A DNA stretch of 64,000 nucleotides. Source: Haematospirillum sp. H1815. GTDB taxonomy: Bacteria; Pseudomonadota; Alphaproteobacteria; Rhodospirillales; Rhodospirillaceae. Every line of letters starts with the position of its first letter. Position 1 is the first letter of the stretch. Below, one piece after another: positions 1 through 64,000 of the stretch. A program made the translations under genes and the position numbers. The DNA lies in contig NZ_JAAVTA010000008.1 of NCBI RefSeq assembly GCF_012102705.1, forward strand, positions 1-64,000. The letters are read 5' to 3'. The notes below the pieces were generated by a model. That model had not been told where the DNA came from, did no database searches, and worked only from the letters and a program-made list of their open reading frames with translations.

Positions 1-175
1 TATCCCTTCCGTCTCTTCACTCTGAAAAACAGCACCGACAATCAAAAAACCAGAAATTCCAGTCCCTCAACGTCGGGACGCACCTTCTAAGCCCCAAATC
101 AAAAACCGTCAACACAATTCATTAAACATATAACAAAAAAAAATGCATCATCCCCCAAACAACAAGGACTGACGA

Positions 176-1261
176 TCAGCCTGCTATCACAGCATCTTCG
201 CTAACATCCGTTTCAGGTGAAATGGCAATAGCATCCTTTACCAAGCCGGCGTTGGCTCTGATAGCCTGCTCAATCTCAGCAGCCATAGCTGCATTGTCTC
301 GCAAGAACTGCTTGGCATTCTCACGCCCCTGCCCGATGCGGGTAGAGCGGTACGAAAACCAGGCACCAGACTTTTCAACAAGCCCAGCCTTCACACCCAG
401 ATCCAGAAGCTCTCCCGTTTTGGAGATGCCTTCGCCGTACATGATGTCAAAATCAATAACCTTGAAAGGTGGGGCAACTTTGTTCTTCACAACCTTGACC
501 CTGGTCTGGTTGCCAACAACATCATCACGATCCTTGATCTGGCCTACGCGACGAATATCAAGCCGCACCGATGCGTAAAACTTCAGCGCGTTCCCGCCGG
601 TTGTTGTTTCAGGGCTCCCGAACATCACACCGATCTTCATCCTAATTTGGTTGATAAAGATAACCAAGGTATTGGACCGGGCAACAGAAGACGTCAACTT
701 GCGCAGGGCTTGGCTCATCAGACGGGCATGCAGTCCAACATGGCTGTCACCCATTTCACCTTCAAGTTCGGCTCTGGGAACGAGAGCAGCGACAGAATCA
801 ACAACAAGGACGTCGATCGCACCGGAACGAACCAAAGTATCTGCAATTTCAAGCGCCTGCTCTCCGGCATCGGGCTGAGAAATAAACAGTTCGTCCGGAT
901 TCACGCCCAATTTGCGGGCATAGACAGGATCCAGGGCATGTTCAGCATCAATGAAAGCACACGCTCCACCGACACGCTGCGCTTCGGCAATGACATGCAG
1001 AGCCAGCGTTGTCTTGCCAGAACTTTCCGGGCCATAAATTTCTATGATCCGGCCACGGGGCAAGCCACCTATGCCAAGGGCAAGGTCAAGACCCAGGGAA
1101 CCAGTCGACACAGCCTCCATATCTGCTACAGAGTTATTCTGACCAAGCCGCATGACAGATCCCTTGCCAAAGGCACGTTCGATCTGAGCAAGCGCGGCGT
1201 CCAGGGCTTTTTGTTTATCCATGGTGTCCTTGTCAACAAGATGGAATGCGGTTTGAGACAT
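176..1261 (-). CDS. recA: RecA recombinase
   Basis: RecA forms ATP-dependent filaments on single-stranded DNA, catalyses strand exchange and triggers LexA self-cleavage. The 361-residue product has the Walker A loop GPESSGKTT at residues 77-85 and the usual RecA core followed by an acidic tail. The start at 1261 follows a GGGGAT-type ribosome site and gives the N-terminus ([12 protein letters not shown]) expected for Rhodospirillales; M14 is the alternative. A LexA-like site lies about 50 bases upstream. The gene follows cckA on the same strand but is probably transcribed from its own SOS promoter. The 175 bases beyond its stop hold no gene or clear terminator. Confidence 0.98.
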
Positions 1262-1311
1262 CTCAATCCCCGTTTATTTCACAGCTGGGCGATACCTGCA
1301 ATGCGAAGAAT

Positions 1312-1326
1312 GTACATGTTTTGTTC
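1312..1326 (-). promoter_or_regulatory. LexA-like SOS box of recA
   Basis: On the minus strand the sequence is GAACAAAACATGTAC, one base off the alphaproteobacterial LexA direct repeat GAAC-N7-GAAC (GTTC-N7-GTTC on the other strand). It lies 51-65 bases before the recA start. The first half-site is also one arm of a perfect 8-bp inverted repeat at 1323-1343. Binding is inferred from known recA regulation in this class. Confidence 0.5.
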
Positions 1327-1350
1327 TTCTGCGCAAGAAGAACCGCAACA

Positions 1351-3729
1351 TCAGGCAGAATTCACGCATTCTCTTCGACGAAGAAGGACAGCATGCACAC
1401 ACTCTGCCAACTGCGTCAGGGAAAATGGTTTCGGAAGAAATGAAAAATCGGTCGAGTCCGCGATACCGCCACCGGCTGCTTCTTCGGAATAGCCGGAGAT
1501 AAGGATCACCTGAATATCAGGCTTTTCTACCTTCACCCTGCGCGCCAATGTCGCACCATCCATCCCGGGCATGATCATGTCGGTAACCAGCAGATCAATA
1601 TCCAGGTTATCGGCCAGTTTCTCCAGCGCCTGCTCCCCGCTACAGGCTTCAACAACGCGATAGCCCTTGTTACGAAGCGCACGTGATGCAAAAACCCGAA
1701 CAGCATCCTCATCCTCCACCAAAAGAATTGTCGCGCTTCCGGATAGATCCTTTGCTAAAGTCTGTCGTTGTGGCGTTGTGGCCCCGACCCTTCCAATACC
1801 TGAGGCTTCAGCCTCTTCTGTAACGGCATTGTCTGCACAAGGCAGATAAATGATGAATTTGGTTCCCTGCCCTACACTGGAATCCACAAGGATTACGCCG
1901 CCTGTCTGTCGAACAATTCCATAGACTGTCGACAAACCAAGACCCGTGCCAGCTCCAACACTTCCTGTCTTTGTCGAGAAGAACGGTTCAAAAATACGGG
2001 CGAGGTTCTCTCTTGAAATACCGGTCCCGGTATCAGAAACGGTAATAACCGTGTATTCTCCGGCAGAAAGGCTTTCAGCACCAACAACCATGGGGCTGCC
2101 AACCATCTCACGTCGTGTTTCTATACTCAGGCGCCCCCCGCCCGGCATTGCATCCCTGGCATTGACGGCGAGGTTGATGATCACTTGGTCCAACTGTCCT
2201 GGATCAACCCTGATTGCCCCGACATCTCGCCCAAGACGTAGCTCAAGATGTATGCTTTCTCCCAGCAACCGCCGGAGAAGATGACTGATTTCTGTCAGGG
2301 CATCGGTAACCAGAACCTGGCGAGGTCTTAAAGGCTGTTTTCGCGAAAACGCAAGCAGTTGACGTACCAGATTGGCAGCGCGATTGGCGTTTTGCTTGAT
2401 CTGCATCAGATCGGCAAAGGATGGATCACCAGCCCCATGCCTCTGCAACAGCAAATCACAGAAACCAATCATCGCGGTCAGCAAATTATTAAAGTCATGA
2501 GCAACACCACCGGCAAGCTGGCCCATGGCCTGCATCTTTTGTGCCTGGGCAAACTGTATTTCCAGATTACGGTGGGCAGTATTATCGAAGAAAAATGCCA
2601 TAAACAAAGCCCCACCCAAGGGGACAATGCCAATAGAAGCTGCCTTGTCAGGGCATTTGCAAAAACGCACTTCATGAGCCATACCGGCCTCGACGCTCCC
2701 GCCCAGCAGGGCCTGTTCAAACAGGTCATCCCATGTGACACGGTCATCCTCTGCCAACACATTGCGAACAGATGTTTCTTTCAACGACGAAGCATCATAC
2801 CCACACAGACGTAGGAAGGCTTCATTGGCATCGGTTACAACGCCTTCAACATCGACAAGGCACAAGCCTACGGGAAGGGAAGCAAATACAATACGGAACC
2901 ACTGGTCTACGGGAGAGCAGGACAAGTCTGTTGTATGAGCCTGACGCATGACGACGCTGCGCGTACGTGTTTCTCCGGCATCATCAAAGGCCACCTGCTC
3001 CACCATCGCGGAAAAAATATTCCCGGTGCGGTCACAAAAACGGAGCACACCGCTCCACGCCTCCTCGGCATCCGGTCGGCTGCCATCAGCCAGAATACGG
3101 GACAAGGGCATGCCCAGCAGTTCATTCACGCTGTACCCAAGCCAGTCAGCAAGACGCTGGTTCACAAAGCGCAACTGCTCGTTGGCATCAACAGAGTACA
3201 GTCCTGCTGGCATAAGGTAGAGAAACTCAGCCTGAACATCACGGTCACGACGCAGTATATCTTCTATGGCACGATGCGCTGTAACATCCTGCGCCGTCCA
3301 GATCACCCCCTCGGCACACGGCGATGTCATGGGCGCTGGACAGACCCCGATACGCCACCATTCTGCAAGCCCACGTTCACCCTGTAACATAACGTCCACA
3401 TTTTCCGGAATCCGCCGTGCCACCGCAGAGAGCAAACGCTCAAGGGCACCAAACGTTTCCTCATCTGCGCGATCAATGCGACGGGCCAACTCAGCATCTG
3501 GCTCACTTCCTCGCCAGAAAGTTTTTGCACGGCTATTTACAGCCAGCACATGGCCGTTGGAGTCGACCATAAGACGGGCAACGTCATCAGCTTCCAGAAA
3601 ACACCTCAGGCATCCCACATCACGCCGCAAGCGCCGGATGTAAAAGACAAGGCCGCACGTGGCCAAACACAGTATGCCTGCAGCCAGTACATAAACCCAC
3701 ACAAGGTGCAGATCGTGCAAGATGATCAC
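1351..3729 (-). CDS. cckA: CckA-type hybrid histidine kinase
   Basis: CckA is the membrane hybrid kinase that, through ChpT, phosphorylates CtrA; in Rhodospirillales this pathway controls motility. The 792 residues show one clear membrane segment (about 9-30), PAS-like regions (about 45-150, 170-250, 285-380), a HisKA domain with H411 in VAHDFNNLL, a HATPase with GTGLGLSTVYG, and a receiver domain with an aspartate near residue 715 in LLVTDMIMPG. The AHDFNNLL box and domain order are those of CckA. The ATG overlaps the flhB stop (ATGA), so it is translationally coupled to the flagellar export operon. A CckA/ChpT phosphorelay is inferred; ChpT and CtrA are not in this window. Confidence 0.88.
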   Translation of the reverse strand: MIILHDLHLVWVYVLAAGILCLATCGLVFYIRRLRRDVGCLRCFLEADDVARLMVDSNGHVLAVNSRAKTFWRGSEPDAELARRIDRADEETFGALERLLSAVARRIPENVDVMLQGERGLAEWWRIGVCPAPMTSPCAEGVIWTAQDVTAHRAIEDILRRDRDVQAEFLYLMPAGLYSVDANEQLRFVNQRLADWLGYSVNELLGMPLSRILADGSRPDAEEAWSGVLRFCDRTGNIFSAMVEQVAFDDAGETRTRSVVMRQAHTTDLSCSPVDQWFRIVFASLPVGLCLVDVEGVVTDANEAFLRLCGYDASSLKETSVRNVLAEDDRVTWDDLFEQALLGGSVEAGMAHEVRFCKCPDKAASIGIVPLGGALFMAFFFDNTAHRNLEIQFAQAQKMQAMGQLAGGVAHDFNNLLTAMIGFCDLLLQRHGAGDPSFADLMQIKQNANRAANLVRQLLAFSRKQPLRPRQVLVTDALTEISHLLRRLLGESIHLELRLGRDVGAIRVDPGQLDQVIINLAVNARDAMPGGGRLSIETRREMVGSPMVVGAESLSAGEYTVITVSDTGTGISRENLARIFEPFFSTKTGSVGAGTGLGLSTVYGIVRQTGGVILVDSSVGQGTKFIIYLPCADNAVTEEAEASGIGRVGATTPQRQTLAKDLSGSATILLVEDEDAVRVFASRALRNKGYRVVEACSGEQALEKLADNLDIDLLVTDMIMPGMDGATLARRVKVEKPDIQVILISGYSEEAAGGGIADSTDFSFLPKPFSLTQLAECVHAVLLRRRECVNSA

Positions 3730-4865
3730 AAGGTCTGTCCTCTTTCGTCTGCAGTGACACGGTCTGCCCCCTGCCCGGAACGCCTGCTACGACCTGTAAG
3801 CCCTGCCCTCTTCAGCTTCATAACGTACCCAATGACCTCAGCCACAGCCTTGTAATGCTCTGGAGGAATTTCCTGGTCCAGCTCCACAGCGGAATACAGC
3901 ACCCGCGCCAACGGGGGGTTTTCCATGATCGGGATATCATGTTCCTCGGCAATGGCACGAATACGCAGGGCAAGGCTGTCCACACCCTTGGCGACCAGTT
4001 TCGGGGCGGACATTTCATCCATCTCGTAACGTAAGGCTACCGCATAGTGAGTCGGGTTTGTGATAACAACGCTGGCTTGGGGAACGGCCGCCATCATACG
4101 TTGCCGCGAACGCTGCAACCGCATCTGCCTGATCTTGCCCTTGATCTGGGGATCACCCTCGGTATCCTTGTGTTCGTCCTTGACCTCCTGCTTGGTCATT
4201 TTCAACTGCTCACGATGCCGGTAGCGCTGCCACCACCAATCTGCTGCGGCAACAAGCGAGAACGTCACCACAACACCGGCGAGAACAAGGACTAGTAACG
4301 TGTGCAAGTTCTCCAGAACCACAGTAGGATCCAGAGCCATATAGACCTCGGGGGTAGCTAAGTGTGGTACCACCAAGGCAAGAAATACAGCCGTAACCAG
4401 AATGATCTTCAGCACACCCTTGGCCAACTCAAACAGCTGATTACGGGAAAAGATGCGACGAAAGCCGCTGATCATGCTGATGTTGGATAATTTTGGTGCG
4501 ATCTTCTTCGGTGTGAACACAAGCCCATATTGAAGGGTACCAGACAAAATTGCTGCCAAGAATGTAATGGCAAAAACAGGCGATAAAAAAATAATACCCT
4601 TCAGAATCGCGTGCAGGAACCACATCCTGAAACCTTCCGGATCCAGCGGGACCGCATGCACGCTGGCCAGGAGACTGCCAAGATGCTTTTTCAATTGCCC
4701 GGACAACCAAGGAGCCAACATGGCCACCAAAGCCAATGCCGTCACCAGCATCAGTAGACTCTTGATTTCTTGGGATATGGCAACCTGCCCTTCCTGTCGG
4801 GCACGCTGGAGCTTTCGCTCGGAAGGCTCCTCGGTCTTGGATTCCTTGTCTTCGTCTTCCGCCAT
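3726..4865 (-). CDS. flhB: Flagellar export switch protein FlhB
   Basis: FlhB is the membrane protein of the flagellar type III export gate that switches substrate class from rod/hook to filament. It has 379 residues: a charged N-terminus (SERKLQRARQEGQV), four membrane helices between about 35 and 210, and a cytoplasmic domain with the self-cleavage site N270-P271-T272-H273. The C-terminal region (KGVDSLALRIR ... ENPPLARVLY) is intact. It starts 7 bases after the fliR stop and overlaps cckA downstream. A second, NPTH-less copy of the C-domain is encoded at 7414-7851. Confidence 0.97.
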   Translation of the reverse strand: MAEDEDKESKTEEPSERKLQRARQEGQVAISQEIKSLLMLVTALALVAMLAPWLSGQLKKHLGSLLASVHAVPLDPEGFRMWFLHAILKGIIFLSPVFAITFLAAILSGTLQYGLVFTPKKIAPKLSNISMISGFRRIFSRNQLFELAKGVLKIILVTAVFLALVVPHLATPEVYMALDPTVVLENLHTLLVLVLAGVVVTFSLVAAADWWWQRYRHREQLKMTKQEVKDEHKDTEGDPQIKGKIRQMRLQRSRQRMMAAVPQASVVITNPTHYAVALRYEMDEMSAPKLVAKGVDSLALRIRAIAEEHDIPIMENPPLARVLYSAVELDQEIPPEHYKAVAEVIGYVMKLKRAGLTGRSRRSGQGADRVTADERGQTL

Positions 4866-4872
4866 TCCGGAC

Positions 4873-5637
4873 TCAGCCCGCGGTAAACGTCATGAGAACA
4901 TCCTCCAGATGACGCAGGAACCACATCATCAAGGCTGGCACTGTAACCCACAATACCCCAAGTCCGAACAGGATCTGAACAGGCAGGGCAACGAAAAACA
5001 CATTCAGCTGCGGCGACAGACGGGACATCAATCCCATCGAAGACTGGAAAACAATCCCGAAAACAATGAAAGGCATGGCCATAGACAGGCCAAGCAAGAA
5101 GCTTTTTGCCAGAATATCCAGCCATGTTGTCAAATGATCTTCGGCAACCGGGTTCTGTCCCACCGGAAACAAGGCATAGGAATGGTAAAGGGCCTGCAAC
5201 ATCAAATGGTGTAGATCCATCACAAAAATGCTGACCAGCGCAATGGTTGTCAGCATACCAATAACAAGCGCGCCCTGCGATTCTGTAACAGGATCAAACA
5301 CCATGGCATTCATCAGCCCGGAGTTCTGGCTGATGGAGGTTCCGGCCAGATGTATGGAGGCTGTCACAGCTTGCCCGATCAGCCCCAGGAAAATACCGTA
5401 AAAAACCTCGATTATGATGAGGAAGACCAAAGGACCAACAGTGGCGGGTAAAGCAGGAAGAACAGGCCCCAGAACAGGGGCCATGACCAATGTCACGCCA
5501 ATGGCTAGCAAGAGACGGGCCTGAACATTGAAATAACCAACCGAAAAACCCGGCATGGTTACCATCATGCTTCCGACACGGCAGAATGTCAGCAACAGAT
5601 GGAACGTGTTCAAACCAAGGAATTCCGAGAGCGTCAC
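4873..5637 (-). CDS. fliR: Flagellar export gate protein FliR
   Basis: FliR is a polytopic membrane protein that assembles with FliP and FliQ into the export gate. The product is about 254 residues, strongly hydrophobic, beginning MTLSEFLGLNTFHLLL. The GTG at 5637 is preferred because GGAG lies 8 bases before it; an upstream in-frame TTG at 5655 has no such site. Gene order fliQ-fliR-flhB and the hydrophobic pattern support the call. Confidence 0.94.
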   Translation of the reverse strand: MTLSEFLGLNTFHLLLTFCRVGSMMVTMPGFSVGYFNVQARLLLAIGVTLVMAPVLGPVLPALPATVGPLVFLIIIEVFYGIFLGLIGQAVTASIHLAGTSISQNSGLMNAMVFDPVTESQGALVIGMLTTIALVSIFVMDLHHLMLQALYHSYALFPVGQNPVAEDHLTTWLDILAKSFLLGLSMAMPFIVFGIVFQSSMGLMSRLSPQLNVFFVALPVQILFGLGVLWVTVPALMMWFLRHLEDVLMTFTAG

Positions 5638-5661
5638 AACGGAGTCTCCAGCCAACCCTGA

Positions 5662-5928
5662 TCAGGGCAGCGAAATAATCAGATCCATAATTTGCTGGGT
5701 AAACTGCGTGATATGGCGCAGCATGAAAGGAAGAAGAAAAATGATGGCGCCAAACACAATCAGCATCTTGGGAACAAAGACAAGCGTTGCTTCCTGCAAG
5801 GATGTCAAAGCCTGAAACAGGGAAACCAGAAGACCCACAGCCAAACCAACCAAGAGGACCGGTGCGGCAATAACAATCATGACCCATACGCTGTCGCGGG
5901 CAATATCAAGAATTTGCGTCTCATTCAT
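5662..5928 (-). CDS. fliQ: Flagellar export gate protein FliQ
   Basis: FliQ is the small two-helix subunit of the FliPQR export gate. The 88-residue product has hydrophobic segments at about 15-38 and 50-75 (VMIVIAAPVLLVGLAVG and VFGAIIFLLPFML) and the family N-terminus (MNETQILDIARDSVWVM). It lies between fliE and fliR in a tightly spaced leftward operon. Confidence 0.96.
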   Translation of the reverse strand: MNETQILDIARDSVWVMIVIAAPVLLVGLAVGLLVSLFQALTSLQEATLVFVPKMLIVFGAIIFLLPFMLRHITQFTQQIMDLIISLP

Positions 5929-5959
5929 CGGAACGGATCCAGAAAGACAATAACGCCAC

Positions 5960-6316
5960 TCAGATCGGCATCTTCAAGATTTCCTGATAGGCAGACACGA
6001 CACGATCCCGGATTGCCACCACGGTATTCAGCGTTGTCTCGGCATTGCTGACAGCCAGAACCACATCACGCATATCAGCCTCCCCGGCAATACCCCTCAG
6101 GCTGACAGCCTCTGCCGTCCTTTGAACCTGTACAGCCTCCTTCAGAGAAGACCGGACCATATCGCCAAAAAGACCATTTTCGGGTGATGGAGCACCAACA
6201 GAGGATGTTGCGGCACGAACAGTCTCGGCCGTTTCCGTAGCCGATCCCAGAACCTGACGGGCGGCTGTCCGGTATGCCTGTATGGCGCTGGAAATAGAAT
6301 TGGTCATGGCCGTCAT
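5960..6316 (-). CDS. fliE: Hook-basal body protein FliE
   Basis: FliE joins the MS ring to the proximal rod and helps activate export. The 118-residue product carries the FliE C-terminal pattern: SLKEAVQVQ, then DMRDVVLAVSNAETTLNTVVAIRDRVVSAYQEI split across two helices. M4 (6307) is an equally possible start because GGA precedes it at a better distance. It sits between flgC and fliQ. Confidence 0.94.
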   Translation of the reverse strand: MTAMTNSISSAIQAYRTAARQVLGSATETAETVRAATSSVGAPSPENGLFGDMVRSSLKEAVQVQRTAEAVSLRGIAGEADMRDVVLAVSNAETTLNTVVAIRDRVVSAYQEILKMPI

Positions 6317-6347
6317 CCATCAAACGCCGCTACTGCAAACAACAGCA

Positions 6348-6758
6348 TCACCGGAGAAGATCCAAGGTCTTACCCAGAAGATCACGCGATATGCTGATTG
6401 TATTCAGGTTGGCCTCGTAAGATCTCTGCGCTTCCCGCAGGTCCATCACTTCGATCAACGGATTGACGTTCGGGGTCATGACATACCCCTGCTCATCCGC
6501 ACCCGGATGCCCGGGATCGTACTTCCGCCCGAAATCGGTCATGTCACGATCGGTACGATCGGCACGCACTGTATCCACCTCAAGGGATGGATCAAGCTGG
6601 TTGCGAAATTGAAGGATCTTGCGCCGGTACGGTTCGCCACCCGGGGTTTTGGCCAAAGAATCGGCATTGGCCAGATTTTCCGAAATCACACGAAGACGCT
6701 TCGCCTGGGCTTTCGCCCCGAACGAGGCGATCGACGTCGCTTTCGAAAGATCATCCAT
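6348..6758 (-). CDS. flgC: Flagellar rod protein FlgC
   Basis: FlgC is a proximal rod subunit. The 136-residue product has the rod-protein N-terminal signature (RLRVISENLANADSLAKTPGG), a short central part and the conserved C-terminal segment with VNPLIEVMDLREAQRSYEAN. Length and order (flgB-flgC-fliE) match the family. Confidence 0.96.
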   Translation of the reverse strand: MDDLSKATSIASFGAKAQAKRLRVISENLANADSLAKTPGGEPYRRKILQFRNQLDPSLEVDTVRADRTDRDMTDFGRKYDPGHPGADEQGYVMTPNVNPLIEVMDLREAQRSYEANLNTISISRDLLGKTLDLLR

Positions 6759-6820
6759 ATCCCATACCCCCTACACCACAATCGCGCCAGACAGAGAGCG
6801 CAGGTGCCACATCCCTCACG

Positions 6821-7228
6821 TCAACGCTGCCCAAGCGCGGACTTGATCATTGTCAGGTTCTTCTTGACCAACTGCAAGGCCAGATCGTACTGGGACCGCC
6901 CCCTGGCCATCTTTTCCATCTGCTCCTCAAGAACAACGGGATTGCCGTCAATGGAACGCTCCCATGTTCTGCGCACAGCAACTTCGCGATACGGACCCAG
7001 ATCCGGCAGGGCGACCCCCATGTGGGATGGGTTGGTCATGGTCGGCTTGACAGACGGTTCTGTCGCATCCAGGACCATTTTCCCGAAATCAAGCTCCCTC
7101 AGGTCTTTAGCCTTGAATTTCGGGGTATCCGCGTTTGAAATGTTCTGGGCCAGAACGCGCTGACGCTGGGCAAGCCAGTCCATCTTTGTACGGGCCATAC
7201 GAAACAACGATAACTTGGATGTATCCAT
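6821..7228 (-). CDS. flgB: Flagellar rod protein FlgB
   Basis: FlgB is the first proximal rod subunit. The 135-residue protein has the rod N-terminal signature RQRVLAQNISNADTPKFKAKDL and a helical C-terminus (YDLALQLVKKNLTMIKSALG). It is the first gene of the leftward operon flgB-flgC-fliE-fliQ-fliR-flhB-cckA. Upstream is a 185-base divergent region with a CtrA-like motif. Confidence 0.95.
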   Translation of the reverse strand: MDTSKLSLFRMARTKMDWLAQRQRVLAQNISNADTPKFKAKDLRELDFGKMVLDATEPSVKPTMTNPSHMGVALPDLGPYREVAVRRTWERSIDGNPVVLEEQMEKMARGRSQYDLALQLVKKNLTMIKSALGQR

Positions 7229-7318
7229 AATTCCCTGTCCCTGCCGTACGGGGCATACAGTCCAGGCTACCCGCTCACAAGTAGCCTCAGGTGTGCAGAC
7301 ATGATCCAGCCCACCCCT

Positions 7319-7333
7319 TTAAGAAAGCGTAAA
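7319..7333. promoter_or_regulatory. Possible CtrA box between flgB and the FlhB-like gene
   Basis: TTAAGAAAGCGTAAA matches the CtrA motif TTAA-N7-TTAA at seven of eight defined bases. It lies in the 185-base divergent region between flgB and the gene at 7414. CtrA control of flagellar genes is established in alphaproteobacteria and cckA is in this operon, but the site is a short motif match only. Confidence 0.35.
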
Positions 7334-7413
7334 GACCGGTTCACAACACCCCCGGATACCGGGACATAGCAACCTGGCGACAAGCTAAACGATTTTTTAA
7401 GCGCCACCCCCAC

Positions 7414-7851
7414 ATGATGGGCCTGTCACTGAATGGTCACAAGGCCGATGGGCTTGCTCAGAGTGGAAGGAAATACCCGGTGAGTACCGGCACCCCCAAA
7501 CCACCACCGGAGTCAGGATCCGGGTCACACCAAGACGATAACGCGTCCGCAAGCACACAGCCCGTCGCTGTCGCCGTGGATCATGATCCATCTGTTGATA
7601 CAGTTCCCAGGATTGTCGCATCAGGGCGCGGGTTCGTTGCAGACCAGATTCTGAATATTGCGTTCGCAAGTGGCGTAAAAGTCCGACAGGACGCCGACTT
7701 GGCCCAGATTCTATCTGCTGTTGATCTGGATTCTGAAATTCCGACTGAGGCTTTTGCCGCTGTGGCGGAACTGCTGGTGTATGTCTATCGAGCAAACGGG
7801 ACCTATCCACTGCCGCCTACGGCACCACACCTCGGAGGAGCAATGCCATGA
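7414..7851 (+). CDS. FlhB C-terminal domain-like protein
   Basis: Residues about 65-130 of this 145-residue protein match the C-terminal half of the FlhB cytoplasmic domain: IVASGRGFVADQILNIAFASG parallels the FlhB segment VAKGVDSLALRIRAIAEEH, and DLDSEIPTEAFAAVAELLVYVYR parallels the FlhB tail. It has no membrane helices and no NPTH cleavage site. The first 60 residues are low-complexity (Pro, Ser, Gly). It is the first of four rightward genes ending in fliO and fliP and overlaps the next gene by ATGA. Similar stand-alone FlhB-like proteins are known; this one may modulate the export gate (inference). Confidence 0.75.
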   Translation: MMGLSLNGHKADGLAQSGRKYPVSTGTPKPPPESGSGSHQDDNASASTQPVAVAVDHDPSVDTVPRIVASGRGFVADQILNIAFASGVKVRQDADLAQILSAVDLDSEIPTEAFAAVAELLVYVYRANGTYPLPPTAPHLGGAMP

Positions 7852-8306
7852 CGGCTCCACCCCGTCCCCCGATTCCGGGTATCCCTGACAGTGCCGTGTT
7901 GCGTCAGGAACTGCGCCGCATCGGTGATATCCTCTTCCAGGCACGCTCTTCTATTTCAGATGGTACCCTTCCTCGCCTCGGGGATCTGGAGCGCATGATA
8001 CGAACAGCGTGCACATCTATTCACCTGATGACAAAGGATGATGCCCGCGGTCTCCGGCCCATGATGGAAGCCCTTTTTTATGATCTCGATGCTCTTGAGA
8101 CCGAGATGCGTAACCGATTCGGAGATCTTGCGCTCCGCCCCGGTATTCAGCCCGGCAACGAACCGACACAGGCCGTAACCGTTGGTGCCGCATACCGTCA
8201 TGCACAGAAGCTGCATATACCTCCACTGGGGGAAGAACATCGCCAAAGCGATACCGTCACACACCGGCAGAGTGATCCGGCAACCCACCCTGCTCGCTCT
8301 GTGTAA
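7848..8306 (+). CDS. Uncharacterised protein in the fliO-fliP operon
   Basis: I do not recognise this 152-residue protein. It has no signal peptide or membrane segment. Residues about 18-105 are predicted helical with regular hydrophobic spacing (LRQELRRIGDILFQAR, LGDLERMIRTACTSIHLM, LFYDLDALETEMRNRF); the C-terminal 45 residues are polar and probably disordered. It overlaps the upstream FlhB-like gene by ATGA and is followed by fliO, so a role in flagellar export or assembly is likely from context only. Confidence 0.65.
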   Translation: MTAPPRPPIPGIPDSAVLRQELRRIGDILFQARSSISDGTLPRLGDLERMIRTACTSIHLMTKDDARGLRPMMEALFYDLDALETEMRNRFGDLALRPGIQPGNEPTQAVTVGAAYRHAQKLHIPPLGEEHRQSDTVTHRQSDPATHPARSV

Positions 8307-8350
8307 TGTTTATTGTTTCTGATCTCTTCCAGGCCTGATTACGGCATCCC

Positions 8351-8704
8351 ATGGACACAGACTTTTATCTTCGGCCACTGCTTGCCCTTTTTCTGGTTAT
8401 CGGCATGATTTTCATAGCTGGTGCCGCTGTGCGACGCATCAGCCCGATACGCTCGTGGGCTGGAAAACATTCTGCCCCAAGCCTGGAAATCACAGAACGC
8501 CTGAACCTAGATGCCCGCCGACAGCTTGTCCTTGTCCGGCACAATGATCGTGAACACCTCATCCTTCTCGGGAATGCCAGTGAATTGTTGATTGATGCGG
8601 GCCAACCAGTACCAAGCTTCACAACGACAGAACAGGAAACAGCGCAACATACCATTTGTGCGGACCCCTTGTTACCAGAGCCGGAACCGGAGAGAGTACG
8701 ATGA
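8351..8704 (+). CDS. fliO: Flagellar biosynthesis protein FliO
   Basis: FliO is a small membrane protein that stabilises FliP during gate assembly. The 117-residue product has one N-terminal membrane segment (about 8-26) followed by a cytoplasmic domain with LEITERLNLDARRQLVLVRHNDREHLILLG, split here as the family's typical RLNLDARRQLVLVR motif and following beta strands. Its stop overlaps the fliP start (ATGA), the usual gene order. Confidence 0.88.
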   Translation: MDTDFYLRPLLALFLVIGMIFIAGAAVRRISPIRSWAGKHSAPSLEITERLNLDARRQLVLVRHNDREHLILLGNASELLIDAGQPVPSFTTTEQETAQHTICADPLLPEPEPERVR

Positions 8705-9465
8705 GAAACAGGCCTTTCAGCATACCGTGCAAGGCAGTGCTTTTGTGCCTGTTCCTCATACTCCTGCTGCCACACGAGGCCGTTGCCCAACAAATAAACC
8801 TTGATTTCGGGCCATCCGGGAGCGGATCAACAACAGCGACCATTGTTCGGCTGATTTTGCTGATGACAGTGCTGACACTGGCACCGTCTTTTTTGCTGAT
8901 GGTAACCTGCTTCACCCGACTGATTGTTGTTTTCTCTGTTCTGCGGAATGCCATGGGAACAGGAACGACGCCTCCCAATCAGGTTATGGCCAGCTTGGCT
9001 CTGTTCATGACCATTTTTATTATGCAGCCAACCCTTGAGACCGCATGGAAACAAGGGATGGAGCCGATGATGAGCGACCAGATTGACGAATTCGAGGCAT
9101 TTGACCGTTCCGTTATGCCCTTTCGCATGTTTATGGTCGAACACACACGCCCCAAGGATTTACAGCTGTTCATGGATATGGCCAATCTTGAGCCGGTAGA
9201 AGGGCCGGAACAGACGCCGCTACGGGCTCTGATACCCGCTTTCATGATCTCGGAGCTTCTGCGGGCTTTCGAGATCGGGTTCCTGATCTACCTTCCTTTC
9301 ATCATCATTGACATGGTTATTGCCAGTGTGTTGATGAGCATGGGCATGATGATGCTACCACCCATGATGCTGGCCCTGCCCTTCAAGCTTGTTTTCTTTG
9401 TGCTGGTTGATGGCTGGCACCTGCTGGTTGGCTCTCTTGTCCAGAGCTACGGAATCCTGCAATAG
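8701..9465 (+). CDS. fliP: Flagellar export gate protein FliP
   Basis: FliP is the central pore-forming subunit of the export gate. From the ATG at 8701 the product has 254 residues: a cleavable signal peptide (about 1-30), then the FliP core with PSFLLMVTCFTRLIVVFSVLR, GTTPPNQVMASLALFMT and the C-terminal ISELLRAFEIGFLIYLPF and MGMMMLPPMMLALPFKL. fliP is separated from fliQ and fliR, which lie in the divergent operon. No terminator is evident before the next gene. Confidence 0.97.
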   Translation: MRNRPFSIPCKAVLLCLFLILLLPHEAVAQQINLDFGPSGSGSTTATIVRLILLMTVLTLAPSFLLMVTCFTRLIVVFSVLRNAMGTGTTPPNQVMASLALFMTIFIMQPTLETAWKQGMEPMMSDQIDEFEAFDRSVMPFRMFMVEHTRPKDLQLFMDMANLEPVEGPEQTPLRALIPAFMISELLRAFEIGFLIYLPFIIIDMVIASVLMSMGMMMLPPMMLALPFKLVFFVLVDGWHLLVGSLVQSYGILQ

Positions 9466-9553
9466 AAAAATCCTTATACACGACCTGTCGCCTGAGACAC
9501 GGCAATGTGCCACAATGCGCGCCACGTGTTTTCCAACCTGAATGAGAAGACCC

Positions 9554-9982
9554 ATGCTGGATAATCTGGATCGCCAGATTCTGGACGCACTACGCGCTGA
9601 TGCCCGGGAACCGACCGCAGCCTTGGCCAGACGACTGGATGTGTCACGCAGCACCATCCAACACCGGGTCAAACGCCTTGAGGAACAAGGTATTATTGAA
9701 AGCTATACAATTCGTCTGGCTGATGAGTTTTCCCGGCGCATAATACGGGCCCATGTCCTGATCAGTGTGTCCCCCAAACATGCGGCGCGGGTGTCCAGCG
9801 GAATAAAGCCGATGCTGGAAGTCAGGGCTCTCCACGCCATCAGTGGTGCATTTGACATGATTGCCGAAGTTGCCGCCGAAACAATGGATGCCCTTGATAC
9901 AATCACAGACCGCATTGGAAGCATCACGGGCGTTGAACGCACACAGACCCTTATTCTGATGTCGACACGCTTCTCACGTTAA
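9554..9982 (+). CDS. Lrp/AsnC family transcriptional regulator
   Basis: The 142-residue product has the two-domain Lrp/AsnC layout: an N-terminal winged helix-turn-helix (LDNLDRQILDALRADAREP, then ALARRLDVSRSTIQHRVKRL) and a C-terminal RAM domain with a ligand-binding fold (ISGAFDMIAEVAAETMDALD). Start M5 of the longer frame is chosen because family members begin at MLDNLDRQIL. Targets cannot be read from the sequence; it sits between fliP and the convergent TPR gene and need not be a flagellar regulator. Confidence 0.9.
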   Translation: MLDNLDRQILDALRADAREPTAALARRLDVSRSTIQHRVKRLEEQGIIESYTIRLADEFSRRIIRAHVLISVSPKHAARVSSGIKPMLEVRALHAISGAFDMIAEVAAETMDALDTITDRIGSITGVERTQTLILMSTRFSR

Positions 9983-10010
9983 CAGACAGGAGGCGTATCA
10001 TCGCGACCTA

Positions 10011-13000
10011 TCAATTGATTGTACTAAGCCCCATACTCTTCAGCTTCTCTTCATAGCCAGCCATGAAAGAGCGAAAGTTCTCAGCCTGCCGGATGCGCCC
10101 GGATACGGTCCTGTAGTCAATCAACCCACCTTCCGGGGTGGTCGTGATCAGGTCAAAGGCTGTATGATAGGATGTTTTCTTCATGGCCGGCATATACAAT
10201 TTACGCAGGTCCATAATGCCGCGCTCATCCTGAGCCAAGGTCAGGGCCGTAGCCCAGTCCAGCAGCAACCTGGCTTGGGTGTCGGTCAAGACAAGGCCAC
10301 TCTCCGGCTCCGGCGTCAGCTTCTCAAGGGTCTGGGCAACAGCGGGCCAATTCTGCTCTTTCCAGTAAATCTCCGTTCGCAGCAAGTCTGCCTCGGTTGA
10401 TGTATCAAGCCCCAGAAGGTCAATCGCCTCAGCTCCCCGCCCCATGTCCGACAGAGCCCGGGCCAGCAGCCGTTGTCTCTGGGCTTCCAGTGGTTCCGGA
10501 GTGGCCGGATCGGCTGTTTTCAATAAAGCCTCAACGGCTTTCTGGGGCTGCTTGTCCAGCAAGTTGACCAAGGCAAGCCTGGCCCCAACCCGGCTTTTTT
10601 CGACCCCGCCCAAGCGATAGGTCACCTGACGGTCCAGAAGGGAAGCCGCCTGGGACAACAAATCAACCCCCACCAATCGATCGGCCAGACGACGAATCAT
10701 TTCATCGCCTTTTTCCCCAGTTGGCGTCAATTCACGGAATTCATCATAGAGGGCAATTGCACCGACCGGGCTCATGCTGTCGGCTGCACCCTTGAGAAAC
10801 AGGGACTCAAAAGCATCGCGCATACTGGCTGTTGCCTTCTCTGCCTCGCGATAGTCCTGAAAGTATGTGGCAGCCTGCTGCCAGATACGCAACGCTTCCC
10901 CATAACGTCCACGATCGCGCTCCAGATCCCCCAGAGTCATCAGCAAGTTAAATTCAAAAGCGCCGCCGCGCCATGCATAGCGAAGACGCTCCAAGCCATT
11001 GACAAGGGTTTCGGTGTCAATTTCCTCTATCTTCTTCTGCAACATTAACCGGTCGTACGAAGCAACGGCGCTATAGTACCGATCGCCTGTCTCAATAGCG
11101 TCAGCAAAGCGCTCCAGCGCAATCTCGAAATTCCCCTTCGACTGCGAGAGCTTGCCCTCGATGTAGTTGATGGCAGCAAGTTCACGCTGGGTATTGTGGT
11201 CAGACCGGGCGGCTGTCAGGAACGTATTGGTTCCAATTTCATCGCTGACACTAACCGTGGCTTTGGCAGCCGTCAGTGCCAACGGGATTTTCACGCGCTC
11301 GGGATAATTGCCGATCACCCCCCCATAGGCCCGCAGAGCCTGCGCCTGCAAACCCGGGTCTCCCATCTCCACCTGCGCGGCGGCACGCCAGAACGCCGCC
11401 TCTTCCACACCTTTCAGACTGGCGTGCTCCAGATCCTCTATGGCTTCTGGATAGCGTCCCATCAAAAACGAGGACACGCCACGCAGAGCACGAAATGCGC
11501 CCGTGTTGACGATTTCCTTGTCATCATCTGCCAGCACCTTGAGGATACCCAGCGCTTCGGCCGCACGTCCGTGCGCAAAGAAGAACCTGGCCAAGTCAAG
11601 CCGGGCATTATTGCGCCGTGCCGGTGGCGTGCTGGCCACAGCAATTTGCAGCTGCTTTCTATTTTTTGAAAAGTCCTCTTCCGGTCCATGCATCCAAGCA
11701 TCAATATCCAGTACCTTTTTGAAGTCTGTCTTGGTGCCAATGCTGCTTAACAGCTCAGCTTGAGCAAGATCAGGCGAGAAGGTCAGACCACCACGGGCCG
11801 TTACATCAACTCCATTCCGGGTGGAGTTGACAACAATACGGTCTGACTTCGGTTCAACCAGAATGCCCTGCACGGTGACAGGAATATCGACGTCAGGGAA
11901 ACTATAGGCAGGAAAAATACCGATCCCCAAAGGAACCAGGGGAACAACAATAAAACGATCGCCCACTTCCGGATCTTCCAGCACCATGGCACGACCACCT
12001 TCGGCCACGGGTACGAACAACCGGGGACCAACCGGGCTTTTGGGCTGAGCTTCGACTGAGGTTGGATTGGCCGGCCGCCACGGCTGACGCAACAGATCAA
12101 CAACCCATAACAAGCCTTCACGGCGTACCGATGGATTATAGCCCGGCTCAACCAACATGCGGATCACCGTAGCGGAGCGGCTGGGGATCTGCTCAATCTC
12201 GCGCACAACACCACTACCCAGACGGCGCAACAAACCCAGATCCATCTCCTTGGGGCGATCAAAGACGACCCATGTCCAGCCGCTACGCCGAAAAACAGCA
12301 GCGGCTGCCGGCTCATTCCAGGGAAATGAAAGACTGGCGGCAACAGGGGCATCCCCACTGCGCCCCTCCTCTACCTGGACGGAATCAGAGTCTGATGAGG
12401 AGGGCGGCGGCGGAGGGGGAGCAGGCTTGGCCAGTCCCAGCCTATCTCTCATGGCCTGCTCCAAAGCCTGGACAGCAGCGCTGGGCGGTGGAGGAGGTGT
12501 TGTGGTCGCAGAGGGAGAGGCCGCCTCGGTATCTGTTGCAGCCTTGCCAGCAGGTGGACTAGCCGCCACTTCTGTTGGAGGTACATTTGCAGCAGGGACG
12601 TCCGGGACCGTCGCCGCTGCCGCCGAATCAGGCGAGGATGTAGCGGGAGATGTCTCTCCCCCTGTTTGCTTGATATCAATCAGAACACGCTTGCCATCCG
12701 CCGCCGTCATCAACGTTGCACGCGGAGGAACCGGAACGGTTATCGCCAGACGTCCACGTCCTTCTTCTACGGCAATATTTTTCAGGGACTCTGGTAAAGC
12801 AGATCGCAACGACGCGATATCGATCGTTGCCGTACGCGGAAATGTCACCGTTGTCTTGCCATCACCACGCTGCACAGTATAACGCTGCCGCTGCGGCCAA
12901 TCCAGGGCAATGCGGGTAACTCCCCCTGGTTCGCTGGAGACCGACACCTCCACACCGCTGGACTTGATACCAGAGACAGCTTCAGGGGGCGCAGGCTGCA

Positions 13001-13541
13001 CCGACGATGGCCCACGGTCTGCCTCTACGGGTGGTGATGCTGCAGGAATAACAGGAGGGGAGCCCCCCCCTGCTCCTGCGGAAGAAGGTGGAACTTGAGC
13101 TGCAGCGGGCTGTGCAGGCGATGTTTTCGGACTACCACCAGCTTGTTGTGGACCTGACTTCATATCCTTGGAAAAATCAACAGCAATAGCCGTACCAACA
13201 GTCAGAACCCGCACTGACCATGGCTCTTTCATAACCATGGTGACAACCAACATATCTGGAGATAGTGAGACTGAGTCGACATAGGACCGGATAGGTTTGG
13301 TCACGGAAGACGGATCTTTTTCCACCGGCTTGTCAAAGGTCATGGTCGCGGTCGTACCGGAAACCGAAAGATTGTATTTAACGGGAACGCCCCAATCAAA
13401 AACCAGACGGCCATAGGTATCGTGCAACCCTGCCCTGGTTTCAAAAGCCTGTACCGCAGATGATAAGCCAAACGCCAGCAATGCCGCCACCAAGAAGAGC
13501 GGGGACAAAACCGTAGCACACCATCTCCACGCGGACATCAT
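10011..13541 (-). CDS. Large exported TPR protein of the motor operon
   Basis: This 1176-residue protein begins with a signal peptide or anchor (hydrophobic about 10-32, ending SSAVQA). Residues 33-145 and 195-300 each look like small all-beta domains resembling AMIN-type modules. They alternate with Pro/Ala/Ser-rich linkers (about 135-190 and 295-390, including runs of prolines). From about 560 to the end lie many degenerate TPR-like helical repeats. The domain plan resembles periplasmic scaffold proteins that bind peptidoglycan or motor components. The ATG overlaps the stop of the MotB-like gene (ATGA), so it is made with that protein. Function is unknown; a periplasmic scaffold for stator units is an inference. 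Confidence 0.8.
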   Translation of the reverse strand: MMSAWRWCATVLSPLFLVAALLAFGLSSAVQAFETRAGLHDTYGRLVFDWGVPVKYNLSVSGTTATMTFDKPVEKDPSSVTKPIRSYVDSVSLSPDMLVVTMVMKEPWSVRVLTVGTAIAVDFSKDMKSGPQQAGGSPKTSPAQPAAAQVPPSSAGAGGGSPPVIPAASPPVEADRGPSSVQPAPPEAVSGIKSSGVEVSVSSEPGGVTRIALDWPQRQRYTVQRGDGKTTVTFPRTATIDIASLRSALPESLKNIAVEEGRGRLAITVPVPPRATLMTAADGKRVLIDIKQTGGETSPATSSPDSAAAATVPDVPAANVPPTEVAASPPAGKAATDTEAASPSATTTPPPPPSAAVQALEQAMRDRLGLAKPAPPPPPPSSSDSDSVQVEEGRSGDAPVAASLSFPWNEPAAAAVFRRSGWTWVVFDRPKEMDLGLLRRLGSGVVREIEQIPSRSATVIRMLVEPGYNPSVRREGLLWVVDLLRQPWRPANPTSVEAQPKSPVGPRLFVPVAEGGRAMVLEDPEVGDRFIVVPLVPLGIGIFPAYSFPDVDIPVTVQGILVEPKSDRIVVNSTRNGVDVTARGGLTFSPDLAQAELLSSIGTKTDFKKVLDIDAWMHGPEEDFSKNRKQLQIAVASTPPARRNNARLDLARFFFAHGRAAEALGILKVLADDDKEIVNTGAFRALRGVSSFLMGRYPEAIEDLEHASLKGVEEAAFWRAAAQVEMGDPGLQAQALRAYGGVIGNYPERVKIPLALTAAKATVSVSDEIGTNTFLTAARSDHNTQRELAAINYIEGKLSQSKGNFEIALERFADAIETGDRYYSAVASYDRLMLQKKIEEIDTETLVNGLERLRYAWRGGAFEFNLLMTLGDLERDRGRYGEALRIWQQAATYFQDYREAEKATASMRDAFESLFLKGAADSMSPVGAIALYDEFRELTPTGEKGDEMIRRLADRLVGVDLLSQAASLLDRQVTYRLGGVEKSRVGARLALVNLLDKQPQKAVEALLKTADPATPEPLEAQRQRLLARALSDMGRGAEAIDLLGLDTSTEADLLRTEIYWKEQNWPAVAQTLEKLTPEPESGLVLTDTQARLLLDWATALTLAQDERGIMDLRKLYMPAMKKTSYHTAFDLITTTPEGGLIDYRTVSGRIRQAENFRSFMAGYEEKLKSMGLSTIN

Positions 13542-14248
13542 CGCCTGTTCCGCTCCGGTAGAATGAGGATATCAACCGGTTGCACAGCATCTGCTGGAAC
13601 CCCCGCGACCGGACGAGCCCCCCCATAACCAACAAGACCAAGATCGCCGGGGTATCCGGCGGACCGCATAGCCTGCGCAACAACACGCGCACGGGCCAAG
13701 GACAAGGTCCACGCCACAGCAGACCCCATTTGTCCTCCATCTGCTCGCCCGGCAATAACCAAACGGTTATCCAGACGAGATACAAGGTTCGCAACTTCTG
13801 CCAAAATATCCGATCCACCCGGCGCCGGAACCGCCTCCCCAGCCGGAAACAGAACCTTCCCCGGCAATGATAATACAAGCTGATCATCGGACATGGTCAT
13901 TACCATGCCGTTAAGACGGGGTTCATTCTGAAGCGTTTGTCCGATAAGGGCACGGAGATAGGAAATATTTTGTCCAGGAGAAACAGCAACCTGCACCATG
14001 GAAAGGTCAGGGCTTGTTTCAGATACCTCCCGAATTACCAAAGGAGCAGGACGGGTTGAAATGCCATCAACCAAAGAACGCAAATAACGGAGATCAGGGT
14101 TCCCCATAGCGTACAGCATCACAAAAAAGGACAGCAAAAGCAGGATAAGATCTGTGAACGTATAAATCCAGACGCCGGATGATGTGCCAATGTCCTTTGA
14201 TAACGCAGAGTCTGTGGAATACGGTTCCCCATCTTTGTACCCGGCCAA
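13538..14248 (-). CDS. MotB-like stator protein with channel aspartate
   Basis: The 236-residue protein has one N-terminal membrane helix (about 27-47) with D33 in the segment YTFTDLILLLLSFFVML, the place of the proton-binding aspartate of MotB. The C-terminal region carries a degenerate OmpA/MotB peptidoglycan-binding fold (VIAGRADGG, then LSLARARVVAQAMRSAGY and LVGYGGARPV). The start is a TTG at 14248 preceded by GGGGGGTGAG; no better start precedes the membrane helix. It follows a second MotB-like gene by 3 bases and overlaps the TPR gene. No motA is present in this window, so its partner must be elsewhere. Confidence 0.8.
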   Translation of the reverse strand: MAGYKDGEPYSTDSALSKDIGTSSGVWIYTFTDLILLLLSFFVMLYAMGNPDLRYLRSLVDGISTRPAPLVIREVSETSPDLSMVQVAVSPGQNISYLRALIGQTLQNEPRLNGMVMTMSDDQLVLSLPGKVLFPAGEAVPAPGGSDILAEVANLVSRLDNRLVIAGRADGGQMGSAVAWTLSLARARVVAQAMRSAGYPGDLGLVGYGGARPVAGVPADAVQPVDILILPERNRR

Positions 14249-14251
14249 GAC

Positions 14252-14908
14252 TCACCCCCCATCAGGCATCAGACGGAAGGCCAGGACGAGTTCACCATCC
14301 TTGCCAATCTCCTCGCCAACAACAAGCTGGGACACAGGCATGCCACGGGCTGCCGCAAGACGGGCAAAGCCAACAGCACGCTGTTCAGCCAAAAGTATCT
14401 CTCCAACCCGATCCATAGCGGGAACCTGGATCAGGACAGTCATCTCGCAAGAAAATCCGGCAGGAGAAGATGACAGTACGGCAACCAGATGATCCAGAAA
14501 TGCTTGGCGTTCAGACCGGAATGCAGCTGTGCCGGGTTCAAAAAGGGATTCGACAGGAAGGACTGCCCTCAGGGTATCAGCGCCAACATAGTGAATAACC
14601 GGAAGAACCCGTAAATCCGTCGTCAAAGCCCGTGTCAGCGCAGCCTCGAAAGAACGCGCACTCGACAACCAGCGACCATGTCGCCCCGTAAAGGATACCC
14701 GATCAACCAAGCCATCATGATGACGAGAGTCAGAAAAGGCCCGCACGACACCTGACAGGACAGGTGTTGCACGATGACTGTCATAGCGGGAAGAGGAAAC
14801 CAGAATAATGAAGAAACCAAGCAGCAACAGCGATAAAGAGAGGAACAGTGTCGTGGTACCACTCAACAGGACTGAACGACGGGATGATGCATCGACAGAA
14901 TCAGTCAT
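14252..14908 (-). CDS. MotB-like membrane protein lacking the channel aspartate
   Basis: This 218-residue protein has one membrane helix (about 18-37, LFLSLSLLLLGFFIILV) that aligns with that of its neighbour at 13538, but the position of the channel aspartate is serine (S24). The C-terminal region has a weak OmpA-like pattern (EILLAEQRAVGFARLAAARGM). It may be a non-conducting partner or a diverged peptidoglycan anchor. It lies between cheZ and the MotB-like gene with spacings of 14 and 3 bases. Annotation as MotB-like rests on alignment by eye to the adjacent gene. Confidence 0.65.
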   Translation of the reverse strand: MTDSVDASSRRSVLLSGTTTLFLSLSLLLLGFFIILVSSSRYDSHRATPVLSGVVRAFSDSRHHDGLVDRVSFTGRHGRWLSSARSFEAALTRALTTDLRVLPVIHYVGADTLRAVLPVESLFEPGTAAFRSERQAFLDHLVAVLSSSPAGFSCEMTVLIQVPAMDRVGEILLAEQRAVGFARLAAARGMPVSQLVVGEEIGKDGELVLAFRLMPDGG

Positions 14909-14922
14909 TACGGCCCAGCCAC

Positions 14923-15678
14923 TCAGGTCCGCTTGGGACCCGTACCGTGAAGCAGAGAATCGATATCCCCCTGTTTCATCGCATCTCCATCCAGCTGTGG
15001 GCCATTAAGCAAGGCATCATCCCCCTCGTTATCACCAACAGCAGATGCACGGGCGCGCCCCTTGTTCCCCGCCTGCTGAACCGACTCCGCAGCTGCCGCA
15101 TCACGCGCGGCAGCAATGAGCTTGGGATCGAATGCCTTGACAAGACTCTCAACCCGCTCCTCAATACTCTTAAGCATGCGAACAACTTTTGTAATGCGCT
15201 GGCCGGTCAGATCCTGAAACGAGCAGGCCTCGTATATCATTGTCGCCGCATCCATGAGCCGGGAACCCAAGTCTTCGCTGACAAGACCAGAGACCTCCTC
15301 GACCGCTTCGGTCGCATCCATGATGGAACCCGTAGCATTTTCGGTAGACTGGATAATCGCATCCAGTTCATCCGTTGCTGTAGGGAGAAACTCTTCCCGG
15401 ATATCGGTGGGATTAAGGGCCGCAATCTCTGACCGAGCCTGACGTATGTACTGGGCCAGCTGCTCTACCTCTTGGTAAAGCCGCATATCCTCGGCAGACA
15501 ACTCACCGGAAAGGGTATCCAGGATATCCGCAACGACACCACCTATATTGTCGACAGGCACAGCAACGCCGTGAGCCTCGCGGATTCCTGCAATGCGGGA
15601 AGCAACAGCACGGTGAAGGCCGCTGTCTTGTCCAGACGACGGAGCCTCTTGAGAGGAAGGGTCACCGACCATGATCAT
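14923..15678 (-). CDS. cheZ: Chemotaxis phosphatase CheZ
   Basis: CheZ dephosphorylates CheY-P at the flagellar switch. The 251-residue protein is mostly a long helical hairpin and contains the active-site segment ACSFQDLTGQRITKVV, with the catalytic aspartate and glutamine of the FQDLTGQ motif. The C-terminal end GDIDSLLHG resembles the CheY-binding helix and also the CheY-binding peptide of FliM (QDEIDSLLGF). It follows cheY on the same strand. M3 (15672) is an alternative start. Confidence 0.93.
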   Translation of the reverse strand: MIMVGDPSSQEAPSSGQDSGLHRAVASRIAGIREAHGVAVPVDNIGGVVADILDTLSGELSAEDMRLYQEVEQLAQYIRQARSEIAALNPTDIREEFLPTATDELDAIIQSTENATGSIMDATEAVEEVSGLVSEDLGSRLMDAATMIYEACSFQDLTGQRITKVVRMLKSIEERVESLVKAFDPKLIAAARDAAAAESVQQAGNKGRARASAVGDNEGDDALLNGPQLDGDAMKQGDIDSLLHGTGPKRT

Positions 15679-15726
15679 GGGCCTCCGGTCTGAAATCCAG
15701 AATCAGGACGGTGCGCCGGGACAACC

Positions 15727-16116
15727 TCAGAAATCGCCCAGAACGCTGACCATCTTGGCCTTCAGCGTTTCAGCATTGAAGGGCTTGACGATGTAGTTCG
15801 AGACGCCAGCCTCCTTGGCTGCGATAACGTTCTCGGACTTGGACTCGGCCGTGACCATGATGAAAGGCAACGCCTTCAGCTTGGGATCAGCACGAACCTC
15901 CCTCAGGAGCTGGAGTCCGGTCATAGGCTCCATGTTCCAGTCCGAAATGACCAAGCCGTACGTTGGCCCGCTTCGAAGCTGGGACAAAGCCGCGCTGCCG
16001 TCGGACGCCTCATCTATGTTGCTGAAGCCCAGCTGCTTCAGCAGATTGCGGATGATGCGAAGCATCGTCTTGTAGTCATCCACAATCAGAATGTTCATGT
16101 CTTTGTCGACAGCCAT
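15727..16116 (-). CDS. cheY: Chemotaxis response regulator CheY
   Basis: A single receiver domain of 129 residues: acidic pair in NILIVDDYKTML, phosphorylation site in LVISDWNMEPMTG, the conserved threonine in PFIMVTAES and the lysine in NYIVKPFNAETL. It starts after GGAG with good spacing and precedes cheZ, as in polar CheY-CheZ systems. The 141 bases upstream, before motE, could contain its own promoter but I see no clear consensus. Confidence 0.96.
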   Translation of the reverse strand: MAVDKDMNILIVDDYKTMLRIIRNLLKQLGFSNIDEASDGSAALSQLRSGPTYGLVISDWNMEPMTGLQLLREVRADPKLKALPFIMVTAESKSENVIAAKEAGVSNYIVKPFNAETLKAKMVSVLGDF

Positions 16117-16257
16117 CTCACACTCCGTTCATGACGGCCAAACGGGCAGCCACAGCGATCTCCAGAACATCTTTCCTATTGTTACTAAAAGACTCAACCC
16201 CTTGGACGCAACATCTTTCCAACCATACTTATACCCAACACATAACGGAACCCATAT

Positions 16258-16989
16258 TTACTTGCCGGGCTCCCCTTTGCCAGGGGCAGGAAGCTGGTGC
16301 CGGCGGCTCATCTCCATTGTCACGGCCCGCGCCTTCTCTGGCTCCATCGCAGCAAGGATAGGCGCTGTCTTGGCCTCCTTCATGTTCTCCATGATAGTCA
16401 GAAGAATGCCCATTTCCAGAGCATTGAAAATACCGGCTGCATCTTTTGGCTTCATAGTGGCATAAATCTTGACCAGCTGGTCAATTCTGCGCTTCTCGGC
16501 CTCGTTATGACGATTCAAAAGCTGGCTGATCGTCTTCTCTAGGTTCTGTAGCTCAACAATCTTACGATCTATGCGTTTCTCTGCTGCCTTCAGCATGCCA
16601 TCGCGGGTATCCAACTCTTTTTCTCGACGGTCAAGAAGTTCACGCCGTTCCGCCAGCCTCTGGAGGACATCAACCTCCGTGCGCGTAAATGATGGTCCTC
16701 CACCACCCTCAAGATCGGACAGGGACGAGGGTACCGGATCTGATGTCTGCGCAACAGCGGAACCAATATGAATACCCGGTTCTTCTGCTGGACTCGGGAC
16801 GGTGATAGCCCTTGTGGCAGATGATTCTGCCATGCGTGGCAAAGAGATATCCCTGCCCGGTTGGCTGGTCCGTTCAAAACTGGCCCCAATATCGTGCCAC
16901 AAAGACTCCAGCCGCACTGACAGCATCAAAACCGCCACAAAAATGACCAGTGGCAACAGGCGAATCCGTGGGGTTTTGAGTCCTGCCAT
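16258..16989 (-). CDS. MotE-like flagellar motor protein
   Basis: About 243 residues: an N-terminal membrane helix (about 10-28), a spacer, a long charged coiled coil (about 105-185, RRELLDRREKELDTRDGM and following) and a C-terminal MgtE-N-like helical domain (IYATMKPKDAAGIFNALEM ... AAMEPEKARAVTMEMS). This is the MotE/FlbB-type architecture; MotE is a periplasmic chaperone for MotC in rhizobia. The ATG at 16989 is preferred to the TTG at 17004 because it follows GAGGGG. It lies 11 bases after the DUF6468 stop. Confidence 0.85.
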   Translation of the reverse strand: MAGLKTPRIRLLPLVIFVAVLMLSVRLESLWHDIGASFERTSQPGRDISLPRMAESSATRAITVPSPAEEPGIHIGSAVAQTSDPVPSSLSDLEGGGGPSFTRTEVDVLQRLAERRELLDRREKELDTRDGMLKAAEKRIDRKIVELQNLEKTISQLLNRHNEAEKRRIDQLVKIYATMKPKDAAGIFNALEMGILLTIMENMKEAKTAPILAAMEPEKARAVTMEMSRRHQLPAPGKGEPGK

Positions 16990-17000
16990 GCCCTGCCCCC

Positions 17001-17807
17001 TCAACGCACCGACCTGAGGGCACGCAGAAGCTCTTTCTCGGCTTCAGACCGGTCATCATCCCGGGGTATCGGTGCGTGCTTTCTTTCTGACTCAACGCGC
17101 TTGGGGGGAATCGCAGCTTCGGTCCTCTCCGTCGCGGCCAAAGCACTCCCCAACGATGGTGGCTGGGATATAGCCAAACCAGACTGAGAAACCGGACGCA
17201 CATCAGGCATTACGTGCGAGTCGTCCCGAACAATCTCTGTGGTTGACGGTGCTCTTGCAACAGATGTGTTTTCGGCATACTCGGCAGCAGCAGCAGCGCT
17301 TTCAATATCAAGCTGAGCTGGAGGAGGAACACGGGCTCCGGATGCAGACAATCCAGCAGCAGCAGCAGCAGCGGCAGCGGCGGCAACAACAGACTCAGCC
17401 GCAGCAACAGGATCAACCGGCGGACCTCCCGAAACAGAGTTTCCGGAAGCAGGGATAACAGAAGACAGAGCACGCCCGGCTTTATCCTTTGCGGCACGTG
17501 CAGCTCCATCAAGCCGCTCTGCCATTGCGGAAGCACGTTCAACCATGAACGCAAGGTCATCACGCAAGACCTGCGCTCTTTCAATCTTCTCCTGTAGAAG
17601 GCGTCCTGCATCCTCACCAGCCTTGCGCAGGCGGGGAATACCACTCTCGGCCCTAACCGTTGCTTCATTGAAGGCAGCAATCAGGCGCGCCAGATCCTCA
17701 CGGTTCCGGCGTAGTGCAGAAAGCCTGTTGTTAAGAAGGACGGCAAACACAATCGTTGGCACCAGAAGCAGAACAACCAGTACATCGAGGATCAGCGCAA
17801 CGTCCAT
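17001..17807 (-). CDS. DUF6468 membrane protein next to fliM
   Basis: About 268 residues. One N-terminal membrane segment (about 4-24, ILDVLVVLLLVPTIVFAVLL) is followed by a coiled-coil region (30-105) typical of DUF6468 (LIAAFNEATVRAESGIPRLRKAG split by eye), then a low-complexity part with an alanine run encoded by GCN repeats at 17352-17389. The start at 17807 follows AGGAGGT; that ribosome site overlaps the last two codons and stop of fliM, so the two are coupled. DUF6468 genes are known beside fliM and motE in alphaproteobacteria; no function is established. Alanine-run length may vary between strains. Confidence 0.82.
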   Translation of the reverse strand: MDVALILDVLVVLLLVPTIVFAVLLNNRLSALRRNREDLARLIAAFNEATVRAESGIPRLRKAGEDAGRLLQEKIERAQVLRDDLAFMVERASAMAERLDGAARAAKDKAGRALSSVIPASGNSVSGGPPVDPVAAAESVVAAAAAAAAAAGLSASGARVPPPAQLDIESAAAAAEYAENTSVARAPSTTEIVRDDSHVMPDVRPVSQSGLAISQPPSLGSALAATERTEAAIPPKRVESERKHAPIPRDDDRSEAEKELLRALRSVR

Positions 17808-17811
17808 GGCA

Positions 17812-19008
17812 CTACCTCCTCTGCTGCCTGATTTTGGAATCAACCCGGATTGAAATATGGTTACCCCTGCGTCCCATTTGCCCGGAAAACATGGGAATAT
17901 CGCCACAGCGCAACTCAACGGGTGAATTGGGGGCTGCATTCAGCATAATCCGGGACCCCACTTCCAGGTTCAGGATATCGCGCAGGGACATGGTTTGTTC
18001 ATCCAGAACAGCCTCCATCTCGACCTCGGTGAACCACATCTCTTCAGCCAAGTGGGTTTCCCAGATCGAGTCACGACCAAACTTTTCCCCCATGAACATC
18101 TGCAACAAGAGTTCACGGACAGGCTCCAGGGTCGCATAGGGCAATAGAAGCTCAACCCTACCACCGCGATCCTCCATATCGATTCGGAGCTTGGCCACAA
18201 TCGCAGCATTGGACGGACGGGAAATGGTGGCAAAGCGGGGGTTGGTTTCCAGGCGATCAAAACGGAACGTAACCGGTGACAGCGGGTCAAAAGCCGCAGA
18301 AAGGTCGGCCAGAAGGACGTGAATCATACGTTCGACCAAGTTGCGTTCAATGGTCGTATAGGGGCGCCCTTCTACACGCATGGCCGCTGTCCCGCGGCGC
18401 CCACCCAGAAGCACGTCAACAATGGAATAAATCAGGGCGGAATCAACAGTCATAAGGCCGTAGTTATCCCACTCTTCGGCCTTGAAAACGGTCAGCATCG
18501 CCGGCAAAGGAATGGAGTTCAGGTAATCACCGAACCGAAGATTATAAATGTTGTCGAGTGAAACCTCGACGTTATCAGACGTAAAATTACGCAACGATGT
18601 AGACATCATACGCACAAGTCTGTCGAACACCACCTCCAGCATGGGCAGGCGTTCGTACGACACCAAAGCGGAATTCAGAATAGCCTGAATACCCGTCTTG
18701 TCGCTGCGCTCGTCGTCGGAATCATCAAAGCCCAGAAGGCTGTCGATTTCATCCTGGTTCAGAACACGTGTACTTTCACGCCCCGAGGAAGAGCTGGCTG
18801 TAAACTCAGGCTTTACTTCGGTCGCAACTCCGCCGCCACCGTCCCCACCACCCAGCATGGCCTCCCATTCAGCGGCCATGGCATCAGCGTCATCCCCTTC
18901 TTCTCCACCACCACCTCCGCCGCCGCCGCCGCCGGACATGGCTTCCCATTCCTTCATCAGGGCTTCTTCGTCTTCGGCGGTCCGATCTGCATCCTGAGGC
19001 GCGGTCAT
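17812..19008 (-). CDS. fliM: Flagellar switch protein FliM
   Basis: FliM is the C-ring protein that binds CheY-P and sets rotation direction. The 398-residue product has the CheY-binding peptide LNQDEIDSLLGFDD at about 82-95 rather than at the extreme N-terminus, the CheC-like middle domain (about 120-310) and the C-terminal SpoA domain (about 325-395). The first 80 residues are an acidic, glycine-rich extension with two copies of an EWEAM motif (residues about 20 and 48). It follows fliL by 47 bases. fliN and fliG are not in this window. Confidence 0.95.
   Translation of the reverse strand: MTAPQDADRTAEDEEALMKEWEAMSGGGGGGGGGGEEGDDADAMAAEWEAMLGGGDGGGGVATEVKPEFTASSSSGRESTRVLNQDEIDSLLGFDDSDDERSDKTGIQAILNSALVSYERLPMLEVVFDRLVRMMSTSLRNFTSDNVEVSLDNIYNLRFGDYLNSIPLPAMLTVFKAEEWDNYGLMTVDSALIYSIVDVLLGGRRGTAAMRVEGRPYTTIERNLVERMIHVLLADLSAAFDPLSPVTFRFDRLETNPRFATISRPSNAAIVAKLRIDMEDRGGRVELLLPYATLEPVRELLLQMFMGEKFGRDSIWETHLAEEMWFTEVEMEAVLDEQTMSLRDILNLEVGSRIMLNAAPNSPVELRCGDIPMFSGQMGRRGNHISIRVDSKIRQQRR
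18906..18935. repeat. GGN trinucleotide run in fliM (poly-Gly)
   Basis: Ten consecutive glycine codons, five of them identical GCC triplets on the plus strand, encode the glycine run in the N-terminal extension of FliM. Slippage here would change linker length without frameshift. Confidence 0.8.
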
Positions 19009-19055
19009 CCTGCTTCCCTCACTTCACCCCACTCCCCCTCCACATAAACAGAGGG

Positions 19056-19640
19056 CTACTGAACCAGCATTTCCTTGAACAGAACATCATTCACCTTGGC
19101 GGGTCGCACAGCAGAATTAACACGTAGCAAGAGTTCCTCTCGCAGGCGATAAATCCCGGCAGCGCCCTGAAGATCCTCAATGCGCAGCTCACGCAAATAC
19201 ACCTGGAAATTATCAACAATACGCGGCATGACACTTTCCACGATGGGAACATCCGCCTGCGACGACAACTCCAGACTGACCCGGACTTTCATAAAAGTCC
19301 GCTTGCGGCCCTGCCCGGCAATGTCCACCACCATCTCCGGCAGGTCATAGAAGGCCGGACCAGCAGGAGCGCCAGGAGCACCAGCAGCGCCAGGCGCTCC
19401 GGCGGCACCAGCAGACTGCGGCGCGGCCCCTTCGCCAGACGCAGCGGCTGCCTCAGCCTCCGGCGGTGGCTTGCGATCAAAAACGCCGGCAAACCATGCG
19501 CCGGCAACGCCCCCGACAATCAACAGGATCGGCAGCAAGATCAGCAGCAGCAGCTTTTTTCGTCCGCCACCGCCACCGCCACCGCCGCCATCGCCATCGC
19601 CATCATCGTCGTCATATTCTTCATCAAGATCTTCGGCCAT
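19056..19640 (-). CDS. fliL: Flagellar basal body-associated protein FliL
   Basis: FliL surrounds the stator and modulates motor torque. The 194-residue product has an acidic and glycine-rich cytoplasmic N-terminus (Asp and Gly runs at residues 5-26), one membrane helix (about 30-50, LLLLILLPILLIVGGVAG), a Ala/Gly/Pro linker and a periplasmic domain with the FliL pattern (YDLPEMVVDI ... FMKVRVSLEL ... LREELLLRVNS). It is the first gene of the leftward motor block; its start follows GAGGGGACG. Confidence 0.93.
   Translation of the reverse strand: MAEDLDEEYDDDDGDGDGGGGGGGGGRKKLLLLILLPILLIVGGVAGAWFAGVFDRKPPPEAEAAAASGEGAAPQSAGAAGAPGAAGAPGAPAGPAFYDLPEMVVDIAGQGRKRTFMKVRVSLELSSQADVPIVESVMPRIVDNFQVYLRELRIEDLQGAAGIYRLREELLLRVNSAVRPAKVNDVLFKEMLVQ
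19564..19613. repeat. Trinucleotide repeats in fliL (Asp and Gly runs)
   Basis: A GCC/ACC/ATC/GTC triplet tract on the plus strand encodes the Asp-Gly run in the N-terminus of FliL. The repeat (ATCGCC)n is perfect over three units. Length variation would keep the reading frame. Confidence 0.75.
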
Positions 19641-19730
19641 CGTCCCCTCGGCATCAGCCAGTCCATGTGCGGGCGAGGTTCACCACGTACAAGCATGTAT
19701 CCTTCTTGGGCAAAGACTACGCAGGAACCC

Positions 19731-19745
19731 TTAACAAGGGGTTAG
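19731..19745. promoter_or_regulatory. Possible CtrA box between fliL and flgF
   Basis: TTAACAAGGGGTTAG (minus strand CTAACCCCTTGTTAA) matches TTAA-N7-TTAA at seven of eight defined bases. It lies 91 bases upstream of fliL in the 291-base divergent region with flgF. No other gene or element was seen in that region apart from the sigma-54 promoter. Confidence 0.35.
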
Positions 19746-19869
19746 GGCTTTCCCGTGTCGAACCCGGCGGAAATTTCTGCCTTCCCACCATACACCTTTT
19801 TACCTGAGTCCCAGGCAAGAAAGGACGCCATAAGAGCATAACACACTCATATATCAGCACTAAACAAGC

Positions 19870-19885
19870 TGGCACGATATGTGCT
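19870..19885 (+). promoter_or_regulatory. Sigma-54 promoter of flgF
   Basis: TGGCACG-ATAT-GTGCT matches the sigma-54 consensus TGGCACG-N4-TTGCW with one mismatch and has the required GG-N10-GC spacing. The predicted start is near 19897, 35 bases before the flgF ATG. Sigma-54 control of rod and hook genes is established in Caulobacter, where FliX (encoded at 24518 here) works with the activator FlbD. Confidence 0.7.
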
Positions 19886-19931
19886 TCCCTGATCGGCACA
19901 AAAGCAATGCCGACGGGAGACCAGAAAGGCC

Positions 19932-20678
19932 ATGCAAAATACGGGTTACATCGCCCTGTCTGCCCAAACAGCCCTGTGGCGCCGTATGGAAACGGTTGCC
20001 AACAACCTGGCCAATATGAACACAACAAACTATCGGCGACAGGACACGTTGTTCACCGATTATATGGTGCGCACACCGAATACAGACTCGGTTTTCAGGG
20101 ACCAGGTTCGATTCGTACAGGATTTTGGAACAGTCAATGACCTGAGTCAGGGGCCAATCCGACACACAGGGAACACCTTGGATGTGGCCCTGGAGCGCCC
20201 GGATGTTTTCCTGTCTGTGGAGACACCTGCCGGCGAGAAGTACTCACGTAGGGGATCACTGATCCTGAACGAACAGGGACAACTGTCCAATCACGATGGC
20301 TACCCGATCATGACCGACAACAACACACCGATCTTCATTGCCCCGAATGAGTCCCAGATCTCCATCATGGCGAATGGAACAGTGGCAACAGAAAATGGAC
20401 CCGTTGGTCGGCTGAAAACAGTGAATTTTGAAAATCCGCAGCGCCTGAAACGCTATGGCTCAACCTTATGGGAAGCGCCAGAGGGAATGAACGCGGAACC
20501 GGCGCAGAAACCCGGCGTTGTCCAAGGTGCACTGGAAGGCTCCAACGTCAATGGAATCATAGAGATCACACGGATGATAGACATTCAGAGAGCCTATGAA
20601 CGTTCAAACATGATGATTGAAAGAGAAGACGAGCGCGTCCGTCGCACCATGGATACATGGACACGGCGTAGCGCATAA
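19932..20678 (+). CDS. flgF: Flagellar basal-body rod protein FlgF
   Basis: FlgF is a proximal rod protein. The 248-residue product has the rod N-terminal signature (METVANNLANMNTTNYRRQ), central motifs FLSVETPAGEKYSRRGSL and a C-terminal GALEGSNVNGIIEITRMIDIQRAYE. It is first in the operon flgF-flgG-flgA-flgH and follows a sigma-54 promoter. Confidence 0.95.
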   Translation: MQNTGYIALSAQTALWRRMETVANNLANMNTTNYRRQDTLFTDYMVRTPNTDSVFRDQVRFVQDFGTVNDLSQGPIRHTGNTLDVALERPDVFLSVETPAGEKYSRRGSLILNEQGQLSNHDGYPIMTDNNTPIFIAPNESQISIMANGTVATENGPVGRLKTVNFENPQRLKRYGSTLWEAPEGMNAEPAQKPGVVQGALEGSNVNGIIEITRMIDIQRAYERSNMMIEREDERVRRTMDTWTRRSA

Positions 20679-20757
20679 CCGGCTGGATATGTCCTCCCGG
20701 CAACGGGAAAGAAAAGCATGGCCCCACACAGGGGAATGATGCGGAAGGAAAAAGAAG

Positions 20758-21543
20758 ATGCGATCGTTGGCTATTGGCGGAACAGGGATGCTGGCTCAAC
20801 AGACAAACGTTGAGGTCATCTCCAACAACATCGCGAACATGAACACAACCGCCTATGCCAGAAGGCGTGCCGAGTTCGCTGATCTTCTTTACCAGGATGT
20901 CCGCAGGCCCGGTGACAACTCTTCCGATACAGGAACCATTGTTCCGGCCGGTATCCAGCTGGGACTTGGCGTCAAGACTAATGCCGTATACCGGATTGCC
21001 GAACAAGGTAGCATGACATCCACAAACAATTCGTATGACATCGCCATTCAGGGCAAGGGATACTTCCAGATCACACTGCCTGATGGCACCACGGCCTATA
21101 CCCGGGATGGCGCATTCCAGCCAGACCCCAATGGTCAGCTGGTGTCACACGATGGTTACACACTCCAGCCGGGGATCGTGATCCCCCAGAATGCAACCGG
21201 CGTCACGATCAATGCTTCGGGCGAAGTGATTGTCAAGATCGATGGACAGGTTGCACCCCAGAACGTAGGCCAAATTCAGCTGGCAACCTTCGCCAATGAC
21301 GCCGGTCTTGCCGCGATCGGGAAGAATCTTCTGGTTGAAACACAGGCATCCGGGGCTGCAACCGTCGGGAACCCAGGTGCACCCGGGTTTGGTGGCCTAC
21401 TACAGGGTTTTCTTGAAACCTCGAATGTCAACGTTGTGTCCGAAATCACCGAGCTGATCTCTGCCCAGCGCGCTTATGAAATGAACTCCAAAGTCATTAC
21501 CGCATCCGATGAAATGATGCGGACGATCAGCCAGCTCCGCTAA
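20758..21543 (+). CDS. flgG: Distal rod protein FlgG
   Basis: FlgG forms the distal rod. The 261-residue product has the signature MLAQQTNVEVISNNIANMNT, the GYFQITLPDGTTAYTRDGAF segment and the C-terminal FLETSNVNVVSEITELISAQRAYEMNSKV region. Length matches the family. The ribosome site GGAAGGAAAAAGAAG precedes the ATG. Confidence 0.98.
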   Translation: MRSLAIGGTGMLAQQTNVEVISNNIANMNTTAYARRRAEFADLLYQDVRRPGDNSSDTGTIVPAGIQLGLGVKTNAVYRIAEQGSMTSTNNSYDIAIQGKGYFQITLPDGTTAYTRDGAFQPDPNGQLVSHDGYTLQPGIVIPQNATGVTINASGEVIVKIDGQVAPQNVGQIQLATFANDAGLAAIGKNLLVETQASGAATVGNPGAPGFGGLLQGFLETSNVNVVSEITELISAQRAYEMNSKVITASDEMMRTISQLR

Positions 21544-21571
21544 GAACCATGACTGACTGGACCTTGAAACC

Positions 21572-22609
21572 ATGACCACCACCCTGCGCATACTTGTCGT
21601 GTTTCTGGCGGCCGGCCTTGCCGGTGAAGCCATGGCCCGGACAGGTTCAGGACCCATTCTGGTCAGCGTACCGGAAGCCTTGATGGCTGCGGCACAAAGA
21701 AACGGGACAGCCGCAGTTCCGGTATCCTTGAATCGCAACATCGTTGTCACGGGGCATTCCGTTCGTTTGGGGGACTTGTTCAGCCCCGTAACAGGAATCC
21801 TGGAAAGCGGGGATGTCGAGGTCATGCATGCACCCGCCGCCGGAGAACAGCTGGTTCTGGGCGCTGACCGCCTGACCGCTATTTCTGCAGCCTGGAACCT
21901 GGGATGGCTTCCAGCCAGCCCAATGGATCAGGTCACCATAACACGTGACAGCACCACCGTCGGGCAAGACGACATTATGAATGTCCTGCGTCAGGCACTG
22001 GAGCAACGCGGCATTGCACCCGGAACGGACATCGAGCTGACCACCATGCCTGCCCCCGTCGATATACTCGCCGGTGATCTCGATAATATCCATGTCGTGG
22101 ATATTGCCACAGACCGGTTCGGACGTTTCAGCGCCACGCTGACCCTGCCAGTTGGCGGTTCTGAACCCAAAAAGCTTCGTTTGTCAGGGCGACTCCACGA
22201 AACAGTGGAACTACCGGTTCTGACCCGTCCGATGACCCGTCGTGAAATTATCCGTGCCAAGGACATCACCTGGAAGCGTGTTCGCCACAAGGAATTACGG
22301 GACTCCGCCCTTGTTGATTCAGACAGAATCATCGGCATGGAGTTACGTCGCTCCATGCGACCGGGAGAACCTGTCAGCGCAGGAGACGTGGAACGTCCTG
22401 TCCTGGTAGCACGTGGCCAAATGGTCGTCATAGAACTACATACGGCAAACATGTCACTGACATCACGCGGGCAAGCTCTTGAGAACGGAAGCCTCGGAGA
22501 CAACATCCGGGTCGAGAACCTTCAAGGCAAAAGAACTGTAGTCGGCACCGTGACGGGACAACGCACGATCCGGGTATCCGGCCCCGTGCAATCGGCATCA
22601 CTCCGTTAG
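21572..22609 (+). CDS. flgA: P-ring assembly chaperone FlgA
   Basis: FlgA is a periplasmic chaperone for FlgI. The 345-residue product starts with a signal peptide (about 1-22, LVVFLAAGLAGEAMA) and ends with the conserved SAF-type region (TRPMTRREIIRAKDITW, RRSMRPGEPVSAGDVERP, ENGSLGDNIRVENLQ). It is 28 bases after flgG and 25 before flgH. Longer than the enterobacterial protein, as is usual in alphaproteobacteria. Confidence 0.93.
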   Translation: MTTTLRILVVFLAAGLAGEAMARTGSGPILVSVPEALMAAAQRNGTAAVPVSLNRNIVVTGHSVRLGDLFSPVTGILESGDVEVMHAPAAGEQLVLGADRLTAISAAWNLGWLPASPMDQVTITRDSTTVGQDDIMNVLRQALEQRGIAPGTDIELTTMPAPVDILAGDLDNIHVVDIATDRFGRFSATLTLPVGGSEPKKLRLSGRLHETVELPVLTRPMTRREIIRAKDITWKRVRHKELRDSALVDSDRIIGMELRRSMRPGEPVSAGDVERPVLVARGQMVVIELHTANMSLTSRGQALENGSLGDNIRVENLQGKRTVVGTVTGQRTIRVSGPVQSASLR

Positions 22610-22634
22610 ACCCGGTGGCGCAAGGAGATATGGT

Positions 22635-23399
22635 ATGAAACCGTTACACAAAGCAGCCAAAGCCGGAATTCTTGCCAGCGCCCTACTCACGGCCAGCGGA
22701 TGCGACACAATACAAAGGCTGTCTGAAATCGGAGGGGGACCAAAAGTCTCCACAATTGAAAACCCGGTCAACAAGCGGGATTACAGGCCTGTATCCATGC
22801 CAATGCCTGCGGCAAATGTAGCCACATCCAGCCCCAACAGCTTGTGGCGCCCCGGTGCCCGTGCGTTTTTCAAGGACCAGAGAGCTGGGCAGGTTGGCGA
22901 CATTCTGACCGTTGTCGTCAACATAAAAGGCGAAAAAGCGTCCTTGAGCAATTCCACCAACCGTGATCGTGCAAAACCCACGGAAGAATTCGGATTTACC
23001 AACTTGATGGGGTTGGAAAATTCGGTCAGCAAGATTCTCCCCAACACGGTCAATCCTGCAACAATGATCGGTGGGATCAACTCCAGAAGCACACATGGCG
23101 GTAGCGGTAAAATCGAACGCCAAGAAACCATATCCGTCCAACTTGCTGCCGTTGTGATCCAAGCTCTTCCCAACGGGAATCTTGTGATTGCAGGACGCCA
23201 AGAAATCAAAGTCAACGGCGAGCTTCGCGAGCTGGCGGTTACAGGCGTGATCAGGCCCGAGGATATTGGGTCAGACAACAAGGTATCGTCGGAGAAAATG
23301 GCTGAGGCCCGGATTATCTACGGCGGACGCGGCACACTGTCTGATGTCCAGAAGCCACGCTACGGGCAGGAAGTCCTTGATATTATTCTTCCTTTCTGA
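22635..23399 (+). CDS. flgH: L-ring lipoprotein FlgH
   Basis: FlgH forms the outer-membrane L ring. The 254-residue product has a lipoprotein signal with lipobox LTASGC (Cys about residue 23) and the FlgH core: SLWRPGARAFFKDQRAGQVGD, then VVIQALPNGNLVIAGRQEIKVNGE and the C-terminal VQKPRYGQEVLDIILPF. AAGGAG precedes the ATG at 22635. Confidence 0.96.
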   Translation: MKPLHKAAKAGILASALLTASGCDTIQRLSEIGGGPKVSTIENPVNKRDYRPVSMPMPAANVATSSPNSLWRPGARAFFKDQRAGQVGDILTVVVNIKGEKASLSNSTNRDRAKPTEEFGFTNLMGLENSVSKILPNTVNPATMIGGINSRSTHGGSGKIERQETISVQLAAVVIQALPNGNLVIAGRQEIKVNGELRELAVTGVIRPEDIGSDNKVSSEKMAEARIIYGGRGTLSDVQKPRYGQEVLDIILPF

Positions 23400-23485
23400 T
23401 CCACCCGGACCAGAAAGAGAGTGGACCCGCAGACCGGCAGCGGTAACACCAGAGAATCCAGCCGGCAAAGAAACAGGAGAATATC

Positions 23486-23902
23486 ATGAGTACACGCACG
23501 ATTGGTGAGACCTGCGAGGGAGAAGCTCTCGCCCTGTTCCTCGTCTCTGACGCCATCAGTCTGGCAGAGGAAAAAGGCGACCAAGCCCTGATGGACGCGG
23601 CCATAGAGAAGAATCTGGATATATGGCTGACTGTCAAAGCCCATTGCATAACCGGAAGTACGATTTTCCCGCAGCACATCCGGAATAACCTGATGGCGCT
23701 GGCAGACTATGTATCGCGTGAAACGGCCTTGATCATGCAGGGCAATGGCGGTAATCGCAGCCGTTCTCTTGCTGCCATAAACCTCCAGATTGCTGAAGGC
23801 CTTCTGGAGTCGGTACGCAACAGCGAAGCATCAAATGACAATGCCTTGGAAAACAGCGAAATAAAAATGCACGGCACACTTGAAGACAGCGCCGTGCACT
23901 AA
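23486..23902 (+). CDS. FlaF-like protein downstream of flgH
   Basis: The 138-residue protein is a paralogue of the FlaF encoded at 35452: IFPQHIRNNLMALADYVSRE aligns with VPPELRANMLSLSNFVDRQ, and SLAAINLQIAEGL with TLISINREISAGL. FlaF with FlbT couples flagellin synthesis to hook assembly in Caulobacter. This copy is not beside flbT or a flagellin but follows flgH by 86 bases, so it may act on a different flagellin or step (inference). The C-terminal 30 residues are polar and unlike FlaF. Confidence 0.75.
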   Translation: MSTRTIGETCEGEALALFLVSDAISLAEEKGDQALMDAAIEKNLDIWLTVKAHCITGSTIFPQHIRNNLMALADYVSRETALIMQGNGGNRSRSLAAINLQIAEGLLESVRNSEASNDNALENSEIKMHGTLEDSAVH

Positions 23903-23967
23903 TGCAGAAGGAACAACTTCTAACGGTGAAAGACCGCTATTGATCGGATCAGAACGATAACACTAAA

Positions 23968-24390
23968 TCAGTCCGTACGGTGTGTACGCTCCATCCTCTC
24001 GTGGCGCTCTTGCGCCTCAATAGAGAGGGTGGCGATGGGTCGTGCCTCCAGCCTACGAAGGCTTATGGGTTCGCCGGTTTCCTCACAGTACCCATAGGTA
24101 CCGTGCTCCAACCGCTCCAGTGCTGCATCAATCTTGGAAATCAGCTTGCGCGCGCGATCACGGGTACGCAGCTCTAAAGCTCTCTCCATTTCAGCCGAAG
24201 CACGATCAGCAAGGTCTGGTTCCTGCAATCCCCCTTCTTGGAGATGCTCAAGCGTCTCCTCGGACTCACGCAAAAGCTCGGAACGCCACTTCAACAGCTT
24301 CTGTCGGAAATACTCCCTCTGGAGCTCATTCATGAACGGCTCATCATCCGAAGGACGATAGTCCGGCGGCAAGATACTCACTGTTGTCAT
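23968..24390 (-). CDS. dksA: DksA/TraR family regulator without the zinc cysteines
   Basis: DksA binds the RNA polymerase secondary channel and, with ppGpp, tunes stable-RNA and other promoters. The 140-residue protein has the coiled-coil tip DLADRA (DxxDxA) and the C-terminal YGYCEETGEPISLRRLEARP, but the four zinc cysteines read C, T, S, A. This matches the class of zinc-independent DksA variants. It lies convergent to the flaF-like gene and downstream of fliX on the same strand, 127 bases after the fliX stop. Confidence 0.87.
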   Translation of the reverse strand: MTTVSILPPDYRPSDDEPFMNELQREYFRQKLLKWRSELLRESEETLEHLQEGGLQEPDLADRASAEMERALELRTRDRARKLISKIDAALERLEHGTYGYCEETGEPISLRRLEARPIATLSIEAQERHERMERTHRTD

Positions 24391-24517
24391 GACGTGACGG
24401 ACCTCCCAAATCCGGTCGGGACTATAGGGTGCAGCGCAGAATAGCGCAAGAAAAGTTGCGCTACCTTAACAAGATTAAAGACTAATAAATAACGCAAAAA
24501 GGGTATTGACGCCGCCA

Positions 24518-24991
24518 TTACGAGGACGGCTCCCGGGTTCTGGCAGCATCCCCAGATCCCGAGCGTGTTGCGAGTTTTGCCAACTCCACCTCGGCCCTCA
24601 GTTCTATTTCATCGAGAATGGCGACCAAGTGAGGATCACCACCTGCATCCCGACGGGCACGGACCATACGGGCCAGATCGGCCAGCATATCCCTCGGAAT
24701 AGCACCAACCAAAAGGCCGTGACGCACATTCTCCAACTTGTCCAATAAATCCTCGGCACGCTGCATCAGGCGACGGTTAGCTTTCCCCCCACCTGCATCA
24801 GGGTCAACCGTCTGCACAGATAAAATACTGCTGATCGCCGCCAAAGACGCTGGCGCATCAGGCCCGGAAGAGACATCAACGGCTCCGGCTGTATCATCAA
24901 GATGACTGGCAAAGCTGCGCGACGGGCTTCTGGATTTCCCGGCACGTTTGGTTGAAGACGTGGAACCACGGCCAACACCTGAAACTTTCAT
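24518..24991 (-). CDS. fliX: Flagellar assembly regulator FliX
   Basis: FliX in Caulobacter links early basal-body assembly to FlbD and sigma-54 dependent transcription. The 157-residue product begins MKVSGVGR, has a Ser/Arg/Lys-rich disordered N-terminus and a conserved C-terminal helical region (RRLMQRAEDLLDKLENVRHG, LLVGAIPRDMLADLARMV, LVAILDEIELRAEVELAKL). The start at 24991 fits the family. It is divergent from flgI. Confidence 0.88.
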   Translation of the reverse strand: MKVSGVGRGSTSSTKRAGKSRSPSRSFASHLDDTAGAVDVSSGPDAPASLAAISSILSVQTVDPDAGGGKANRRLMQRAEDLLDKLENVRHGLLVGAIPRDMLADLARMVRARRDAGGDPHLVAILDEIELRAEVELAKLATRSGSGDAARTREPSS

Positions 24992-25317
24992 TGATATCCA
25001 GCCTACCCGTTTATTGCACAGAAACAGACCCCGAACACAGGGTACCCCTCTTTCCGGAGAGATTCTAAGGTGTTGCTGACAGTGATAAAAGGGGAAATCA
25101 ACACGGGGCACCCGGCAATTATTGCCTGCCCTATCCGGGTGAAGAGCAAGAAGGATATGAGGTCGTACAATATTATGTATCCATAACAAGAGACTGTTGC
25201 ACGGCATATACACACCGGCATCATGGCATAATTCTGGCATATGAGAGGAACGCAGACTGATTGTTTTGTCCCCGAGAGACAGACATGACCCTGCCCTGGA
25301 TTGGAGGACTGTTGGAA
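24992..25317. other. fliX-flgI divergent intergenic region
   Basis: These 326 bases contain no gene. They hold a sigma-54-like promoter for flgI at 25224-25240 and two nested inverted repeats: GGCAA-TTA-TTGCC near 25118 inside CACCCGG...CCGGGTG (about 25110-25142), a possible regulator site or transcript hairpin. Confidence 0.4.
25224..25240 (+). promoter_or_regulatory. Possible sigma-54 promoter of flgI
   Basis: TGGCATAATTCTGGCAT keeps the sigma-54 GG-N10-GC spacing; the -24 box is TGGCAT and the -12 box TGGCA instead of TTGCA. It lies 78 bases before the preferred flgI start. Confidence 0.45.
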
Positions 25318-26463
25318 ATGCCCTGTTTCCGCGCTTGTTGTGCGAAAAAGTTGCGCGCTGTCACCACGGCAATAACTGCCGCTCTGGTTTTTCTGGCTGC
25401 AACGAACACGGCATATACAGCACCATCACGAATCAAGGACATTGCCGAGTTTGAAGGCGTACGGGAAAATATGCTGATTGGGTATGGCTTGGTTGTTGGC
25501 CTGAAAGGAACGGGCGACAAAATAGAAGATATGCCCTTTACCCGGGAAAGCCTGATCGGGATGCTGGAGCGTCTGGGTGTCAACACGCGGGATGCATCAA
25601 GCCTGAAACCCAAGAATATAGCGGCTGTCATGGTTACGGCCAGTTTGCCGCCTTTCGGACGTCAGGGATCCCGCATTGATGTTACCGTTTCGGCTCTGGG
25701 GGATGCCAAAAGCCTTCTGGGCGGCACCCTGCTGGTAACTCCCCTGGTTGGCGCCGATGGTGAGGTGTATTCCGTTGCCCAAGGGCAGGTGCAGGTTGGC
25801 GGCTTCGAAGCCCAAGGACAAGGAGCCAGCATCAGCAAGGGGGTTCCCACATCTGGCCGTATACCCAACGGTGCAACGATTGAACGTGAAGTCCCTTTCA
25901 CGCTGGCCGGAATGCAAACGGTTAACATCTCTTTGCGCAACCCCGACCTGACAACCGCACGGCGGGTGGCTGCAGCAGTCAACTCATATCTGGGAAGCCA
26001 GCAAGCTGTCCCCGATGATCCGGGAACCGTCAAGGTAACCGTCCCACTTGGGCGTAATGTGGTCTCGCTCCTGACGGATATCGAGCAACTACGTGTAGAA
26101 CCAGACCAGCTGGCACGGGTGGTCATTGACGAGCAAACTGGCATTATTGTGATCGGTGAGAATGTCAGGGTTTCACGGGTGGCTGTCGCACAGGGAAGCC
26201 TGACAATCCGCGTTACCGAAACACCCCAGGTCAGCCAGCCCAATCCCTTCTCCACAGTCGGCGAAACCGTCACGGTCCCCCGCACAGATATACAGGTGGA
26301 CGAAGGCGCTGATCGCAAGCTGGGCATTGTGGATGCTGGAGTCAGTCTGCAGGAAGTTGTCAATGGTCTCAATGCATTGGGCATTGGCCCACGGGACATG
26401 ATCAGCATATTGCAGGCCATCAAGGCCGCCGGGGCCCTTCAAGCAGAGATCGAGGTGATGTGA
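25318..26463 (+). CDS. flgI: Flagellar P-ring protein FlgI
   Basis: FlgI forms the periplasmic P ring. From the ATG at 25318 (GGAGG ten bases upstream) the product has 381 residues with a standard signal peptide (about 1-34, ending NTAYTA) and the mature start PSRIKDIAEFEGVRENMLIG. The core motifs GYGLVVGLKGTGDK and the C-terminal VSLQEVVNGLNALGIGPRD are typical. An ATG at 25285 would add 11 residues. The stop overlaps the flgJ start (TGATG). Confidence 0.96.
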   Translation: MPCFRACCAKKLRAVTTAITAALVFLAATNTAYTAPSRIKDIAEFEGVRENMLIGYGLVVGLKGTGDKIEDMPFTRESLIGMLERLGVNTRDASSLKPKNIAAVMVTASLPPFGRQGSRIDVTVSALGDAKSLLGGTLLVTPLVGADGEVYSVAQGQVQVGGFEAQGQGASISKGVPTSGRIPNGATIEREVPFTLAGMQTVNISLRNPDLTTARRVAAAVNSYLGSQQAVPDDPGTVKVTVPLGRNVVSLLTDIEQLRVEPDQLARVVIDEQTGIIVIGENVRVSRVAVAQGSLTIRVTETPQVSQPNPFSTVGETVTVPRTDIQVDEGADRKLGIVDAGVSLQEVVNGLNALGIGPRDMISILQAIKAAGALQAEIEVM

Positions 26464-26792
26464 TGGTGCCTCTGGCTGATACATCGCTGGGTTACAGCAG
26501 CGCCCGTCATCAAAATGAACTGGCTGCCCTAGGCAATCACGCAGCGGGAAGCAATCTGGACAAGGTGCATGCTGCGGCCGAAAGCTTCGAGTCCTTCTTT
26601 CTCTCGCAGGCCCTGCAGGCCATGTTTGCCGGCATCAAGACCAACGAAACATTTGGCGGGGGGATCGGGGAAGACAAATGGCGCAGCCTTCTGATTGATG
26701 AATACGGAAAATCCATTGCCAAGGCCGGCGGAATCGGTTTGGCCGACCACGTTGTAAAAGCCATGCTACAGGCACAGGAGACAACCCCATGA
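26463..26792 (+). CDS. flgJ: Rod-binding protein FlgJ, N-domain type
   Basis: The 109-residue protein matches the rod-binding N-terminal domain of FlgJ (AAESFESFFLSQALQAMFAG, FGGGIGEDKWRSLLIDEYGKSIAKAGGIGLADHVVK). It lacks the muramidase domain of the enterobacterial protein, as is usual in alphaproteobacteria, so peptidoglycan cutting needs a separate enzyme. It overlaps flgI upstream and the FlgN-like gene downstream. Confidence 0.93.
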   Translation: MVPLADTSLGYSSARHQNELAALGNHAAGSNLDKVHAAAESFESFFLSQALQAMFAGIKTNETFGGGIGEDKWRSLLIDEYGKSIAKAGGIGLADHVVKAMLQAQETTP

Positions 26793-27442
26793 TGACCTTT
26801 GGTTCATCCAAACGCCCCGGTCGTCTGACACGAACGGCAACACAGGATGCCACCCCCCGTGCAGGACGGCAGTCTGTTGCCAGCCTTGGTGCCCCGAGGC
26901 AAGCCCGGGCTGTTGCTGCCACCGGGAAACCACGTAATACGCCAAGAAACACGCATCAGGAAACAGCCAGTCGTGAATCCGGACAGGACAGAACATCCCC
27001 AATCACACCACCCGATCGTCCGGAAGATCTGTTGATGGTCGTGACTGAACTGACCCACATCCTGGATCTGGAAAATGATGCCTTGCGCAAACATCGTTAT
27101 GGCGATGTCAAGGAACACAGCGAACGCAAGAAGGCCCTGACCCGGGCATACTTGGAACAGATTGTTGTACTGCGTCGGGAACCGGACATCACCAAAGGCA
27201 TGCCGCAGGCACAGGTCGAAAAGCTCAAGGTTGCCGGAGAACTTCTGGAGCAATCCTCACGCCTGAACGAAAGCTTGCTGCGAGCCAGTATTGTGGCAGG
27301 CAATACCTTTATGGGGGCTGTTGCCGATGCCGTTCGCGAAATTCAGGAGAAAGGTCAGGCTGCTTATGGCGAGAGTGGACGCTTGGATGGAAATCAGGTG
27401 GAAAACAAGCGCCTTGCGATCGCCCTGAACAAAGAATTCTGA
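26789..27442 (+). CDS. FlgN-like chaperone for FlgK/FlgL
   Basis: FlgN is the cytoplasmic export chaperone of the hook-filament junction proteins. The first 75 of 217 residues are basic and low-complexity; residues about 80-200 form the helical FlgN-like region (LMVVTELTHILDLENDALRK, YGDVKEHSERKKALTRAYLE, LLEQSSRLNESLLRASIVAG). Its place between flgJ and flgK and the coupling by ATGA support the role. The long N-terminal extension is unusual. Confidence 0.75.
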   Translation: MMTFGSSKRPGRLTRTATQDATPRAGRQSVASLGAPRQARAVAATGKPRNTPRNTHQETASRESGQDRTSPITPPDRPEDLLMVVTELTHILDLENDALRKHRYGDVKEHSERKKALTRAYLEQIVVLRREPDITKGMPQAQVEKLKVAGELLEQSSRLNESLLRASIVAGNTFMGAVADAVREIQEKGQAAYGESGRLDGNQVENKRLAIALNKEF

Positions 27443-27495
27443 AACCGTATTTATGGAAACAAGCCGTTTTCAAACGGTAGCCAAAGGATAATCCC

Positions 27496-29700
27496 ATGTC
27501 GCTGACACTTGGACTTTCTGCTGCTCTCAGCGGGCTACAGGCCTCCAAACAGGGCCTGGACCTGGTGTCAAACAATATTGCCAACATGAACACGCCAGGC
27601 TTTTCCCGCAAGCTGTTCAACCCGACAAGCCGCGTTCTGGCTGGCTATGGGGTTGGGGTAGAGGTTGCGGAAACAACACGCCGGGTTGACGAAAAATTAA
27701 GAGCCAATTCTTGGCAAGCCACGGGCTTGTACCAGCAGTACGCCGCTACACAAAAGTATTTTGACCGCCTGCAAGATCTTTTCGGCAAACCGGGTGACAA
27801 TACAACGATTGCCCACACCATCAATAACCTCTCGACCCAATTCGAACAGGCTGCCATCAATACGGGACAAAGCGACCGTACTATCCGGAAAATGCAGGAT
27901 ATTGCGTATCAAATGAATACTCTGTCCAATTCCATACAGGATCTGCGGGCCGCAGCCGACCAAGATATTTATGGCAACCTTCAGACCATGAATGCGGCCG
28001 TTAAGGATATCGCAGTTCTGAATGAACGGATCGTTCTGGCCAGGGCAACCAAGCGTGGCACCGCCGACTTGGAAGACAAGCGTGATACGCTTCTGGGCAA
28101 AATAAACGAAATTATGGATGTCCAGCACTTTGTCCGCGAAAACGGGGCGGTTGTCATGTACACCGCGTCCGGCGTGACACTGATTGACAGTGTCGCCAAG
28201 GAAATTGTCTTTAACCCGGCGACCCAAGTTTCACCCACCGACACATTTGCCTCGGGCCAGTTCTCAAAGATGTCCGTCGGGGTTCTGGATATCACCGGCG
28301 ATATCCGTCAGGGGAAACTGAAATCCCTGATCGAGGTTCGTGATCGGGAACTTCCCGACCTGCAGGCCCAGCTGGACGAACTGGCTACAAAACTGCGGAC
28401 CTCTGTGAATGAAGCCCACAACCGGGGAACCAGCTTCCCAGCCGTGGCTAATGCTATGATCGGATCACGCTCATTCATACCGGATGCGACAACCACAAAC
28501 TATAATCAGACAATCTCTCTGCAAAAAAGCGACGTGAACTTGACTGTTTTCAATACAGACGGGTCACAAAAGTCAACGACCACGCTGAATACAATCATGA
28601 CCGATGGATCCTTTGCCGGTGGAGCTTATCCCGCCAACGGCCCATGGACCATCGACCAAGTAGCCAGCCGCATGCAATCCTGGTTGCGGCTTCCGGCTGG
28701 TCCAAATCTGGCTGATGCAACAGTCAAGGTCAACGCAGGTGGAACCTTTGAGATCCAGCTCAATACCGCCCAAGCGTCACTGGGTTTCCGCGACCAGGTT
28801 GACTCCAGCCTTGGGGCTGAAGTCACAGATGCCACAATCTTGTTTGATGCCAATCATGATGGAAATGCGGATGAGACCGTCAAGGGTTTTGCCAACTTCT
28901 TTGGACTGAATGACCTGTTCCACAAAGGCGTCAAGAACAGGACCTGGGACAGCACGGTTATCTCAAAAGATTACTATACCGTTGGCAGTGCAACCCTGCA
29001 GTTTTCAACAGACACCGTCGGCATCAACTTTGCCACGGTTTCCGTTCTGCCGGGGGATAGCCTGAGAACACTTGCTGATCGTATCAATGGAACTCCGGCC
29101 CTTGCAGACCGCATTATTGCCAACGTCATCCCGGATGGCACCGGAGAACGGCTGCGCCTGAGTAATCTGGATGGTGGAGAGCTGGTTGTAACCAGTGCCA
29201 CAGGCGCCACAACAGCGTTTGGCCCATTGCAACTAGCCCCATCCGATACCGGAAACGCACGTAGCATTGTTGTCAATCCCAGCCTGACGCTCAGCCCCAG
29301 TCGGCTGCACCGGGGCAAGGTCCAGTTCAATCCCATTACGGCGCAATACTATGTGTCGGTCGGGGACAACAGCAACATAAACGAAGTGGCAAAGGTCTTC
29401 ACAACACCACGGAGCTATAATCTGTCTGGCGGACTGGCCACCGGAAGCCTGAAGCTGACCGACTATGGTGCCGCTATCGTCTCCAATGCGGCAGGCCGAG
29501 CCGCCACCGCCAAGGAATCCGTCACCTATCAACAGGGACTGAGTGAAGCACTGGTTATGAAAGATGCTCAGGTCAGCCAGGTAAATTTGGACGAAGAGCT
29601 GTCGCAGTTGATGATCTTTGAACAATCATACTCTGCTGCGGCCAAGGTCATTTCAACGACCAAGCAGATGCTCGACATCCTCAACGATATCATCCGGTAA
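27496..29700 (+). CDS. flgK: Hook-associated protein FlgK
   Basis: FlgK is HAP1, the first hook-filament junction protein. The 734-residue product has the N-terminal signature (LDLVSNNIANMNTPGFSRK) and the C-terminal region VNLDEELSQLMIFEQSYSAAAKVISTTKQMLDIL split by eye. The variable centre is large, giving a total at the upper end of family length. It follows the flgN-like chaperone gene and precedes flgL by 11 bases. Confidence 0.96.
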   Translation: MSLTLGLSAALSGLQASKQGLDLVSNNIANMNTPGFSRKLFNPTSRVLAGYGVGVEVAETTRRVDEKLRANSWQATGLYQQYAATQKYFDRLQDLFGKPGDNTTIAHTINNLSTQFEQAAINTGQSDRTIRKMQDIAYQMNTLSNSIQDLRAAADQDIYGNLQTMNAAVKDIAVLNERIVLARATKRGTADLEDKRDTLLGKINEIMDVQHFVRENGAVVMYTASGVTLIDSVAKEIVFNPATQVSPTDTFASGQFSKMSVGVLDITGDIRQGKLKSLIEVRDRELPDLQAQLDELATKLRTSVNEAHNRGTSFPAVANAMIGSRSFIPDATTTNYNQTISLQKSDVNLTVFNTDGSQKSTTTLNTIMTDGSFAGGAYPANGPWTIDQVASRMQSWLRLPAGPNLADATVKVNAGGTFEIQLNTAQASLGFRDQVDSSLGAEVTDATILFDANHDGNADETVKGFANFFGLNDLFHKGVKNRTWDSTVISKDYYTVGSATLQFSTDTVGINFATVSVLPGDSLRTLADRINGTPALADRIIANVIPDGTGERLRLSNLDGGELVVTSATGATTAFGPLQLAPSDTGNARSIVVNPSLTLSPSRLHRGKVQFNPITAQYYVSVGDNSNINEVAKVFTTPRSYNLSGGLATGSLKLTDYGAAIVSNAAGRAATAKESVTYQQGLSEALVMKDAQVSQVNLDEELSQLMIFEQSYSAAAKVISTTKQMLDILNDIIR

Positions 29701-29711
29701 GGACAACGGCC

Positions 29712-31322
29712 ATGACACGTGTTCCAAGCTATGTCAGCAGTCAGGTTCTGTTGAATCGCATGGTAGACCTGCAGGGCATGCTCTATGATTCAACCCTGCA
29801 AGTGAACAGTAAGAAGAAGAGCCAAACCTACGCAGGGCTTTCCATCGAAAGCTTCCGCCTAGTCAACATGGAAACCATCCGTGATCGCGCCGAACGGTTC
29901 AAGGCAGGCAATGTTGTCGCTGAAGTACGGGCCAACCAGACCCAGAATTGCGCCAATGACATTGAACGCAACGCACAGAAAATCATTGCTGATATCCGCG
30001 AAGTCGCCAAGCTGCGTACAGATAAGCCTGCATCGGAATACATCGCGTCCCTGAACCAAATGCGTAAAAATGCCGTGGGATCGTTGGCACAGATCCGCGA
30101 TACCCTGAACACAGATCTTGAGGGACGCTATCTCTTTTCGGGAGGACGGGAACAAACACCACCGGTCAAGATGCCTGTATCCAGCCTGGAGGCATTCGAA
30201 GCTGTTTATAACGGCAACACCGTGACCTTCCCTGAGACACGCGCAGCCAACCTGTTTGACATCGATTTCCGTGCTGTGGATGTTGCATTTAACAATCCCC
30301 CTGCCATTTCTGGAACAAGCTATGGCACTATCGCAGTGGATACGGGGGCTGGTGAGACCAAACGCTTCATCACCGGTTCAATATCGGCGGCAACAGCCGG
30401 AACCATGACGTTCGCAACCTCTGTCCCTGATCCCAGACCGGCACCTGCGCCCGCCGAAGGTTCCATCACTTCGCCCAATGCCAATGCCTTTAGTCGGCTG
30501 GAACGAGGGATGGCCCTTTTGATTGACAGCGGCACGGCAGCCAATGACGGCGTTTACACCATTACAGAAATCTCGGAAGACGGGCGTTACATGAAGGTAA
30601 CACCTCCATTCCCCAGCGCCGCAACAGAAAGCATTGATCTCAATGTCGGGGTTCCGAACGGAGCAGCCATACGACTGGAAAACAGCACAGGAAACAACAC
30701 GGTCTTCACGGTACGCTATCCGTCGAATGCTGACATCACCGGCGCAGGTACCATGACACAGATTCTGGCCGGGGAAATGATTTACACAACGCCTGTGATT
30801 CCGACCACGGGCAATCAGGCCGACGTCAATATTGTCAGCACGGGCTATTATCAGGGCGACAATCTACGCAGCGAGCACAGGGTTGATGAAAACCGGATTA
30901 TTACCATCGGTGTCAACGCACAGGATGCCGCGTTCGAAAAGCTGATCCGCGGATTGGGCATTATCGGTCAGGGTTTTCCGGTAACAGGTACAGGAGATAT
31001 TGACCTGCCTGAGTTCTATCGGCGTCTGGAAACAGGAATCGCGTTGATCAACGACGCGATTCTGCACGATGAGGGCATGAATGAAAGCCGCAATGACTTG
31101 TCCGCACTTCAGCAAACGATAGGCTTCAACCGTGTCGAGCTGAAGGGCGCCGAAGACAGAGCGCGGAATTTCATTGCCTTTCTCGAAACCGGGATTGCCG
31201 ATATAGAAGAAGTTGACATGGCCGAAGCCATCACCCGGCTTAACGAAACCCAAAGGGCACTGGAGGCATCATACCAAGTAACTGGACGCTTGGCGAAGTT
31301 GAGCCTGAAGGATTACATCTAA
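29712..31322 (+). CDS. flgL: Hook-associated protein FlgL, enlarged
   Basis: FlgL is HAP3. The N-terminal flagellin-like helices (about 1-150: SSQVLLNRMVDLQGMLYDS, DTLNTDLEGRYLFSGGREQ) and C-terminal helix (MAEAITRLNETQRALEASYQVTGRLAKLSL) are standard. At 536 residues it is clearly longer than the usual 300-400: residues about 180-370 form an added beta-rich domain with a Pro/Ala stretch (PDPRPAPAPAEG). Last gene of the flgI-flgL operon; the 80 bases after it show no clear terminator. Confidence 0.93.
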   Translation: MTRVPSYVSSQVLLNRMVDLQGMLYDSTLQVNSKKKSQTYAGLSIESFRLVNMETIRDRAERFKAGNVVAEVRANQTQNCANDIERNAQKIIADIREVAKLRTDKPASEYIASLNQMRKNAVGSLAQIRDTLNTDLEGRYLFSGGREQTPPVKMPVSSLEAFEAVYNGNTVTFPETRAANLFDIDFRAVDVAFNNPPAISGTSYGTIAVDTGAGETKRFITGSISAATAGTMTFATSVPDPRPAPAPAEGSITSPNANAFSRLERGMALLIDSGTAANDGVYTITEISEDGRYMKVTPPFPSAATESIDLNVGVPNGAAIRLENSTGNNTVFTVRYPSNADITGAGTMTQILAGEMIYTTPVIPTTGNQADVNIVSTGYYQGDNLRSEHRVDENRIITIGVNAQDAAFEKLIRGLGIIGQGFPVTGTGDIDLPEFYRRLETGIALINDAILHDEGMNESRNDLSALQQTIGFNRVELKGAEDRARNFIAFLETGIADIEEVDMAEAITRLNETQRALEASYQVTGRLAKLSLKDYI

Positions 31323-31402
31323 GAAAGGAATTCTGAAGAATAAAAGGCTACATCCAGCCCATACTGTCATAACAGAGTCGCGAGAACCTGCCTGCCAGCG
31401 TT

Positions 31403-33379
31403 TCAGATGCGGCTTTCTTCTGCCTTCTTGGCAACACTGATCTTCTCGTCCATATCCTCCAGAAATTCTCTGATCTCGGCTGTAATGACTTTGCTGCGTT
31501 CTTCATAAGCATTTGTAAATAGATCAAAGAATGCCTTCCTGTTATCCGGATCCTTGATCCTCGTTCCAACAAAGGCACCATACCGAATCATGGATTCAAA
31601 CGTTGCACTGGCCATACGGGCGATAGGCATGAATGTCGTGCTGGATGATAAAAGCTCCTGGACCTGCTTTAAAAGCGATCGATAGCTGGGTGCTTCACCC
31701 CGCAAATCCTCCAAGATGCACGAAAGCGCATCATCATAAGACTCTATACCTTGGAGCCAACTGGATATGGTAATGTCACGCAAAATATCCGGAGGCTGGA
31801 AAAGCGGGAGCTGACGCTCAACCCTTTCAAGTATTTTCGACTTGGATACAGTGGATACATCCAGACGAATTGCCCCGGCAGCCAAGGGGGAAAATCCTTC
31901 TATCTTGGCCCCGTCAGAGCAATTCCACACGTCAACAGACAGCAGACGGACCGTCTCCACAAAAACGCGACGGGACATATCCAGATGCCAAGCACTGCGG
32001 ACAGTGCCACCAAAATTTCCGGGCACAGTCCGAACCAGTTTATTTTCCCAATCCGTATCAACTTCAGACTTCCCATTGTAGTCAACATTATAGAAAACCT
32101 GCTCAGCATGATGCTTTTTAGGATCACGTGCACCACAGTCACAGCCAAAAAAATAGAATGTACGAAATCCAAGACGGACCATGCCGGAAAAGGCCGCATT
32201 TGCTACCAAAGGAAACGCGCCAAGCAGAGGCACTTCACGACCACCAAACAGATGGGTACTGGACAAGCCACTCCGGAAGTAAAACCAGACCGAACCAAAG
32301 AGCTTTCCAATCTCTGGCGTTACCGTCGTAGAAGCCATCAACCTGATTGTACTCAAATCATATTTTTCTGCAGCACCGGAGAGAATCTCCGCCACCAAAT
32401 CAACATTCTCATTCTCAACATGTATATCGGGTTTTATACCAGATTTCAGAAGAATCCCTAATGCAGTACCGCAGCTAACAACAATAGATCGATCACTCCA
32501 TTTACGAATATAGGCCATATCTTTATCAAGAGAAGGGCCAGACCCAACAATAAAAACTGGCATTCTCTGCTCAAGCATTTCTTGAGCACGAAGAAGCCTG
32601 AATGTGTACATATTGAAATTTGAAACTGTATTATAAACCATCTTTACTTCATCTTCATAAAATCCACTTGTTATATAGTGATACTTTATCATGTCGCTGA
32701 ATATATTGTATGATTCCTTTAGAGCCCAAGAATAGTAATGTACATAAATATATGATCCATCCAAGAATGCGTTACCTCTGTTTGTAACGACATCTTCTAT
32801 GGACCTGACAGCACGTTCTGGCATATCTGCTGTGATAAAATATAAAGAAGCACCCCGCTCATATATCTTCTCGATAACAGGAACCCAATCAATAACACTC
32901 ATTGAATGGATGATAAATTCCGCAACAGGCTCTATGATAATAAATGTATTAACATCTTCAGACGATAGAAGATCATTCAGATGATAACCAAGACCGAGAC
33001 CAAATACAAAACTATATTCAATCTCATCAAGAGGACACCCATCACATTCAATACTATTTTCCGATAAAAATCTTGCGCAGTCTTTAGTAAGAGGTAATCC
33101 AATCCCGGAAATATTACAATGATCAGGGCTACCAAAAACCAAACGGTCCATGGTATCAGCACGACCGCGCAACTGACCAGCCGTCCAAGAAGGAGCATCG
33201 CCCGGATAAAGGTTGGTACCCCCTATGTCAATATTGACCGCTTGGTCACCATTCCAGACAATGCGGGATGATGGCGTACCGATAGAACGCAAATCAGCAG
33301 CCAGCTTGGGAAAACGTTCTTCAAAAACCTTATAGTTACGAGCAAGACGTTCTTCAACTTGCTGATCAACAGCACTCAT
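31403..33379 (-). CDS. Maf-type motility-associated glycosyltransferase (DUF115)
   Basis: Maf proteins transfer nonulosonic acid sugars to flagellin. The 658-residue product contains the DUF115 core at about 285-470 (VFIVGSGPSLDKDMAYIRKW, VSCGTALGILLKSGIKPDIH, AFPLVANAAFSGMVRLGFRTFYFFGCD). The N-terminal part (about 60-250) and C-terminal helical part match full-length Maf. Base composition is uneven: two lines I counted (32641-32760) are 30% and 27% G+C, far below flanking genes, which suggests transfer. It follows the GT41 gene by 27 bases and is near the flagellin gene. Confidence 0.88.
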   Translation of the reverse strand: MSAVDQQVEERLARNYKVFEERFPKLAADLRSIGTPSSRIVWNGDQAVNIDIGGTNLYPGDAPSWTAGQLRGRADTMDRLVFGSPDHCNISGIGLPLTKDCARFLSENSIECDGCPLDEIEYSFVFGLGLGYHLNDLLSSEDVNTFIIIEPVAEFIIHSMSVIDWVPVIEKIYERGASLYFITADMPERAVRSIEDVVTNRGNAFLDGSYIYVHYYSWALKESYNIFSDMIKYHYITSGFYEDEVKMVYNTVSNFNMYTFRLLRAQEMLEQRMPVFIVGSGPSLDKDMAYIRKWSDRSIVVSCGTALGILLKSGIKPDIHVENENVDLVAEILSGAAEKYDLSTIRLMASTTVTPEIGKLFGSVWFYFRSGLSSTHLFGGREVPLLGAFPLVANAAFSGMVRLGFRTFYFFGCDCGARDPKKHHAEQVFYNVDYNGKSEVDTDWENKLVRTVPGNFGGTVRSAWHLDMSRRVFVETVRLLSVDVWNCSDGAKIEGFSPLAAGAIRLDVSTVSKSKILERVERQLPLFQPPDILRDITISSWLQGIESYDDALSCILEDLRGEAPSYRSLLKQVQELLSSSTTFMPIARMASATFESMIRYGAFVGTRIKDPDNRKAFFDLFTNAYEERSKVITAEIREFLEDMDEKISVAKKAEESRI

Positions 33380-33406
33380 ATCTATTGCTGACCCCCACCA
33401 CTTTTC

Positions 33407-35338
33407 TCAGCAATCAACGGGATCCCCGAATTTAGCGAGAAGATTATCGTAAATACCTTCCAGAGAGCGACAACGCGCCTTGAAATCAAAGGGTGGTGCC
33501 TGACGTAGGCGGTCACGGATCGTATCTCGAAAAGATACCAGACGCCCCCTGTCAGAAGCCCACTCCGCAGCCAGCTCCGCAACATTATCCGGCGTGGACC
33601 CCACACACGCCTCACCCAATCCAACCATAGTCAGGAAAGAGGAGACACCCCGCATGTGCCGCCCCTCTCCAGCCAAAGCCAGAACAGGTACACCAGCCCA
33701 TAATGCACTGACAGCATGCACTGCTGACCGAGGCCCGGGAGGACTGAGAACAAGATTACACTCACAAGCCAGAGCCGCTTCATCGTCAACCTGGATCAGG
33801 TCGATACGATGAGCAACGCCGAAGGTTCCAAACATTGTCAACAAACGGCCAACGGTCTCACCAAACGAGAAATCACGGTCAATTAACACGATCTTTGATT
33901 CAGGAATCTTCAGAAGACATGCCGCCGCCAAGGCAACCGAATAATAGTTCAGCTCACGGAAATAGATGGGGAAGCCTATCAGAAATTCGCCATCACATGC
34001 ACGATCCGATAGAGGAGCATCATCCGGGGGCAAACCGGTACATAAGGCCCCCCCATACAGAGATACAAGCTTCTGTTCATCAAGAGCAGGAGCAGTACGT
34101 ATGTGATCATCAAGAACCACAGCATCAAAGACGTCCGATCCAGGATTCCAGGGAAGCCCTCCCCACGACACCTGAAGCGGTGCCATCCTCGGAATGAAAG
34201 CCTCAAATTGGCGAGGGAGAGCAAGGCCAGACGTATCAACAAGGACGTCGATCTCTTCGCCCTGAACTAATCTGGAAAATGTAAAACGATCCATATCACT
34301 GATATTGTGCCACACAGAGAAGCAGTGCTGGAAAAGCCCGTTCCTGATTTCTGACAAGGCTCCTTCACCAAAACCAATAACACGCCAGCGCACAGGATTA
34401 TGAGCAGCAATAACCGCAGCCAACCCTAAATCATCCAGTGTCACGGTTCGCCGCGACACGACGTAGCCAATGGTTATCCGGCCAGAGCCACGTGAATACA
34501 GGGAAATCGCATCATCGCGCCCAACATCAACAAGAGCGGTGGAAATCAGATCTTGGTAACTCTTTTCCAGAACGCCCGCATCCTCCAACGGATTGGAAAG
34601 ACGATCAACAAAAGCATGTGCACGAGAAGAAAATGAGGAATCTACCCTGACAGCCCAGTCATGCACAACACGACCGGCTTCGTAATCACCTGTACTATAC
34701 AGCGCCTGACCAAGCGTCATGGCCAATGCACCACTATCGGGCAGAACATGCATAGCCGCCCTCAAACCGCTTTGAGCCGATAAGTACTGCTCCATGGACA
34801 TCATGCAAACCGCAATGGCCAAGTGTCCGTCCACACTGGCGGGATGAAACGCAACGTGCCCTCGAAAGCACTCCTCGGCGGCTACATAGTCTCCCGTTGC
34901 CAACAAGGCTACACCTCGCTGCATCAGGGAGTCATCTTCCATCATGGAAAACGCCTTCCCGGCATCAGGAATATGTGCGGACGCAAAGTCACAAAACCAC
35001 TCAACAGGAGAAGGATCAAGCGTGCCCGCGATCTTGAGATAATACGCTGCATCAGCCATAGATGACGCCTTGGCTGCAAGGGCAGAGAACAACTCGGCAG
35101 CTTCCTGACTGGATGGGTCCAGCTCCAGTGCTCGCTTGTTATGGCTATGCGCCTTACGCCACAAACCAAGGTTCAGGCACGAGAGCGCAGCCACAACAGA
35201 TGCAATCGTAAGATCCTGCACATCTCCATCCTGCTCCAGCACAGCCTCTGCGCATTCCAGAACAGAATGCCAGTCTGGTTCTGCGCCAGAAAGCAAGTCG
35301 CGGAGAGAGTTGATAGACAGGGAAGCAGTCTCGCTCAT
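33407..35338 (-). CDS. TPR-containing GT41-like glycosyltransferase
   Basis: The 643-residue product has N-terminal TPR-like repeats (about 40-245) and a C-terminal half resembling O-GlcNAc transferase family GT41: IDVLVDTSGLALPRQFEAF, then PLQVSWGGLPWNPGSDVFD, and a nucleotide-sugar region near the end (GVPVLALAGEGRHMRGVSSFL). Likely acts on flagellin or another cell-surface protein; the position between flaF and maf points to flagellin (inference). Start at 35338 (MSETASL) rather than three codons upstream. Confidence 0.78.
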   Translation of the reverse strand: MSETASLSINSLRDLLSGAEPDWHSVLECAEAVLEQDGDVQDLTIASVVAALSCLNLGLWRKAHSHNKRALELDPSSQEAAELFSALAAKASSMADAAYYLKIAGTLDPSPVEWFCDFASAHIPDAGKAFSMMEDDSLMQRGVALLATGDYVAAEECFRGHVAFHPASVDGHLAIAVCMMSMEQYLSAQSGLRAAMHVLPDSGALAMTLGQALYSTGDYEAGRVVHDWAVRVDSSFSSRAHAFVDRLSNPLEDAGVLEKSYQDLISTALVDVGRDDAISLYSRGSGRITIGYVVSRRTVTLDDLGLAAVIAAHNPVRWRVIGFGEGALSEIRNGLFQHCFSVWHNISDMDRFTFSRLVQGEEIDVLVDTSGLALPRQFEAFIPRMAPLQVSWGGLPWNPGSDVFDAVVLDDHIRTAPALDEQKLVSLYGGALCTGLPPDDAPLSDRACDGEFLIGFPIYFRELNYYSVALAAACLLKIPESKIVLIDRDFSFGETVGRLLTMFGTFGVAHRIDLIQVDDEAALACECNLVLSPPGPRSAVHAVSALWAGVPVLALAGEGRHMRGVSSFLTMVGLGEACVGSTPDNVAELAAEWASDRGRLVSFRDTIRDRLRQAPPFDFKARCRSLEGIYDNLLAKFGDPVDC

Positions 35339-35451
35339 TGCACACACTCACGAACAGCCGACCAGAACGGGTGCAAAATCACAATACACCACCAGACACT
35401 GTCGTAAATCTGTAAATCGCACGGCGGACCCCGAAACCAAGAACAAACAAG

Positions 35452-35880
35452 TTACGTCTGCACGTTATGACCACTTGGCACAACAGCTTCAGACGCATCC
35501 CCTGAAACAGAGCTGCTTTCATCTGTCGTAGATAAACCAGCACTGATTTCCCTGTTGATGGAAATCAAGGTATCAAGAAGACGTGCATCCGGATTGGCCA
35601 TGAACGCAACAGCCTGACGATCGACAAAGTTTGAAAGAGAAAGCATATTGGCGCGCAGCTCTGGCGGAACAGGACAATCCGGCTCCAAAAGATCTGACTG
35701 CAGGATAGTCCAAAGCCGCCAGTTCAGACGCAAGGCCGTACGCATTTGATCAAAATCACCGCTGTCCTGCGCCAATTTCATACGCACAGCTGCCTGCATC
35801 AGAGCCCAAGCCTCGGTTTTCCGGGGATCACCCGGCTGGATCACTGTGTTGTAACTCTTCAGCAAGCCTTTGTTCGACAT
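35452..35880 (-). CDS. flaF: Flagellin synthesis regulator FlaF
   Basis: FlaF is required for flagellin translation or secretion in Caulobacter and related bacteria, opposite in effect to FlbT. The 142-residue product has the FlaF pattern: SYNTVIQPGDPRKTEAWALM, LRLNWRLWTILQSDL and PPELRANMLSLSNFVDRQA. It overlaps the end of flbT by 53 bases. A paralogue is at 23486. Confidence 0.9.
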   Translation of the reverse strand: MSNKGLLKSYNTVIQPGDPRKTEAWALMQAAVRMKLAQDSGDFDQMRTALRLNWRLWTILQSDLLEPDCPVPPELRANMLSLSNFVDRQAVAFMANPDARLLDTLISINREISAGLSTTDESSSVSGDASEAVVPSGHNVQT

Positions 35881-36262
35881 GGCGGAGGATATCTCCCTCG
35901 TGGGTAATCAAGCGTCGGGCAACTTTCAGTGCCTTGAAGTAGTCCTCATCTCCAACAAGCGCAAAAATCTCCTCGGCGATCTCCCGCGAACTGGGCACAG
36001 CATCAGTAAACGATGTCAGGAAATCCTTAAAAAGGATTAAATGACGCGAACGATCTTCCGGAAACAAATAGACACACTGCAATGCATAATAAACCCGGGT
36101 TGCCGGCGTAATCGCTTCATCCTGGGTCAGGATATCCTGCTGCCGCAGGATGGAAACTTGATTGTGCACAAGAAGAGAGACAACGCGGGCCGACGCATTT
36201 TCCAGAACAGCACCATTAATAACCAGTTTCTGGCCGGGTTTGATTTGGACCTTCAACGCCAT
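35828..36262 (-). CDS. flbT: Flagellin mRNA repressor FlbT
   Basis: FlbT binds the 5' leader of flagellin mRNA and represses translation until hook assembly. From ATG 36262 the product has 144 residues and the family start MALKVQIKPGQKLVINGAVL, followed by LLVHNQVSILRQQDIL and ALQCVYLFPEDRSRHLILF. GAGAGGGG precedes the start. It is separated from the flagellin gene by a terminator. Confidence 0.94.
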   Translation of the reverse strand: MALKVQIKPGQKLVINGAVLENASARVVSLLVHNQVSILRQQDILTQDEAITPATRVYYALQCVYLFPEDRSRHLILFKDFLTSFTDAVPSSREIAEEIFALVGDEDYFKALKVARRLITHEGDILRHVEQRLAEELQHSDPAG

Positions 36263-36307
36263 GACAACACGCCCCTCTCCGTCAAGCACGATGAACACCG
36301 GCATAAA

Positions 36308-36337
36308 AAAGACCGGGAAGAGAATGTCTCTTCCCGG
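36308..36337 (-). terminator. Rho-independent terminator of the flagellin gene
   Basis: A perfect 11-bp stem (36313-36323 with 36327-36337) with a 3-base loop is followed on the minus strand by TCTTTTTTATG. It lies 20 bases after the flagellin stop and before flbT, so the abundant flagellin message should end here. Confidence 0.92.
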
Positions 36338-36357
36338 CCACTCTAACGCAGGGATGC

Positions 36358-37278
36358 TTAACGGAACAGCCCCAGAACAGCCTGTTCAGACTGACCAGCG
36401 AACGACAGCGCCTGAATACCCAGCTGCTGCCGGGTCTGCAGAGCCAGAAGGTTTGCGCCTTCCTCGTTCAGGTCGGCGAGCGTCAGCTTGTCCGAACCTT
36501 CTGTCAGGATGTTGGTATAATTCTTGGTGAAATCCAGGCGAACCTGGAGGATAGCAACCGAGTTACCAAAAGCAGCTGACTTTGCACGCAAGTTGCTGAT
36601 CGTCTTTTCCAACCGGTTCACGACCAAGTCAGCCACCTTGTTAAAGGAGGCCAGATCTGCCGCAACGGACAGCTTGAACGCTGACAGGGCAGACGCAAAC
36701 CCAAGCTTGGTTACAATCGCCTTCCCGAGGTCGCCCGCGGATACCTTGAGGTCAAGAGCCACGCCGGCTGAGTTCAAGAAGAACTTGGACGCATTGAAGT
36801 TGATACCATTGACATCCAGCTTGGAGTCGGCCTTCTCCGAGAAGTAGACTGTCAACTTGGAGGCTGACGAGTTCAGGAGGTTCTGCCCCTGATAGGATGT
36901 GTCATCAACCAGCTTCTGGACCTGCCAAGCCAAGGAGGCAATCTGGGAGGTAAATTCCTTGCGCTGGTCCGCTGTAGAAGCACGCGAACTGTTGACAAGA
37001 CCACGCATCTGGTTGACGAATTGCTCCAGACGGGTAGTAGTCTCAACAACGACCTTCAGGGCATTAATCCCTTGGTCAATCGAGTCCTTACGGGCTGACA
37101 AGTCGCCCGCACGGTCAGTCAGAGACTTTGCGCTAAAGAACTTCAACGCATCATCAATAACCGAGGATACCGCCTTCCCGGTGGAAAGGCGATTCTGGGT
37201 CCGGTTAACAAAGGATTGGGTGGTCTGCAAAGAAAGCAGGTTTGACCTACTTGCAGCAGAAAGTGCAATATCCGTCAT
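36358..37278 (-). CDS. Flagellin
   Basis: The 306-residue product has the conserved D0/D1 ends: SNLLSLQTTQSFVNRTQNRL with STGKAVSSVIDDA, and C-terminal ANLLALQTRQQLGIQALSFA with EQAVLGLFR. The centre is short (about residues 145-195), so it lacks large exposed D2/D3 domains. ATG 37278 follows GGAGAG with 7 bases spacing. Monocistronic by its terminator. Neighbouring Maf and GT41 genes suggest it is glycosylated at Ser/Thr. Only one flagellin gene is in this window. Confidence 0.95.
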   Translation of the reverse strand: MTDIALSAASRSNLLSLQTTQSFVNRTQNRLSTGKAVSSVIDDALKFFSAKSLTDRAGDLSARKDSIDQGINALKVVVETTTRLEQFVNQMRGLVNSSRASTADQRKEFTSQIASLAWQVQKLVDDTSYQGQNLLNSSASKLTVYFSEKADSKLDVNGINFNASKFFLNSAGVALDLKVSAGDLGKAIVTKLGFASALSAFKLSVAADLASFNKVADLVVNRLEKTISNLRAKSAAFGNSVAILQVRLDFTKNYTNILTEGSDKLTLADLNEEGANLLALQTRQQLGIQALSFAGQSEQAVLGLFR

Positions 37279-37439
37279 AACGGTACTCTCCATTTCTAGA
37301 GAACATGCTGTCCGTTCTGGACGCAGGCATCCCCATCAAGAGATGCAGGAAGAACTATACAGACATAAAATCAAGATACCCAGATATTATTTTCTGATAT
37401 GGCATGGTTCTTAATAACTATATGAAGAAAGACCGCCAA

Positions 37440-37466
37440 TTAGCAGCCTTTCTATTAAAAACTTAT
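37440..37466 (-). promoter_or_regulatory. Possible sigma-28 promoter of flagellin
   Basis: On the minus strand ATAAGTTT-N11-GCTGCTAA matches the FliA consensus TAAAGTTT-N11-GCCGATAA at six of eight bases in each box with exact spacing. It would give a leader of about 150 bases, enough for FlbT binding. Not all alphaproteobacteria have FliA, so this is tentative. Confidence 0.35.
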
Positions 37467-37482
37467 TTCTATAATAATGACA

Positions 37483-38757
<1,275 letters not shown>

Positions 38758-38819
38758 TCATGTGCCACCCTGGGCATAACACCCACAATCCCTTGACGGT
38801 GTTGCAGCAAAGCAACATA

Positions 38820-38858
38820 GAAAGAAAATCACACTGTCCACAGGCTGTGGATAGTGTG
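38820..38858 (-). terminator. Hairpin terminator after rnhB
   Basis: A 13-bp stem with one G-T pair (38830-38842 with 38846-38858, loop GGC) is followed on the minus strand by ATTTTCTTTCT. It should end rnhB transcription ahead of the ccrM promoter. Each arm contains a DnaA-box-like 9-mer (CTATCCACA and CTGTCCACA versus TTATCCACA). Confidence 0.75.
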
Positions 38859-38909
38859 ATGCGACTCGTTGCATTAACTGTGAATCATAACAATCTTGCA
38901 GGAAAGAAT

Positions 38910-39539
38910 TCACACACTCTCAAACAGGCTGCCCTGCCCGGCAAAGCTGCGCCGATGATGCGGGGTTGGACCATGCCTGATAATTGCCTCCCGGTGGGCA
39001 ACCGTTCCGTACCCCATGTTTTTATCCCAGCCATAAGCTGGGAAATCTGCCGACAACACCTCCATCATGCGATCACGGGTTACCTTGGCCATGATAGATG
39101 CTGCGGCAATGGACAAACTCAGGCTATCACCCTTCACAACACACATCACCGGACACGGAAAACTCTTTGGGGCCTGGTTTCCATCAATCAAGGCCACATC
39201 AGGACACACGCCCAATCCATTCACAGCTCGTGCCATGGCCAGATGCGTTGCTCGCAAGATATTGATGCGGTCTATCTCTTCCACGCTGGCGATACCAACC
39301 GACACGACCACACCAGGGCTACTGGTCAGCATCGAGAACAAGGCATTCCGCCGTGAGGCCGACAGCTTCTTGCTATCATTCAGGCCATGGAACAAGGCAT
39401 CCGGCAACAGGTCTGGATCAAGCAAGGCGGCCCCCGCGACAACAGGCCCCGCCAAGGGCCCCCGCCCGGCCTCATCAACACCGGCAACCTTTGAACCAAA
39501 GCGGGACCGCGCGTCATTTTCCAGATAAAAATCAGGCAT
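38910..39539 (-). CDS. rnhB: Ribonuclease HII
   Basis: RNase HII removes ribonucleotides from DNA and RNA-DNA hybrids. The 209-residue product has the active-site motif AGVDEAGRGPLAGPVVAGA with the catalytic Asp-Glu pair, DSKKLSASRR, and the third acidic region (ALIDGNQAPK). ATG 39539 follows AGGAG at 5 bases; it overlaps the antiporter stop by 8 bases. Confidence 0.96.
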   Translation of the reverse strand: MPDFYLENDARSRFGSKVAGVDEAGRGPLAGPVVAGAALLDPDLLPDALFHGLNDSKKLSASRRNALFSMLTSSPGVVVSVGIASVEEIDRINILRATHLAMARAVNGLGVCPDVALIDGNQAPKSFPCPVMCVVKGDSLSLSIAAASIMAKVTRDRMMEVLSADFPAYGWDKNMGYGTVAHREAIIRHGPTPHHRRSFAGQGSLFESV

Positions 39540-40794
39540 CTCTACTCCTGGAGACAATACGGGAAACTACACCCCAATAACGAAGGGCTTTATGGATCTC
39601 GGGCGCGCAGGCCACACGCAAAACATCGGCAGGGCCAGAGAAAGATTCCGTGCAGGTATTCAGGCGACGCACCGGTATTTGCCACAGAGGACTGATCGTC
39701 AGGGACAAAACTGTCACAGCAACCACCAACTGCCCCTCCCCGCTCTCCAGGAGCCTGCGGGAAACCCCGGCTCCCGCCAGCATAAAGGAGAACTCCCCGA
39801 TCTGTGCCAGCGTTACCCCCACACAGAATGAACGGCGCCAACTGATCTTCTGCAAACGCAAGGCAAGCACATTGATCGTCGCCTTGATCACGGTAACAGC
39901 AACCAGCATCAGCAAGACGATACCAATATTGTCACGGAGAAATGTCAGATCGAGCAGCAGGCCAACAGACAGGAAAAACACCATCAGCAATAAAGCCTGT
40001 ATCGGGTGAGCATGATGCCTCAGACTTTGTCCATCCGCACTGTTCCCGATGACCAGACCGGCCACAAAGGCCCCATACCCAGGTGAAAGTTCAGCAAAAC
40101 CAGCCAAGGCAGCCGCCCCGAAGCAGGCTCCAAACGCGGCCAGCGGCCCAAGATCAGGGTGCCCCGAGACCGTTCCAACAAAGGGTAGACGAATGTCCCG
40201 ACGCAACAAAACCCAAACCAGAGCAACCAGGATAAGGATCGACACGGCAACCCGCAGCATGACCTTGGGATCGATACCATCACCCGTCAATGCCGACAGC
40301 GTCAGCATCATTGGAACAACAGCCATATCCTGGGCGATCAGGATACCAACCGTCAGCCGTCCGGACGGACTGTCCAGCTCTCCTCTTTGCTCAAGGACCT
40401 TGATCACCACAGCTGTCGAGGACAGCGCCAGACAGAAGCCCAGCAGAACGGCGGTTCCTGCACTCCAGTCAAGCAGCCGGTGAAACAGGAGCATGACCCC
40501 AACACTGCCCCCCGTCTGTAAAAGCGTGGTCAGAACCGCCACACGCCACACTTCTGCAAAGCGATGGACCGACAGCTCAAGCCCGATAACAAACAGCAAC
40601 ATAACAATGCCCAGCTCGGCCAACAGGGCAACACCACCACGATCCGTGACCATTCCCAAGGCCGAGGGGCCAAGGATCACACCAGCAAGGATGTAACCAA
40701 TAATCGCTGGCTGACGCAGACGCGTGAAAACAACACCACAAGCCATCGCAGCCAAGGCTGTTATGGCCATCCCTGTGAAATCATGATGCTCCAT
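39532..40794 (-). CDS. Kef-type cation:proton antiporter (CPA2)
   Basis: The 420-residue membrane protein has 11-13 hydrophobic segments and the CPA2 pattern (AIIGYILAGVILGPSALGMV, ELGIVMLLFVIGLELS, SSTAVVIKVLEQRGEL, ELSPGYGAFVAGLVIGNS). It lacks the C-terminal RCK/TrkA-N domain of full KefB/KefC, so regulation by NAD(H) or glutathione through that domain is not expected. Probable role: K+/H+ or Na+/H+ exchange. Confidence 0.88.
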   Translation of the reverse strand: MEHHDFTGMAITALAAMACGVVFTRLRQPAIIGYILAGVILGPSALGMVTDRGGVALLAELGIVMLLFVIGLELSVHRFAEVWRVAVLTTLLQTGGSVGVMLLFHRLLDWSAGTAVLLGFCLALSSTAVVIKVLEQRGELDSPSGRLTVGILIAQDMAVVPMMLTLSALTGDGIDPKVMLRVAVSILILVALVWVLLRRDIRLPFVGTVSGHPDLGPLAAFGACFGAAALAGFAELSPGYGAFVAGLVIGNSADGQSLRHHAHPIQALLLMVFFLSVGLLLDLTFLRDNIGIVLLMLVAVTVIKATINVLALRLQKISWRRSFCVGVTLAQIGEFSFMLAGAGVSRRLLESGEGQLVVAVTVLSLTISPLWQIPVRRLNTCTESFSGPADVLRVACAPEIHKALRYWGVVSRIVSRSRDA

Positions 40795-40875
40795 CGGACA
40801 CTACCCTGAACGACAAGACACGACGACCCGGCCAACATGCCTGCCGTGACCGGGCCAGAAGAAAAACAATCACTG

Positions 40876-41871
40876 TCAGGACATAAAGGCCAAAAGCAGG
40901 GCAAGGGCAAGCGCAACCATGGCAATCCAGGCGACACCTCCCAACAACAACGGGGCCATCCCAAGACGATGCAACTGGCGGAAATCTGTACGCAAGCCCA
41001 GCGCGGCCATACCCGAGGTCAACAGCATGGTTGCCAGCAGGCCTGCGTGCTCTTCTACAAGACGGGGTAATACTCCAGCACTACGCATGACAAAAAGAGC
41101 TGTAAAACCGACCACAAACCATGGAAGACCCATGGGAACATGCACGTCGTCACGATTCTGTCGCCTCTGGAAGAAAACAATAATAAACAAGGCAGGAACA
41201 AGCAGAACAACCCGCAGAAGCTTTGCCAGCGTACCAATAACTCCGGCATCAGAACCAACCTGCCAGGAAGCGGCAACGGCCTGAGCCACTTCATGCAAGG
41301 TTGCCCCACACCACAGCCCTCCCCTGAATTCATCCAGATCAAACCAGAGTACAAGGTATGGCAGGATGAACATGCCACAGGTACCAAGCAGGGTAACCAA
41401 GGCAATGGCGCAAGCGACGTGCTCAGGAGAAGCCCGCGTCACATCGCGACCCGCAGCAATGGCCGAAGCCCCGCACACGGATGTTCCCAAGGCAATCAGG
41501 GAGGTCAGACGGGGATCAAGGCCCATTCCCCGCCCCAGCCATAATATCAGCAACAGCACAAAGAGAAGGCACACGACAACCAGGCCCATGCCTCCAAGCC
41601 CGATGGCCTGCAGTTCTGCCAATGAAACAGTCGCTCCCAGGCACACAAGGCCAGAGCGCAAGAGAACGCCGGCCATGGCCACCTCACCCGGTTCACGGCG
41701 AGCAGAGAATGGAAGAGCAGATCGCGCGGCGATACCAAGAACAATGGCCAGACTCAGCGTCCCGAAGCCAAAGGCAAGATGCAGGTGGTGCAGCAAGAAA
41801 GCCACCAAGGTAACCAACGACACAGACAATATGCCAGGGACGCAAGACAGATAGAAGGTTACACTACGCAT
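40876..41871 (-). CDS. YeiH family putative sulfate/sulfonate exporter
   Basis: The 331-residue protein has about ten membrane segments and YeiH signatures (GIAARSALPFSARREPGEVAM, VLLRSGLVCLGATVSLAELQ, SVCGASAIAAGRDVTRA, ATLHEVAQAVAASWQVG). Family members are proposed to export sulfate or related anions. Start at 41871 (MRSVTFYLSC) fits the family; a start at 41907 would overlap the upstream gene and has no ribosome site. Confidence 0.87.
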   Translation of the reverse strand: MRSVTFYLSCVPGILSVSLVTLVAFLLHHLHLAFGFGTLSLAIVLGIAARSALPFSARREPGEVAMAGVLLRSGLVCLGATVSLAELQAIGLGGMGLVVVCLLFVLLLILWLGRGMGLDPRLTSLIALGTSVCGASAIAAGRDVTRASPEHVACAIALVTLLGTCGMFILPYLVLWFDLDEFRGGLWCGATLHEVAQAVAASWQVGSDAGVIGTLAKLLRVVLLVPALFIIVFFQRRQNRDDVHVPMGLPWFVVGFTALFVMRSAGVLPRLVEEHAGLLATMLLTSGMAALGLRTDFRQLHRLGMAPLLLGGVAWIAMVALALALLLAFMS

Positions 41872-41893
41872 CAGATATGTCTTCTTCCTCGCA

Positions 41894-43771
41894 TCACGAC
41901 ATAACATTGATCATCATGACAGTCGGAAAGACATAGCCTGAACGGAAAGACAGCGGCTGATCCTGCGCTGTGGGCGCGGCCGTACGAGCATCCTGCGGAA
42001 CATAAAGAGGCCAACGCCCGGAAGCCACCATGTCCAGTCCGGGATTGTCCTGTCCCAAGCGATCACGATAAATCCACAAATCTGCCAAAACACGCTCGAT
42101 ATAGGCACGCGTCTCACGAGATGGGATAGCCTCTATAAACAGCAAGGGATCATCGTCGTACCGAACCGTCTTTCTCCAGCGCGCCAGCGTACCCGGGCCT
42201 GCGTTATAGGCCGCGGCAACAAAAAACATGTTTCCCTTTATGTCCGGCAAACCCAAAAGATGCTCAAGGTACGACTGCCCCAAGGACAAACTGACTTCAG
42301 GATCCATAACGGCCCGAGACCCACCCAGCCAACCATTATTCTCCATACGCGCAACCGCACGGGCCGTAGCAGGCATGATCTGCATCAACCCGACCGCACC
42401 AGCCGGAGAACGCGCTGCCGGGTTAAAAGCAGACTCCTGGCGGGCAAATGCATACAGCATGGCACGGTCCAACGCCCATCCATTGCGGGGCTGCCAGGCA
42501 GGAACCGGATACCGGGCCGATTCAAAGGAGTTATCCATACTCTGGGTACGAACAGATGACAGATGCAGGGCCAGACTGGCCATCCCTTCCCGCTCTGCGA
42601 AATGGAGGATTGCCTGCCTTTGTTCATGACTGGCTGCGGGGTACAAGCGGCGCAACTCATCTTCTGCACGATCATGCTTGCCAACTAGAACCAAGGCCAA
42701 GGCACGCCGCCCGGCGGGTGAGTCGGTGATCGCCACCGCCTCTTGATCCGTGATTGTATCCGTACGCCACGAAAAGTCCAAAGGCAGGCCAAGCGCACGC
42801 CGCGCAATCAACCCATAGAATGTATGCGGGTAGGACGCCGCAATATGAAGTGACTGGCTGACTTCCTGCGGCCGCCGATTTTTCAGGGCAGAACGGGCAG
42901 ACCAATAAGCTGCCGCAGAACGAACCCAAGGCGAAGCATTGTCTGCATCACGCAATGCAGAGAACCATACAGCCGCCTCCTCGTAATCATGGCGCCGCCA
43001 ACTTGCCAAGCCACCAGCCCAGTGGGCCAACGACAGGGCACGCGAATCCCGGCCACGCACCTGACGGGCGAAACGCAAAGCTGTTTCGTCTTTTCCCTTG
43101 ATAAAGGCAGCATAGGCAAGAGAGGCCCACAGACGATCACGATCAACAGAAGACAAAGGACTTGTCCTGAGAAGATTGCTTGCCGCATCAAACCGACCGG
43201 CAACCAGATGCCCCCGGAAGATACGTCCTGTCTTCAGAACAGACGCCGCACGGGAGGACAGAACCGATGCCTCTCTCTCCCACCGGGGATCATCACCGGA
43301 GATGCCCGTAACAAACCCCTCCGGCGAGACGGGATGCGGCAAGGGTCCTCCACCGCGTTTGCGGGCCAGCCGATAAATCCGGCGGGCATCATGGTGATCG
43401 GCGTACAGTTCCATCCACGACCGGAGTTCCTGGAAAGACGCCTTGCCATAACGGGCAGAAAGATATCGATCCTGCAAGACATAACCAAGCAACAGCTTGC
43501 TATCCAAAGAACGCACAACATGATCTGCGGCGGCAAAAAGGCCTTGATCCTGAAGGGAGAAAATACGCTGGTAACGTTCAACATCAGGCGCGGATAACAC
43601 ACTGGAAATACCAACATGTCGCGCCCCGTCATCACTAGGATCGGGGGAGGAAAAAGCGCAAGCTGGAAGCCCTGAAAAGAACAAGCACAGCAGAGATAAA
43701 ACAATCCCCCCTGCCCACTGGCGCAGCAAAACAGCTACACGACACCCTGCACACCAAATGGGCTGGATCAT
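41894..43771 (-). CDS. Soluble lytic transglycosylase (Slt type)
   Basis: A 625-residue exported protein: signal peptide (about 20-40, ending LPACAF), a long alpha-superhelical domain (about 60-430) and a C-terminal SLT catalytic domain with the glutamate in ARQESAFNPAARSPAGAVGL followed by MQIMPATARAV and FFVAAAYNAGPGTLARW. It cuts peptidoglycan to 1,6-anhydro products. FlgJ here lacks a muramidase domain, but nothing ties this enzyme to the flagellum. Confidence 0.93.
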   Translation of the reverse strand: MIQPIWCAGCRVAVLLRQWAGGIVLSLLCLFFSGLPACAFSSPDPSDDGARHVGISSVLSAPDVERYQRIFSLQDQGLFAAADHVVRSLDSKLLLGYVLQDRYLSARYGKASFQELRSWMELYADHHDARRIYRLARKRGGGPLPHPVSPEGFVTGISGDDPRWEREASVLSSRAASVLKTGRIFRGHLVAGRFDAASNLLRTSPLSSVDRDRLWASLAYAAFIKGKDETALRFARQVRGRDSRALSLAHWAGGLASWRRHDYEEAAVWFSALRDADNASPWVRSAAAYWSARSALKNRRPQEVSQSLHIAASYPHTFYGLIARRALGLPLDFSWRTDTITDQEAVAITDSPAGRRALALVLVGKHDRAEDELRRLYPAASHEQRQAILHFAEREGMASLALHLSSVRTQSMDNSFESARYPVPAWQPRNGWALDRAMLYAFARQESAFNPAARSPAGAVGLMQIMPATARAVARMENNGWLGGSRAVMDPEVSLSLGQSYLEHLLGLPDIKGNMFFVAAAYNAGPGTLARWRKTVRYDDDPLLFIEAIPSRETRAYIERVLADLWIYRDRLGQDNPGLDMVASGRWPLYVPQDARTAAPTAQDQPLSFRSGYVFPTVMMINVMS

Positions 43772-43854
43772 CAGATATCACTCCGCTATCGCCGCCCACC
43801 TGCTTATACGCGCGGGGTAGCTTGGCAACAAGGTGAAGGAAACAGGCGACATGA

Positions 43855-44721
43855 TCACAAGGGCGCGAGCGATCCCAGCTTCAGCTTGACTTCCAGAAGA
43901 TCACGCCATGCCTGGCGCTTGTGAGCCGGGTTACGCAGCAAATACGCTGGATGAAAAGTGGCCAGTGCCGGAACCGGAGCGGAAAGCCCCGGACTTGACC
44001 AAGACCGCCAATGCCCACGCAAACGGGTGATACCTTCCGTACGCGCAAAAAGGTTCTTGGCCGCCAATCCCCCAACCAAAAGAAGGACTTTTGGCTGTAC
44101 CAACTCAATATGACGAACAAGGAAGGGAAGACAGACGGCAACTTCGGCATCTGTAGGGGCACGGTTTCCCGGCGGACGCCACGGCAGCAGGTTGGTGATG
44201 TAGTAAGAACGACGATCAAGGCCAATGCTGGAAAGCATGCGATCCAGAAGCTGGCCACTGACCCCGACAAACGGTTTGCCTTCCCGGTCTTCATCCCGTC
44301 CCGGTGCCTCGCCAACAACCATCAGGTCTGAATCCGGGTTGCCATCAGCAAAAACAGTCCGCGAAGCCGTCACCTTCAGAGGGCATCCTTCAAAAGCCTC
44401 GACAGCAGCCCGCAAAGTTTCCAGATCCAGGCATTCCGCAGCAGCACGCGTTGCACCAAACCGTGCCGCTGCCGGCTCATCCTGCAAGGAGGAAGACGCA
44501 ACAGAATGACTACGGGGGGCCGCAGCCGGTGCTGGCAGGCTCACACCCTCTGGCAACGGGGAGACAGGCCGCACAGGAGCAGCATCAACAGCCGGACGGG
44601 ACAAGGCAAAGCGATCTTGCGGCTGTTCGCCAACAACCTCGTCGACGCCGGCGTCAAGATACCAACGCAAGAGAGCCGGTCCAGACAGTACATCCGGGGT
44701 ACACTGTGTATTCTCTATCAT
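43855..44721 (-). CDS. Uracil-DNA glycosylase, family 4/5 type
   Basis: The enzyme removes uracil from DNA. The 288-residue product has the motif VVGEAPGRDEDREGKPFVG and the second motif HPAYLLRNPAHKR with the conserved His. A phage-polymerase-like N-terminal 100 residues is disordered. The iron-sulfur cysteines of typical family 4 enzymes are mostly absent (one Cys in EGCPLK, one in CLPFL). ATG 44721 gives a family-like start; an upstream GTG at 44769 has a stronger AGAGGGG site. Confidence 0.88.
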   Translation of the reverse strand: MIENTQCTPDVLSGPALLRWYLDAGVDEVVGEQPQDRFALSRPAVDAAPVRPVSPLPEGVSLPAPAAAPRSHSVASSSLQDEPAAARFGATRAAAECLDLETLRAAVEAFEGCPLKVTASRTVFADGNPDSDLMVVGEAPGRDEDREGKPFVGVSGQLLDRMLSSIGLDRRSYYITNLLPWRPPGNRAPTDAEVAVCLPFLVRHIELVQPKVLLLVGGLAAKNLFARTEGITRLRGHWRSWSSPGLSAPVPALATFHPAYLLRNPAHKRQAWRDLLEVKLKLGSLAPL

Positions 44722-44868
44722 GGCCAGACCATAGCACACACTCTCCCGGATCGTCACTTCTCCGTACACGACCCTCCCCCTCTTTCCATATAATCCCTTT
44801 CCTGCAAGCTCTTGCCCCCGTATGCTGGCGGCTTGATACAGCCGCGTGACAAGACAGGGGAATGGCCG

Positions 44869-46506
44869 ATGAAGCGGGAGTCCATGGAGTTTGATGTGGT
44901 TATCGTTGGCGGCGGCCCCGCCGGACTCAGCGCATCAATCCGACTCAAGCAACTGGCTGCCGCAGAAGGGCGGGAACTGTCAGTATGCGTTATTGAGAAG
45001 GGATCGGAGATCGGAGCCCATATTCTGTCCGGTGCGGTCATTGAAACGCGTGCCCTGGACGAGTTGATTCCAAACTGGAAGGTCAAGGATGCTCCCCTTA
45101 AAACACAGGCAACGGACGACAACTTTCTGTTTCTGACAGAAACCAGGGCCTTCCGCCTGCCCACACCGCCGCAGATGCATAATCATGGCAACTACATCGT
45201 TTCCTTGGGCAACCTTTGCCGGTGGCTGGCAGAGCAGGCCGAAGAAGCCGGTGTAGAAATCTATCCGGGATTCGCAGGAGCAGAGATCCTGTACGATGAA
45301 ACCGGCGCGGTGCGCGGTGTGGCAACAGGGGACATGGGGCGAGACCGTAATGGGGAGCCAACGGACCAGTTCCAACCCGGCATGGAGCTTGTTGCCCGCC
45401 AAACCCTGTTTGCAGAAGGCGTACGCGGTTCACTGGCCAAGGAGCTGATGGAACGCTTTGATCTACGCAAGGACTGTGATCCGCAAACGTACGGGATCGG
45501 GATCAAGGAGATCTGGGAGGTAGACCCATCTGTACACCGTCCGGGACGGATTGTGCATACCATTGGCTGGCCAATGCGAGCCGATACCTATGGCGGCTCT
45601 TTCCTCTATCACATGGAAAACAATCAGATCGCCATCGGCTTTGTCGTCGCCCTCGACTACTCTAACCCATATCTGTCTCCTTTTGATGAGTTCCAGCGTT
45701 TCAAGACCCATCCGTCCGTCAGACCACTGCTTGAAAAAGGTCGACGGGTTGCCTATGGCGCCAGAGCAATCAATGAAGGAGGCTTCCAGTCTATCCCGAA
45801 ACTGACATTTCCCGGCGGGGCTCTGATCGGCTGCTCGGCAGGCTTCCTGAATGTCCCGAAGATCAAGGGAACCCATACCGCCATGAAATCCGGCATGGTT
45901 GCCGCAGAGGCTGTTTTCGAAGCCCTGTCAAACGGTGCATCATGCCGGGATGAAGTCAGCGCTTACGGTCATATGATGAAAGCCTCGTGGGTATGGCCGG
46001 AATTACACAAGGCCCGCAATATCCGCCCATCTTTCCACAAGGGTCTCTGGGGCGGCTTGATCTATTCTGCACTGGCAACCTATGTGTTCAGGGGCAAAGA
46101 ACCCTGGACATTCCACAACCACGCCGACCATGCCTGCCTGAAGCCGGCCTGTGCTGTCCCTGTGATCCAGTACCCCAAACCAGATGGCGTCATTACATTT
46201 GACCGTCTGTCCTCGGTCTTTCTGTCCTCAACAAACCACGCCGAGAACCAGCCCTGCCACCTGACCCTGAAGGATCCAACACTGCCTGTTTCCGTAAATC
46301 TGAAGATCTATGCAGGGCCTGAAGCACGATTCTGTCCCGCCGGAGTCTATGAGTTTGTTTCTGACCCAACAACCGGGAAAGACCGTCTTCAGATCAACGC
46401 TCAAAACTGTGTACACTGTAAAACATGTGATATCAAAGATCCCTCCGGGAACATCAACTGGGTTGTTCCACAAGGGGGCGACGGGCCCAATTACCCGAAT
46501 ATGTAA
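44869..46506 (+). CDS. Electron transfer flavoprotein-ubiquinone oxidoreductase
   Basis: ETF-QO passes electrons from ETF (fatty acid, amino acid oxidation) to ubiquinone at the inner membrane. About 545 residues: FAD-binding GGGPAGLSASIRLKQ near the start, the substrate-binding and FAD core, and a C-terminal 4Fe-4S ferredoxin domain with INAQNCVHCKTCDIKDPSGN. AGGGGA precedes ATG 44869. Single gene; divergent from the glycosylase. Confidence 0.96.
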   Translation: MKRESMEFDVVIVGGGPAGLSASIRLKQLAAAEGRELSVCVIEKGSEIGAHILSGAVIETRALDELIPNWKVKDAPLKTQATDDNFLFLTETRAFRLPTPPQMHNHGNYIVSLGNLCRWLAEQAEEAGVEIYPGFAGAEILYDETGAVRGVATGDMGRDRNGEPTDQFQPGMELVARQTLFAEGVRGSLAKELMERFDLRKDCDPQTYGIGIKEIWEVDPSVHRPGRIVHTIGWPMRADTYGGSFLYHMENNQIAIGFVVALDYSNPYLSPFDEFQRFKTHPSVRPLLEKGRRVAYGARAINEGGFQSIPKLTFPGGALIGCSAGFLNVPKIKGTHTAMKSGMVAAEAVFEALSNGASCRDEVSAYGHMMKASWVWPELHKARNIRPSFHKGLWGGLIYSALATYVFRGKEPWTFHNHADHACLKPACAVPVIQYPKPDGVITFDRLSSVFLSSTNHAENQPCHLTLKDPTLPVSVNLKIYAGPEARFCPAGVYEFVSDPTTGKDRLQINAQNCVHCKTCDIKDPSGNINWVVPQGGDGPNYPNM

Positions 46507-46545
46507 AAACAGGGTACAGGTACGAACAGGCTGAATCGATTGGAT

Positions 46546-48327
46546 ATGCTTTCATACAAGACTTGTGGCAGATGGCCTCGTCGGCGCAGCCTGTCCCGTG
46601 CCCTGCCCCGGGCGGCCACTCTCTGGGTATCCGGGGCAACCCTGTTGCTTGCATCGTGTAGTCCGGTCTCGGAATACGGCAAGGTCAGTCTTGCATCCGA
46701 GCTTCAGGATCACCCCCCGCCCTTGTCGTCTGCTTTCGGGCAGTACCTGGCCGGACGTCAAGCGCAAGTGGAACATGACAGCACTGCAGCGGCCGCTTAC
46801 TATCAGGGTGCCCTGCTGCATAATCCTGCCAACATAGAGCTGGCGCGCCGCACGTGGTATTACATGCTGGTTTCAGGCCAAAGCAAGAATGCCATTGCCT
46901 TGGCCACTGCAACATTACCACATGACAAAGGGAACACGCTTGCCCCGCTTGTGGTCGCAACGGGGTATGCCCATGAAGGGCGCTGGCATGATGCGCTGGA
47001 GATTCTCGCACCCCTGAAGGAACAAGGGCTAAACAGCTTTGTGGTTCCGCTTATGCGGGCGTGGATCCTTGCCGGGTCGGGGCAACACGACCAAGCACTG
47101 GAAACACTCCGGCCCATGCGTCAACAGCGACAGCTTGTACCACTGCACGATTTTCACGCGGGCTTGATCCTGGATACGGCAGGCCGGGATGCCGAAGCTG
47201 GCTACTGGTACGAGAAAGTTCTGGATGGCTCATCGCTGTCTCTGCGAGCTGCCCAGATTATAGGGGCCTATCTACACCGGAATGGCAAGGCCGAAGCCGC
47301 GCTGGAGCTTTTTGAACGCTACAGACGGGAACACATGTCTTCCGTTCTTGTCGATGCCGCATTGACGGAGTTCCGTTCAAGTAACGGACAGGACAGACCT
47401 GTTCACTCTGCATCTGATGGGCTGTCTGAAGCCCTGTATGGCACCGCCTCTTCCATTGTACAGGAAAAAGCATGGGATGCCGTTCTGGTCTTCTCTCGCA
47501 TGGCCTTGATCGCAAGACCCGACTTCAGCTACGCACAGCTGATGATCGGAGATGTCCTGTATGAACAGCGGCGCTGGAAAGAAGCAGCCCGCACCCTTGG
47601 CAGCATTACAAAAGATACCCCCCTTTTCTGGCCGGCCCGCCTGAAAATGGCCGAAGCGTTTGAGCAGGACGGCCTTCCGGATAAAGCCCGCAACGTCCTG
47701 AACATTCTCTCGGACATGCACCCGGAAACCCCAGAGCCCTCGATGCTTCTGGGCGATCTGGAGCGACGGCAAAATCGCTGGTCAGCAGCCATATCGGCAT
47801 ATCGCTCTGGCCTGGAGCGGCTGAAAGGAACAACCATACCAACGTGGCCGGCCCACTACAGCTTGGGCATGGCCCTGGAGCGCAGCGGGCAGTGGGATGA
47901 GGCAGAAAAACACCTGCTTCTGGCCTTGGAGCAACAGCCGGACCACCCGATGATCCTAAACTATCTTGGCTATTCATGGATCGACCGCGGCCTGAATCTG
48001 GAACGTGGCAAAGCTATGATTGAACAGGCCGTTGCCCAGCGCCCGGATGATGGCTTCATCGTCGACAGTCTGGGGTGGGCCCTGTACCTTTTGGGTGACT
48101 ATCAAGGTGCGATTACCTATCTGGAACAAGCTGTCGAGCTGGAACCAGCCGATCCAACCATCAATGATCATCTTGGCGATGCATACTGGAAAACAGGGCG
48201 CACACGAGAAGCCATTTTTCAGTGGAAACGGGCCTTGAGCCTGAAGCCGGAAGACAGCATAGCCCGAAGTATCACGCAGAAACTGGGCGAACACGCCAAG
48301 AGCCGTGAAGGCACATCGCCGCAGTAA
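46546..48327 (+). CDS. TPR repeat lipoprotein
   Basis: About 593 residues with a lipoprotein signal (LWVSGATLLLASC, Cys about 38) and 10-12 TPR-like repeats (for example LSSAFGQYLAGRQAQVEHDS, LNYLGYSWIDRGLNLERGK, YLEQAVELEPADPTINDHLG). The C-terminal repeats match well-conserved TPRs found in many alphaproteobacterial outer-membrane TPR proteins. Probably an outer-membrane scaffold; partner unknown. It is followed by ispE 53 bases later, an arrangement common in this class. Confidence 0.85.
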   Translation: MLSYKTCGRWPRRRSLSRALPRAATLWVSGATLLLASCSPVSEYGKVSLASELQDHPPPLSSAFGQYLAGRQAQVEHDSTAAAAYYQGALLHNPANIELARRTWYYMLVSGQSKNAIALATATLPHDKGNTLAPLVVATGYAHEGRWHDALEILAPLKEQGLNSFVVPLMRAWILAGSGQHDQALETLRPMRQQRQLVPLHDFHAGLILDTAGRDAEAGYWYEKVLDGSSLSLRAAQIIGAYLHRNGKAEAALELFERYRREHMSSVLVDAALTEFRSSNGQDRPVHSASDGLSEALYGTASSIVQEKAWDAVLVFSRMALIARPDFSYAQLMIGDVLYEQRRWKEAARTLGSITKDTPLFWPARLKMAEAFEQDGLPDKARNVLNILSDMHPETPEPSMLLGDLERRQNRWSAAISAYRSGLERLKGTTIPTWPAHYSLGMALERSGQWDEAEKHLLLALEQQPDHPMILNYLGYSWIDRGLNLERGKAMIEQAVAQRPDDGFIVDSLGWALYLLGDYQGAITYLEQAVELEPADPTINDHLGDAYWKTGRTREAIFQWKRALSLKPEDSIARSITQKLGEHAKSREGTSPQ

Positions 48328-48380
48328 GATCTTCGCACCACCCGAAGAATGAAAAGAGACGGCACCGCCAAGGACAGGAC

Positions 48381-49310
48381 ATGACCACTTCTGAAAAGAC
48401 AGTGTGCGTTGCAGCCCCGGCCAAGGTCAACTTGACCTTGCACCTTATGGCACGTCGCGACGATGGCTATCATATGCTGGAAAGTCTTGTGGTGTTTGCA
48501 GGCATTCTAGATCGCATCACGCTGGAACCGTCCGACACATTTTCATTGGTTATTGAGGGGCCCCAAGCCCACAATCTGGATACCCTGGATCCAGCAGACA
48601 ACATCACCCTGCGAGCCGCACAGCGCATGGCCGCTCTTGCGGGACGTAGGGATGGCGTGCAGGTGGTTCTGGAAAAAAACATCCCCGTTTCTGCGGGAAT
48701 AGGCGGAGGCAGCGCCGATGCCGCAGCGGTCCTGCACGGTCTGATACGCTTGTGGTCCTTCTACCCCACAAAAGCAGCCCTGCATGAATTGGCTCTTGGT
48801 TTGGGTGCCGATGTTCCGGTATGCCTGCAGGGACGCTCAACAATCATGGAAGGGATTGGCGACGTCCTGCATGAAGCCCCTCCACTGCCCGGATTTTGGC
48901 TGGTGCTTGCAAACCCGGGCGTAGAAGTCTCCACACCTCTGGTTTTCCGGGCCCATACCGGTGACTTTCTCCCCCCGGTCCGGCTGACCGATACACCCCG
49001 TTCCGCCGAGGATCTGGCAGCGCAATTGCGTAAAGGACGCAACGATCTGACCGCAGCAGCCATAAGCCTGGAACCGGTTATCGGAGAGTGCCTGGCTCTT
49101 CTGACGGCTCTGCCGTCGTGCCTGCTTGCCAGAATGTCCGGCAGTGGCGCAACATGCTGGGCACTCTTCTCTACAGAGTATGAAGCCCGGACAGCGGCCA
49201 AAGCCCTGCGCACAGCCAAACCTGCATGGTGGGTTGCAGCGGCCCCGGTTCTGCACACGGTTGACCCGTCCGGGCTGGCGGACTCACCCGTCTCGTTCAC
49301 CGGGATCTAA
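48381..49310 (+). CDS. ispE: 4-diphosphocytidyl-2-C-methyl-D-erythritol kinase IspE
   Basis: IspE phosphorylates CDP-methylerythritol in the MEP isoprenoid pathway. The 309-residue GHMP kinase has the N-terminal APAKVNLTLHLMARRDDGYH, the ATP loop NIPVSAGIGGGSADAAAVL and the C-terminal RMSGSGATCWALF. AAGGAC precedes the ATG. Its stop overlaps the convergent GNAT stop by 3 bases. Confidence 0.97.
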   Translation: MTTSEKTVCVAAPAKVNLTLHLMARRDDGYHMLESLVVFAGILDRITLEPSDTFSLVIEGPQAHNLDTLDPADNITLRAAQRMAALAGRRDGVQVVLEKNIPVSAGIGGGSADAAAVLHGLIRLWSFYPTKAALHELALGLGADVPVCLQGRSTIMEGIGDVLHEAPPLPGFWLVLANPGVEVSTPLVFRAHTGDFLPPVRLTDTPRSAEDLAAQLRKGRNDLTAAAISLEPVIGECLALLTALPSCLLARMSGSGATCWALFSTEYEARTAAKALRTAKPAWWVAAAPVLHTVDPSGLADSPVSFTGI

Positions 49311-49816
49311 CCCTTCGTCATCACATCAACCGTGGCGGTTTCCGAGGGTAAGCGCAACAACGGCTTGCCAAGAGGGTAGCCCGGCATACCTTGCCAAACA
49401 TCAACGGGGCCGCTTTTTCTGTACCCGGCTGCCAGATAAAATGGCAACGCTGTCTTGGTACTTGTCAGCGTGATGGTGGAATGCCCCCGCCTCGATATCC
49501 ATGCCTCAAGATGCGATAAGACAGCCCGGCTGATCCCTCGGAACCGGCAAAGAGGTTCTACGTAGTTCAGAAGAATCTCGCCATCCACACTGGCAGCCCC
49601 AACACCCACAACACAGTTGGCATCTTCTGCAAAAACGAATCTGATGCTCTCAGAATCAATCCAGAGAGCAACCGTTTCGGGGGTCTTATTGGCAAGCCAG
49701 AGCGCCATCCGCTCAGGGCTTCCTCCATGATCCGCCTGGCACAGATCTACAATAGAACGCCGCAGCACATCTGTTGCCGAGCATATATCACCTGGCTCTC
49801 CTGTTCGTATATGCAC
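49307..49816 (-). CDS. GNAT family N-acetyltransferase
   Basis: A 169-residue protein with GNAT features: an N-terminal beta-alpha unit (MHIRTGEPGDICSATDVLRR), the central strands FVAEDANCVVGVGAASVD and the acetyl-CoA site CRFRGISRAVLSHLEAWISRR, then TLTSTKTALPFYLAAGYRKSG. Substrate cannot be predicted. The 207 bases upstream, before the tRNA, contain no gene. Confidence 0.88.
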   Translation of the reverse strand: MHIRTGEPGDICSATDVLRRSIVDLCQADHGGSPERMALWLANKTPETVALWIDSESIRFVFAEDANCVVGVGAASVDGEILLNYVEPLCRFRGISRAVLSHLEAWISRRGHSTITLTSTKTALPFYLAAGYRKSGPVDVWQGMPGYPLGKPLLRLPSETATVDVMTKG

Positions 49817-50023
49817 AACAACCCCCGGATCATCAACGGAGCAGACAATAACACCGAAAATAGCAATATATCATGCTGCACCATCAAACCCAAAATAGCC
49901 CTTGCGCACCAGATGTATGTTGTGACCCAAAGTGTTGGCGTGTGCACAAAAGACTGTTGCACAGGTCAGAAGAATACCTTATGGTGCCGCCCTCTCGCAC
50001 AGGGTAGTCTTTACTTTGTCTGT

Positions 50024-50098
50024 TGGGGTGTAGCCAAGCGGTAAGGCAGCGGTTTTTGGTACCGCCATTCCCAGGTTCGAATCCTGGCACCCCAGCCA
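50024..50098 (+). tRNA. tRNA-Gln (UUG)
   Basis: A 75-base cloverleaf with 7-bp acceptor stem TGGGGTG/CACCCCA, encoded CCA end, T-loop GGTTCGAATCC and anticodon stem GCGGT/ACCGC with loop TTTTGGT; the anticodon TTG is at 50056-50058. A weak -35/-10 pair (TTGCAC at 49957, TATGGT at 49980) precedes it. The gene stands alone. Confidence 0.97.
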
Positions 50099-50136
50099 CC
50101 ACCTATCAATCATAGCACGTAATTAAAACGCCCGGT

Positions 50137-51132
50137 TCAGACACTGGCGCTTCCCCACGATTCATTGGCAACCCGCCTGAAGTTTCCCCCCATAATTTTG
50201 CCGGCATCATCCCGATTGTAGCCGTGCGCAAGCAAAGAACAGGCAAGATGTGACAGGTTCTCAGGGGCATAGACCTTGACCGGATAACCAGGCGTGTATC
50301 CGCGCTCAACCGGCCACCAGTATCCCCGGTCAACGCCATCGGGAAAGTCTGTCATTCCAGGCAGCTCATGCATGACATCCAAGCCGATCCCGACGTGATC
50401 TATACCCGCAACAGCAACAACATGATCAATATGACGGATCATATCCTCGTCCTGCACATCCGTCTTAATGTCAAAAAACCGATTCAATCCGGATAATCCG
50501 ACCACCCCCCCGGTCTGGGCACAGGCACGAATCAGATCATCATCAATACAGCGCTCATGCCCACACAAGGCACGGGGATTGGTATGGCTGAAAACAACGG
50601 GACGCTGCGCAACCTCCATAACATCAAGGGCAGAACGGCGCCCCATATGCGAACAATCCATGATCATCCCGTTGTCATGCACAGCCCTCACCATACGGCG
50701 CCCCAGTGCGGTCAGGGGCATGTCATCGTCATGACATCCCCCCGAAATACTGTTGTTCCGGTTATAGGCAAAGTGAATCTGGCGTACACCCAGAACTGAA
50801 AAAACCTCCAGCATCTCGGGCATATCCTGAAGCATCAAAGAACCTTCAAGATCAAAGGCTATGGCAAGGACCCCTCTGGACCGTGCGGCATCAATATCCG
50901 CCACTGTACGAACAAGGGACCAGCGGTCGGGAGATTCCGCGATTTTGGCCCGGAAGGCGGCCAAGACACGCATGATCTGAGAGATCTGGTTCATATCCAT
51001 GCCAACATTGACAGAGACAAACCCGGCCCCACCACGAACATGACTGTCCAAGAGAGACAAAGGTGCCCGCGTATCAAGGGGCAAGCAGACATGCGCATCC
51101 CAGATCAGGTCAGGCAACCAAGAATCCATCAT
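50137..51132 (-). CDS. Membrane dipeptidase family protein (peptidase M19)
   Basis: Family M19 zinc dipeptidases hydrolyse dipeptides including D-amino-acid forms. About 331 residues with the N-terminal metal-binding WDAHVCLPLD (H in place of the usual HxD region is read as DAH), MIMDCSHMGRRSALDVMEV, VFSHTNPRALCGHERCIDDD and VGIGLDVMHELPG. Start M4 (51132) follows AAAGGA; substrate is not predictable. Confidence 0.88.
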   Translation of the reverse strand: MMDSWLPDLIWDAHVCLPLDTRAPLSLLDSHVRGGAGFVSVNVGMDMNQISQIMRVLAAFRAKIAESPDRWSLVRTVADIDAARSRGVLAIAFDLEGSLMLQDMPEMLEVFSVLGVRQIHFAYNRNNSISGGCHDDDMPLTALGRRMVRAVHDNGMIMDCSHMGRRSALDVMEVAQRPVVFSHTNPRALCGHERCIDDDLIRACAQTGGVVGLSGLNRFFDIKTDVQDEDMIRHIDHVVAVAGIDHVGIGLDVMHELPGMTDFPDGVDRGYWWPVERGYTPGYPVKVYAPENLSHLACSLLAHGYNRDDAGKIMGGNFRRVANESWGSASV

Positions 51133-51191
51133 GCAAAGCATCCTTTAATAGCCAGAACGAAACATAATCAGGGCCACGCCCACGTTTTAAG

Positions 51192-51205
51192 TTGAGACAG
51201 ATCAA
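51192..51205. promoter_or_regulatory. FNR/Anr-like box upstream of feoA
   Basis: TTGAGACAGATCAA matches the FNR consensus TTGAT-N4-ATCAA with one mismatch. It is 102 bases before the preferred feoA start and 60 bases before the divergent dipeptidase gene. Anaerobic induction of ferrous iron uptake by FNR is established in other bacteria. I saw no clear Fur box here. Confidence 0.5.
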
Positions 51206-51306
51206 TTCATCATATTGACAGATAGCATATGAAAATCAGATCAAGTTGCAGCAAGCTCGCACTCCAGCAGCCCATTGCCAGAAGCCGATACCCGAACAAC
51301 AGAACC

Positions 51307-51549
51307 ATGGCAGATATGACTCTTCAGGATCTATACCCCGGACAAGCCGCACGTGTCATCGGATTACAGGGGGGGAGTGCCGGATACCGGCAACGCCTGT
51401 TGGCCATGGGCCTGACACCGGGGACCTGCTTTACAATCACACGTGTCGCCCCATTGGGAGACCCGCTAGAGCTGCATGTACGGGGTTGCAGTCTGACCAT
51501 ACGCCGTTCTGAAGCCAGTATTATCGCCGTGGAGGTCCTGTCGCCATGA
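51307..51549 (+). CDS. feoA: Ferrous iron transport protein FeoA
   Basis: FeoA is a small SH3-like cytosolic partner of FeoB. From ATG 51307 it has 80 residues: LQDLYPGQAARVIGLQGGS, a glycine-containing turn YRQRLLAMGLTPG and a C-terminal LTIRRSEASIIAVEVL. A longer frame starts at 51229. The stop overlaps feoB (ATGA). Confidence 0.92.
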   Translation: MADMTLQDLYPGQAARVIGLQGGSAGYRQRLLAMGLTPGTCFTITRVAPLGDPLELHVRGCSLTIRRSEASIIAVEVLSP

Positions 51550-53801
51550 CCCTGCACATTGCACTGGCCGGCAACCCAAATTGCGGAAAAACAACGCTTT
51601 TCAATGCATTGACAGGATCACGTCAATACGTTGGCAACTGGCCCGGCGTGACCGTCGAGAAAAAAACTGGCACCATAAGACTACCGAACGGGCGCTGTGT
51701 CACACTTGTCGACCTACCAGGAACCTACATGCTGGGCGGACCGGATACCAGCAGCGAGGATGAGCGGATTGCCCGTGATGCCCTGTTGCTTGACAAACCT
51801 GCCCTGATTATCAATGTGCTGGATGCCTCGGCGCTGGAGCGGAACCTCTACCTGACCACACAGATTCTGGAAATGGGTGTCCCCCTGATTCTGGCCATCA
51901 ACATGATGGATATGGCAGAGAGCAAGGGAATCACCATTGACCATCAGCAGCTGTCCGCAAACCTAGGATGCCCGGTTATCCCTTTAATCGCCTCTCGCTC
52001 CCGTGGGCTGGAACAACTTAGGATAACACTGGAGACGGCAATAGAGGCCCCAAGCGGAACAGAGCGACGCCCGGACCATCACGCAAGCATTATTGAAGCC
52101 TCTCGGGCGCTCGTTCCCTTCGTCAACGACAAGGCCAGAATGGAAGGTATTGACCCCACATGGGCAGCCCTGCGCCTGATTGAAGGTGACAGCCTGGCCG
52201 AAACCCTGACAGATGCTGCGGGGATTAACGCTGCAGAAACAGCCCGTAACGACATCAGCACAAACAGCGGTGAAGACGCAGACATCCTGATTGCCGAAGG
52301 ACGTTACACCTTTATTGGCGCGATTCTGGCTGATTGCTGCAAAAAGACCCCCATGGAAACGGCACGCACGACAGGGAGGCTTGATTCCCTGGTTCTGAGC
52401 AAATTTGCGGGAATCCCCATCTTTCTGGCCGTTATGTACCTGATGTTCCTGCTGACCATCACGCTGGGCGGGGCATTCATCGACTCCTTTGACCTGGCAG
52501 CAGGTGCTTTGCTGGTTGATGCTCCGTCCCGCCTTCTGGAAGCGGCCGCTGCCCCCCCATGGCTTGCTGCCGTAGTGAAAGCTGTCGGCCAAGGCATGCA
52601 AACCGTTTGCACGTTTATTCCCATTATCGGCTTTCTGTTTCTCTTCCTGTCTGCCTTGGAAGACTCGGGCTACATGGCTCGCGCAGCGTTCGTTGCCGAT
52701 CGGGCCATACGCAGCCTCGGCCTACCCGGAAAGGCCTTTGTCCCCCTGATTGTAGGGTTTGGCTGTAATGTCCCGGCAATCATGGCAACCCGAACCTTGG
52801 AACATCGGCGTGAAAGAATCCTGACATCCATGATGGCCCCTTTCATGTCATGTGGGGCCAGATTGCCTGTTTTTGCGCTTTTTGCAGCCGCTTTCTTCCC
52901 TGAAAACGGCCAGAACGTGGTATTCGGCCTTTATATTCTGGGCGTTATAGCTGCTGTAGGCACTGGGCTTGCCCTCAAACACACATTCTTGGGGGGAGAA
53001 TCGCTCCCCTTCGTTATGGAATTACCCCCGTGGCATGTTCCTTCGGGGCGAACAATCATGCTGCAAACGCGACAACGACTTGCCGGTTTTGTCTTCCGGG
53101 CCGGTCAGATTATTGTTCCGGTCGTGACAGTTCTCTCCCTCCTGGCATCAACAGGTACGGACGGAACATTTGATATTGCAGACAGGCAGAATTCTTTCCT
53201 GGCATCAACAAGCCGTGCCCTGATCCCTGCGCTCGAGCCTCTTGGTATTAATGATGACAACTGGCCAGCTGCAGTCGGGCTGGTAACCGGCCTATTCGCA
53301 AAGGAGGCCATTATCGCCACACTGGACAGCCTGTATGTCTCTACGCACGATAATGAAAACACAGCGAACTCAACGGCTCCACTCCTTGAAGCGCTTACTG
53401 ATGCTTTCACTACCATCCCCACAAACATAATGGCCCTAACAGGGCTTGGATCGGTTGAAGACAATCCGGATCACCAGGAAACACCCCTGACACAAGAACT
53501 GGCACGAAGGTTCAGCAGCCCACCAGCAGCCTTGGCCTATATGGTGCTGGTTCTACTCTACAGCCCATGCGTAGCGACTCTCGGTGCTATACGGCAGGAA
53601 ATTGGCGTGCGCTGGATGTTGTTCTCTGCCATATGGACAACGGCACTGGCTTGGCTATCCGCTGTCGCGATCTACCAAGGCGGAACCTTGGCCATAAAAT
53701 CGGGATACCCTGTAATCGCCACAGGTATAAGCCTGATACTGGCTATAGGGATTCTGTCTGGCATCAGTCTGAACAGACGCCGGAAACAGAGAATAGCATG
53801 A
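51546..53801 (+). CDS. feoB: Ferrous iron transporter FeoB
   Basis: FeoB is the GTPase-linked Fe2+ permease. The 751 residues hold a G domain with Walker A GNPNCGKTTLFNALTG near residue 8, DLPGTYML (G3) and NMMDMAES (G4), a helical GDI-like domain, and a membrane core with Gate motifs (FVPLIVGFGCNVPAIMATRT, SCGARLPVFALFAAAFF). It is flanked by feoA and feoC with ATGA overlaps on both sides, a tight three-gene operon. Confidence 0.98.
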   Translation: MTLHIALAGNPNCGKTTLFNALTGSRQYVGNWPGVTVEKKTGTIRLPNGRCVTLVDLPGTYMLGGPDTSSEDERIARDALLLDKPALIINVLDASALERNLYLTTQILEMGVPLILAINMMDMAESKGITIDHQQLSANLGCPVIPLIASRSRGLEQLRITLETAIEAPSGTERRPDHHASIIEASRALVPFVNDKARMEGIDPTWAALRLIEGDSLAETLTDAAGINAAETARNDISTNSGEDADILIAEGRYTFIGAILADCCKKTPMETARTTGRLDSLVLSKFAGIPIFLAVMYLMFLLTITLGGAFIDSFDLAAGALLVDAPSRLLEAAAAPPWLAAVVKAVGQGMQTVCTFIPIIGFLFLFLSALEDSGYMARAAFVADRAIRSLGLPGKAFVPLIVGFGCNVPAIMATRTLEHRRERILTSMMAPFMSCGARLPVFALFAAAFFPENGQNVVFGLYILGVIAAVGTGLALKHTFLGGESLPFVMELPPWHVPSGRTIMLQTRQRLAGFVFRAGQIIVPVVTVLSLLASTGTDGTFDIADRQNSFLASTSRALIPALEPLGINDDNWPAAVGLVTGLFAKEAIIATLDSLYVSTHDNENTANSTAPLLEALTDAFTTIPTNIMALTGLGSVEDNPDHQETPLTQELARRFSSPPAALAYMVLVLLYSPCVATLGAIRQEIGVRWMLFSAIWTTALAWLSAVAIYQGGTLAIKSGYPVIATGISLILAIGILSGISLNRRRKQRIA

Positions 53802-54052
53802 ACAGCTTGTTTGCCATACGGCACTGCCTGCAAGCCTATGGCCCCTTGTCTGCAGCTGATATTGCTGCGCATGTCAACAGTACCGAGGAAGCCGCAGAAC
53901 CCCTGATCGAACGATGGATCGCAAAGGGACAGGTCCGCCGCATCACCGCTCCCCCACCCTGCGGCATGCGCCGTGGTGGATGTGCCATATGTTCCTCTGC
54001 ATCGGTTGATCGATATGAATGGGTGCAACACAGAACTGCATTGTATCCATAA
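53798..54052 (+). CDS. feoC: FeoC-like winged-helix protein
   Basis: An 84-residue protein with a winged-helix N-terminal part (FAIRHCLQAYGPLSAADIAA, IERWIAKGQVRRI) and a cysteine cluster CGMRRGGCAICSS, as in FeoC where such cysteines can bind an oxygen-sensitive Fe-S cluster. The ATG overlaps the feoB stop. It was placed from ATG 53798 within a longer open frame. Confidence 0.85.
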   Translation: MNSLFAIRHCLQAYGPLSAADIAAHVNSTEEAAEPLIERWIAKGQVRRITAPPPCGMRRGGCAICSSASVDRYEWVQHRTALYP

Positions 54053-54145
54053 AAGACCATGAAGTACCTGCCCAGCGGCTTACACAGACAGGACCTTCCT
54101 CTTGCGCTCTTCATCAACGTCAGCATGGGCGGAAAACTTTGCGTG

Positions 54146-54177
54146 ATAAAGCAAAACCCCCCGCCGAAGCGAGGGGC
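54146..54177 (-). terminator. Terminator of the autotransporter gene
   Basis: A G+C-rich hairpin (CCCC-CGC / GCG-A-GGGG with loop CGAA, 54158-54176) is followed on the minus strand by TTTTGCTTTAT. It lies 58 bases after the autotransporter stop, in the convergent gap with feoC. Confidence 0.85.
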
Positions 54178-54233
54178 TCTGCCAGATAGCGTGGTTGGAT
54201 GTACACAATACACCCAACCAACACTACAGGGGA

Positions 54234-57179
54234 TCAGAAGTTGACACGACCTGTCAGCATGCCGTTGTGACCGACATAGCCAGACCGCATTTCTGCGTCA
54301 TAGTCCGCACGAACTTCCCACACGCCATCGGCCGTGGTGTAGCCCAAGCCGGCACCAATGGTGCCACCAAACCGGGACCGCTTCAGGCCAGAGGTGTTGA
54401 ACAGGGTTGCATCGCCGGAATACTTACCGGTGCTGGTGGCATCATCACCGATGAAGTCATACAGCGCAGCAGCCCGCATTTCCGGACGAACCACAGAACC
54501 GCGCAGGGTCTGGTGTTCATAGGCCAGCGAACCACCCAGGCTCCCTTCCAGAATGCTGGTTGCCGAAGGATCAACAGTCATGTTGAACGCACCGGCACCG
54601 GTTTCCGTGTACTTGGAAGGATCGGTATAGGTGTAGGACAGACCTGCTTTCGGGGTCAGGGTGACCGCACCACGGTGCAGCGGGGATCCGGCGGCGACAG
54701 AGGCAGAGTACTGGTTGGCGTCGTACTTGCCTTTGGCGGTCCGGTCCAAACCACCGATGCTGATCTGGCGGGAGGTCTTCACGCTATTCTGGGCATAAGC
54801 CAGCTGACCTTCAACGAAGAAACCCTCTGGCTCATACGAACCGTACAGGGCAACCTGATAGGATGTAACATCGGTCTTGGTCTGGCTGGCACCCTTGCCC
54901 TTCATGTCGGACTTGGATGTGCTGAGCGCCAGACCAACGCGCAGGTCGTCGGCAACCGTGTTGTCCACACCAATGGTCATCCCATAGCTGTTGGTGCTGT
55001 TTCCAGCCACACCACCACGGGATTTCTGAGATGCGGTGCTGCCTGCGGCCTTGACCCAGGCGCCGTTGCGCAGGGTGCTGTCACCGGCGGCGGTACCGCT
55101 TTGCTGCAAGCCGGCCACATCGGTACCGGTACGGGCCGATGCCAAACGGGATGCAACAGCATCAGCCGCAGCGCGGGACGCGGTGTTGATAGCCTGGTTG
55201 GCCTGGGACACCGTGGATACAGCCGACTGACGAGCTGCATTTCCGGCATCGCTGTTTTTGCCAAGCGCCACATTCATGGCTGCACGAGCTTCGGCATCAC
55301 CCCCCAATGAACGAACCACAGCCTTGATAGCCTTGGCTTCATCGGTGCTGACCGACAACCTGCGGGCAATTTCACTGTCGCTGCGCGGAGAAACTGTTGT
55401 TGTGGTCAACGTTCTATCGTCAGAAACGATACTCTCGATCCGAGCCAGGGCGGTACCATAGTCACGACCGAACACTTCCTCAACAAACATTTTGTCGTTG
55501 GCACTCAGTGCAGCTGGAGGCGTATTGATCTTGAAGGACTTGAACTTTCCTTCCAGGACTGTGTTCTCAACACTAGGAATGATGGCAGATACTTTCTTTG
55601 TCGCGCTATCAGATGTAAAGCCTCCAATAGATTCTACTTCCAAGACGGCTTTGTTAGCTTTCATAGCTGCGTCGATAGCTTTCTGGGTAACAATGATCTT
55701 TGCTCCCCAGTATGAATACTCGCTACCGTCCTTCAGTGTACCTATTCTCTTGGTCTCGTCCTTCATTTCCGGGGCATGCAGTGTGCCATTGAGCTTGACC
55801 AGCCCATCAAGCCGCAGATTTGTGCCATTTTCCAGATGCAAGTTCTTTGCATGCACTTCGCCGGAACCAAGAGCAAGCGATCCTTTCTCCAACCTGAGTT
55901 CATTCAGGGCATGGTTCTTCGTGCCGATTTGTCCGATTCTGGATCCTTCGGCAGCATACAGGCGCAGGACGCCCTGCTCATGAGTCTTGGTTTCGACCTT
56001 GCCAATGTTGAAGCCTTGGACGTTTTTAGCGCTGCCGCCGATGCTGTTGGTGCCCGGTCCATCAAGCACCAAGGTTCCTGTGCCAACATAGCCCAGGTTG
56101 ATCGCATTGCCAGCGTCAGCCGCACGGGCCGTTACTGTTTTCAGGGTCAGCTTGTCGGCGTGAACATCGCCACCGGTTGCAACGGCTTTGGATTCGGTTG
56201 CGTTGATGGTGACATCAGCAAAACGCTTGCCGGGGGTACCGATGTTGCCAACGGTGCCGCCCTTTTTCGTTACTTTGCCATCACCATCCACGGTATCTGC
56301 AGCAGCGTGCAGTTCCAGCTTGCCCTGGCCGTTCTTGGTGGTGGAGACATTGCCAAGGTCGAAGCCACCAACCGCGCCAGCGGAGCTCTTACCGATAACA
56401 TGGCTGCCTTCACCATTGATCACCACGGCCTTTGCTTCGGTCCGACCGGACTGTGCCGTAAAGGTCTTTCCGGCATTCATGGTCAATACGTCGGTATAGG
56501 TCTCGTCAACGGTAACATTAGCCTTGTCAGCGTTCAGAACAGCGAACGGCTCCGGCTTGTCTGCCGTACCAATGCTGGCAACAATGTTGTCATGCCGCTT
56601 TGCCTGTGTCAGGAGCTTTTGCCCCAGGTCCCATGCATCCAGCAGCGCCTGTGCTTTTTCTTTGCCAGCATCATTATTTGTAAAATAATTGGCGAGGTCA
56701 TTGAAACCAGAAGCTAGCTTGCTGGCATCAATCTTAGTGCTACCAAACAACGCCTTTGCGGCACTAGATATTGTAGCAAAATTGGGAGTCTCTTTGACCA
56801 ATTCTGTGCGCAATGCGTTGATCAACGCATCAGTAACACCTGCACCGGCAATCTCAGAGATCTGCTCCACGAGCTTGGCCGGCGTAGCAGCCGCATCCGT
56901 TGCAAGAGATGTGGCAAGTATTGCATTCAAGGCGTGGTATTTCCCATCGGCCGCAATATCCGACGCCTTGATCAGACCCTGAGGGTTTGCAGCAATACCA
57001 TTTACAATGACGCCACCGCCGTTGCCAACCTTACCTTCGGCAGCGTAGCCGCCGTTTTGTACGACCACTTCCGCCTGTGCCGGTGCTGCCGACGAGGTTG
57101 CCCCTGCCACGCCGGGAATTGCCATAACAACTGCGGCCAGCGCCGTTGTTGCCAAAAGATGCTTACGTTTTTGTAACAC
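54234..57179 (-). CDS. Autotransporter with Sca/OmpB-like barrel and repeats
   Basis: About 981 residues. The start is a GTG at 57179, eight bases after AGGAAGAG, giving a clean signal peptide (LLATTALAAVVMAIPGVAGA). Residues about 35-225 are mixed helical; about 225-500 form a beta-rich passenger with two related copies of a ~120-residue unit (near 270 and 390) sharing the patterns GNIGT/GQIGT and GDVHADKL/GEVHAKNL. A linker precedes a C-terminal beta barrel (about 700-981) ending in GRVNF. Barrel blocks such as GKYDANQYSASVAAG and LTPKAGLSYTYTD and the final segment resemble Rickettsia Sca5/OmpB by my recollection. It is an exported surface protein, perhaps an adhesin. Confidence 0.88.
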   Translation of the reverse strand: MLQKRKHLLATTALAAVVMAIPGVAGATSSAAPAQAEVVVQNGGYAAEGKVGNGGGVIVNGIAANPQGLIKASDIAADGKYHALNAILATSLATDAAATPAKLVEQISEIAGAGVTDALINALRTELVKETPNFATISSAAKALFGSTKIDASKLASGFNDLANYFTNNDAGKEKAQALLDAWDLGQKLLTQAKRHDNIVASIGTADKPEPFAVLNADKANVTVDETYTDVLTMNAGKTFTAQSGRTEAKAVVINGEGSHVIGKSSAGAVGGFDLGNVSTTKNGQGKLELHAAADTVDGDGKVTKKGGTVGNIGTPGKRFADVTINATESKAVATGGDVHADKLTLKTVTARAADAGNAINLGYVGTGTLVLDGPGTNSIGGSAKNVQGFNIGKVETKTHEQGVLRLYAAEGSRIGQIGTKNHALNELRLEKGSLALGSGEVHAKNLHLENGTNLRLDGLVKLNGTLHAPEMKDETKRIGTLKDGSEYSYWGAKIIVTQKAIDAAMKANKAVLEVESIGGFTSDSATKKVSAIIPSVENTVLEGKFKSFKINTPPAALSANDKMFVEEVFGRDYGTALARIESIVSDDRTLTTTTVSPRSDSEIARRLSVSTDEAKAIKAVVRSLGGDAEARAAMNVALGKNSDAGNAARQSAVSTVSQANQAINTASRAAADAVASRLASARTGTDVAGLQQSGTAAGDSTLRNGAWVKAAGSTASQKSRGGVAGNSTNSYGMTIGVDNTVADDLRVGLALSTSKSDMKGKGASQTKTDVTSYQVALYGSYEPEGFFVEGQLAYAQNSVKTSRQISIGGLDRTAKGKYDANQYSASVAAGSPLHRGAVTLTPKAGLSYTYTDPSKYTETGAGAFNMTVDPSATSILEGSLGGSLAYEHQTLRGSVVRPEMRAAALYDFIGDDATSTGKYSGDATLFNTSGLKRSRFGGTIGAGLGYTTADGVWEVRADYDAEMRSGYVGHNGMLTGRVNF

Positions 57180-57545
57180 GATCGGTTCTCTTCCTGTGTT
57201 GTGTTGATGCCAACCACACGCACCGGACATGGACACCTGCGGTTATGGGGTTCCCTGCCTGCGCGCCGGACTCTCTTGATAATACGTTCCGGCCGTGGGT
57301 CAACATGCAAAACACACTTATCATGCTGATTTTATTTGGTTTTTTAACTCCATAATTGCCATTCGCACAAACTGCACTTTTTCGTTGCCCCCCTGTTACA
57401 CAGATGCCACAGCGCGGCAAATGCAATGATTGCTGTTTGCCAGAACTTATATTCATGGTTGAAACGCGAAGACACGTTTGCCATGACGCCTTTCCCCGGG
57501 TGGTGTACACAAGCCACGCCAACCTTGATCACGGAGCCTAGGTCC
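57180..57545. other. Autotransporter/lipoprotein divergent region
   Basis: These 366 bases between the GTG start of the autotransporter and the rightward lipoprotein gene contain no gene I can support. They hold the autotransporter ribosome site (AGGAAGAG at 57188-57195) and an A+T-rich stretch near 57310-57360 likely to be part of its promoter. No terminator or clear regulator site was seen. Confidence 0.4.
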
Positions 57546-58439
57546 ATGACATCCCACGCGGAAACACCTGTATCCCGGTGCATACGTGCCATGGGCCTGC
57601 ATCGCTGGCTGGCCGTTCTGGTGATGGTGGGACTGGCTGGGTGCGGGGGCGGGCCTTTGGGGGATCGTCTCGATTCGGCGCTGGCGACAGGCCAGGCACA
57701 GGGTATGCAGCCGCAATGGCTGGACAGCGGGCCGTTCACCCTGTTGGCACAGATACGGATACAGGCGCCGGGGCAACCGTTGCGGCTTTATATAGAAGGC
57801 GATGGCTTTGCCTGGATCACCCGCACCCGGCCTTCGCCCGATCCCACTCCGCACCGCCCGGTGGCGTTATGGCTGGCGACCCGTGACCCGGCACCCAACG
57901 TGGCGTGGCTGGCGCGTCCGTGCCAATACAGCATGCTGGCCCGGCCCGGAACGGTGTGCGACCGGTCGTACTGGACCCATGCCCGCATGGCTCCTACCGT
58001 CATAGAGGCTGTAGATGCCGCCGTGACTGCCCTGCGCAAACAGGCCGGGGCCACAGCGGTGGAGCTGGTCGGTTATTCCGGCGGGGGTGGCATTGCCGCC
58101 ATTCTGACCGCGCGCCGGGGCGATGTAGTGGCTTTGCGCACCGTGGCCGGCAACCTGGATTCCGGGGCCTTTGTCCGGCACCATCGGGTTTCCCCCATGA
58201 CCGGATCCATCGATGCTGTTACGGAGGCTGCGCGCACACGCTCTGTGCCACAAATTCATTTTGTCGGGGAGCATGACCGCACTGTTCCCCCGTTCCTGGC
58301 CGATACCTTCATCCGCCGTGCTGGGTCGGCAGCTGTCAAGGTGGTGGTTCCCGGACTGGATCATGCCCGCGGGTGGAACACCGCATGGCCGGAGTTGCTG
58401 CAGCACCCCCTGCCGGATGTGACCAAGGCGTCACCGTGA
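57546..58439 (+). CDS. Alpha/beta-hydrolase lipoprotein
   Basis: About 297 residues with a lipoprotein signal (LAVLVMVGLAGC) followed by an alpha/beta-hydrolase-like domain: nucleophile elbow VELVGYSGGGGIAA (Ser in GYSGG), a late acid in VGEHDRTVPPF and His in VVPGLDHARGWN. Likely an exported serine hydrolase of unknown substrate. The gene is noticeably G+C-rich (the line 57601-57660 is 70% by count), unlike the autotransporter upstream. Start 57546 has GGAG at 9 bases; 57591 is an alternative. Confidence 0.75.
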   Translation: MTSHAETPVSRCIRAMGLHRWLAVLVMVGLAGCGGGPLGDRLDSALATGQAQGMQPQWLDSGPFTLLAQIRIQAPGQPLRLYIEGDGFAWITRTRPSPDPTPHRPVALWLATRDPAPNVAWLARPCQYSMLARPGTVCDRSYWTHARMAPTVIEAVDAAVTALRKQAGATAVELVGYSGGGGIAAILTARRGDVVALRTVAGNLDSGAFVRHHRVSPMTGSIDAVTEAARTRSVPQIHFVGEHDRTVPPFLADTFIRRAGSAAVKVVVPGLDHARGWNTAWPELLQHPLPDVTKASP

Positions 58440-58581
58440 TATCCCGGTACCGTGAAAAAGACACATTTACATTGCCGCAAACGGAAACCAGACATACCCT
58501 GTGCACGATCGTTTCGGACCTGCTGTGAAGGGTCCAGCGACAAAGGGGAAACAACAAAATAAACAATACAGGGGACGTACC

Positions 58582-59829
58582 ATGTCAGATAAAAAACAGG
58601 CCGGGTTTGCCACCCGGGCCATTCATGCGGGCTATGATCCACATAGCCATCAGGGGTCTTTGGTGCCGCCGGTTTACATGACATCCACCTTTGCCTTTCC
58701 CGATGCCCAGACCGGGGGGGAACGCTTTGCCGGCCATGACGCCGGGTTTGTCTACACCCGTCTGGGGAACCCGACACTGGCGCTGCTGGAAACACGACTG
58801 GCTGCACTGGAAGGAACCGAGGCGGCCCTTGTCACCGGATCCGGCATGGGGGCCATTGCCGCCACCCTGTGGACCCTGCTGTCACCCGGGCAGGAAATTA
58901 TCGTTGACCAAACCCTGTACGGCTGCACGTTTGCCCTGCTGCACCATGGGCTGGCCCGGTTCGGGGTCAAGGTTACCCATGTGGATTTGACCAATCTGAA
59001 AGCACTGCCCGCCGCCATCGGGCCCGATACCGCCGTTGTATATTTCGAAACTCCGGCCAATCCAAATATGCGCCTGATCGATATTGCCGCCGTATCGGCT
59101 ATAGCCCACCATGCCGGGGCTGTAACTGTTGTCGACAACACCTATGGAGCCAGCGTTATCCAACGTCCGGCCGAGATGGGGGCCGATCTGGTTGTGCATT
59201 CCGCCACCAAGTACCTGGGTGGGCACGGCGATCTAACCGCCGGGGCCGTTCTGGGGACACGTGACATGGTTGCCACTATTCGCGCAACAGGATTGAAGGA
59301 CATGACCGGAGCAGTGCTGTCTCCATTTGATGCCAGCCAGATCCTGCGCGGACTGAAAACGCTGGAACTACGGATGGCCCGGCACTGTTCTACAGCCACC
59401 GCTATCGCGCGCTTGCTGGAACAGCACCCGGCTGTTTGCACTGTCATGTATCCGGGGCTGGACAGCAACCCCTCGCACGATCTGGCACGGCGGCAGATGA
59501 CCGGAGGCTTTGGCGGTATGGTTGCCTTCGAGCTGCATGGGGGAATGCCCGCCGGGCTGGCTTTTATCGATGCCCTGCGCCTGGTGACCTGCGCAGTCAG
59601 CCTTGGCGATCCAGAAACGCTGGTGCAACACCCGGCCAGCATGACCCATTCCACCTATACGCCGGAAGAGCGGTCAGAACACGGGATCTCCGATGGACTG
59701 ATACGAATCTCAGCCGGGCTGGAGACGCCGGTCGATATTCTGGATGACATCCGCCAGGCACTGGACCACCCGCGCGTCTCCAGAAACAGAAAGCCCGCCG
59801 GGGCCTGTGCGTCCCGGCGGGCATTATGA
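58582..59829 (+). CDS. L-methionine gamma-lyase
   Basis: This PLP enzyme (Cys/Met metabolism family) splits L-methionine to methanethiol, 2-oxobutyrate and ammonia. About 415 residues. The PLP lysine lies in HSATKYLGGHGDLTAG; the segment LYGCTFALLHHGLARFGVK has the cysteine characteristic of methionine gamma-lyase rather than cystathionine lyases. ATG 58582 follows AGGGGACG. Its last codons form a terminator hairpin for the convergent chemoreceptor gene. Confidence 0.87.
   Translation: MSDKKQAGFATRAIHAGYDPHSHQGSLVPPVYMTSTFAFPDAQTGGERFAGHDAGFVYTRLGNPTLALLETRLAALEGTEAALVTGSGMGAIAATLWTLLSPGQEIIVDQTLYGCTFALLHHGLARFGVKVTHVDLTNLKALPAAIGPDTAVVYFETPANPNMRLIDIAAVSAIAHHAGAVTVVDNTYGASVIQRPAEMGADLVVHSATKYLGGHGDLTAGAVLGTRDMVATIRATGLKDMTGAVLSPFDASQILRGLKTLELRMARHCSTATAIARLLEQHPAVCTVMYPGLDSNPSHDLARRQMTGGFGGMVAFELHGGMPAGLAFIDALRLVTCAVSLGDPETLVQHPASMTHSTYTPEERSEHGISDGLIRISAGLETPVDILDDIRQALDHPRVSRNRKPAGACASRRAL
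59793..59822 (-). terminator. Terminator of the chemoreceptor gene, inside the end of megL
   Basis: A perfect 10-bp stem (GCCCGCCGGG, 59793-59802, with 59813-59822) with a 10-base loop is followed on the minus strand by TTTCTGTTTC. It lies 36 bases after the MCP stop and within the last coding bases of the methionine gamma-lyase gene. Confidence 0.8.
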
Positions 59830-59857
59830 ACACTTTGTGTATCAGGTCACTGGAAGT

Positions 59858-61546
59858 CTAGCCACCGGTCCGGATCTCCTCGACAAAGCGGGTGACCTCA
59901 TTTTTCAGTGCCGCAGACTGCTGCGCCAGCTCCTTGGCTGCAGACAGAACTTGGCTGGCCGAATTACCAACCTCACCGGATGCTTCGTTCATGCTGCGGA
60001 CGTTTCTGGTCACCTCGCCCGTACCGTTGGAAGCTTCTTCCACGTTGCGAGCAATCTCACGCGTGGCCGCATCCTGTTCTTCCATGGCCGAGGCAATAGC
60101 CGCCGAGATCTGATTCAGGCGCCCGATGGTCTCGATCACCATGGCAATTGCCGCCACCGCATCATGGGTCGCATTCTGCACAGCCCCGATCTGCTCGGAA
60201 ATCTGGCCGGTTGCACGGGCTGTCTGATTGGCAAGGCTCTTGACCTCGTTGGCAACCACGGCGAAGCCTTTGCCGGCCTCCCCGGCGCGGGCCGCCTCAA
60301 TTGTGGCGTTCAATGCCAGAAGGTTGGTTTGGCTGGCGATGTCATTGATCAGGTTAACCACTTCGCCAATCTGCTGGGTAGACTGGGCAAGCCCCTTGAT
60401 AATCTCGCCGCTACGACCTGTCTGATCAACGGCATCTGCCGTAATCTGGCTGGAGTCGGAGACTTGGCGCACAATCTCCTGGATCGATGCCGCAAGCTCT
60501 TCTGATGCCGATGCCACGGTCTGCACGTTGGACGAAGCCTGCGTTGCCGCTTCGGCCACCACCTTCCCCTGAGATGCAGACATCGAAGCCAATGACGTCA
60601 TGGATTCCGCACTGGCCTGAAGCTCTGTAGCAGCAGAAGACAGTGTTTCGACAATCGACTGCACGGACGATTCGAAACGATCGGCCAGCGCGTTCATTGC
60701 CACCTTCTTTTCCTGCTCGGCACGGCGCTTCTGGTTGGCCTGCTCGGCCTCCATCTGACGAATACGGATGCCATTCTGTCGGAAGATGTCAACACTGCGG
60801 GCCATAACCCCAATTTCGTCTTTGCGATCCAGCCCCTGTATTTCAGTGTCAAAATTACCGTCCGCAATGGTTTCCATGACCGAAGCCAAGCCATTCATCG
60901 GTCCAGATATTGTCGTCTTGACCAGAACAATAGCGACCAGAACAACGACAATCAGGCCGCCGATAATCAAGACAATCGTGCCAACAATAGCCGCATCAGC
61001 ACTGTCGCCCAGATTGTCAGACTTTTTCTGCAGCTCAACATCAACGTTATCCACCAAGGACGCCACCGTTGTACGCACAGTACGGCCCTGTGGGGTTGCC
61101 TTGTCTACAAGGACGATTAAACCCTCGTCAAACTTGCGTGCAACAATCAGGTCACGGGCCTCGACAAGGGCGCCTTCGTAGACCGCAAACTCCTCGACGA
61201 TGGCAGTGATACGGGGGGCATAAACCGGAAGAAGCTTTGCGGCCTCTGCTGTCCGCTCCCGGAACAGCTTGAAGTCGTTGTTGATCTCGTCTGATATGCC
61301 CTTGAGGACTGCATCCTCCCTTTCCTGCGTCAGGCGATAGGCCAAACGCCCAGCATTCAGCAGGTTCTGGTTGGCCCGCGCCAGAAGCACCTGCACCTTG
61401 GTGTCATGGACAAGCAGATCAGAGTAGGAATTATCAATCTCCGCCATGCGGACGACAGCCAGACCACCGGCAGCAACCGTGGCCAAGGCCATAAGAGCGA
61501 CCACCGCCAGAACTTTGAATGTCATGCCAACGTCAGCGAATCGCAT
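59858..61546 (-). CDS. Methyl-accepting chemotaxis protein
   Basis: About 562 residues: first membrane helix (about 8-32), a helical periplasmic domain to about 185, second membrane helix (about 190-212), HAMP (about 213-265) and cytoplasmic signalling domain with the tip [31 protein letters not shown], split here by eye. No C-terminal CheR pentapeptide. Start M45 of the longer frame (61546) is chosen because AGGAG is 8 bases upstream. Ligand unknown. Confidence 0.95.
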
Positions 61547-61735
61547 GTCCATCTCTCCTGCCGGGAACCAGGACCAACCATGCCCCACCGGGACTGCGTG
61601 GATGCACCGGCGTTGATCTTGGCGGTCGGCCTGGAAGGCAACAAGAAAAACCTGTTTTGCCTTTACATGGAGACACAACTTGACCGTAACAAAACAAACC
61701 TGATCCCCGGGTGCTTTTAGCCCATAGGTATATCG

Positions 61736-62953
61736 TCAACTCACCATCCGGGCATGAACCTGCCCCAAAACCCGACGAAAGGTAGAAATACTGTGATTGG
61801 GCAAGGGAACAAAAAGCTTACAGGCTTTGCGGCAATTGCGCTTGATATGGACCATCGCCTCATGGCTGACGCAGGTCACAGGACAAAAGACCATGTCCAC
61901 ACACGACACAGCGCCAGCCAGCTGTGGGCAGCCATCATCCAGCCCTCCATCGTGATGGATAAACTCCCCGTTACAGGACCGGACCACGTCTTCCAGATGA
62001 CGGGCAACATGACTTATTCCACCAACGTACAAGATCTTCTGCTTTTTCAGGTCAATATCATCCCCACCCCTGCTCCCATCACACGCCCCGTGTGAATCTG
62101 ATACTTCTTGGCGAAGCCGATTCTCCAGCTCAACAACACGAGCCTCCAAGGCCCGATTCCTCTCCCTTTCGCTCGACTCCCGTTCCGATAACAGATCCAG
62201 ACGACGCAGAAGTCCTTCAACTTGACGGGCCAAAGCATCTCTCTCGGCGCGGGCCGTACGGGCGGCATCTTCGGCTGTACGCAGAATTTCCCCGCTTTCC
62301 AGATCAGCCAACCGCGATGCCAAATCTTCAACCCGGCGCTGCTGAATACTGGCAATAGCTATGTTCCGTCGCGCCTCATCACGTTCATCCCGTGCTTGGG
62401 CCATCAAGACACGCAACCGACCAATTTCTGCCGTGCGCTCGGCCAAAGAGGCCTCCAGACGTACTATCTTCTGCATATCAGCCCGCTGCACGGCCCCGGA
62501 CAAGTGAGACAGCATATGCACCTCACCATAGGCGCGTTCACGCAGATCGCTGCAATCCAGCGGATGAGTCATCAAGGCCCAATACGCCCCCGGGATATCG
62601 CCGCCCTCCAATGCCTCGTTCCACAAGATAGCCAACTCCCCCTCATCGCGCGTTCTCATAAAGCGCGATACTGTCACGTGATAACGCTTGTCCAGAATCC
62701 GCATAACCTGCTTGCCCAGTATCTTGTTCTGGGCTGCCAGATGGACAACGGCACCGTGCAGGCGGTAATCGCTGATATCAGGCGCCAAGTGCACAGAAAG
62801 CTTTGCCGCAAGCTTCCTGAGATCGGCAAGCGTCAGGCATGTCCCGACAATACTGCAATGCCAACGCGGTGCAATTTCATCCAGGCGAGGGCGACGGGAA
62901 GAAGGGGGCGATGACTGGGCCAAAAGGTCCTTGGGCAGGCTCATGGGGGGCAT
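61736..62953 (-). CDS. DUF2325 domain protein
   Basis: The 405-residue protein has helical regions (about 45-180), a coiled coil (about 180-285, with ERDEARRNIAIASIQQRRVE) and a C-terminal DUF2325 domain (KILYVGGISHVARHLEDVV, EFIHHDGGLDDG, VFCPVTCVSHEAMVHIKRNC). DUF2325 function is not established. GAGGAG is 8 bases before the start. A Fur-box-like sequence 37 bases upstream suggests iron-responsive expression. Confidence 0.8.
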   Translation of the reverse strand: MPPMSLPKDLLAQSSPPSSRRPRLDEIAPRWHCSIVGTCLTLADLRKLAAKLSVHLAPDISDYRLHGAVVHLAAQNKILGKQVMRILDKRYHVTVSRFMRTRDEGELAILWNEALEGGDIPGAYWALMTHPLDCSDLRERAYGEVHMLSHLSGAVQRADMQKIVRLEASLAERTAEIGRLRVLMAQARDERDEARRNIAIASIQQRRVEDLASRLADLESGEILRTAEDAARTARAERDALARQVEGLLRRLDLLSERESSERERNRALEARVVELENRLRQEVSDSHGACDGSRGGDDIDLKKQKILYVGGISHVARHLEDVVRSCNGEFIHHDGGLDDGCPQLAGAVSCVDMVFCPVTCVSHEAMVHIKRNCRKACKLFVPLPNHSISTFRRVLGQVHARMVS

Positions 62954-62989
62954 ATAGATCTCTCCTCGACGGGGTGAGGGATTTCATTT

Positions 62990-63008
62990 GATATTAATTT
63001 TCATTATC
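62990..63008 (-). promoter_or_regulatory. Fur-box-like site before the DUF2325 gene
   Basis: The minus-strand 19-mer GATAATGAAAATTAATATC matches the Fur consensus GATAATGATAATCATTATC at 16 of 19 positions. It is 37-55 bases upstream of the DUF2325 start. Alphaproteobacterial iron regulators (Fur/Mur, Irr) vary, so which one binds is not certain. Confidence 0.55.
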
Positions 63009-63104
63009 AATAAAGAGTCCGACGCAGAACTGGCAAGATTTTTTATTGTTTCAGTGCCCGGAAGACCGCTGATAAAAAATGACTGAATAGTCCTCTATGG
63101 GACA

Positions 63105-63132
63105 TTGACCCCTGAAACGGGACTCCTATACT
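63105..63132 (+). promoter_or_regulatory. Strong sigma-70-type promoter
   Basis: TTGACC (63105-63110), 16-base spacer, TATACT (63127-63132): five of six bases matched in each box. Predicted transcription start near 63139, far upstream of the only following gene (63519). Confidence 0.65.
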
Positions 63133-63138
63133 GAATAC

Positions 63139-63518
63139 TCATGGGTGTGCCTGTGGATATGTCCGGCAGGACAAGCACGACACCTCCTTCTCTGGCCAAC
63201 ATGTTGACGAAACAGTACTGTTTGTTGCGCCGGACTTGGCTTGGATTTTATGCCATCCAAGCTGTAGTCTGGAGGATTACGGGAAGACAGATCACCCCTG
63301 AGTAGACCGTCAAGGAAAGCTCGCAGGTCTGGCGGAGTCGGCAGAAAGCACGCTCTTCTTTTCCGGTTTTCACAAGTTTTTTTTGCCCTGCCCTTGTTTC
63401 GCCTTGGTACATGTTTACGAATTGGTGGTTTTTTATCGTGTTGTCACTTGTGCACTACAATCCGGATGGACCAAGTGCCTTGGCCGCACTCTCCACACAG
63501 CTCCCGGGAGGTGAGACC
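63139..63518 (+). other. Candidate structured leader or small RNA
   Basis: About 380 bases with no supported gene lie between a strong promoter and the 71-residue protein. Seen in it: a perfect 14-bp palindrome at 63210-63223, an 8-bp hairpin GCTTGGAT/ATCCAAGC (about 63239-63262), a long-range pair TCCGGC/GCCGGA (about 63160 and 63228) and a T8 tract near 63386. It matches no riboswitch or known RNA I can recognise. Confidence 0.4.
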
Positions 63519-63734
63519 ATGCCATCGTTGATTTCTGATACTGCCCGCCGCACCTTTCTGCGTTCCGTACGCAGCAATGTTCTTGCCAAGCGCCGTACCA
63601 TGGCATGGGAAGATCCGGATCTGGAAACCCTTCTGGATGACCCTCTGATCATGGCGGTCATGAATCGCGATGGCGTGCGCCCGGATGATGTAAGAGCCGC
63701 TTTTGAGACCGCACGAGCCAACCTTTCTCATTAA
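63519..63734 (+). CDS. Small conserved-looking protein, unknown
   Basis: A 71-residue protein (MPSLISDTARRTFLRSV...) with a basic N-terminal helix and an acidic centre (MAWEDPDLETLLDDPLIMAVM). GGGAGG precedes the ATG 63519. No signal or membrane segment; no family recognised. It ends just before a bidirectional terminator. Confidence 0.65.
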   Translation: MPSLISDTARRTFLRSVRSNVLAKRRTMAWEDPDLETLLDDPLIMAVMNRDGVRPDDVRAAFETARANLSH

Positions 63735-63751
63735 AGGATACAACTCACTGG

Positions 63752-63785
63752 AAAAGGGCCGGAACATAGCCGTTCCGGCCCTTTT
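63752..63785. terminator. Bidirectional terminator
   Basis: A perfect 14-bp inverted repeat (AAAAGGGCCGGAAC ... GTTCCGGCCCTTTT) with a 6-base loop, T-rich on both strands, lies between the convergent small gene and the ferredoxin reductase gene. Confidence 0.95.
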
Positions 63786-63818
63786 ATTGCGTGTCAGCCT
63801 GTTACCCCAAGAAGAGCC

Positions 63819-64000
63819 CTACTTCTCGACAAACGCCTTCTCAATAACATACTGACGGGGGTCATTGGATGCTCCCTCGTGGAAGCCCATATTTTCCAGC
63901 AACTTGGTCGTATCCGTCAACATTGCAGGGCTTCCGCACAACATGAAACGGTCATCTTCGACATTGGGGTCTGGCAATCCAAGATCACTGAACATCTGCC
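63819..64000 (-). CDS. fpr: Ferredoxin-NADP reductase, C-terminal part
   Basis: The window ends inside this gene; only the last 60 codons are visible. The sequence RFMLCGSPAMLTDTTKLLE followed by GFHEGASNDPRQYVIEKAFVEK split by eye is the conserved C-terminus of bacterial ferredoxin-NADP reductase (Fpr, type with YVIEKAFVEK end). It exchanges electrons between NADPH and ferredoxin or flavodoxin. Confidence 0.9.
   Translation of the reverse strand, partial: QMFSDLGLPDPNVEDDRFMLCGSPAMLTDTTKLLENMGFHEGASNDPRQYVIEKAFVEK

Follow-up and report, generated by a model that had tools for sequence, protein, structure and literature searches.

The locus described here raises the question whether a surface autotransporter of a Rhodospirillales bacterium is akin to the Sca/OmpB antigens of Rickettsia, and by which route it could have come to be so. 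It lies in a 64,000-nt stretch of Haematospirillum sp. H1815 (contig NZ_JAAVTA010000008.1), hereafter the window, and the first-pass annotation had found rickettsial likeness in both its barrel and its passenger and had proposed an ancestral or transferred adhesin in a free-living-looking genome. The last description is misleading and the premise built on it weak, as the genus is Haematospirillum, members of which have been isolated from human blood and are also known from cellulitis and from river water (PMC9514349, PMC12704522). A literature search found no adhesin or autotransporter described for this genus.

The autotransporter is a real gene on the minus strand, the strand being an addition to the earlier description. 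Its frame is open from a GTG at 57179, preceded by AGGAAG, to a stop at 54234, and the 981 aa encoded include no cysteine. PF03797 was the single Pfam domain found; it covers aa 707-961 (E 2.9e-54; 184.9 bits, the cut-off being 26; profile positions 1-255), and this full-length C-terminal barrel with its 12 modelled strands, together with a KRK-hydrophobic-AGA N-terminus and a final F read from the sequence, is that of a type Va autotransporter. Both segments singled out earlier as barrel sequence are present, GKYDANQYSASVAAG at aa 817 and GRVNF as the end of the protein (aa 977-981). The GC and GC3 of the gene are in line with those of its neighbours, and the search upstream of it for a Fur box or promoter gave nothing above chance level. 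The genome, of 2.27 Mb, holds three PF03797 genes. The third of these, which has type I secretion-like genes next to it, encodes a distant autotransporter of 608 aa that contains GGGSTDTGG repeats (L023:5832-7655, G000:C20); its N-terminal part looks lost or broken in Haematospirillum sp. H4485, since a 339-aa frame alone remains there (L022:4267-5286). Elsewhere in the window, a flagellin-like gene (36358-37293) lies near genes for a Maf-type flagellin glycosyltransferase (31403-33379) and a TPR/GT41-like protein (33407-35347), which suggests a glycosylated flagellum.

Table 1. Features of the autotransporter locus and the divergent hydrolase gene, in window coordinates.
Feature	Position	Strand	Remarks
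Type Va autotransporter	54234..57179	-	GTG start, 981 aa
Signal peptide	57099..57179	-	aa 1-27; by sequence; 100% identical in H4485
N-terminal passenger head	56469..57098	-	aa 28-237; partly helical prediction at aa 103-193, low confidence
Beta-solenoid stalk	55770..56582	-	aa 200-470; AlphaFold2 models
Repeat unit 1	56478..56582	-	aa 200-234; VASIGTADKP...DVLTM
Repeat unit 2	56142..56252	-	aa 310-346; VGNIGTPGKR...GDVHADKLTL
Repeat unit 3	55833..55937	-	aa 415-449; IGQIGTKNHA...GEVHAKNLHL
Mixed alpha/beta membrane-proximal passenger part	55380..55721	-	aa 487-600; AlphaFold2 models
Helical linker into barrel	55137..55379	-	aa 601-681; AlphaFold2
Low-confidence loop	55071..55130	-	aa 684-703; holds the predicted cut site
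Beta-barrel, 12 strands	54237..55067	-	aa 705-981; rOmpA-leaning
Divergent intergenic region	57180..57590	.	first ~140 bases on the autotransporter side 98-100% identical in H4485
RapL-like lipoprotein alpha/beta hydrolase	57591..58439	+	282 aa; lipobox LAGC18, D71, GYS163GGG, H258xxGW

The repeat pattern IGT...GxVxAxxL reported for the passenger proved real. There are IGT motifs at aa 203, 313, 418 and 479, of which the first three each open a repeat unit, these units being spaced 105-110 aa apart, and the strict form IGT..G[DE]V[HY]AxxLxL was found once in the passenger and in 0 of 20,000 shuffles. Single copies of the repeat unit are also carried by related Rhodospirillales passengers (E 5e-5 and 0.002; best shuffle 0.06). 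AlphaFold2 modelled the protein as a low-confidence, partly helical head, a beta-solenoid over about aa 200-470, a mixed domain ending at 600, a helical linker ending at 681 and a barrel that starts at 705, with a mean pLDDT of 67 for the whole protein and 74 for the passenger modelled alone; by its position, the mixed domain at aa 487-600 is an autochaperone candidate. The passenger on its own had no meaningful match in Pfam or NCBIfam and none to rickettsial families at E up to 10, its best Foldseek match was not significant (E 0.1), and phmmer with the whole protein found no match in the PDB. The passenger was therefore rejected as a Sca passenger on the profile searches. Among eight passengers scanned, a single one, belonging to a barrel-kin autotransporter of another alphaproteobacterial family (L027:1-1407), matched the rOmpA passenger model (positions 635-931, E 1.1e-5).

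The likeness to Rickettsia surface antigens thus stands for the barrel and falls for the passenger. In NCBIfam the protein matched rOmpA (6.5e-26), OmpB (1.1e-17) and Sca2 (4e-4), every match being confined to the barrel, and the family cut-offs were missed widely (rOmpA about 90 versus 2600 bits, OmpB 63 versus 2500, Sca2 18 versus 2200). Three full-length profiles, rOmpA, OmpB and, as a control, the Pseudomonas protease EprS, were each run over one set of 385 Alphaproteobacteria. With rOmpA, two barrels of the window genome ranked first and second (104 and 93 bits; next 70), with OmpB they ranked second and fourth, and with EprS they were far down (61 and 57 bits, the maximum being 371); from these high and low ranks, the lean towards rOmpA/OmpB is real and specific. 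It is common to the barrels of Rhodospirillaceae UBA6219 (91 bits), a further Rhodospirillales family (f17, 85 bits) and a marine alphaproteobacterium (93 bits), while for Methylotenera and the single-cell genome AM-377 the lean is to EprS. The protein could instead be a type Va autotransporter of a generic kind, its barrel a common alphaproteobacterial one, its neighbour an unrelated esterase or lipase and nothing about the locus rickettsial. The generic models (Pfam and TIGR01414) do score best for the barrel, and the rOmpA profile also matches the third, distant barrel of the genome (58 bits) and Methylotenera barrels (70 bits), which speaks for such a reading; the specificity of the lean against the EprS control speaks against it, and we consider it unlikely, also on the hydrolase data given below.

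Comparison with the known systems places the protein more closely. Sca proteins fall into three groups of a barrel classification, rOmpA/ScaA in group 5, rOmpB in group 13 and Sca1/Sca2/ScaC in group 14 (PMC9289746), and Sca/OmpB does not therefore denote a single type of barrel. With rOmpA (Sca0), whose profile (NF052635) scored highest for the barrel among the full-length family profiles, at 94-110 bits and in the barrel alone, it shares the state of a surface autotransporter with a repeat passenger, but that passenger is unrelated by profile, the score is far under the family cut-off and the bacterial order is another. The second rickettsial barrel profile is that of rOmpB (Sca5), with a weaker score (63-68 bits) and again an unrelated passenger. 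With the whole model, Foldseek found only barrels (EstA, AaaA, NalP and EspP; E 2e-14 to 1e-7), which share the 12-strand autotransporter fold at 15-18% identity and carry other passengers. The autotransporter is ordinary in kind and not a member of the Sca family.

Of the two origins proposed earlier, transfer found no support. A gain of the gene by horizontal transfer from Rickettsiales would agree with the top rOmpA-profile rank in the class sample; yet in a quick tree of 113 barrels, which is not Sca-rooted, as the genome sets and plasmids searched held no Rickettsia barrels, the window barrel grouped with its paralogue and UBA6219 (the nearest barrel, 58% identity) in a 14-row Rhodospirillales/alphaproteobacterial clade with an SH-aLRT of 96. 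Since the nearest kin of the barrel are of these groups, the GC and GC3 are native, and the locus is syntenic in both Haematospirillum species, we rejected transfer on tree, composition and synteny and regard it as highly improbable. The lean towards rOmpA more likely came through alphaproteobacterial ancestry, and an ancestral origin of the putative adhesin is possible.

Divergent from the autotransporter lies a gene for a lipoprotein of the alpha/beta hydrolase fold, which reads GLDH258ARGW around its putative catalytic His and has homologues at 31-48% identity. In a 21-sequence alignment C18, E-G-D71-G, RPCQ, S163 and H258 were invariant, with xxGW after the His in nearly all. This arrangement is that of RapL, the Rickettsia peptidase lipoprotein (C19, 31 kDa) that cuts rOmpA and rOmpB, needs D73, S160 and H257, and was described as largely restricted to Rickettsiales with distant similarities elsewhere only (PMC10414592). 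Both are lipoproteins of about 30 kDa with the lipid Cys at 18 or 19 (LAGC in the hydrolase) and an HxxGW motif, and D71, S163 and H258 correspond by position, within three residues, to the RapL catalytic residues. The printed RapL peptide ..NISHTKGWDK and ..NTSHTKGWETF of one family member share SHTKGW, a comparison of a single peptide. The hydrolase is thus most likely RapL-type, with its putative homology to RapL judged from the architecture, the positions of these residues and the single peptide printed for RapL. Unlike RapL, the Haematospirillum gene adjoins that of its presumed substrate; a literature search found no published account of linkage between RapL and an autotransporter.

The pairing of hydrolase and barrel recurs well beyond Haematospirillum. 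When loci were fetched on barrel similarity and nothing else, the hydrolase lay beside the barrel gene in about 20 of them, usually directly downstream. A hydrolase profile matched in 66 of the 385 genomes, with exactly one match in the window genome, and flanks of about 6 kb were fetched to both sides of 74 matches. In 34 of the 74 loci a barrel gene lay within 4 kb, mostly 0-250 bp off, a rate that may be high because the profile was built from barrel-linked members (at least 2 of the 34 paired loci came from genomes that supplied profile rows); the other 40 had no barrel in the fetched region, and several of these genomes carry barrels elsewhere. With about 1.3 barrels per genome (114 in 86), the chance expectation is about 0.6% per region, and even at an assumed chance rate of 5% the binomial P is 1e-24. 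In other genomes the hydrolase is mostly downstream of and co-directional with the barrel, whereas in the window the two diverge. Plasmids carry the pair as well, such as NZ_CP136683 of Thalassospira lucentensis (barrel 138604-139455, hydrolase 139689-140405) and NZ_CP029096 of Pseudomonas aeruginosa (barrel 232653-233471, hydrolase 231747-232466). Among Pseudomonas plasmids, 129 had the hydrolase and 128 a related barrel; the Pseudomonas records compared among the matches listed showed the adjacent pair on large plasmids of clinical and plant isolates. At several loci (L212, L214, L216, L219, L220, L235, L238 and L244) the hydrolase is paired with mostly-barrel frames of 350-450 aa that have little or no passenger.

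A candidate cut site accompanies the pairing. The known rOmpB site (A/GDE, the slash marking the cut) falls on a conserved A/GD in the window protein, and position 1362 of the OmpB profile is at [AST]-G-[DEN], or no more than two residues from it, in the seven barrels whose match starts near the site. The site predicted for the window protein, A698/G699-D700, is in the low-confidence loop that immediately precedes the barrel, and the G-D motif is present in both paralogues of the autotransporter. Of 16 barrels from hydrolase-bearing genomes, 14 have [AGST]G[DE] before strand 1, compared with 3 of 13 from genomes that lack the hydrolase (p 0.0007), this stricter pattern having been picked after a looser one gave p 0.04, yet matching rOmpB's own residues.

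These data bear on two alternatives. For the reading of a generic autotransporter beside an unrelated esterase or lipase, the weak links of the hydrolase to esterases in the PDB and NCBIfam can be cited, but the hydrolase is barrel-linked far above chance, has the RapL residue layout, and its presence tracks the G-D site. Alternatively, the lipoprotein might belong with the barrel and yet act otherwise than by cutting the passenger, namely in passenger de-esterification, quality control of stalled barrels or EstA-type lipid chemistry. The fold family is mostly esterases, and some partners, being barrel-only frames of 350-400 aa, offer little passenger to cut; nevertheless, mutation of the same residue types, D, S and H, deprives RapL of its rOmpB cutting (PMC10414592), and the motif of the cut site is conserved at this locus, so that we think such another activity improbable.

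At this locus the distal end of the passenger differs entirely between the two Haematospirillum genomes compared, that of the window and that of Haematospirillum sp. H4485. DNA identity is 98-100% over the upstream region and the signal peptide, up to a sharp break at about 57100, from which the head cannot be aligned until about 56366; part of the stalk then aligns again with 88% identity, and identity in the barrel is 91-98%. Against H4485, dS is 0.12 for the barrel but climbs to 0.53 in one part of the passenger and 1.47 in another. The head was absent from 60 related genomes and from the rest of its own genome, that is, no silent cassette was found. By contrast, the C19 paralogue is collinear between both species (L016:3136-8013, G000:C19; 1625 aa, of which an N-terminal region of about 850 aa is helical by eye and is followed by a short beta part). 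The pattern in these two genomes agrees with an exchange of the surface-distal end, which one would expect of a variable adhesin. The difference could also be due to ordinary rapid divergence, or to domains lost and gained separately, as just two genomes stand behind the comparison and the remaining passenger diverges too (48-58% aa identity over aa 347-600). The sharpness of the DNA break and the step in dS from barrel to passenger are not expected of simple divergence, and recombinational replacement is preferred to this somewhat doubtful explanation. Sca1 similarly has a conserved barrel under purifying selection and a divergent N-terminal passenger (PMC1388218), although its passenger is predicted to be alpha-helical (PMC9289746) and diverges by point changes, while in Haematospirillum the whole head differs.

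We therefore favor, with a fair degree of confidence, a two-gene surface-display module, in which a RapL-type peptidase would cut the passenger of the autotransporter from its barrel. In this model, Sec would export the autotransporter, and the rOmpA-leaning barrel of 12 strands would insert into the outer membrane and pass the passenger out, displaying the beta-solenoid stalk with its three IGT repeats and the species-variable N-terminal head. The lipoprotein serine hydrolase would most likely then cut the passenger off on the periplasmic side, at the A/G-D site before strand 1, and the cut passenger would probably stay bound as an adhesin, by analogy with rOmpB. With a RapL-like peptidase linked to it and its predicted cut site conserved, the window protein seems to work like a processed rickettsial autotransporter.

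More broadly, the maturation of rOmpA and OmpB by RapL may descend from a widespread bacterial module of an autotransporter and a dedicated lipoprotein peptidase with a conserved [AST]/G-D site, which would be intact in Rhodospirillales, other alphaproteobacteria, Methylotenera and Pseudomonas megaplasmids, the Haematospirillum version displaying an adhesin with an exchangeable head; we hold the case for this descent to be evenly balanced. If the pairing is right, many cultivable systems would become available for studying barrel cutting from the periplasmic side, the cut site would be predictable from sequence, and a likely surface adhesin with a variable head would be named in an emerging human pathogen.
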